A stretch of 35,418 bases of DNA from Thermococci archaeon (GTDB lineage: Archaea > Methanobacteriota_B > Thermococci > Thermococcales > Thermococcaceae). Of this stretch, positions 1-35,418 are shown piece after piece (within the stretch, counting starts at the first letter, position 1; each line of letters opens with the position of its first letter). A program made the translations under genes and the position numbers. The notes under the pieces are model-generated. The model worked only from the letters and a program-made list of their open reading frames with translations, did no database searches and was not told where the DNA came from. The DNA is taken from assembly GCA_013153595.1 (NCBI GenBank), contig JAADEC010000081.1, positions 1-35,418 of the forward strand. Reading direction: 5' to 3'.

Positions 1-2178
1 CCCTCACCGCAGAGGGAGGACCGCGAGCTGGGGGAGGCCCTGAACGTTCCGCCCGAGGTTGCGGCGAGGTTAAGGGTTCTATGGAGGATAGTGGAGGAAC
101 ACGGGAGGGCGCTGATATTTACGAACACGCGCCAGTTCGCGGAGATCCTCGCCCACCGCCTCAAGGCATGGGGGAAGCCAGTTGAGGTTCACCACGGCTC
201 CCTCTCAAGGGAGGCCCGCGTTAAAGCCGAGAGAGCCCTGAAGGAGGGGAAGGTGAGGGCGCTCATCTGCACGTCCTCCATGGAGCTCGGCATAGACATA
301 GGAGACGTCGACGTCGTTGTTCAGTACATGAGCCCGAGGCAGGTGAACAGGCTGGTTCAGCGCGTCGGCAGGGCGAGGCACAGGATAAGGGAGGTCAGCG
401 AGGGCTACGTGATAGCCACGAACGTCGAGGACTACCTTCAGAGCCTTGTGATAGCCAAGCACGCCCTCGATGAGAGGTACGAAGCCGTTGAACCCATAGG
501 AGGGCTGGACGTTCTCGCCCACTTCATCGTCGGCCTGCTCATCGAGAGGAGGCGGGTTCCGTATCACGAGCCGTACTCGATAGCGAGGCGGGCCTACGTC
601 TACAGGAACCTGAGCGAGGGGGAGTACTCACGGGTCGTGAACCTGCTCATCGAGACGGGCACGGTCGGCCACGATGAGGAGTCGGGGATGCTCTACCTGA
701 GGAGGGGAGCCTTCAGCTACTACTACGGAAACCTCTCGACGATACCGGACGAGGTCTCATGGCGCGTCATCAGCAAAAAAACAGGAAGGAGCGTTGGAAG
801 GCTCGACGAGGGCTTCGTGACTGATCTTGAGGAGGGCATGGAGTTCGTAATGAACGGGCGGAGCTGGATAGTCGTTGAGATAGACGACGAGTCAAAGACC
901 GTGAGGGTCAGGGAGAGCAGGAGCCTTGAGAGCGCCGTGCCGAGCTGGGAGGGGGAGATGATCCCAGTCCCGTTCGAGGTAGCGTCGGACGTCGGGAGGC
1001 TGAAGGGGCTGCTGATCGAAGAGCCTGAGAAGGCGAGGGAGGCGCTCGAAGGCGTGGAGTTCCGCGACGAAGAGCTGAGGAGGGCGGCGGAAGAGCTCAG
1101 GGGAGAGCAGGTCTCAACGGACGATCTCGTTCTGATAGAGAGCACGCCAAAGGCCGTCGTGGTTCACGCCGACTTCGGGAACAGGACAAACGAGACGGTG
1201 GGGAGGCTCATCCACAGGCACCTGATAAGGAGGTACGGAAGGGTGTTCACAGTCAAGGGACAGGCCCACGCCATAGTCCTGAAGACCCCGTTTCACCTCA
1301 ACCCCAGGGACGTGGAGGAAGCGCTGAGGCTCGGTCCGGAGGTCCTCGACTTCGAGGTCATGGAATCCCTGAGGGAATCCCACGTCTTCCGCTGGCGCCT
1401 CATGAACGTTGCAAAACGCTTCGGGGCGATATGGAAGGGTTCAAAGGTCAGGGTGAGACACGTGGACAGGATATTCGAGGGCACTGTGGTCGAGGAGGAG
1501 GCCCTGAACGAACTGCTCCACGACAAGGTTGACCTGAGGCGGGGAAGGCTGGTGCTGGAGAGGATAAGGGACGGGAAGATCGGGATAGAGAGGACGATAA
1601 GGAAGACGCCGTCGAGGCTCGCCCGGATAAACATGACCGTTGGAGGGGAGTTCCTGCTCTCTGGAGAGCTCGAGAGGAGCGAGATACTGCGGCTGTTCAG
1701 GAAGAATCTCATGGAGCACGAAGTCGCCCTCGTCTGCACGAACTGCGGCTGGAACTCGAGGACGAGGGTTGAGAGGCTCACGAACGTTGAGCTTCGCAGG
1801 TGTCCGGTCTGCGGTTCGGCCATGCTCGCGGTCTCCCATCCCCTCGACGTTGAACCCTTCCTGAACGCCCTCAAGAAGGTCAGGAGAGGGCTTCCGCTCG
1901 AGGGGAAGGAGGAGAGGGCGTACGCAAAGCTCGTAAAGGCCGCCGACCTGATAAAGAGCTACGGCTTCGACGCAGTTCTCGCACTCGCCAGCTACGGAAC
2001 TGGTCCCGACACGGCAGCCCGCATCCTGGGACAGCACAGGGGGGACGACCTGCTGGTGGCCCTCATGGAAAGGGAGAGGGAGTTCATAAGGACGAGGAGG
2101 TTCTGGATGGAGGCGGAGGCCGAGGCTGGGAGTGAGACCGAGGCCGAGAGAGGCGAGGGGAAGCAGAAGAACGGGTGA
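1..2178 (+). CDS. Lhr-type (DEAD/DEAH superfamily 2) ATP-dependent helicase, 5'-truncated by the window edge
   Basis: Frame stays open from base 1. Helicase C-terminal motifs ALIFTNTRQFAE, SSMELGIDIGDVDVVVQYMSP and QRVGRARHR; long Lhr-like C-terminal region with CxxC...CxxC. Confidence 0.9.
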   Translation, partial: PSPQREDRELGEALNVPPEVAARLRVLWRIVEEHGRALIFTNTRQFAEILAHRLKAWGKPVEVHHGSLSREARVKAERALKEGKVRALICTSSMELGIDIGDVDVVVQYMSPRQVNRLVQRVGRARHRIREVSEGYVIATNVEDYLQSLVIAKHALDERYEAVEPIGGLDVLAHFIVGLLIERRRVPYHEPYSIARRAYVYRNLSEGEYSRVVNLLIETGTVGHDEESGMLYLRRGAFSYYYGNLSTIPDEVSWRVISKKTGRSVGRLDEGFVTDLEEGMEFVMNGRSWIVVEIDDESKTVRVRESRSLESAVPSWEGEMIPVPFEVASDVGRLKGLLIEEPEKAREALEGVEFRDEELRRAAEELRGEQVSTDDLVLIESTPKAVVVHADFGNRTNETVGRLIHRHLIRRYGRVFTVKGQAHAIVLKTPFHLNPRDVEEALRLGPEVLDFEVMESLRESHVFRWRLMNVAKRFGAIWKGSKVRVRHVDRIFEGTVVEEEALNELLHDKVDLRRGRLVLERIRDGKIGIERTIRKTPSRLARINMTVGGEFLLSGELERSEILRLFRKNLMEHEVALVCTNCGWNSRTRVERLTNVELRRCPVCGSAMLAVSHPLDVEPFLNALKKVRRGLPLEGKEERAYAKLVKAADLIKSYGFDAVLALASYGTGPDTAARILGQHRGDDLLVALMEREREFIRTRRFWMEAEAEAGSETEAERGEGKQKNG

Positions 2179-2616
2179 TCAGTCCCGGCCATCCTCAACC
2201 CTGAGCTCAACGTGAGCGACCGTCTCCGGGTTTCTGAGAAGTTCAACGAGCTTTCTGTTCACGTCCCTGGCGGCCTTGTCGGCCCTCACCGCCAGCGTCC
2301 GCGGATCCACGTAATTGCTCCGCCTTATGACCATCGATCTCCCGTCGCTCAGCGGGAGATCCGCGGAGCCCCACGCGGTTATCGTGTCGTAAACATCACC
2401 CACGCGCACTGTTACGATCAGCCTGGCCCCCGACCTCAGGGCATCCTTGAACTCCTCGCTCAGATCTCCAACGGCTTTCTCGGCGGCGACGCACAGTATG
2501 CAGTCCCCACGCGGGGTCAGGTAACGCTCCCTGGTGAACTCAAGCGTGGAGCGGTGGGTCGCCCTAACGTTTGGATGCCCCCTGCACCTGAACCTCTCGA
2601 TCAGTATGTCCACCAC
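2179..2616 (-). CDS. DUF371 family protein
   Basis: RCRGHPNVRATHRSTLEFTRERYLTPRGDCILCVAAEKA resembles DUF371. The start is uncertain: the ORF extends to 2739, but GTG near 2616 or 2652 fits the local TATA candidates better. Confidence 0.7.
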   Translation of the reverse strand: MVDILIERFRCRGHPNVRATHRSTLEFTRERYLTPRGDCILCVAAEKAVGDLSEEFKDALRSGARLIVTVRVGDVYDTITAWGSADLPLSDGRSMVIRRSNYVDPRTLAVRADKAARDVNRKLVELLRNPETVAHVELRVEDGRD

Positions 2617-2708
2617 CCGCGCTATGATCGGGCTGAGGTTTTTAAACGTCACGACAGCCGACCCGCAAGGACTTATAAGCGGAACGGCCATCACCAACTG
2701 GTGAGACC

Positions 2709-4604
2709 ATGGGAAGACCCGTGTTCCTTGGAAAGTCATACGTGAACTGGTGTGAAAGGTGCAACGTCCCGCTCATCGGTGACAGCTGCGACGTCCACGG
2801 GAAGGAGGGCGTCTTCAGGCTCAACGTGACCCCGCCCGGGGATCTGAGGTTCGCGTTTGAGGGTGATCTCGAGCTCATCAAGGAGGTTTTTCGGAGGCAC
2901 TTCGGTGTCGACGTCGGCAGGGTGCTCGACGGAAAGGTCGTCCTCCTCAACAAGCTCCCGAGCGAGGACGACGCGTACGAGATAATAGTGGACGGCTACG
3001 TGTTCGGCTACATCAGGTTCGATCCGATCGAGCTTGAGTGGAAGGCGAGCCTGCGCGTGGAGGGGGCAACGGCCCTCTGGAAGCTCTACGGAAAGCGGAT
3101 GAAGAAGTGGGTCATCGTCGATAGGGGCGCCGTCGAGCCGATAAGGAGCGGGGCCAACCTCCTCGCGGTCGGGGTCGTCGAAGCCGAACCGAGCATCAGG
3201 GAAGGGGACGACGTCATCCTGATCTCGGAGGACGGAGAGGTCATAGCGAGGGGGATAGCCAAGAAGGACTACGAAGCTCTGATCAGGAAGGAGCGCGGGA
3301 CCGGGGTCAAGCCGAAGAGGCAGAGAACCGTCAGGTACCGTGAGGGAAGAAAGGCGACGATCGAGGACGTTTTAAGGGCGAACAGGACGGCACTCGAGGG
3401 AAAGGTTAAGGAGAGCAGGGAGTTCATGAGGAGGGTTGCGGAGAAGCACCGCCAGCTTCCCATAGCCGTTGCCTTCTCCGGCGGAAAGGACAGCCTCGCC
3501 GTTCTCGGTCTGGCCTTGGAGGAGTTCGGCGAGGGCTTCACGGTCTTCTTCAACGACACGGGGATAGAGTTCCCCGAGACGATCGAGCACGTCGAAGAGC
3601 TGAGAAAGGAGCTCGAACCGAGGGGAATAAGGTTCGTGGTGGCGGACGCTAAAGACGCGTTCTGGAGAGCTCTATACGTGTTCTCACCGCCAGGGAGGGA
3701 CTACCGCTGGTGCTGCAAGGTGACGAAGCTCGGGCCGATAACCCTCGCCATAAAGGAGAACTATCCCAACGGAGTGCTCATGTTCGTCGGTCAGAGGAAG
3801 TACGAGAGCATAAAGCGCTTCAAGCAGCCGAGGGTCTGGAGGAACGAGTGGGTGCCCAACGAGGTCGGAGCGTCACCGATATTCCACTGGCGCGCTCTCG
3901 AGGTTTGGCTCTACATCCTGAGCAGAAAGCTTCCCTACAATCCGCTGTACGAGCGCGGCTTCGACAGGATAGGCTGCTTCCTATGTCCGAGCGCATCTCT
4001 GGCCGAGTTTGAACGGCTGAAGCGCGAGAAACCCGAGCTGTGGGAGAGATGGAGGGGCGCGCTGGAGCACTGGAGGAGGCGCCTTGACCTTCCTGAGGAG
4101 TGGATCACCTACGGCTTCTGGCGCTGGAAGAGACTCAGCAGGGGGGAGAACGCGGTAGCGAGGAGGCTCGGCGTTGAGATTCCGGAGGAGCGCTCGTGGG
4201 AGCCCGTGAGGGTGAGGATAACGGGGGATGAGGGCGGCTACTCCGTCGAGTTCAACACCGTCCTCAACAAAAAGCGCCTCCTTCAGGTCGCCCCGATACT
4301 CGGGGAGGTGAGCGTCGAGGGAGACGTCGTATGGGCGGGGGATGTCGAGTTCCTGACGGGAACGCGGGTTGCGAGGGCGCCGAACGAGGGGGAGGCCGTG
4401 AGCGCGTACCACCTCGTCAAGCGTGCCTACGAGTGCGTCGGCTGCGGCGTCTGCGTCGGCAAGTGCCCGGAGGACGCCCTCAGCATAGACCCGCTCAGCA
4501 GGAAGATAGTGGTGAACTGGGACAGGTGCACGCACTGCAGGGAGTGCATGGAGGTCTGCCCGCTGCTGAAGATCAAGAACCCCGAGGAGGGGAGCCAGCT
4601 CTGA
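2709..4604 (+). CDS. PAPS-reductase-family (N-type PP-loop) protein with N-terminal Zn-ribbon-like region and C-terminal 4Fe-4S ferredoxin domain
   Basis: WCERCNVPLIGDSCDVHG at the N-terminus; AFSGGKDSLAVLGLA PP-loop; CVGCGVCVGKCPEDA...CTHCRECMEVCP ferredoxin motifs. TATA-like CTTATAAG upstream. Confidence 0.85.
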   Translation: MGRPVFLGKSYVNWCERCNVPLIGDSCDVHGKEGVFRLNVTPPGDLRFAFEGDLELIKEVFRRHFGVDVGRVLDGKVVLLNKLPSEDDAYEIIVDGYVFGYIRFDPIELEWKASLRVEGATALWKLYGKRMKKWVIVDRGAVEPIRSGANLLAVGVVEAEPSIREGDDVILISEDGEVIARGIAKKDYEALIRKERGTGVKPKRQRTVRYREGRKATIEDVLRANRTALEGKVKESREFMRRVAEKHRQLPIAVAFSGGKDSLAVLGLALEEFGEGFTVFFNDTGIEFPETIEHVEELRKELEPRGIRFVVADAKDAFWRALYVFSPPGRDYRWCCKVTKLGPITLAIKENYPNGVLMFVGQRKYESIKRFKQPRVWRNEWVPNEVGASPIFHWRALEVWLYILSRKLPYNPLYERGFDRIGCFLCPSASLAEFERLKREKPELWERWRGALEHWRRRLDLPEEWITYGFWRWKRLSRGENAVARRLGVEIPEERSWEPVRVRITGDEGGYSVEFNTVLNKKRLLQVAPILGEVSVEGDVVWAGDVEFLTGTRVARAPNEGEAVSAYHLVKRAYECVGCGVCVGKCPEDALSIDPLSRKIVVNWDRCTHCRECMEVCPLLKIKNPEEGSQL

Positions 4605-4730
4605 GCCTCTGGCGCGGCTTCCCGTGCTTCTCCGTTTCGGTTTTGGCAAACCTGGGTTTACAATTTTTGTGAAATTTGGTAAAACCAAGTTGACCAAAAA
4701 CCTTAAATTTTGGAAAGCCGAGTTTCACAC

Positions 4731-6053
4731 ATGGCGGGTATGATGGAAGTCCTTGAAGAGGTTATAGCCGAGTTCCACGAGTTCGGGATTCCAGAGGTCA
4801 AAGAGCGGGAGCTGACCTTACCCTTGGATGTTGACGTTGCGGTCTCGGTCTACGGCCTCCGCAGAACCGGAAAGACTCATCTCCTCTACCTGACAATGAG
4901 AAGGCTGATCAGAGACGGCCTGCCAGTCGAGCGGATTTTCTACGTGAACTTCGAGGACGAGAGACTCGCCGGCCTCTCCGCGGGAGACCTGTCGGCGATA
5001 GTCCAGCTCTACTACAAGCACAACCCCGATGCGGACTTGATGTACCTGTTCCTCGATGAGGTTCAGGTCGTTGAGGGCTGGGAGAGGTTCGTGAGGCGTC
5101 TGCTTGAGAGAAAGAGAGCGAGGGTGTTCGTAACAGGTTCGTCTTCAAAACTGCTCTCCCGCGAGATAGCGACATCCCTCAGGGGGAGAACTCTGAGCTT
5201 CCGGCTCTTTCCGCTCTCGTTCCGTGAGTTTTTAGCCTTCAAGGGGTTCGAGCTGAGAGAGCCCCTGACCGAGAGGAGACGGGGAATCCTTCTGCGCCTC
5301 CTTGAGGAGTACGTTGAGTACGGCGGTTTTCCGGGAATCGTGGACTATTCGCCCCCTCTGAAAATTAGAACCCTGCAGGAGTACCTCGACCTGATAGTTT
5401 ACAGGGACCTCGTCGAGCGCTACGGGATAGAGAAGGTTTCGGCGTTGAAAGCCCTGATGCGGGTTCTGGCCAAGAACTTCGCGAGAAAGGCCTCAATCAG
5501 AAAGCTTCACTCTCTCGTCTCTTCAACCGGTGTCAAGGTTAGCAGGCCAACGCTTGCGGAGTATTTGGCATACTTGGAGGACATCGGCTTCGTTCTCCCG
5601 GTCAGGAAATACCATCCGAGCGATGTTGAATCATTGAGAAGTCAGCCAAAGCTCTACATAGCCGATACCGGCTTCGCAACCGCCCTCGGGGTCGGTGACA
5701 CCGGTTACAGGATTGAGAACATCGTCGCCACCGAGCTCCTGCGGAGGAAGCACTACTTCGAGCCCAGGCTGGAAGTCCACTACTGGGAAGACGGACGGGG
5801 GGAAGTGGATTTCGTGGTTTCGCTCGGGGGAAGAGCGAAGGAGTTGGTACAGGTCAGCTACGCCCTTGATGAGCCTCAAACCCGTGAGAGGGAGCTTAAA
5901 GCGCTTCTCAGGGCATCGGAGGCTCTGAACTGCCAGAACTTGACGGTCGTAACGTGGGAGGAGGAAGGGGTTGAAGAAATCAACGGAAAGAGAGTTCGCT
6001 TAGTCCCGCTCTGGCGCTGGCTAACTGAAAGCGACCGAAGAACACCTTTATAA
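4731..6053 (+). CDS. Archaeal AAA family ATPase (DUF4143-type C-terminus)
   Basis: Walker A VYGLRRTGKTHLL, LFLDEVQVVEGWERFVRRLLE, VFVTGSSSKLLSREIATSLRGR, EVDFVVSLGG. ATG at 4731 lies about 25 nt after TATA-like cttaaatttt. Confidence 0.85.
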   Translation: MAGMMEVLEEVIAEFHEFGIPEVKERELTLPLDVDVAVSVYGLRRTGKTHLLYLTMRRLIRDGLPVERIFYVNFEDERLAGLSAGDLSAIVQLYYKHNPDADLMYLFLDEVQVVEGWERFVRRLLERKRARVFVTGSSSKLLSREIATSLRGRTLSFRLFPLSFREFLAFKGFELREPLTERRRGILLRLLEEYVEYGGFPGIVDYSPPLKIRTLQEYLDLIVYRDLVERYGIEKVSALKALMRVLAKNFARKASIRKLHSLVSSTGVKVSRPTLAEYLAYLEDIGFVLPVRKYHPSDVESLRSQPKLYIADTGFATALGVGDTGYRIENIVATELLRRKHYFEPRLEVHYWEDGRGEVDFVVSLGGRAKELVQVSYALDEPQTRERELKALLRASEALNCQNLTVVTWEEEGVEEINGKRVRLVPLWRWLTESDRRTPL

Positions 6054-6086
6054 ACGCCTTCCTCGTTTCTCCTTCGGTGAGAAAAA

Positions 6087-6722
6087 ATGGAAGAGTTAAT
6101 CTGTCCTGAGTGCGGTAGCGATGACGTCGAGGTCATCAAGGAGCGCGGTCGGGAGCTGACCCTCCGCTGCAACGAGTGCGGCAACGTGTGGATCATCACG
6201 CTTCCGAAGCCCGTTAGGGTCCCCCTCATAGTCAGCAAGCACGAGAGGAGCTTCAAGAGCGAGGTGGAGCTCCCAGAGGGCGAGGAGATCAGCGTTGGTG
6301 ACGTGGTGGAGACCGAAGACGACGAGGTCAGGATAACTGGGATAGAGCTTGATGGCGACAGACGCGTCGAGAGGGCCCGCGTGGGCGAGATCAAAACCCT
6401 CTGGGGCGAGAGCCTGACCTACCCGAAGGTCATCAAGGTGTCAATATACATGCCGAAGGGTCTGACCCAGTCGTTCCGCGTGAAAGTTGAGAGGGACGAG
6501 GAGTTCGCGGTCGGAGAGGTGATCGAGGTGGGCGGCTACACATTCAGAATCGAGAAGATCAAGACCGAGAGGAAGATGATAAGGCACGGCGGTGCCAAGG
6601 CTGAGAGAATAGTGGCTCTGATGGGCCACCACATACCCCGCGCAAGAGCGAGAAGAAGCCTCGAGCTTTACAGGGGTTACAGAAGGGAGACCGGGCAGAA
6701 GCAGCGGGACGTCACATCATGA
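6087..6722 (+). CDS. HVO_0476-family zinc-finger protein
   Basis: N-terminal CPECGSDDVEVI...LRCNECGNVW Zn ribbon followed by a beta-rich region typical of this archaeal family. Confidence 0.7.
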   Translation: MEELICPECGSDDVEVIKERGRELTLRCNECGNVWIITLPKPVRVPLIVSKHERSFKSEVELPEGEEISVGDVVETEDDEVRITGIELDGDRRVERARVGEIKTLWGESLTYPKVIKVSIYMPKGLTQSFRVKVERDEEFAVGEVIEVGGYTFRIEKIKTERKMIRHGGAKAERIVALMGHHIPRARARRSLELYRGYRRETGQKQRDVTS

Positions 6723-7326
6723 GGAGGTTCTCTATCGTCTTTATCGTGTTGACTATCTGATCCCCAGACCTGTCGTTGTCGGGGATCTCCAGGTTTATTA
6801 CGAGCCTCTCCTCGCTCTCTCCATCTATGTCAAAGGCCTCCATCTCCTCAAGCTCGACGTTCTCGAACATGCTCTCCATCTCCGGGCTGAGTATCTTGCC
6901 CTCATCCCCGTAGACCTCGACCCTGACCCTGTTGTCGAGCGTTGAGGCCGTGACTACCATCTCGTAACCACCGACCTCCTTCGTGAACTTGAGGGCGTTG
7001 CCGTAACCCACGACCTCTTCCTTAAAGCCCATCCCTATCATCAGTCTCCTTATGTGCTCGGTCCTTGATTTTATCCTCTCGAGAACCCTCTCCCTGAGCC
7101 TCTTGCTCTCCTCTAAGGCGGCCTTTATGGCCTTACCAGACTCCTCCACCTTCCCCTCCCAAACACCGACGACGAGTATCCCGGAGGCCGTTGGCCTGAG
7201 TTCGAGCTTTAGGGTTGACAGGTCAAAATCGGTCAGATCCTCAATCCTGAGCCCGCCGAGGCTCATTATCTCGAACTCGATTCTAACCTCATCGCCAAAG
7301 GCCCGGCCCTTAAACCTCACCTGCAT
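6712..7326 (-). CDS. Conserved archaeal hypothetical protein
   Basis: Full-length ORF with typical codon usage; convergent 11-nt 3' overlap with the upstream gene. No family recognised. Confidence 0.6.
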   Translation of the reverse strand: MQVRFKGRAFGDEVRIEFEIMSLGGLRIEDLTDFDLSTLKLELRPTASGILVVGVWEGKVEESGKAIKAALEESKRLRERVLERIKSRTEHIRRLMIGMGFKEEVVGYGNALKFTKEVGGYEMVVTASTLDNRVRVEVYGDEGKILSPEMESMFENVELEEMEAFDIDGESEERLVINLEIPDNDRSGDQIVNTIKTIENLLMM

Positions 7327-7424
7327 CACCTACGTGCCGTAGCACCGGCAGCTTAAAAACCTTAGCGTGGAGCGCGACGGCCGAAGGCCGAAAACGAGAT
7401 AAACATTTCAACAGGAATCTACGT

Positions 7425-9113
7425 GTGGCGATGTGTATGATGAGGTTTCTAAAGGAGGCTGAACTGTTCTCGTCCGAGAACTGTCTGAATTACATAGGCA
7501 GGATATCCCAGTTCCACAGGATACAGGGCTCAAGGGAGCTCTACGATGCAGTCAGGATGATAAAAGGAGAGCTTGACAACATGGGGGTCGAGAGCACCCT
7601 GTACGAAGAGACTTACGACGGCTCATCAACCTACGGCACGCTCCAGTCCCCGATAGCATGGGAGCTCGTGAGCGCCGAAGTCGAGGTGGAGGGAGGAAAG
7701 AGGATAACCTCTCAAGTGACCCCTCTCGTCGCGATGGCTCACTCCCCAAGCGGGGAGGCGGACGGAGAAGTCCTTCCGATACTCAGGGAGGAAGACTGGA
7801 AAGAAGCCGAGGGGAAGGTGGTCCTCGTCGGGAAGGACTGGAGAAACGCCTACAGAAGGGCCAACGAGGCCGGGGCGAGGGGCTTCATCGCCTACAGGAA
7901 GGGCACCGGCAGGTACGTTCCCTACATCGGTCTGTTCCTGACGGGGGAAGACCTCGAGTGGGCGTCCATACCGGCCGTGGCGATCCCCGAGGTAACCGCA
8001 GAGGAGCTCATGAGCAAGAAGCGCCGGGTGAGCATCAGGGTGGAGTCGGAGATTAAACGACGGGAGGTCCTGCCCGTACTTCACGCAAGGATAGGGGAGC
8101 CGCCGTTCGTAACATTCACGGCCCACATCTGCCATCCAAAGCCCGGGGCCAACGACAACGCCTCGGGAAGCGCCATGCTCATGGAGCTCGCCAGAATCCT
8201 GAAGGCCATGCACGGCAAACAGAGCCGCTTCGGGTTCTCTTTCCTCTGGATACCCGAGTACTACGGAACCCAGGCGTTCACCGGGAAGTACATGCGGCCC
8301 GAGGAGCACTACGCCGTCATAAACCTCGACATGGTGGCTGGAAGCCCCGACCGCTCCGGCTCAACCCTAATGGCAGTCAGGACCCCGCTCTCAAGGTTCT
8401 CCATGGTCTCCGGCCTTTTGGAGCGCTTCCTCGAGGCTGCCAACTCAAGGGGCAGGAGCCTGAGCGGTGAGCCGATGCCGCTTATACCGCAGAGGGCCTA
8501 CAGCTACGAGATGGGCAGCGACCACGACGTCTTCAACTTCCACGGGGTTCCTGGTGTCATGGCGATAACATGGCCAGATAGGTTCTACCACTCCAGCGGG
8601 GACACGATAGAGAAGGTGAGCCTCGACACGATAGGTGTGATCGGAAGGGGCGTAACCGCCACGGCGCTCTTCCTGGCGTTCGCGGATGAGGGCGAGCTTG
8701 AAGGCTTTGCAAAGGCGTATTCAATGGCCTACCTCGGTGAGCTGGGCATGGAGAGGAAGGTGGAAGTGGCGGGGAGGCTCGTGATGGACGGACTCGCGAG
8801 GGACTCACGGTTCATGGGGTTCGAGGGCGGACAGGAGCTGAACGGAGAGGGCTGGCTGAGATGGAGGGAGAGGGGAATCATAAACGAGAGGCTCATCGAG
8901 AGAAGGAAACCCGAGCTCGCTCGGGAGTTCAGGAAGCTCACCGAGGACAGGGGGATCACGGTCCACCTGCACGAAGCCGTAATGCTTGGGGAGAAGGTCG
9001 GGAAGGAGGACACGTTCAGGGCACTGGAGGAAGAGTTCGGAAGCGTTGAGAGGGAGAAGGTCGAGAGGTTGCTGGAGATCGCCGAGGCGGCCGGGCTCGT
9101 GGAGCTCTCCTAA
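7425..9113 (+). CDS. M28-type peptidase / DUF4910 aminopeptidase-like protein with PA-like insertion
   Basis: TFTAHICHPKPGANDNASGSAMLMELARIL, NLDMVAGSPD, YSYEMGSDHDVFNFHGVPG and FYHSSGDTIEKV metal-ligand motifs. Start could be GTG 7425, ATG 7431 or ATG 7437. Confidence 0.8.
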   Translation: MAMCMMRFLKEAELFSSENCLNYIGRISQFHRIQGSRELYDAVRMIKGELDNMGVESTLYEETYDGSSTYGTLQSPIAWELVSAEVEVEGGKRITSQVTPLVAMAHSPSGEADGEVLPILREEDWKEAEGKVVLVGKDWRNAYRRANEAGARGFIAYRKGTGRYVPYIGLFLTGEDLEWASIPAVAIPEVTAEELMSKKRRVSIRVESEIKRREVLPVLHARIGEPPFVTFTAHICHPKPGANDNASGSAMLMELARILKAMHGKQSRFGFSFLWIPEYYGTQAFTGKYMRPEEHYAVINLDMVAGSPDRSGSTLMAVRTPLSRFSMVSGLLERFLEAANSRGRSLSGEPMPLIPQRAYSYEMGSDHDVFNFHGVPGVMAITWPDRFYHSSGDTIEKVSLDTIGVIGRGVTATALFLAFADEGELEGFAKAYSMAYLGELGMERKVEVAGRLVMDGLARDSRFMGFEGGQELNGEGWLRWRERGIINERLIERRKPELAREFRKLTEDRGITVHLHEAVMLGEKVGKEDTFRALEEEFGSVEREKVERLLEIAEAAGLVELS

Positions 9114-9451
9114 GAAGCCTGCCCTGTTTCCTCCCCTTTTATCTCCCTCTCAAGCTCTGCTATGCTCTCCAGCACGGATTTCTTAACCCTCTCAAGAACT
9201 TCTTCGGGGGAGGCGGCCGTGTAAACGTAGCCGAGCCATCCCTTCTCTATGAGCCTCCTCTTCAGGATGCCCTTCCTGTAAAGGTTCAGGACGTGCTCCC
9301 TCACGCTCCTCTCGCTTATGTCGAGCTCCCTCTGTATCTCGGTTATCCTCATGGGCCTGCTGACCTCAAGGAGCAGACGGTATATCCTCAGCTCGGTCTT
9401 CTTAAATCCGAGGGATCTGAGAAGCGCCTCGAGCCTGTCATACACTCCCAT
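9110..9451 (-). CDS. Winged-helix transcriptional regulator (TrmB/MarR-like)
   Basis: LGFKKTELRIYRLLLEVSRPMRITEIQRELDISERSVREHVLNLYRKGIL HTH region. Confidence 0.75.
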   Translation of the reverse strand: MGVYDRLEALLRSLGFKKTELRIYRLLLEVSRPMRITEIQRELDISERSVREHVLNLYRKGILKRRLIEKGWLGYVYTAASPEEVLERVKKSVLESIAELEREIKGEETGQAS

Positions 9452-9499
9452 TCCATCACCTATGAAGTTGTAATTTCAGACCCCTTAAAAGATTTGTGC

Positions 9500-9964
9500 C
9501 TAATCCGCCCCGTTCTCCAGCCTCACCTCGGCGTAGCTCCTCGGGTCCTCCCACACCCTCACGGTTATCGAACTCACGTTCTCACCCGCCTTCTCGGCTA
9601 TCCTCTCGGCCACCCACTCCGCTATGTACTCGGCGGTCACGTTGGGCTTGTCTATGACAACCACTTCCTCCTCTGGTAGCTCAAACCGCTTCCCGTTGAC
9701 CTCAACCACCACGATTTCACCGCTCCTCCTGACCCACTCCTCGCTGACTATGAACCTGTGGTCAAGGAGCTTGACGAGGTTGCTCAGGTGGTTAAAGTCG
9801 AAGATCATGCCGTACTCGTTCAGCTCCCCCTCCACCTCAACGTCTATCCTGTAAGTGTGGCCGTGAAGCCTGAGGCACTTGCTCTCGTAGGGCAGGCTGA
9901 GGAGGTGGCTGCTGTCGAAGTCCTTGCTCCAGCTTATCCTCCTAACCACCGGTCGGAACGTCAT
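9500..9964 (-). CDS. 6-pyruvoyl-tetrahydropterin synthase / QueD family protein
   Basis: SHLLSLPYESKCLRLHGHTYRIDVEVEG (CxxxHGH), MIFDFNHL, LDHRF and TAEYIAEWV motifs. Confidence 0.85.
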   Translation of the reverse strand: MTFRPVVRRISWSKDFDSSHLLSLPYESKCLRLHGHTYRIDVEVEGELNEYGMIFDFNHLSNLVKLLDHRFIVSEEWVRRSGEIVVVEVNGKRFELPEEEVVVIDKPNVTAEYIAEWVAERIAEKAGENVSSITVRVWEDPRSYAEVRLENGAD

Positions 9965-9988
9965 GGTCAGGGTTTGGAGGGAGACGTT

Positions 9989-10768
9989 TTAACCGTTTTC
10001 CTCGGCCGGGATCCTCAGGGTGTACTTCCTGCTGAACCTCTCGAAGCCCTTGAAACGGCCGAGCTTCAGCTCCCTGATGGCCCCATCAACGTCGACGACC
10101 TTCATTCCCGCCACGTGGGTAACGCCGCTCCCCTTTAGAAGATCAGGGTGAAGTTGCCCGGTCGGGCCCGTCAGGACAATAAGCTTCGCCCTTCTGGCCC
10201 TGTCGACTATGAGGTCGAGCGTGCCGTTAACGAGGCAGGTGGCGCTGGCTATAACAGCGTCAACCTCAGGTAGGAGCCAGTACTCGAGGGCGTCGCTCAG
10301 CGTGCTCCTGTCCCAGAGCTTCGAGTTCCTCTCGAAGACGTAGGCCTCGATGCCAGCGTCTCTGATGGCCCTGACCACGGGGGGCATGTTGCCCACCACC
10401 GCCACCTTCTCCGGCTCGGCCTCGGTTATCAGCTCAACCGCGTCCCGCCACTCGGCGTCCCCGGGGTCGAAGTAGTACTGGGAGATGGCGTTCACGGCGG
10501 CCAAACCGAGGGTTCTCTCGATCACGTTCAGGCTGTCGAGTCGCTCAACGAACGATTCAACCGTCGGTTCCTCTATGGAATTGCCGTACGTCTGAACCTC
10601 CTCCGGCAGGGTCATGGCCACCCCAAGAGACCTTCCCCGAGAACCCCTGACCAGAACCCACGTGTACGGGAGGGCGAAAGAGAAGTCAACGAGCTCGAGT
10701 TCCCCGTCCACGTCCAGCATCCTCAGAGCACGTTCCTTCACGGTTCGGAGTATCATCCAACCACCCAC
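9989..10768 (-). CDS. DUF364 (Rossmann-like, putative metal-chelation) domain protein
   Basis: VAVVGNMPPVVRAIRDAGIEAYVFERN...VDAVIASATCLVNGTLDLIVDRARRAKLIVLTGPTGQLHPDLL pattern of DUF364. Confidence 0.75.
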   Translation of the reverse strand: MGGWMILRTVKERALRMLDVDGELELVDFSFALPYTWVLVRGSRGRSLGVAMTLPEEVQTYGNSIEEPTVESFVERLDSLNVIERTLGLAAVNAISQYYFDPGDAEWRDAVELITEAEPEKVAVVGNMPPVVRAIRDAGIEAYVFERNSKLWDRSTLSDALEYWLLPEVDAVIASATCLVNGTLDLIVDRARRAKLIVLTGPTGQLHPDLLKGSGVTHVAGMKVVDVDGAIRELKLGRFKGFERFSRKYTLRIPAEENG

Positions 10769-10841
10769 CGGAGTTGAAGGCTGAACCCTTAAATGGTACC
10801 GCTCGTCGGCTGCCTGTTAGGCTAACCGAAAAGTTTATAAG

Positions 10842-10855
10842 TGTGCATATGCACA
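10842..10855. promoter_or_regulatory. Perfect 14-bp palindrome TGTGCATATGCACA just downstream of a TATA box (candidate operator)
   Basis: Read directly. TATA-like TTTATAA at 10834-10840; CDS start at 10876. Confidence 0.6.
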
Positions 10856-10875
10856 TAATTATCGAGGTGATGAGA

Positions 10876-11484
10876 ATGAGGATAGCGATACCGACCAACA
10901 CGGGTGGGCTTGAGGACACCGTTGCCCCGGTGTTCGGAAGGGCCCAGACTTTCACGATAGTGGATGTGGACGAGAACGGCGAGGCCAAGGAGGTCAAGGT
11001 CATTCAGAACCCGGCCATGAACGCGGCAGGGGGAGCGGGCCCCATGGCCATACAGACACTGCTCAACGAAGGAGTTGAGGCAATAGTCGCACCGCAGCTC
11101 GGTCCGAACGCCGCCATGGCGGCACAGGCGGCAGGTCTGAGGGTCTACACGGTCGCTCCGGGAAGCCCTGTGAAGGAAGCCATAAATGCGGCCGGAGGCG
11201 CGCCTGCCCAAGGACCCGCAGGAGCCGGAACCTACCCTGCGTACGGTCCGGTGTATGGTCCCGCCTACGGCCCGGCGTACGGTCCTGCCAGCGCTCAGTA
11301 CCCGGCTCCCGTACCCACCCGGGGTTACGGACCCGGATGGGGACGCGGATGGGGCCGTGGCTTCGGACGCGGTTTCGGACGTGGCTGGGGCAGAGGCGGA
11401 AGAGGCTGGGGAGCAAGGCTCGGCTACTGCCCATGGACAGGAATGCCGAACAGGAGAAACCGCAGGTTTTACGGATGGTGGTGA
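10876..11484 (+). CDS. NifX/NifB-type (dinitrogenase iron-molybdenum cofactor binding) domain protein with Tyr-Gly-Pro and Gly/Arg-rich C-terminal tail
   Basis: MRIAIPTNTGGLEDTVAPVFGRAQTFTIVDVD...GPMAIQTLLNEGVEAIVAPQLGPNA. Tail has YGPVYGPAYGPAYGPA then GWGRGWGRGFGRGFGRGWGRG. RBS GAGGTGAT. Confidence 0.85.
   Translation: MRIAIPTNTGGLEDTVAPVFGRAQTFTIVDVDENGEAKEVKVIQNPAMNAAGGAGPMAIQTLLNEGVEAIVAPQLGPNAAMAAQAAGLRVYTVAPGSPVKEAINAAGGAPAQGPAGAGTYPAYGPVYGPAYGPAYGPASAQYPAPVPTRGYGPGWGRGWGRGFGRGFGRGWGRGGRGWGARLGYCPWTGMPNRRNRRFYGWW
11239..11289 (+). repeat. In-frame tandem repeat encoding (Y-G-P-x)n
   Basis: Near-identical 12-nt units (taCGGTCCGGtg/taTGGTCCCGcc/taCGGCCCGGcg/taCGGTCCTGcc). Confidence 0.7.
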
Positions 11485-11581
11485 GGACACTTTGGTTTTT
11501 TCGTTCCTCTGTTTTACCACACCAACATCCAAAAGCCAAAGCTTAATTTAACTTAAGTCAATTCAGGTCGAGGTGATTGAT

Positions 11582-12055
11582 ATGAAGGTGCTTGTTCCAA
11601 CCATCAGGGGAGGACTGGACGACAACGTGGCGGGGATGTTCGCGAGGGCACCCACGTTCACGCTTGTGGAGGTTGATGAGAGCGGAAACGTTAAGGACGT
11701 TCAGGTGATCCAGAACCAGGCCGCACAGGCCGCGAGGGGTGCGGGAATTCAGGTCGCACAGCTGTGCATAGATCTGGGAGTGGACGCCGTTATAGCCCCG
11801 AGCGTGGGGCCGAACGCGGCTGGAGCGCTCTCACAGGCGGGAATCAGGATGGTCTCGGCGCCGCCAACGCTCACTGTCAGGCAGGCAGTTGAAGCGTTTC
11901 TGAAGGGCGACCTCCAGAGCGGCCCTGTGCAGGGCCCAGCGGCAGGTTTCGGTCAGGGAATGGGACGCGGCATGGGTAGAGGAATGGGAAGAGGCCGCGG
12001 AATGGGAAGAGGTGGCGGCAGAGGAGGCTCTGGAAGGGGCCGAGGAGGCTGGTGA
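11582..12055 (+). CDS. NifX/NifB-type domain protein, paralogue of the preceding gene, with Gly/Arg/Met-rich tail
   Basis: MKVLVPTIRGGLDDNVAGMFARAPTFTLVEVDESGNVKDVQVIQN, colinear with the preceding protein; tail GQGMGRGMGRGMGRGRGMGRGGGRGGSGRGRGGW. RBS GAGGTGAT. Confidence 0.85.
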   Translation: MKVLVPTIRGGLDDNVAGMFARAPTFTLVEVDESGNVKDVQVIQNQAAQAARGAGIQVAQLCIDLGVDAVIAPSVGPNAAGALSQAGIRMVSAPPTLTVRQAVEAFLKGDLQSGPVQGPAAGFGQGMGRGMGRGMGRGRGMGRGGGRGGSGRGRGGW

Positions 12056-12078
12056 CCTCCGGCCACCATTATTGCTGT

Positions 12079-12507
12079 TTAGTCCTCCAACTTCTCGGCA
12101 TCCCACAGGCTGAGGTTGTTCTCACGTGGTTTTCTCTCGAGAACGCCTCCCTTGAGCTCCTGTATGAACACCTCCATCACGAACGTCTCTCCGCTGACGA
12201 GATGACCCCCGTATAACCTTCCGTCCTGGTCCCCGAGGGCCACATGGATGTGCGCGAAGGGCTTTCCATCCTTAACGCTCACGTTCCCCGTTAGGGAAAC
12301 AACCTCGTAGTCCCCTTTCAGGGCTATGTTCCTGTAACCACCCTCGTCGCGATCGAAGTACGCCACTACGGGATCCCTTATGGATCCTATGGCGCTGATC
12401 GTTCCGAGCATGATGCCCTTCTTCTCCAAGAACCTCGTCAGGTACCCGACTATCTCCTCCCCCTCATCAACCCTGAATAGAAAGCTCCTTCCGGTAGATA
12501 CCTCCAT
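12079..12507 (-). CDS. PCC/DPC (DUF296) domain protein
   Basis: FLEKKGIMLGTISAIGSIRDPVVAYFD...GNVSVKDGKPFAHIHVALGDQDGRLYGGHLVSGETF. Start probably ATG 12507; ORF extends to 12534. Confidence 0.8.
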   Translation of the reverse strand: MEVSTGRSFLFRVDEGEEIVGYLTRFLEKKGIMLGTISAIGSIRDPVVAYFDRDEGGYRNIALKGDYEVVSLTGNVSVKDGKPFAHIHVALGDQDGRLYGGHLVSGETFVMEVFIQELKGGVLERKPRENNLSLWDAEKLED

Positions 12508-12574
12508 GGCGATCACGCCGGAAACTGCACCCAAACTTATTTTAGGTTTTTCCTGGAGTTACTCCGGTGGTACC

Positions 12575-13366
12575 ATGCTGAGCGTGGATCTCTCCGGAAG
12601 GCTCGCATTCACAACCGCGTCGAGCAGGGGGATAGGCTTTGGGGTTGCAAGGGTGCTCGCAAGAGCAGGAGCCGACGTTGTACTGCTCTCACGGAACGAG
12701 GAGAACCTCCGGAAAGCCCGGGAAAAGATCAAAGCAGAGAGCGACGTGGAGGTTAGCTACATAGCGGCGGATCTGACGAAAAGGGAGGATCTCGAGAGAA
12801 CGGTGGAGGAGCTCGGGGACATCGGAGAACCCGACGTGTTCTTCTTCTCCACGGGCGGCCCAAAGCCCGGCTACTTCATGGAGATGGGCATGGGGGACTG
12901 GGAGGAGGCGGTCGATCTCCTGCTGTACCCCGCGGTTTACCTGACCAAGGCTCTCGTTCCTGCTATGGAGCGGAGGGGCTTTGGCAGGATAGTGTACTCA
13001 ACCAGCGTCGCCATACGGGAGCCCATACCCAACATCGCCCTCAGCAACGTCGTCAGAATTTCGATGGCCGGCCTGGTGAGAACCCTCGCCAAAGAGCTCG
13101 GTCCGAAGGGGATAACAGTCAACGGGATCATGCCGGGCATCATAGAGACGGAAAGAATGATCCAGCTCGCAAGGGACAGAGCCAGGAGGGAGGGCAAATC
13201 CGTTGAGGAAGCCCTGAGGGACTACACGAGGCCCGTGCCCCTGGGCAGACTGGGGAAACCTGAGGAAATAGGGTACCTCGTCGCCTTTATCGCCAGCGAT
13301 CTCGGCTCCTACATAAACGGTGCCATGATACCCGTGGACGGCGGAAGGCTGAGTTCTGTGTTTTGA
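12575..13366 (+). CDS. Short-chain dehydrogenase/reductase (SDR) family protein, atypical active site
   Basis: SGRLAFTTASSRGIGFGVARVLARAGADVVLLSRN, FFSTGGP, GITVNGIMPGIIETE, GRLGKPEEIGYLVAFIASDLGSYINGAMIPVDGG. ATG 12575 is in frame with the tracked ORF. Confidence 0.88.
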   Translation: MLSVDLSGRLAFTTASSRGIGFGVARVLARAGADVVLLSRNEENLRKAREKIKAESDVEVSYIAADLTKREDLERTVEELGDIGEPDVFFFSTGGPKPGYFMEMGMGDWEEAVDLLLYPAVYLTKALVPAMERRGFGRIVYSTSVAIREPIPNIALSNVVRISMAGLVRTLAKELGPKGITVNGIMPGIIETERMIQLARDRARREGKSVEEALRDYTRPVPLGRLGKPEEIGYLVAFIASDLGSYINGAMIPVDGGRLSSVF

Positions 13367-13370
13367 TGGC

Positions 13371-14069
13371 TCAGGTCCTCTTGCCCCACGGCTCGCTTTT
13401 CCTTTTACTTACGTAGACCTTGGGCTCGAACCCCTCGATGGGGCTCTTCAGGATGGCAAGCGTCTCGGAGTACCCCTCTTCGGATATCATGCCCCTCGTC
13501 AGCAGATAGTACTCACTCATGCTCACGAGCCACGCGTGAAGCGGCTTGGGAAGAATCTCGTACTTCTCTATCAGGATCGTGTGATAGTTGTACTTCCTCG
13601 TGAGCTTGTCGGTGGCTATGGCGGTCGCCATTATGAACCTCTTCAGGGCCTGCTCCCCCATGAGTTCGTACAGGCCGTCTATGGTGGCCAGAACCCCCAC
13701 AGCGTTCCTCAGGTCGTAGAGAGTCTCAACTTCCTGCATGACGGAGTGAAACTTGGGGACGAGGGTCTCCTCCGTAACCTTGCCGACGTCGTATATGTAG
13801 GGCTTATTGCAGCGCTCCGGAAACAGGTTGACCACGACCAGATTCCCCTTCATGCCGTACCTGTCCATGTCAAGACCCGCCACGTGGGCCCGGTAGAACA
13901 CCTTGCTCATTGGGAGTATCGTGTTGACGAAGACACCGAACCTTCCCTCTGCAACCTCCCTCTTGAACATCTCAAGGGCGAACTTCCAGCCCGTGCTGTA
14001 CTGATCGTAGGAAACCAGAATGAAACTCCCGTTGGGAATCCCACCCAGGTATTGCTCAAGGTGTTCCAT
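13371..14069 (-). CDS. DUF257-like protein (Thermococcales-type, RecA/KaiC-like fold possible)
   Basis: LGGIPNGSFILVSYDQYSTGWKFALEMFKREVAEGRFGVFVNTILPMSKVFYRAHVAGLDM resembles DUF257. Confidence 0.6.
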   Translation of the reverse strand: MEHLEQYLGGIPNGSFILVSYDQYSTGWKFALEMFKREVAEGRFGVFVNTILPMSKVFYRAHVAGLDMDRYGMKGNLVVVNLFPERCNKPYIYDVGKVTEETLVPKFHSVMQEVETLYDLRNAVGVLATIDGLYELMGEQALKRFIMATAIATDKLTRKYNYHTILIEKYEILPKPLHAWLVSMSEYYLLTRGMISEEGYSETLAILKSPIEGFEPKVYVSKRKSEPWGKRT

Positions 14070-14141
14070 TGATGTATCCCCTGAGTGGATAGAGCAGCAG
14101 TCTTAATATACCTATTGGTTGATAATGAGTGGGTGATCACC

Positions 14142-14708
14142 GTGGATAAGTCGAGGTTGGTGGCCGGGACGCTCGGGCCGATCGTTGCCATGACTGGGAT
14201 CGGAACGGCAGCGTACATAAACCGGTCCTGGTGGCACTTTACGGAAAACGCCATAAGCGACCTTGGGAAGGTTGGTCTGCCAAGGAACTACGTGCTCAAC
14301 GTCTCATTCGTCATCGCTTCGGCGTTGATGCTGTACTGCATATCCGGATGGAAGACGAGGAACGTTGTGGAGAGGACCGGAGTGGTGATATTTGGAATCG
14401 GTGTGGCCTTTCTGGCCCTCATAGGGATATTCCCCGAGGGGACCCCTCCCCACCACGCCATCAGCTGGGCGTTCTTCATAGTTTCGAGCGTTGGCCTCGT
14501 AGTGGCCGGCGTTGGCATGGAACTGTCGGGGGATTCCGGGATGGGAGTGTTCTCCGTGTCGCTCTTTGCGGCGCTCTGGGGAATAGCGGTATGGGCGATG
14601 AAGAGCTTTAGGGGAATAGCCCCCGCCGAGATGACGGGAGCGCTCGGTATGATACTCTGGTACTACACAGCCCTCTACCTGAAGGCAAGGGGCGCCGACG
14701 GTGGTTGA
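14142..14708 (+). CDS. DUF998-like integral membrane protein
   Basis: Several hydrophobic segments; WWHFTENAISDLGKVG and FPEGTPPHHAISWAFF typical of DUF998. GTG 14142 preceded by GGTGATC. Confidence 0.7.
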   Translation: MDKSRLVAGTLGPIVAMTGIGTAAYINRSWWHFTENAISDLGKVGLPRNYVLNVSFVIASALMLYCISGWKTRNVVERTGVVIFGIGVAFLALIGIFPEGTPPHHAISWAFFIVSSVGLVVAGVGMELSGDSGMGVFSVSLFAALWGIAVWAMKSFRGIAPAEMTGALGMILWYYTALYLKARGADGG

Positions 14709-14792
14709 GAAACGTGGGTGAAGAAGAAGCATGACCAAAACTTTAAAAGTCAACCCCTAAAGCTTAACGTAGAACTTTTGAGGGGTGATAAC

Positions 14793-15329
14793 ATGAACCC
14801 GTTCCATGATATAGAGCCTGGACCGGACGTTCCGGATGTTGTGTACGCGGTTATCGAGATACCGAGGGGGAGCAGAAACAAGTACGAGCTTGACAAGAAG
14901 TCCGGACTGATAAAGCTGGACAGAGTCCTTTACAGCCCGTTCTTCTACCCGGTTGACTACGGCATAATACCCAGGACGTACTACGACGACGGGGACCCGT
15001 TCGATATAATGGTCCTCATGAGGGAGCCCGTCTACCCGCTGACGATAATAGAGAGCCGTCCCGTTGCCCTGTTCAAGATGAACGACTCCGGGGATAAGGA
15101 CTGGAAGGTCCTGGCGGTTCCGGTTGACGATCCGTACTACAAGGACGTCCACGACGTTGACGACCTCCCGGAGCACCTGCTGAAGGAGATAGCACACTTC
15201 TTCCAGCGCTATAAGGAGCTCCAAGGAAAGGAGGTCAAAGTTGAGGGATGGGGCAACGCCGAAGAGGCTAAGAAGGAAATCCTGAGGGCAATTGACATGT
15301 ACAAAGAGAAGTTCGGCGGGGGTCAGTGA
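14793..15329 (+). CDS. ppa: Inorganic pyrophosphatase
   Basis: [76 protein letters not shown]. Confidence 0.95.
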
Positions 15330-15359
15330 CCCCCTCTCCTCCTGCCGGGAGGCCAGCTC

Positions 15360-15914
15360 ATGTACAGACTGCTTAAGGTTAGGGACGTCGTCAGGATACC
15401 TCCGAGGATGTTCACCATGGACCCAAAGGAGGCCGCCAAGAGCATACTCAGGGAGACCTACGAGGGTTGGTACGACAAGGAAGAGGGTGTCATACTCGCC
15501 GTCATGGAGGTTGAGGAGATAAAGGAGGGAATAATAGTCCACGGGGACGGGGCGACCTACCACGAGGTAACGTTCACTGTGCTGACCTGGAAGCCCTTCA
15601 AGGACGACGTGGTTGAGGGAGAGGTAGTAGATGCAGTTCCTTACGGGGCCTTCATCCGCATAGGACCGATGGACGGCCTGGTTCACGTCTCACAGCTGAT
15701 GGACGACTACGTCGTCTTCGACGAGAAGAACAGGCAGTTCCTCGGAAAAGAAAGCAGACGGGTCCTGAAGGTCGGAGACCACGTCAGGGCGAGGATAATA
15801 TCCATAAGCGCCAAGAGCAGAAAGGTCAGGGACAACAAGATAAGCCTCACCATGAGACAGCCGGGCTTGGGGAAGCTTGAGTGGATAGAGGCTGAGAAGA
15901 AGAAAGAAAACTGA
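15360..15914 (+). CDS. rpo7: DNA-directed RNA polymerase subunit E' (Rpo7)
   Basis: MYRLLKVRDVVRIPPRMF plus S1 domain VEGEVVDAVPYGAFIRIGPMDGLVHVSQ. Confidence 0.93.
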   Translation: MYRLLKVRDVVRIPPRMFTMDPKEAAKSILRETYEGWYDKEEGVILAVMEVEEIKEGIIVHGDGATYHEVTFTVLTWKPFKDDVVEGEVVDAVPYGAFIRIGPMDGLVHVSQLMDDYVVFDEKNRQFLGKESRRVLKVGDHVRARIISISAKSRKVRDNKISLTMRQPGLGKLEWIEAEKKKEN

Positions 15915-15926
15915 GGGGGAGCGGCA

Positions 15927-16127
15927 ATGAAGGAAAGGGCATGCAGGCACTGTCATTACATAACAACCGAGGATAGATGCCCGGTTTGCGGGAGCAGGGA
16001 TCTCAGCGACGAATGGTTCGACCTCGTTATAATCATGGACATAGACTCCAAGATAGCAAGGAAACTGAGGGAGAGCATTCCCGCGGCTGCGAGGGTTCCC
16101 GGGAAGTACGCGGTAAGGGTAAGATGA
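15927..16127 (+). CDS. spt4: Transcription elongation factor Spt4 (RpoE'')
   Basis: MKERACRHCHYITTEDRCPVCGSRDLSDEWFDLVIIMD; directly downstream of rpo7. Confidence 0.92.
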   Translation: MKERACRHCHYITTEDRCPVCGSRDLSDEWFDLVIIMDIDSKIARKLRESIPAAARVPGKYAVRVR

Positions 16128-16137
16128 GAGATGAGAG

Positions 16138-16683
16138 ATGAACGTCCGCTTCGTACTCACCCCAGAACTCAGGCGGGAGCTTAAGAAACCCCTCGGGACT
16201 CTCATAAGGGGGGAGCTACCCTCACCATACGGGAGGATAATGGGTATTCTGAAGAGCGCCCCGGCCGTGATAACGGTCGGTGATGTGGTGACCGAGAACA
16301 CCATGAAGGCGGGGATAACGCCGGATCTGGCGATCTACGACGGAAGAACCAAGAGGAAGGAGCATGAATTTGAGCCAGAAAAGGACGATAACACCATCCT
16401 GATCGACATAGTCAATCCCCCCGGAACCATAACGTATCAGCTGCTGACGGCCGTCAGGGACGCTTTAAGGGAGCATAAAAAGCGGGGCAGGAACGTCTAC
16501 ATAAGGGTTCACGGGGAGGAGGATCTGGCGGCGATACCCGCGGTCATCTACGCCCCCTACGGTGGTGTTGTGCTCTACGGTCAACCCGATGAAGGGGTAG
16601 TGCTTATAAGGGTGACACCCGAATGCAAGCGCAGATGCGCCAAGATACTTGCCAGCATGGAGGTGGTTGAAGATGGAGGTTAG
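16138..16683 (+). CDS. GTP-dependent dephospho-CoA kinase (DUF359 family)
   Basis: DUF359 pattern [36 protein letters not shown]...NPPGTIT; conserved spt4-DUF359-S24e context. Confidence 0.85.
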
Positions 16684-16966
16684 GGTTACAGAGGTCAAGG
16701 AGAACAAGCTCCTTGGGAGGAAGGAGATCTACTTTGAGGTTATCCACGAGGGGGAACCCACTCCCTCAAGGGACGACGTAAAGGGGAAACTCGTAGCGAT
16801 GCTCGATCTTAACCCCGAGACCACTGTGGTTCAGTACATAAGGAGCTACTTCGGAAGCCACGTCAGCAGGGGCTACGCCAAGGCCTACGACGATAGGGAG
16901 AGGATGATGTACATAGAGCCCGACTACGTCCTCATGAGGGAGGGCTTCCTGAAGAAGGAGGAGTGA
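16673..16966 (+). CDS. rps24e: 30S ribosomal protein S24e
   Basis: [74 protein letters not shown]. Confidence 0.95.
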
Positions 16967-16988
16967 GTTAAAAACGGAGGGACGCGAG

Positions 16989-17174
16989 ATGGCGAAGAAG
17001 GGAAAGGGAACTAAGAGAACTTCCAAGAAATGGAAGATGTACGTTGTGAAGGATGGAAAGATCGTCAGCAAGCACCGCCACTGCCCGAGGTGCGGGCCCG
17101 GCGTCTTCATGGCAGAGCACAAGGACCGCTGGAGCTGCGGCAGGTGCGGGTACACAGAATGGAAAAAGAAGTGA
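16989..17174 (+). CDS. rps27ae: 30S ribosomal protein S27ae
   Basis: [45 protein letters not shown]. Confidence 0.95.
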
Positions 17175-17250
17175 AGGTCAGGCTTGAGTTTGGTTTCCCT
17201 TAGGGTTCTGTTCCCGGTTCGTTGGGTTTGTTTTTCAATCTTCCTCAGCT

Positions 17251-19131
17251 TCAACCCCTGAACTTTGGCCTCCTGCTCAGGAGGAGCGGCAGGGGCCTCG
17301 GCCTCTTCGGGAATCCTTCCGTTTTCGCTTTTATCTCCCTGACGAGCTCCTCAACTCTCAGCTCCACCTGTTCCCCGTCTTCCCTGCGTCTGACCGTTAT
17401 GGTCCCCTGCTCCTTCTCGTTGGCACCTACAACGACTATGTAGGGTATCCACTCCTTCTCGGCCTTCCTTATCTTCTTGCCGAGTCTGTCAGAGGTGTCG
17501 TCGATGTCGACCCTTACACCCTCACCCTCGATGACGCCGGCGACGTAGAGGGCGTAGTCCATGAACTCCTCGTTGACGGGAATAACGCGAACCTGAATGG
17601 GCGAGAGCCACAGCGGGAACATCGGCTTGACTCCCTTGGCCTGGAGCTTCGCCTGATGCTCGAGGATCGCGTACATGACGCGCTCTATCGCCCCGCTCGG
17701 CGAGCAGTGGAGGATGAGCGGGTAGCGCTCCTTGCCCTCCTCGTCGTAGTAGGTTATGCCGAAGCGCTCGGCGTTCTCGACGTCGATCTGGACTGTGCTC
17801 AAAGCTGCGGCCTTGTCGAGGTTGTCCACGAAGTTGAACTCGAACTTGAGGATGAAGTAGAAGAACCTCTGGTCCCACATCTCTATGAGTATCGGCTTTC
17901 CGATTATCTTGGCCAGCTCAACGATGAAGTCCCTGTGCTCCTCCCAGAAGTCGCGGGTGAACCTAACCGCCGCCTCGTAGTCCTTCGGTGTCAGCCCTAT
18001 CCCTTCGAGGACTTCCATGCTGAGCTTGTACTGCTTCTTGAACTCGTCCATGGCCTGCTTGAGGTCGGAAGCTACCGTGTGCATATCTGGCATCGTGAAG
18101 GCCCTGAGCCTTCTCAAACCTGAGAGCTCGCCGCTCTTCTCGCGCCTGAAGGAGTAGCGGGTGAGCTCGTACATCCTGAGCGGCAGGTTGCGGTAGCTGA
18201 TTATCGCGTCCTTCTTTATGAGGAACTGCCCGAAGCAGGCCGCGAAGCGGAGGAAGAACTTCTTGTCGCCGCTCTTGACAATGTACTGCCTCGCAGGGAA
18301 GCGGTTGAGGTACTTCTCGAGTGCCGGGTGCTCGAAGTCGTACATGATCGGCGTCTCGACCTCCATGGCCCCGTAGTTTATGACCTTCTCAGTGACGTAC
18401 TGCTCGAGCAGGGCCTTTATCAGCCGTCCCTTCGGGTAGTAGCGGAGGTTGCCGCCGTCGCTCCCCGGCTCGTAGTCGACGAGCTCGTGCTCCAGCATCA
18501 GCCTGACGTGCGGGGGCTCCCTGTCCGCTACGCGGCTCTTGCTTATCTCGTAGTTGGCGAACTTCCTGAGGTTCTCGTGGCCCGTGAAGTCGAACTTATC
18601 GACCTCCACGAGCTCCCCCTCGGGGGTGAGTATGTACCAGTAGCTCCTGAGCTCCTTCTCCTCCTTCTCAAGGGCCACGTTGCGCTCCTCGACCGCTCCC
18701 GCCGTCTCGGGTCTGATCGTCCTGCTAAGCTCTGCGAGTGGATGGCCCTTACAGCTGAGCTTAAACGCCTTGTAGTAGCCAAACGGGGCCCTTTCAACTT
18801 CGTATCCATCCTCCCTCAGCTTCTCCTCGACCTCCCTCAGGATCTTAAGGGCAACATCGGGCTTTCCGAGCTCGCTGCTCAGGTGTGCGAACGGGTAGAC
18901 CATGATCCTCTTTGCTCCAACCTGCTCGGCCACGCTCTCTATCTCAGAGACGGCCCTGGAAACAACGGACTCCGGGTCAGCTTCATCGTACTTTTCAACG
19001 CTTGCGAAGACCGCGAGCACCTCTTCAAGTCTTCCCCTGAGTCTCTCCTCGGGCACGGGCTCCGGGTTCTTGATGGCCTTGTCCCTGACCTCATACTCGA
19101 TGTAATCTGCGTGTATAAGCAACAGACGCAT
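17251..19131 (-). CDS. thrS: Threonyl-tRNA synthetase (archaeal type)
   Basis: Archaeal N-terminal editing domain [19 protein letters not shown]; class II motifs in ...[32 protein letters not shown]. Confidence 0.95.
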
Positions 19132-19241
19132 TCATTACCACCACCCTAAAATCTCGCGAGCATAAAAAAACCTTTCCATGACCTCCCCGATTGCATCAAG
19201 CTTAAAAAGAGGGAGGAGAAGAGCCTAAATAGGGTGATAGG

Positions 19242-19847
19242 ATGGAGAGGCAGAGCACCAGAAGATCAGCAAAAAACGGAGATCTCGTGCTTCCTGGCGA
19301 TTACCTCGGGGTTATAGAGGAGTACCTGCCGGGAGAAGGGGTAAAGGAGGAGGACGGAGAGCTCATAGCGACGAGACCCGGCAGGGTTGTCATAGACAGG
19401 GAGAAGATGGAGATAAAGGTTGAGTCCCTCACCGACGTGCCTCCCCTGCCCAAGAGGGGGGACACAGTCATCGGAAGGGTAATAGACGTGAGGCCCCAGA
19501 CCGTCATAGTGGAGATCGTCCGCATAGACGGAAGGAACAACGATAGGGAGATAGCAACGTCAAAACTGGCGGGGATAAGCATATCTCAGGTCGCCGACGG
19601 GTACATAAAGGACATGAGGGATCAGTTCAGGGTCGGTGACGTCGTGAGGGCACTGGTGGTCTCAGCCAGCAAAACCCCCATTCAGCTCTCAACACGAAGG
19701 CATGATCTCGGCGTTGTATACGCCCTGTGCTCAAAGTGCAGGGCGCCCCTCGTAAGGCGCGGGAACAAGCTCGTATGTCCAAAGTGCGGCAACGTCGAGA
19801 GCAGAAAACTCTCCAGCATGTACAGAAAGCTCAGCATTAACGTCTGA
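19242..19847 (+). CDS. csl4: Exosome complex component Csl4
   Basis: VLPGDYLGVIEEYLPGEGVKEEDGELIATRPG, S1 region, C-terminal CSKCRAPLVRRGNKLVCPKCG. Confidence 0.92.
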   Translation: MERQSTRRSAKNGDLVLPGDYLGVIEEYLPGEGVKEEDGELIATRPGRVVIDREKMEIKVESLTDVPPLPKRGDTVIGRVIDVRPQTVIVEIVRIDGRNNDREIATSKLAGISISQVADGYIKDMRDQFRVGDVVRALVVSASKTPIQLSTRRHDLGVVYALCSKCRAPLVRRGNKLVCPKCGNVESRKLSSMYRKLSINV

Positions 19848-19861
19848 GAACGGAGGGATAG

Positions 19862-20506
19862 ATGTTGAAGATGAAGAAGGTTATGACGATACACGTTGAG
19901 AGCGACGCCGAGAAGGAGGAGTTCCTCAGAGAGCTCCAGAAGGCCAGGCTGCCCGCCCCGATTTACGTTCACGGTAAGCTGAACTCAATAAGGATAAGCA
20001 TACAGGGAACCAAGGGGGACATACGGGAGACGAGCAACGTGATCTCAGCCATCCACAGAAAGGTTAGATCGAAGTTTCACCCCAACAGGAGGGGCCTCTA
20101 CAGGTACGACCTCGAAGAGCTGACGGGTGGCATCCCGACCTCAACCCTCCTGACCCTCCTCAGGATAACAGGGGAGAAGTTCGAGGTCGATCCCTCGGGG
20201 AAGATCCTCACGACGTCTGTGCCATGGGAGGAGATGACAGAACTCGTGCGGGAACTATCCAGGGTAATGGCGGACATAGCCCCCGAGACCACCAGACAGA
20301 TAAGGGAGGTGGTTATACCCGTGGCCGTTGCTTTCAACGTCGATCCAATGGAAGTCCTTGACGCGCTCATCGATGCCGGGGCCGCGGAGTGGAAGGAGGA
20401 CAAGTTCAAGTACGAACTCGTGAAGAACAAGGAGCAGGCCCTTGAGCTCATTCTGAAGGGGGATAGGTTTAAATACAAACCCCCTGAAGGGGAGGAAGGT
20501 GATTGA
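19862..20506 (+). CDS. DUF2067 family protein
   Basis: Located between csl4 and rpoL as in other Thermococcales; [44 protein letters not shown]. Confidence 0.75.
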
Positions 20507-20507
20507 G

Positions 20508-20807
20508 GTGAAGATAGAGGTGATAAAGAAGGAGAAGGGAACGCTTGAGTTCTACCTCGAAGACGAGGACCACACGTTCGCCAACCTCCTCATAGAGACC
20601 CTGCACAGGAACAAGCACGTTAAGTTCGCCGCCTACTCCATAGACCACCCGATACTCATGGCGAGGAAACCAAGGATAAGGGTGGTAACTGACGGCAGGG
20701 TAAAGCCCGAGAAGGTGCTTGAAGAGGCAGCGCAGGAGATATTCGACACGTCGAGGGAGGCCCTGAACGAGTGGAAGAAGGTCATTCAGGAAAACGAAGG
20801 GGAATGA
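20508..20807 (+). CDS. rpo11: DNA-directed RNA polymerase subunit L (Rpo11)
   Basis: [50 protein letters not shown] 20508 preferred over GTG 20499 because of GGAGG at 20491. Confidence 0.92.
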
Positions 20808-20935
20808 CCCGTCATGTTTTTCTCCTTCAATGGCGTGCGGGTAGGCGACCGAACCGTTCCGATTCTATGATGGCACTCGGGCCCCATCCATGAGAAAACC
20901 TTTAAACGGGATAGCTGTAATCATTGTCGATAGCT

Positions 20936-22267
20936 ATGCGTGTTAAGCATCTGGCCGATCTAAAATTGAACAGGTATCAGGTTGTCCTTATATTCCTACT
21001 CGTGGTTGCATTAATTGTGCGGGCGTACCTGATACCAAGATCGGCGGGGGATGATATCGCACAGTTCTACGGATTCGGCAACACCATGCTTCATCACGGG
21101 GCTTACTTCTACGACCACGCCTCCGCCGCTCACTGGAATCAGGAGGGATGGCCGTATCCCTGGCCATACGATTACGGGCCAGTGATGGCCTACGCCTTAG
21201 GCCTGTTAAGGGCCCTCCACGTGGGTTCGCTGAAGTGCTTCTGGGACGGGGCGGAGTACTACGTCTACATCAGCACATCCTGGATAACCGCCGTTAAAGC
21301 CATGTTCGCAGCGGCCGACTTGGGTATCGCCCTCCTGATCTACAGGATGGCATCAAGAAAGACCACAGGTCTGCTGGCCGTCGCGTTCTACCTGTTCAAT
21401 CCAATGGTCCTCTACGTCTCCTCGATATACGGGATGTTCGATGGTCTGGCGGCGCTGGCCTTTATCTCCGGCCTTTACGCACTGGAAAACGGCAGGAGAA
21501 ACCTTGGGTACGGTTTGATAGGGTTCAGCCTGGCAGTTAAACAGACCATGCTGTTTCCGGCCGCCGTGGTGGTATGGGACTCCCTGCTGAGGAGGGACAG
21601 AAGAGCAGTTGGATGCACCGTGGCGGGCTTTCTCATTCCGTTCCTCCCCCTCCTGCCGTCTGTGGTTCACGTTGGAAACATGATCGACCTTATGTCAGGC
21701 ATTGAGCCTGGCTACACGGTCCCGATAACGTACAACCTCAACGGTATCGTCGCACTCCTCACATACGTCCATCAGAAGGCAGGAATAGAGACGCTGTTCT
21801 ACATGCGCTACTGGTGGGTGTTCGGGTTGATCTCCCTGGCCGCGGTTCTCTTCGTGCACTACCGCCTCAGGAATCTGCCGCTGTCGGTGACACTTGCCTA
21901 TGCGGCCTTCTTAGCAACCTACTGGAGGGTGAACCCCCAGTACCTCCTGCCCCTCATAGCTTTCGTGGCCCTCCTCATGGTACGCTCCAGGAGCATTCAG
22001 GCCAGAACGGTTGCAGTGATAACCACTGTACCAGCCACGCTCTGGCCGATACTCTTCCCCACGGGTTTCTGGTTCCACGTTCACATTGAGAGACCCGACT
22101 GGCATGCGATACACCTGGTCGATAAGCTGACGCTGAAGGTGTTCGACGTGTGGCCCTTCGTTGAGCTATCCATGATCCTCACGTTTCTGCTCCTGACGTT
22201 CCTGCTGTGGGGGTTCTTCAGGAGCCTTAACTGCGGAGGAGGGTGCAACGCCAGGGCAGATCGCTGA
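20936..22267 (+). CDS. Polytopic membrane protein, probable GT-C-type glycosyltransferase
   Basis: Many hydrophobic segments; YNLNGIV, YLFNPMVLYVSSIYGMFDGLAALAFISGLYAL and SLAVKQTMLFPA resemble GT-C mannosyltransferase-like proteins. ATG 20936 about 30 nt after TATA-like cctttaaac. Confidence 0.65.
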   Translation: MRVKHLADLKLNRYQVVLIFLLVVALIVRAYLIPRSAGDDIAQFYGFGNTMLHHGAYFYDHASAAHWNQEGWPYPWPYDYGPVMAYALGLLRALHVGSLKCFWDGAEYYVYISTSWITAVKAMFAAADLGIALLIYRMASRKTTGLLAVAFYLFNPMVLYVSSIYGMFDGLAALAFISGLYALENGRRNLGYGLIGFSLAVKQTMLFPAAVVVWDSLLRRDRRAVGCTVAGFLIPFLPLLPSVVHVGNMIDLMSGIEPGYTVPITYNLNGIVALLTYVHQKAGIETLFYMRYWWVFGLISLAAVLFVHYRLRNLPLSVTLAYAAFLATYWRVNPQYLLPLIAFVALLMVRSRSIQARTVAVITTVPATLWPILFPTGFWFHVHIERPDWHAIHLVDKLTLKVFDVWPFVELSMILTFLLLTFLLWGFFRSLNCGGGCNARADR

Positions 22268-22345
22268 TTGACGAATCAAGATTTAACAGTTGTCTTCAGA
22301 AATATTTTTATACTATGAAGTTGTAGATAGTGTTGGTGATGAAGT

Positions 22346-22573
22346 ATGACGACCGTGATGATGGGTGATGTTGATTCGTTCGTTACGGAGATCCTGCGCT
22401 ACTACCGTGAAGTCTGGGAGATCCCCGAGAGCAAACTGCTGAGCGATCCGGACATGATCATAGAGGACTCAAGAAAGAGAAAGTCCCTCAGGATAAGCTT
22501 CGTGGAGTTAGAGGACGGGGAGCCTGTGGGTGTGGTCTACGGGGTGTACGCAACGCCCGTGGAATCAACCTGA
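22346..22573 (+). CDS. Small hypothetical protein (75 aa)
   Basis: RBS GGTGATGA and an upstream AT-rich TATA candidate (aatatttttatact). No family recognised. Confidence 0.55.
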   Translation: MTTVMMGDVDSFVTEILRYYREVWEIPESKLLSDPDMIIEDSRKRKSLRISFVELEDGEPVGVVYGVYATPVEST

Positions 22574-22674
22574 TGCTCAAATAAGTGGATGGGAGTTTAA
22601 ATCAACTCTTCTGTTCGTTCGATTTTCTGGCCAACCGTTAAATAGGGTAACATCGAACTGCCCCGGGTGGGATC

Positions 22675-24009
22675 ATGCCGAAGTATGAGATGCTGAGGGA
22701 TCTCCTGAACGCGGCGCTCAATATATCGGATGATTACGTTCGTACAGTTACGCTCGCTAAGGCAGGTTGTTACCTCAGGGACATGAACAGGGACCTTTTT
22801 CTTGAAGCCTTCAAAGCGGCCCTGAAGTCCCTCGACGCGATAGCGTCCCCGGTTCTGCGAGTTCAGGCGATGGTCTCGGTGGCCGAGGAGATGAACAAGG
22901 CGGGGCTGAAGGAGTCAGGAGGTAAGCTCCTTTACAGGGCGTACGAGATGGCCAAGCTCCTCCCTCCACCCATACGGGACTCCACGCTTCTGGACGTGAC
23001 GAGAGCCGCGTGCACCGTTGGAGCCCTGCCAGACGCTCTTATGTACGCCACGGACATCGAGGATCACGACCTGAGAATGGAGGCCCTCATGAGCCTCATA
23101 GGATCTCTCATAAAGGCGGGGGACTTCCGCAGGTTGAGAAACGTGCTCGACATGATGGACGAGCCGTGGAAGTCAAGGGCCGCAATGGAGGTGCTCCGGG
23201 CCTACCTCAGGAGGGAGCAGTTCGCAAGTGTGCTCAGCCTCTTCCCGTACTTTGAGGATCCCGATCTCCTCAGAGCCGCGTTTCGAGAGGTCGGGATACA
23301 CCTCAGGGAGGCGGGGGTCCCTGAGGGCACCTACGAGAAGTTCATAGACGCCGCAAAGGCTCTGGCCGACAGAGACCCAGATCTCGTGCTGACCCTGCTG
23401 TCCACGATAGCCTCCACAGGACGCGTGGGAATCGTCCTGAAGACGCTCGCAGATCTCGGTTATCCTGAGGAGGGCATACTTAAGGTGGCGGCCGGGATAA
23501 TAAACAACCCCGACGCAATAAGAGAGTTCGTGGGCTCTCTTGACGTCCCTCAGGACAAGGCCGAGGCTCTCTACAAGCTGGTCATGGACGCCCTGCTGTC
23601 CAAGGAACCGTCCAGGGAGTATCATCCGCTCGTAAGCATGATAGGAAGGAGAACAGAATCCGAGGAAACCCTCGTGAAGGTCGTCAGGTACCTCACAAAG
23701 CTCGGGGAGCTGGGTGAAGCGCACGGACTTGCATCCCTGATAGAAGATCCCAGGCTCAGATCCCTGGCCTTCGGCTCAATAGCGCTCGCCCTGATACGCA
23801 GGGGACAGGTCAGCGATGCGATTGACGCCGTCGAAGAGGTGAAGGACAGGAAGTGGAAGTCATGGCTCATGAGCGAGATCATAATAAAGGTGCTCCAGCT
23901 GTACTCAGGAAGGGATATAAAAGAAGACTTCGAAGAAAGCTCAGCAAGGCAGGCAAAGAGGTGGAGGGAAGATGCCGAGGGTGGCTATAATAGGCGGTTC
24001 GGGACTTGA
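22675..24009 (+). CDS. Alpha-helical repeat (HEAT/TPR-like) hypothetical protein
   Basis: 444-aa ORF of repeating amphipathic helices; GGTGGGATC RBS; TATA-like gttaaata upstream. Confidence 0.65.
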   Translation: MPKYEMLRDLLNAALNISDDYVRTVTLAKAGCYLRDMNRDLFLEAFKAALKSLDAIASPVLRVQAMVSVAEEMNKAGLKESGGKLLYRAYEMAKLLPPPIRDSTLLDVTRAACTVGALPDALMYATDIEDHDLRMEALMSLIGSLIKAGDFRRLRNVLDMMDEPWKSRAAMEVLRAYLRREQFASVLSLFPYFEDPDLLRAAFREVGIHLREAGVPEGTYEKFIDAAKALADRDPDLVLTLLSTIASTGRVGIVLKTLADLGYPEEGILKVAAGIINNPDAIREFVGSLDVPQDKAEALYKLVMDALLSKEPSREYHPLVSMIGRRTESEETLVKVVRYLTKLGELGEAHGLASLIEDPRLRSLAFGSIALALIRRGQVSDAIDAVEEVKDRKWKSWLMSEIIIKVLQLYSGRDIKEDFEESSARQAKRWREDAEGGYNRRFGT

Positions 24010-24805
24010 AGAACTCCTCGAAGAGATCCATGAGACGAACGTTGAGACCCCCTACGGTCAGGTGTCCCTGAGGATAGGCACCTACGGAGGGGAGGAGATA
24101 GCCTTCCTTTCGAGACACGGGCCTTCTCACGCCGTTCCCCCCCACAGGGTCAACTACAGGGCCAACATCTGGGGTCTCTGGAAGTTAGGGGTGGAGAGGA
24201 TAATAGGAACCTCCGCCGTCGGGTCGCTGAACCTCAGCATGAAGCCAGGGGACTTCGTGGTCCTTGATCAGCTTATCGACTTCACGAAGTCCAGACGGTA
24301 CACCTTCTACGACGGTGAGGACAGCCCCCACGACATGAAGGCCGTAACCCACGTGGACTTCACCGAGCCGTACTGCCCGGAGATAAGGAAAGCCATAATA
24401 GACTCGGCAAAGGAGCTCAGACTGCCCTACCATCCGCAGGGGACCTACGCATGCACCGAGGGACCGCGGTTTGAAACAAGAGCGGAGATCAGAGCACTGA
24501 AGATACTCGGAGCTGACGTTGTTGGAATGACTCAGTGCCCGGAGGCCGCCTTAGCGAGGGAGCTCGGAATGTGCTACGCGAGCGTGGCTGTGGTGACCAA
24601 CTACGCCGCGGGCATATCGGGCAGAAAGCTGACCCACACGGAGGTCATAGAGCTGATGAAGGAGAAGGGGAGAGAGCTGAGGGCCCTCCTGATGAGGAGC
24701 GTGACCAACATCCCGAAGATCAGGAGATGTGAATGCGGAAAAGCGCTGGAAGGGGCAACGGCCGAGACTGAGAAGGAGACCGAGAAAGGCCACGACGAAG
24801 AGTGA
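23972..24805 (+). CDS. Purine nucleoside phosphorylase / MTA phosphorylase family
   Basis: MPRVAIIGGSGLEELLE, FLSRHGPSHAVPPHRVNYRANIWGL, MTQCPEAALARELGMCYASVAVVTNYAAG. Confidence 0.92.
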   Translation: MPRVAIIGGSGLEELLEEIHETNVETPYGQVSLRIGTYGGEEIAFLSRHGPSHAVPPHRVNYRANIWGLWKLGVERIIGTSAVGSLNLSMKPGDFVVLDQLIDFTKSRRYTFYDGEDSPHDMKAVTHVDFTEPYCPEIRKAIIDSAKELRLPYHPQGTYACTEGPRFETRAEIRALKILGADVVGMTQCPEAALARELGMCYASVAVVTNYAAGISGRKLTHTEVIELMKEKGRELRALLMRSVTNIPKIRRCECGKALEGATAETEKETEKGHDEE

Positions 24806-24909
24806 AGCATCCAAACCTTCCTCTTTTGGTTTGATCCGTCTGGTTTAGCGCTGTTCTCGTTGTTGAGTTAAACAGAGGACCAGCCAAGTTCTTGATGATA
24901 CAGCAGAAG

Positions 24910-24987
24910 TGGTGCGGTGGCCGGGATTTGAACCCGGGCCAGCGGCGTGGCAGGCCGCTGTCCTAGACCAGGCTAGACTACCACCGC
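24910..24987 (-). tRNA. tRNA-Gly (anticodon GCC), CCA encoded
   Basis: Reverse complement folds: acceptor GCGGTGG/CCACCGC, anticodon stem GCGGC-CTGCCAC-GCCGC, T-arm CCGGGTTCGAATCCCGG, then ACCA. Confidence 0.95.
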
Positions 24988-25012
24988 CCGCTAATACTCA
25001 AAGAAGAGGCAG

Positions 25013-25387
25013 TTATAAGTTTTTCGGTCTATCTGTGGGCGTGTCAGTTCTAACTGTGCTGGTCTCCCTGAGCTTGTTGAGAACCTCCTCGAGGAACTCG
25101 ACCCCCTCCCTAAGAAGTTCCTCGCCCTTGGGGGTTAGCGTGTAGTACTTGCGTGAGGGCTTTCCGGTCTCGTTCTCCCGCCAGCTTGCCGATACGAAGC
25201 CCTCCCTCTCAAGTTTGTACAGAACGACGTAGGAGCTAACGGTCGCCGGTTCAAATCCGAACGCATTTTTTATGCGCTGTTTGAGCTCGTAGGCATACAT
25301 AGGCCTCTCCTTAAGAAGCCTGAGAATGTAGAGCCACAGAACCTCCTTCGTTATCTTACCTCTAAGCCTCTCCATCGGGGTCGTCAT
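25013..25387 (-). CDS. PadR-family transcriptional regulator
   Basis: EVLWLYILRLLKERPMYAYELKQRIKNAFGFEPATVSSYVVLYKLEREGFV...SRKYYTLTPKGEELL. Start ATG 25387 has RBS GGGTGGGAG. Confidence 0.9.
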   Translation of the reverse strand: MTTPMERLRGKITKEVLWLYILRLLKERPMYAYELKQRIKNAFGFEPATVSSYVVLYKLEREGFVSASWRENETGKPSRKYYTLTPKGEELLREGVEFLEEVLNKLRETSTVRTDTPTDRPKNL

Positions 25388-25403
25388 GCTCCCACCCTCA
25401 ACA

Positions 25404-25417
25404 TTCACATCTGTGAA
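25404..25417. promoter_or_regulatory. Inverted repeat TTCACA-tc-TGTGAA in the padR 5' region (candidate operator)
   Basis: Read directly; lies between the TATA candidate (25426-25436, minus strand) and the start codon. Confidence 0.5.
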
Positions 25418-25495
25418 ATATTTTAGATTAAATAAATGTTTTGGTTCGAAAGGTATATTAAGGTAGGAGAGCTAATATAATCGGTGGATACCATC

Positions 25496-25795
25496 ATGGA
25501 CGTGAGTATGAGTGGAGTTCTGGGGGATATAGGCATATGGGGCTTCGTGGGTCTGGTAACGGGTTACGCAATAAAGAAGCTGCTTAAAATCGTGGCGGTC
25601 CTCATAGGGGCCTACATAGCAAGCCTGTTCTGGCTCCAATCAAAGGGAGTCATAACCATAAACACGCAAAAACTCTACAACCTGACGGGCAACCTGGCAA
25701 ATCAGGGCATCAGTCTGGGACAGAAGATAATGGGAATGCTTCCCGGAACGGGAGCCTTTGTAGCAGGTTTCTACGTAGGATTCAAGAAGGGTTGA
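25496..25795 (+). CDS. FUN14-domain-like small membrane protein
   Basis: GLVTGYAIKKLLKIVAVLIGAYIASLFWLQSKGVI...GTGAFVAGFYVGFKKG. Confidence 0.75.
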   Translation: MDVSMSGVLGDIGIWGFVGLVTGYAIKKLLKIVAVLIGAYIASLFWLQSKGVITINTQKLYNLTGNLANQGISLGQKIMGMLPGTGAFVAGFYVGFKKG

Positions 25796-25801
25796 TGAGA
25801 A

Positions 25802-25879
25802 TGGCGGACCGGGCGGGATTTGAACCCGCGACCTGCGGCTTAGGAGGCCGCCGCCCTATCCTAGCTAGGCTACCGGTCC
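25802..25879 (-). tRNA. tRNA-Arg (anticodon CCT), CCA encoded
   Basis: Reverse complement: acceptor GGACCGG/CCGGTCC, anticodon arm GCGGC-CTCCTAA-GCCGC, T-arm GCGGGTTCAAATCCCGC, then GCCA. Confidence 0.95.
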
Positions 25880-25933
25880 TCAACCCGCTGATACCTAAAA
25901 GCGGGCCTATTTAAATTTTACGGTGGGATGGGT

Positions 25934-26374
25934 ATGGACGATCTCGACCTTAAGATACTCAGGCTGTTGCAGAAGAATGGAAGACTGTCCTACAGGGAGA
26001 TAGCCCGGGAGCTCAAGGTGGCGGTGGGGACGGTCTACAACAGGATGAAGAAGATGGAGGAGAAGGGGATAATACTGAGGTTTGTACCCGTCATAGACTA
26101 CGAAAAAGTCGGCTTCGGTCTAACCGCGATCATAGGCGTGAGGGCGAACGGGAAGAAGATCGTGGACATAGAGAGGGAGGTGGCGAAGCATCCGAGGGTG
26201 ACCTCGGTCTACGATGTAACGGGCGAGTACGACGTGTACATCCTCGCTAAGTTCACTGACAGGGAGGACATGAACAGGTTCGTTAAATGGCTGCTATCGA
26301 TAGACGGGGTGGAGAGAACCAACACGTCGGTGGTCATGCAGATAGTGAAAGAAGGGACAGAGGTGGAGCTGTGA
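25934..26374 (+). CDS. Lrp/AsnC family transcriptional regulator
   Basis: MDDLDLKILRLLQKNGRLSYREIARELKVAVGTVYNRMKKMEEKGII plus RAM domain. ATG 25928 is an alternative start. Confidence 0.92.
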   Translation: MDDLDLKILRLLQKNGRLSYREIARELKVAVGTVYNRMKKMEEKGIILRFVPVIDYEKVGFGLTAIIGVRANGKKIVDIEREVAKHPRVTSVYDVTGEYDVYILAKFTDREDMNRFVKWLLSIDGVERTNTSVVMQIVKEGTEVEL

Positions 26375-26381
26375 GGGTCAG

Positions 26382-26708
26382 TCAGCCCTTAAGGACCACA
26401 ACGTGATTCTCGACGAACCGCTTGGTAAAAGCTTCGAGAGGCTCCGCTGGCAGCGTCTCCCTGCGACCATCCACCGTACCCTGAAAAACGAACTTCCTCA
26501 GAGCCACATCATCGACCACGCGGAACTCCTCGTATCGCGACTTCAGCCTCTCAGCGGCCATCTCGAACTCGGCCTCGTTCACCTCTATCGAACCCACGAC
26601 CTCACTTCCCTCAAAGTCCATTCTGAACTCCTTTCCGATCTCGGTCTCAACGATCATGCTCTTCCCGGCTATCCCGTAGACTATGAACTCCAACGCGACC
26701 ACCATCAC
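26382..26708 (-). CDS. Hypothetical protein (about 108 aa)
   Basis: ORF abutting the downstream genes with typical codon usage. No family recognised. Confidence 0.55.
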   Translation of the reverse strand: MMVVALEFIVYGIAGKSMIVETEIGKEFRMDFEGSEVVGSIEVNEAEFEMAAERLKSRYEEFRVVDDVALRKFVFQGTVDGRRETLPAEPLEAFTKRFVENHVVVLKG

Positions 26709-26714
26709 TGCCTG

Positions 26715-27434
26715 CTACAGCTTCACAAGGCTCCTGACGGGTATCTTGTACTCCCCCTCAAGCGTTGACACGACGTCTCCGACGCTCACGAGGAAGAACA
26801 TGCCGACGGGCCTTGCTCCCGCCTTGTGACAGAGCTCCACGAGGGCCCTCTGTGTTTCACCGCTCCTTATAACGTCGTCAACTATCAGGACCTTGTCGGA
26901 CTTTTTAAGGGCCCAGTGAGGTATGTAAAGCGTCGTCACACTCCCTGAGGCGCTCGGAACGTAGCTCACCTCGTGGAACTTCTCGGTTCCAACTTCCTTC
27001 CTTTTCTTTGCGTAAACAACGTCAACCCCCAGCTCCCTACCGACGTGGACCGCAAGGGGTATGCCGTCCGTTGCGGCGGTCAGCACCTTATCCACACCAA
27101 CAGATTCGAAGTCCGCCGCCACCTTCTCCGCCACGAGCGTCATCAGGTCCGTGCTGCCGAGGGCGGGCATTATGTCGAAAAATCCCCTGCTGTCGAATAT
27201 GAGCCTGTCCCTCACTTCCTTTTCGAGGTCCACGTACGGATCAAGTATCGAGGAGAGCTGAAGGGTCCTTCCAGAACTGGGCAGCACCTTTCCCTTAACG
27301 TACCTGTTGAGAACCGTCACGGGAAGGCCGGTTATCTTGGACAGCTCTTCGTAGGTGTACCGTCGTTTCAGGAGTCGTAACAGGTGTATAATCCGGAGCT
27401 TCCTTCGGACGGATTTTAACTGGCTCACGCTCAT
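26715..27434 (-). CDS. gfcR: GfcR-like transcriptional regulator (HTH + phosphoribosyltransferase domain)
   Basis: N-terminal HTH YTYEELSKITGLPVTVLNRYVKGKVLPS and C-terminal PRT motif KVLIVDDVIRSGETQRALVELC. Start at ATG 27434 rather than 27515, given TATA at about 27473-27481. Confidence 0.82.
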   Translation of the reverse strand: MSVSQLKSVRRKLRIIHLLRLLKRRYTYEELSKITGLPVTVLNRYVKGKVLPSSGRTLQLSSILDPYVDLEKEVRDRLIFDSRGFFDIMPALGSTDLMTLVAEKVAADFESVGVDKVLTAATDGIPLAVHVGRELGVDVVYAKKRKEVGTEKFHEVSYVPSASGSVTTLYIPHWALKKSDKVLIVDDVIRSGETQRALVELCHKAGARPVGMFFLVSVGDVVSTLEGEYKIPVRSLVKL

Positions 27435-27498
27435 AGTATCCCTCCATGTTACCATATGCTTGACAAGAAAATGTATAAATAGGTTTCGGTGGAAATGG

Positions 27499-27519
27499 AA
27501 ACATGAAGTAAACATGAAG
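27499..27519 (-). promoter_or_regulatory. Tandem direct repeat (CTTCATGTTT x2, 11-nt period) upstream of the gfcR-like TATA box
   Basis: Plus strand AAACATGAAG at 27499-27508 and again at 27510-27519. Confidence 0.45.
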
Positions 27520-27542
27520 CATGAGAGAAAAAATCAGACGGC

Positions 27543-27698
<156 letters not shown>

Positions 27699-27727
27699 TC
27701 ACCTCACCTCCACATGATCTCAGCCTC

Positions 27728-27815
27728 TGGTGCGGGGGACGGGATTCGAACCCGCGCAGCCCTACGGCAGCGGATCTTAAGTCCGCCCCCTTTGGCCAGA
27801 CTCGGGCACCCCCGC
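27728..27815 (-). tRNA. tRNA-Leu (anticodon TAA), CCA encoded
   Basis: Reverse complement GCGGGGGTGCCCGAGTCTGG...GCGGA-CTTAAGA-TCCGC...long variable arm...GCGGGTTCGAATCCCGTCCCCCGCACCA. Confidence 0.95.
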
Positions 27816-27819
27816 GCCC

Positions 27820-28425
27820 TCACATCCTAACTACCCTCATCTCGAAGTCCTCAACGGTGAACTTAAAGTCTTCACGGCTCTCTATGACCTTCCTGTTGTA
27901 AAGAACTTCCCTCGCGAGTATCCAGTAGATGAGCGCTAAGGCTTTCCTACCCTTGTTGTTGGTCGGGATCGCGAGGTCGACGTAGCTCAGGAAGTTCTCG
28001 GTGTCAACGAGGGCAACTATGGGTATGCCTATCTCTATGGCCTCCTTCATAGCCTGATGGTCAGCACGGGGGTCTGTAACTATCAGGACGTCGGGTTCTA
28101 TGAAGTTCTTAACCTTGGGGTTGGTCATCGTCCCCGGGAGGAAACGTCCCGGGATTGCCCTGGCCCCTGTTACCTCGCCGAACTTCTTGACGGGCTTTTG
28201 ACCGTAAAGCCTGACGCTGACCGCGAGCACGCTCTCAGGCTCGAACCTCGCGAGGAACTTGCCAGCCACCCTCAGCCTTTCATCGGTCTTCCTGACGTCC
28301 AGCACGTACAGACCGTCCTGCCTGACGCGGTATATGAACTTCTTCATGTCCTGCGTCTTCTGCTGTGTGCCTATGTGTATTCCTGCCGCCAGATACTGAT
28401 CGAGAGGAACCAGATACTCCTCCAT
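27820..28425 (-). CDS. rps2: 30S ribosomal protein S2
   Basis: [61 protein letters not shown] before ATG 28425. Confidence 0.95.
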
Positions 28426-28437
28426 TCTCACACCTCC

Positions 28438-29457
28438 TTACTCCTCAAACGTTATCATCCTACCCCTTTCTCCAAGGTCTTCAGCTATCCTCATAAGCTC
28501 GTTGAGCTTCGTCACGGAATCCTTGTCAAGTATGACGGCCGGGCATTTTAAACCTACCGCCATGTGAGAGAAAGCCTCATCCTGAGACTCGTACAGAGCC
28601 TCGGAGAGTATGGGCGTCACCCTCTCGGACTTGACGTCGTTAACGAGGTTGTAAAGGTCGGTCAGGGTTCCGGCGTTAACCGGCTTTATCGAGAGGGCGT
28701 TGTAGTACCTCCTGTCGATTATCCCCTTCTCGTTGAAGAGGGCCTCACCGTCTATGAAGACCCCAGAAGTCCCCGCCACAAGTTCAAGGAACACTTCCTC
28801 ATCTCCCACGGGCTTCACGTACGAAACGTTGCTGTCCTCCACCAGGTTCAGAAGCTCCTCCGCATCCATGGAAGACTTCATGGACAGACCAAGGCTCACG
28901 TCGAGGCCAAGCTCATCACCCGCCCTCTCGGTGGCCTTTGACGCGGAGGCTATGGATAGCTCCTCCAGCTCACCGAGTATAAGAGAGGCAGCGTCGACCA
29001 CGTCCGTTATCTCCATCATGTCCCGGACGAGCACGTGGTACCTGGCCACCTCGTCCTCCCCTATGGTAAGGATGGGAACCGGAAGCTCACTCGTGAAGGC
29101 GCCGCCTATGTAGCTGTACAGGGGCATCTTCTTCGAGCTCGCCGCCGCTTTCGCAACTGCCACGGAGACCGCCAGAGCCGTGTTGGCTCCTATGTGGCTG
29201 AAATCCTCCGTGCCGTCGATCTCCCACAGGTAGCTGTCTATGAGCTCCTGATCGCCCGAATCAAAGCCTATCAGCTCAGGGCCTATGATCTCATCGACCT
29301 CGCTGACAGCCCTGTGGGCCTCCGCCATGTGGAGTCCCTCATCTAAGGGGGCGGCGAACCTTCCAAAGCCTGCGGAGGTTACGACATCAACCTCCACCGA
29401 GTACTTGCCCCCCTTGAGCACGGTAACCCTTCCGACGATGTTCTCTATTACCGCCAT
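28438..29457 (-). CDS. Enolase-like protein (degenerate enolase homologue)
   Basis: Enolase-like layout: GKYSVEVDVVT...IGANTALAVSVAVAKAAA...LPVPILTIG...SIKPVNAGTLTDLYNLV...LSEALYESQDEAFSHMAVGL. Several canonical catalytic motifs are missing. Confidence 0.8.
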   Translation of the reverse strand: MAVIENIVGRVTVLKGGKYSVEVDVVTSAGFGRFAAPLDEGLHMAEAHRAVSEVDEIIGPELIGFDSGDQELIDSYLWEIDGTEDFSHIGANTALAVSVAVAKAAASSKKMPLYSYIGGAFTSELPVPILTIGEDEVARYHVLVRDMMEITDVVDAASLILGELEELSIASASKATERAGDELGLDVSLGLSMKSSMDAEELLNLVEDSNVSYVKPVGDEEVFLELVAGTSGVFIDGEALFNEKGIIDRRYYNALSIKPVNAGTLTDLYNLVNDVKSERVTPILSEALYESQDEAFSHMAVGLKCPAVILDKDSVTKLNELMRIAEDLGERGRMITFEE

Positions 29458-29462
29458 GATCA

Positions 29463-29639
29463 TCAGCTCTCGGGCCTGACGACTGTTATCGGGATGACCC
29501 CCTTCTCAAACTCCAGCAGAGCTACGTCAAGCGGGGTCAGACCTTCGGGCACGTCTATCAGCACAGGGGCGCCCATGGCTATCTGAAGGGCCCTCGCTCC
29601 GATGATGCGGGCCTTCTCAAACCTCGTGTAGTTAAACAC
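29463..29639 (-). CDS. rpo6: DNA-directed RNA polymerase subunit K (Rpo6)
   Basis: [58 protein letters not shown] 29639 chosen; the longer ORF runs into tRNA-Pro. Confidence 0.93.
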
Positions 29640-29658
29640 CGTCACACCCCCAATCCTC

Positions 29659-29736
29659 TGGTGGGGCCGCCGGGATTTGAACCCGGGTCTCCGGCACCCC
29701 AAGCCGGGAGGATAGGCCAAGCTACCCTACGGCCCC
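29659..29736 (-). tRNA. tRNA-Pro (anticodon GGG), CCA encoded
   Basis: Reverse complement GGGGCCGTAGGGTAGCTTGG...CCGGC-TTGGGGT-GCCGG...CCGGGTTCAAATCCCGGCGGCCCCACCA. Confidence 0.95.
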
Positions 29737-29745
29737 ACAGAACAC

Positions 29746-29952
29746 TCAATAAACCCTGTAAACCATTACCTGATCTATCAGCTCGACGTGACTCAGGAGG
29801 GTTCTCCTGCAGCAGTACCTCTCCACCCCGAGATCATCGAGCACCTTCTCGGGATCTTCCCCTGCCTCGACCCTCTTCTTGAACTCGTAGTACTTATCGG
29901 CGAGCACCTTACCGCACGTGAAACACCTCACGGGTACTATCACCCGCATCAC
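29746..29952 (-). CDS. rpo10: DNA-directed RNA polymerase subunit N (Rpo10)
   Basis: [24 protein letters not shown]-type motif and [18 protein letters not shown]. Confidence 0.95.
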
Positions 29953-29985
29953 CCTCCGGAGAGATTAAACAAACACACCGCCGCG

Positions 29986-30396
29986 TCAGCGGTAAGACTT
30001 CTGCCTCTTCGCCCTCGGTCCCTTCGTTGAACGGTTTGGCTTGTGCGGCTCGGTTCTCCTGCTGTCACCAACGAGCATCGTTCTGTCGTACTTCATGAAC
30101 TTCTCCTTGAGGTTCACATCGTTCGTCCACTCGACGAGGGCCCTCGCTATGGCCACTCTCGCGGCCTCGGCCTGTCCCATGAAGCCTCCTCCCTCAACCT
30201 TGACGTCTATGTCAACCTTGCTGACGATCGCCTCGCCCGCGAGGACGAGCGGCTCCATTATCGTGAAACGCGCTATCTCGGGCTCCACGATCTCAACGGG
30301 CTTGTGGTTTATCCTCACCCTTCCCTTTCCCTCTCGTATCGTAGCCCTCGCCACGGCAGTCTTCCTCTTACCGGATGTCTGGATGACCTTCCTCAT
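29986..30396 (-). CDS. rps9: 30S ribosomal protein S9
   Basis: [32 protein letters not shown]...[24 protein letters not shown]. Confidence 0.95.
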
Positions 30397-30426
30397 AACA
30401 ATCACCCCTCAATTCAGATATCGATA

Positions 30427-30879
30427 TCAGATCTTCCCTCCGAGGAACTTTGCAACGTCCTTAACGGTTACGTACTTCGGAGTGGCCAGCCTGGACATGT
30501 GGGCCTCGCTTATGGTCTCGAAGTTCTTCCCCTCAAGCTCCTTCGGAACCCCGACGTACACGCGCAGTCTCCTGTAGGCCGACCGTCCCCTGTGAGTCTT
30601 CCATGGCAGCATGCCCCTCACGGTCCTTCTGACTATCTCGTCGCTTCTCCTCGGGTAGAACGGACCGCGGCGCGGGTTTGTTCTTGTCCTCAGCTCGGTT
30701 CTCCTCTTGTACTTGGCGAATATCTCATCCCTGTTTCCAGTTATTATGGCCTTCTCAGCGTTTACTATCACAACCTCGTCGCCGTTCAGCAGCATCTTGG
30801 CGACTTTTGAGGCCAGTCTACCGAGTATGAGACCGTCAGCATTGATTATCCTCTTTCCGGGTTTGGAGTTAGCGTTCAT
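30427..30879 (-). CDS. rpl13: 50S ribosomal protein L13
   Basis: [39 protein letters not shown]...[23 protein letters not shown]. Confidence 0.95.
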
Positions 30880-30885
30880 GGCCCA

Positions 30886-31248
30886 TCACTCCATTATCCT
30901 AATTCCCCCGCCCTTGGGGTACCTCTCCATAAGCTCCTCTATGGTTATGGCCTCGCCGCCGGCTTCCTCGATCTTTCTTCTGGCAGCTTCGGTGAACCTC
31001 CAGGCCGCCACCACCACGGGATGTGTCAGCTTTCCATTCCCGAGGACGTGCCCAGGAACCACGACCACTTCTCCTTCCTTTGTGTACCTGTTTATCCTGC
31101 TTACGTTTACCTCCGCCCTCTGCCTCCGTGGTCTCTCAAGGCGCCAGGCGAGATCCTTCCATATCTTGACGTCTTCTTCATTCGACTTCTTTTTGAGGTT
31201 GCGAATGAGCCTCCTCAAATTCACATCCGTTGGTCCCGTTCTCTTCAT
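30886..31248 (-). CDS. rpl18e: 50S ribosomal protein L18e
   Basis: [55 protein letters not shown]. Confidence 0.95.
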
Positions 31249-31291
31249 GAACATACCTCCTCAGCATCTCACGACTGCGTGATGAAAGTGA

Positions 31292-31379
31292 TGGTGCGGG
31301 GGCGGGGATTTGAACCCCGGAACCCCTACGGGACGGGACCCTGAATCCCGCGCCTTTGACCAGGCTCGGCAACCCCCGC
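31292..31379 (-). tRNA. tRNA-Leu (anticodon CAG), CCA encoded
   Basis: Reverse complement GCGGGGGTTGCCGAGCCTGG...CGGGA-TTCAGGG-TCCCG...CGGGGTTCAAATCCCCGCCCCCGCACCA. Confidence 0.95.
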
Positions 31380-31380
31380 G

Positions 31381-32157
31381 TCAGTCCGCTAATTTATGGA
31401 GCTCATTTATAAATCTATCGCTCTTCCTCATCAATATCTTGAGAGCTATGGCCACCATTTCCTCAACAGGGAGCTCTCCATTGCTTTCCACTGTGAAGAC
31501 GAAAGTTCCTGGCACGATCTCTTCCCTTATCTTATCGCCGATATGGTGCTCGAACGCACGGGGGATGTAGAAGGCCCTTACGGTGGATATCACCAGTTCA
31601 TCTTCCTTATTTTCAATGGGCAGGTTCCTGCGCTCGGCAAGCTTCTTCAGTTCCTCCCATCCCTCAACGTCCTTGCTCACGTGTATCCTCGTCAGGTACT
31701 TGTAGTAAACGTACCCCGGCTGCCACTTCGCGTGATCCCTACCGCGTCCGAGGCGTGCGTACGCGTTGAATGACAGGCGCTGTCCGTCCGCCAGCTTGAC
31801 TATCGGTACGTTTGGATTCGCTGGAACCACGTCGTCATCGCTACTCCTGAGGTCTCCGGAGTACACCATCCCCGGGCCCTCAGCCTCAAGACTGAGTGTA
31901 ACCGTGTAGTCGTCGAGATCAAGTGAATCGAGGGAGAACCTCTCGTAGGGCGTCGTCAGGGGCAGCATTGCAAGCCTGTGGGCTATTATTTCATCGAACA
32001 GGGCGGAGTCGTTTTCAAAGAACTCAACCTCATCCACTGCAAATGTGGGGACGTCGGCAAGGATGGTCCTCCTGAGGGCGTTAACGAACGAAACGTCCGC
32101 CCCCTCCACAAGGAACTTAATCGAATCCTCTCCCCTCTCAAGCACCTTGAACTTCAT
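31381..32157 (-). CDS. rpo3: DNA-directed RNA polymerase subunit D (Rpo3)
   Basis: [49 protein letters not shown]. Confidence 0.95.
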
Positions 32158-32172
32158 CAGCATCACCGCATC

Positions 32173-32598
32173 TCAGACGCGCCTGCCCCTTCTTCCGCCC
32201 TTCGGCCTGGTTCCATCATGGGGTATCGGGGTCACGTCCTCGACGCGTCCAATGCGAAGTCCGGCCCTTGCCAATGCCCTTATGGCGGCCTGAGCTCCCG
32301 GTCCCGGGGTCTTGCTCTTGCTTCCCCCGGGGGCGCGCACCTTTATGTGAACCCCAGTGAATCCCTTCTCCATGGCCTCTTCGGCCGCTCTTCTTGCCGC
32401 TATCATGGCGGCGTAGGGGGAAGGTTCGTCCCTGTCGGCCTTGACGACCATACCACCGCTCCACCTTGAGACGGTTTCTGAGCCCGTTATGTCGGTTATG
32501 TGGATTATCGTGTTGTTGTAGCTGGAGTATATGTGAGCCACACCCCACTTCTCCCTCTTCTTAAGGCTCCTGGCTTCGGTTCCAGCCTCGGCACTCAT
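32173..32598 (-). CDS. rps11: 30S ribosomal protein S11
   Basis: [48 protein letters not shown]. Confidence 0.96.
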
Positions 32599-33140
32599 CT
32601 GGACTCACCCCCTTCCCTTGCCTGCTCTATAACCATCCTCTCGGGATGTCCCTCTCTCGAGAATGGAGAGGTCCTCACGTACCCTATGCCGTCCTCTTCC
32701 TCCTTGAGGACGAGGTAACCGGGTGACCTCATAATCTTCCCGCCGACGGATATGTGACCGTGAACTATGAGCTGTCTCGCCTGCTTTATAGTTCTCGCAA
32801 GCCCCTTCCTGAAGACCACGGTCTGGAGACGCCTCTCAAGGACGTCCTCGAGCGTCAGGGAGAGCACATCATCGAGCACAGCATCTGCAGGGAGAAGCCC
32901 GAGCCTGTTGAGCCTCTGAAGCAGCTGCTTCCTCTCGATCTCAGCCTGCCTTCCGCGGGCCGCAAGGAGCCTTCTTGCCCTGCGCCTGAACTCCTTAAGC
33001 TGGGTTTCGTGCCTCCAGAGCTCCTTCTTGTTCTTCAGGGCGTACTTCCTCATGAGAACTCTCTCGCTGTCAAGACGCTCCTTAATCCACGGGTGGGAGG
33101 GAGTTTCATACTTCTTCCTGGGCCTCTTAGGATCCCCCAT
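32595..33140 (-). CDS. rps4: 30S ribosomal protein S4
   Basis: [26 protein letters not shown]...[26 protein letters not shown] overlap with rps11. Confidence 0.96.
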
Positions 33141-33157
33141 TCAAACACACCCCCAAT

Positions 33158-33610
33158 TCACTTCTTCCTCCTGCTCACACCAAGGGTCTGACCGTGCCTG
33201 AAGTTGGAACGTGTCCTCTGACCCCTGAGGGGCAGACCGAGCTCATGCCTTATACCGCGATAAGCCCTTACCCTCCTCAGCCTGTTGACGTCCTCACGCC
33301 ATGCCATGACGAGTTTCGCCGTCGTCAGGTGGACGTCCCTTCCAGTGTCGTAGTCCTTCGGCCTGTTGACGCTCCACGGCGGAATCCCCTTTGACACCGG
33401 GTCGGCCAGTATGCTCTCTATGAGCTTAACCTGCTCGTCCGTCAGGTATCCTGTCTTCATGTACGGGTCCAAACCCGCCACCTTACAGAGCATGGTGGCG
33501 AAGTTTATTCCTATCCCCTTTATGCCCGTAAGCGCCCATCTGAGCTGTCTATCACCGTTTAAGTCCACGCCTGCAACGCGGACTATGTGCCTGAAGTTCT
33601 CACCATCCAC
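33158..33610 (-). CDS. rps13: 30S ribosomal protein S13
   Basis: [33 protein letters not shown]...[24 protein letters not shown] 33610 after GGGGGTG; the longer ORF runs into tRNA-Ser. Confidence 0.95.
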
Positions 33611-33644
33611 GTTAACACCCCCTCTATCATACTCAGGAGAGAGC

Positions 33645-33731
33645 TGGCGCCGGGACGGGGATTTGAACCCCGGTGGGCAAACGCCCACGGGCTCTCAAGG
33701 CCCGCGCCATCCCAGGCTAGGCTATCCCGGC
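33645..33731 (-). tRNA. tRNA-Ser (anticodon TGA), CCA encoded
   Basis: Reverse complement GCCGGGATAGCCTAGCCTGGG...CGGGC-CTTGAGA-GCCCG...long variable arm...CGGGGTTCAAATCCCCGTCCCGGCGCCA. Confidence 0.95.
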
Positions 33732-34304
33732 GTAAACCCTGTAACCGGAACCTTTCGCCAGCTCGTGCACCTCAGTGAATGCCTCCTCCATCAACCCCTT
33801 AATATACTTTGCCCCTTGTCTGGTTCGAATCACCAGCTGAAGCACACCAGCATCGTTGAGATGTTGGGGAGCGTTTATAACTATTTCCCTAAGGACAGCC
33901 TTCCCGGCGTGAACGGGAGGGTTGGTTATTATCGAATCGAACCTTTCTCCCCTCACAGGCTCGTAGAGGTTCCCCCATCTCACCTCAGCGTTGGTGACCC
34001 CGTTGATCCCGATGTTCCTCCTTGCCAGCTCAACTGCCCTCCTGTTTACATCCACCATGACGACCTCCCTGACGAACCTCGAGGCCACGATGCCGATGAC
34101 CCCGTAGCCGCACCCGAGGTCAAGGACCCGCCAGTTATCCTTAAGCACCATGCTCTCCACCAGCAGTTCCGTTCCCCTGTCTATCCTTCCAAAGGAGAAA
34201 ACCCCGCTCGACGTCAGGAACTTGAAGCAGTAACCCCTAAGGCACGCTCTTATTTCCCTCACCCGCATCCGACCGCCCGGTGTCTCCGAGTAGTAGTGTC
34301 CCAT
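33717..34304 (-). CDS. Class I SAM-dependent methyltransferase (RsmC/MJ0882-like)
   Basis: NWRVLDLGCGYGVIGIVASRFVREVVMVDVNRRAVELARRNI and FDSIITNPPVHAGK (NPPxHxG). Confidence 0.9.
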   Translation of the reverse strand: MGHYYSETPGGRMRVREIRACLRGYCFKFLTSSGVFSFGRIDRGTELLVESMVLKDNWRVLDLGCGYGVIGIVASRFVREVVMVDVNRRAVELARRNIGINGVTNAEVRWGNLYEPVRGERFDSIITNPPVHAGKAVLREIVINAPQHLNDAGVLQLVIRTRQGAKYIKGLMEEAFTEVHELAKGSGYRVYAGIA

Positions 34305-34534
34305 GGTTCATGAAACGAGCCGCCGCAAATAAGTGTATCTGCGCCGGCGGGCGCGATCGCCGTTCAGTTACGTGGCGGACAAAGTGGGCACCGGACGGGT
34401 GAATGGTCAAGGTCACCATGGACACAGTTAAAGTTGAACGGGACGGTAGTACCGTGTAAGTCCCGCGGATTCTTAAAAAATAGCACAAAAAGATTAAATA
34501 TTTTGAGAGAGCACGTTAATGGCGGTGGAACTGC

Positions 34535-35418
34535 ATGCGCCTCAACGAACATCCGATTCTTGATTTCAAAAACCGACGCGGGAGAAAGATCACGATATAT
34601 TTCGAAGGAGAGCCCGTGGAGGCCTACGAGGGGGAGACCATCGCCATGGCCCTCCATGCCGCGGGGATAAGGGTTCTCGGCTACGGGCCGAACAGGCACA
34701 GACCGCGGGGTCTCTTCTGTGCAATAGGGAAGTGCTCATCCTGCCTCGTAACGGTCAACGGCGTGCCGAACGTGAGGAGCTGCGTAACCCTCGCGGAAGA
34801 CGGCATGAGGATAGAGCGGCAGAGGGAGAAGCCCGAGCTCCCCAGAAACGTGAAGCCGCCGGAATGGAAGGAGGCTCCACGGTTCGCTGCCGACGTCGTG
34901 GTTATAGGCGGCGGGCCAGCAGGTCTGATGGCGGCCATAAACGCCGCAGACGCGGGTGCGAGTGTCATCCTGATAGACGAACAGCCCATGCTGGGAGGAC
35001 AGCTGGTGAAGCAGACGCACAAGTTCTTCGGGAAGCGCGAGCAGTTCGCGGGCGTCAGGGGGATAAAGATAGCCGAGGTGCTCGAGGACGAGGTCAGGAA
35101 GAGGAAGGGAGTGGACGTTCATCTGGAGACATCCGCTGTTGGAATATTCCAGGAAGGGGACAGGAAGCTCGTCATAGCGGTTGAGAAGAACAGGAGGCTC
35201 GTGGAGTTCTCAGGGAAGACGGTCGTAGTCGCCACGGGAGCGATGGAGAAGATGATACCGTTTGAAAACAACGATCTCCCCGGGATATACGGAGCGGGGG
35301 CAATTCAGACACTAATGAACACCTACGGGGTTAAGCCCGGCGACAGGGTTCTCATAGTGGGGGCCGGAAACGTTGGCCTCATACTCGCGTACCAGCTGAT
35401 ACAGGCGGGGGTGGAGGT
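34535..35418 (+). CDS. Sarcosine oxidase alpha subunit-like / 2Fe-2S and FAD-dependent oxidoreductase, 3'-truncated by the window edge
   Basis: MRLNEHPILDFKNRRGRKITIYFEGEPVEAYEGETIAMALHAAG...CAIGKCSSCLVTVNG (2Fe-2S), VVVIGGGPAGLMAAINAADAGA (FAD), VLIVGAGNVGLILAYQ. Frame open to 35418, so absent from the ORF track. Confidence 0.9.
   Translation, partial: MRLNEHPILDFKNRRGRKITIYFEGEPVEAYEGETIAMALHAAGIRVLGYGPNRHRPRGLFCAIGKCSSCLVTVNGVPNVRSCVTLAEDGMRIERQREKPELPRNVKPPEWKEAPRFAADVVVIGGGPAGLMAAINAADAGASVILIDEQPMLGGQLVKQTHKFFGKREQFAGVRGIKIAEVLEDEVRKRKGVDVHLETSAVGIFQEGDRKLVIAVEKNRRLVEFSGKTVVVATGAMEKMIPFENNDLPGIYGAGAIQTLMNTYGVKPGDRVLIVGAGNVGLILAYQLIQAGVE

What the first reader, a model, noticed from the sequence alone, without database searches (positions are those of the whole stretch)
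33717..33731. Methyltransferase stop codon lies inside tRNA-Ser(TGA): 15-nt same-strand CDS/tRNA overlap
The last codons TAC|GCC GGG ATA GCC TAG (Y-A-G-I-A-stop) share their final 15 nt with the 5' acceptor strand and D-arm start of tRNA-Ser (GCCGGGATAGCCTAG...). I see no TATA box 25-30 nt upstream of the tRNA, so both probably share a transcript. RNase P cleavage would then remove the mRNA stop codon, making tRNA maturation and methyltransferase translation mutually exclusive on each transcript. This could couple tRNA-Ser processing to expression of an RsmC-like enzyme.
Basis: partly seen in the sequence, partly recalled or inferred. Interest (0 to 1): 0.7.

Follow-up and report, generated by a model that had tools for sequence, protein, structure and literature searches.

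The report
tRNA supplies upstream gene's stop codon
In heat-loving archaea of the Thermococcus family, a methyltransferase gene ends inside the next tRNA gene and borrows its stop codon from the tRNA, while the DNA just upstream, still inside the methyltransferase gene, also carries what looks like the tRNA's own promoter, so one stretch of DNA does several jobs.

Summary
The 15-nt overlap is real: the MTase stop TAG is tRNA-Ser(TGA) nt 13-15. It is not a local oddity. 84 of the 89 Thermococcaceae genomes in which I could read the MTase 3' end have exactly this overlap. The other five, one Pyrococcus-like clade, lost it.

The MTase CDS holds a BRE/TATA-like element, GGAAATAGTTATAAAC, 157 nt upstream of the tRNA. 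Its four codons (GAA ATA GTT ATA) are the only degenerate codons outside the tRNA that are invariant in 82/82 genomes, and it scores within the range of tRNA promoters of this genome. In the clade that lost the overlap, the element stayed with the tRNA in an 81-nt gap under strong purifying selection (0-1 changes versus 9-32% at MTase third positions); the MTase got its own stop and tRNA nt 13 changed from T to C.

Best reading: a compacted junction. The promoter of the tRNA-Ser/rps13-rps4-rps11-rpoD operon is embedded in the MTase 3' coding region, and the tRNA lends the MTase its stop. Regulatory coupling through RNase P is unproven and dispensable.

The parts
33717..34304 (-). MTase CDS, 195 aa, MJ0882/RsmC-like (PF05175 MTS)
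   Evidence: PF05175 E=4.8e-45; MJ0882 structure 1DUS E=5.5e-47 over residues 5-191
33645..33731 (-). tRNA-Ser(TGA), CCA encoded at 33647-33645
33717..33731 (-). 15-nt overlap; MTase stop TAG (33719-33717) = tRNA nt 13-15
   Evidence: 84/89 genomes
33873..33888 (-). P2: BRE/TATA-like element GGAAATAGTTATAAAC inside MTase codons 139-144; predicted start site about 33851 (inferred from the usual 23-nt spacing)
   Evidence: score 14.7; scored training promoters 14.7-22.7, except tRNA-Ser GGA 1.6; one of 8 hits >=13 in the window; codons 140-143 invariant in 82/82
33798..33813 (-). P1: weaker TATA-like element GGCAAAGTATATTAAG inside MTase codons 164-169
   Evidence: score 8.9 here, up to 13.8 in relatives; degraded in G060, G056, G068, G055, G050
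34325..34340 (-). weak candidate promoter of the MTase itself (AGATACACTTATTTGC), 36 nt upstream of its start
   Evidence: score 4.3 here; median 11.9 in 83 relatives, mostly TTTATAAAC at -36
33158..33610 (-). rps13, next gene after the tRNA; start GTG at 33610 chosen by eye
   Evidence: (ORF), homology
31381..33140 (-). rest of the presumed operon: rps4 (33140-32595), rps11 (32598-32173), rpoD (32166-31381)
   Evidence: gene names from sequence knowledge

Best explanation
This is a compacted gene junction with two independent overlaps. (1) The MTase reading frame has no stop of its own and terminates at the TAG that tRNA-Ser carries at nt 13-15. The fold of the enzyme is finished at ...GYRVY, so the last four residues AGIA are simply what the tRNA sequence encodes. 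(2) The promoter of the downstream unit (tRNA-Ser, then rps13-rps4-rps11-rpoD) lies inside the MTase coding sequence, chiefly as P2 at -157 and possibly also as P1 at -82. Most tRNA-Ser would therefore come from transcripts that start within the MTase gene and cannot make MTase. Full-length MTase transcripts from its own promoter must run into the tRNA to include the stop, and each one that RNase P cuts becomes a stop-less mRNA. Shown here: the overlap, its conservation, the DNA-level constraint on P2, and the persistence of P2 and P1 with the tRNA after the overlap was lost. Inferred: that P2 is an active promoter, where transcription starts, and the fate of MTase transcripts.
For: Exact overlap in 84/89 genomes of all six family genera. 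Codons 140-143 GAA ATA GTT ATA are invariant in 82/82 full-length overlap genomes and are the only invariant degenerate codons outside the tRNA; if four invariant codons were dealt at random among the 71 positions with an invariant amino acid, the chance that they adjoin is 1.5e-5. P2 scores within the range of tRNA promoters of the same genome, and only 8 sites in the 35-kb window reach 13 on either strand. The 14-mer GAAATAGTTATAAA occurs once or twice per genome, one copy being this one, in 9 of 10 genomes tested. Natural experiment: in G005, G007, G010 and G011 the MTase ends with its own stop (AGKK*), P2 and P1 survive in the 81-nt gap, and the gap differs by 0-1/81 while MTase third positions differ by 9/101 to 62/196 (G005 v G011: Fisher p = 4e-10). 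There the MTase residues over P2 read ERIIREAP, resembling distant relatives, instead of REIVINAP. The broken clade nests inside overlap genomes (100/96 support), so the loss is derived. T. kodakarensis dRNA-seq reports 644 start sites inside ORFs, 90 of them judged primary starts of a downstream gene, including in the rpoN region of this gene cluster (PMC4247193).
Against: No start-site, transcript-end or expression data for this junction were seen. P2 is about four times further from the tRNA than the promoters of standalone tRNAs (-37 to -51), giving a predicted leader of about 120 nt. Its score is at the low end. A third, stronger TATA-like site (P3, -290) occurs in most relatives but not in the window genome, so which element matters is unsure. 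The 82 genomes are related, so invariance counts overstate independence. The promoter model was trained on only 24 tRNA genes. In the lineage of G009, P2 itself is replaced by another TATA-like sequence (AGAAAGGTTTATAAAA).
Confidence: 0.77

Rival explanations
1. One reading: MTase, tRNA-Ser and perhaps rps13 share one transcript. RNase P cutting and MTase translation are mutually exclusive on it, which couples tRNA-Ser maturation to MTase level as a regulatory device.
For: The stop lies inside the tRNA, so cleavage must remove it. The overlap is kept across a whole family. MTase-tRNA-Ser-rps13 order also occurs in another family of the class (f3), with the TAG sharing the first tRNA base. No promoter is found at the usual distance before the tRNA.
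Against: Embedded promoter-like elements are under DNA-level constraint. Most genomes have a separate promoter-like element before the MTase. The overlap was lost in one clade while both genes were kept. The stop is a generic tRNA-Ser feature, not a special adaptation.
Confidence: 0.15
2. Frozen accident without any promoter: the MTase lost its own stop long ago, the tRNA supplied one, and the arrangement persists by descent. P2/P1 conservation reflects protein or codon constraints only.
For: One origin and one loss explain the distribution. The AGIA end is dictated by tRNA sequence. Genes here are densely packed: rpoD ends 1 nt and rps2 4 nt before their tRNAs.
Against: The amino-acid sequence over P2 changed once the overlap was broken, yet the P2 DNA stayed in the non-coding gap. 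Wobble positions of codons 140-143 are invariant while neighbouring codons vary.
Confidence: 0.08

Closest known systems
Promoters and start sites embedded in upstream ORFs of Thermococcus kodakarensis (Jager et al. 2014, PMC4247193)
   Same: BRE/TATA elements near the 3' end of an ORF drive the next gene; examples include the rpoN region of this same gene cluster and a tRNA (TKt26) with its own primary start.
   Different: The text does not say which tRNA TKt26 is (tRNA-Leu after rpoD is as likely). It does not describe the MTase stop inside tRNA-Ser or its conservation.
CDS/tRNA overlaps and tRNA punctuation in animal mitochondrial genomes (own knowledge)
   Same: A protein gene ends at or inside a tRNA, and tRNA excision competes with keeping the mRNA's stop.
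   Different: Mitochondria can remake stops by polyadenylation, and their transcripts have few promoters. Here the stop is a full TAG in the tRNA and the tRNA probably has its own upstream promoter.
MJ0882 (PDB 1DUS), RsmC-like MTS-domain methyltransferases
   Same: Full-length relative of the MTase (residues 5-191, E=5.5e-47).
   Different: Residues over P2 (REIVINA) differ from MJ0882 (HRIIEEG). The substrate of this enzyme is not established; RsmC itself matches well below the curated cut-off (80.7 v 295 bits).
tRNA-mRNA dicistronic transcripts, e.g. tRNA-Lys in the 159-nt 5'-UTR of TK0306 (PMC4247193)
   Same: tRNA co-transcribed with a downstream protein gene, as proposed for tRNA-Ser and rps13.
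   Different: There the tRNA lies upstream of the CDS, within its leader; no stop codon of another gene inside the tRNA is described.

Membership tests
Same-strand CDS/tRNA overlap (stop inside tRNA) | in-frame stop of a genuine CDS lies within the mature tRNA on the same strand | tested here: met
Same-strand CDS/tRNA overlap (stop inside tRNA) | conserved in relatives rather than an annotation artefact | tested here: met
   84/89 genomes
Archaeal promoter embedded in an upstream CDS | BRE/TATA sequence matching promoters of the same genome | tested here: met
   P2 score 14.7 against training range 14.7-22.7 apart from one outlier; low end
Archaeal promoter embedded in an upstream CDS | DNA-level constraint beyond protein coding | tested here: met
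Archaeal promoter embedded in an upstream CDS | mapped transcription start site about 23 nt downstream | not testable with these tools
   published start-site tables are supplements, which could not be read here
   promoter-like elements upstream of the tRNA argue against it; no expression data
   five genomes have a gap of 81 or 158 nt
RsmC (16S rRNA m2G1207 methyltransferase) | passes the curated equivalog cut-off | tested here: not met
   80.7 bits against cut-off 295; MTS domain itself met

The most novel reading that the evidence does not exclude
The stop-in-tRNA is a standing translation/processing conflict that is actually used: MTase output is set by competition between ribosomes terminating in the tRNA and RNase P, so that RNase P activity or tRNA-Ser folding tunes an RNA methyltransferase, with stop-less MTase mRNA handled by archaeal ribosome rescue. 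It is kept family-wide and relaxed only in one Pyrococcus-like clade.
Probability: 0.12. Interest if true: 0.8.

Novelty: new variant of a known kind. Interest (0 to 1): 0.5.

Why it matters
One short stretch of chromosome encodes a protein end, a stop codon, a tRNA and very probably the promoter of a tRNA/ribosomal-protein/RNA-polymerase operon, and this has lasted through an archaeal family. It gives a clean, testable case of tRNA processing against translation termination in a genetically tractable group (T. kodakarensis). The one clade that took the overlap apart shows which parts of the junction are under selection. It also cautions gene finders that a CDS may properly end inside a tRNA.

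Tried and rejected
I first favoured P1 (TATATTAAG, -82), but five genomes have degraded it while all overlap genomes keep P2. The idea that T13 is held only by the stop was weakened: 40/40 unlinked tRNA-Ser isoacceptors also have T13, so only the single T13-to-C13 change in the broken clade remains in favour. Horizontal replacement of the MTase in the broken clade was not supported: its MTase groups with neighbouring g3 genomes. Literature searches for the tRNA-Ser/rps13 junction and for archaeal CDS/tRNA stop overlaps found nothing on point. Consensus folding of the spacer after the tRNA gave no common structure.

Full report
Observation. On the minus strand an MTase ORF (34304..33717, 195 aa) ends inside tRNA-Ser(TGA) (33731..33645). 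The shared 15 nt read GCC GGG ATA GCC TAG, with the TAG at tRNA nt 13-15. The MTase is an MTS-domain protein closest to MJ0882. It should not be called RsmC, because it is far below that equivalog's cut-off. Next on the strand come rps13, rps4, rps11, rpoD and tRNA-Leu.

Conservation. I searched 94 genomes of the family with the tRNA and the MTase, fetched the junctions and recomputed both genes. Of 89 genomes with a readable junction, 84 have the same 15-nt overlap in the same frame, ending YAGIA-TAG. Five genomes of one genus (G005, G007, G009, G010, G011) do not; their MTase ends AGKK or AGRL and the tRNA starts 81 or 158 nt later. In family f3 of the same class the order MTase-tRNA-Ser(GGA)-rps13 also holds, with a TAG whose G is tRNA nt 1. 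In f2, f4 and f5 the MTase has no tRNA beside it. In the window genome no other of about 31 tRNAs examined has a recognised CDS ending inside it.

What the tRNA imposes. All 40 unlinked tRNA-Ser isoacceptors examined read T-A at nt 8-9 and GCCTAG at nt 10-15, so the stop is a normal part of a tRNA-Ser and not an adaptation. Two differences are notable. Nt 9 of the overlapped tRNA is C (59), A (13) or T (12), never G, and these are the three isoleucine codons of the MTase. Nt 13 is T in all 84 overlap genomes and C in all five without overlap. The second is a single evolutionary event. Both fit mutual constraint but do not prove it.

Promoter. A weight matrix from 24 of them finds, inside the MTase CDS, P2 GGAAATAGTTATAAAC at -157 (14.7 bits; training promoters 14.7-22.7 apart from tRNA-Ser GGA at 1.6). 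It also finds P1 at -82 (8.9 here, up to 13.8 elsewhere). In most relatives, but not in this genome, there is a third site, P3, at -290 (17.5-20.4). Only 8 sites in the 35-kb window reach 13 on either strand; P2 is one, and another (18.8) lies in the rpoD 3' end 41 nt before tRNA-Leu. Shuffling synonymous codons rarely rebuilds P2 in place (0.3-4% in nine genomes); a site this good somewhere in the gene is commoner in the AT-richer genomes (up to 39%).

DNA-level constraint. In 82 full-length overlap genomes the only invariant degenerate codons outside the tRNA are 140-143, GAA ATA GTT ATA, exactly P2. The invariance is partly shared descent, but neighbouring codons of the same gene vary freely.

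Natural experiment. In G005, G007, G010 and G011 the MTase stop TAG falls within a P2 copy (AAGAAATAGTTATAAACGC). The 81-nt gap that follows contains the rest of P2, then a remnant of the old MTase 3' end with P1 (GGTAAAGTTTATTAAAGG...), then the tRNA. The gap has 0-1 differences between these genomes while MTase third positions differ at 9 of 101 to 62 of 196 (p = 4e-10 for G005 against G011). The MTase residues that used to overlay P2 have changed from REIVINAP to ERIIREAP, resembling distant relatives. The MTase tree puts these genomes as one clade within overlap genomes. A tandem duplication joined at the short similarity between the tRNA start (GGGATAG) and P2 (GGGAAATAG) would give this layout; that route is inference. 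The lesson is that the promoter-like DNA and the tRNA belong together, and that the overlap with the MTase is dispensable.

Mechanism. Most likely tRNA-Ser and the ribosomal operon are transcribed from P2 (and perhaps P1), starting within the MTase gene, and a separate, generally weaker promoter makes MTase mRNA (TATA-like element at -36 in most relatives, weak in this genome). MTase mRNA needs the tRNA 5' end for its stop, so RNase P and a terminating ribosome cannot both act on it at once. That conflict is real by geometry. Nothing here shows that it is used for regulation. In T. kodakarensis, start sites inside ORFs are common and include the rpoN part of this cluster (PMC4247193); P. furiosus shows a peak of internal starts at ORF ends (PMC6640164). 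I could not read the site tables themselves.

Verdict. A confirmed, family-wide and unusual junction. The mechanism is probably genome compaction with an embedded promoter, not a switch.

Noticed in passing
MTase codons 95-100 in relatives (e.g. L013, about 290 nt before the tRNA); absent in the window: P3, GGAAAAAYTTAAAAAT, a strong promoter-like site (17.5-20.4) with rare, nearly invariant TTA and AAA codons in most overlap genomes; it is missing in the window genome and weak or missing in G004, G006 and G008. Its role is unknown.
   Followed up: partly
window 31405-31420 (-): Promoter-like CGATAGATTTATAAAT inside the 3' end of rpoD, 41 nt before tRNA-Leu(CAG), which starts 1 nt after the rpoD stop.
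   Followed up: partly
between tRNA-Ser and rps13 in relatives (e.g. L013, L020): A short hairpin AATCC...GGATT just before the rps13 ribosome-binding site in most genomes, in two loop forms; absent in the window and in g3. Could be a processing or regulatory element.
   Followed up: partly
L101, L103-L105, L107, L108, L110, L111, L113 (family f3): MTase-tRNA-Ser(GGA)-rps13 with a one-base overlap: the MTase stop TAG uses the first G of the tRNA.
   Followed up: partly
tRNA-Ser nt 9, window 33723: The overlapped tRNA-Ser has C9 or T9 in 71 of 84 genomes although all 40 other tRNA-Ser copies seen have A9; it varies like an isoleucine third codon position.
   Followed up: partly
window 33732 (tRNA nt -1): The base before the tRNA is T in 70 and C in 14 overlap genomes (C here); a C there could pair with discriminator G73 and shift RNase P cleavage.
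   Followed up: no
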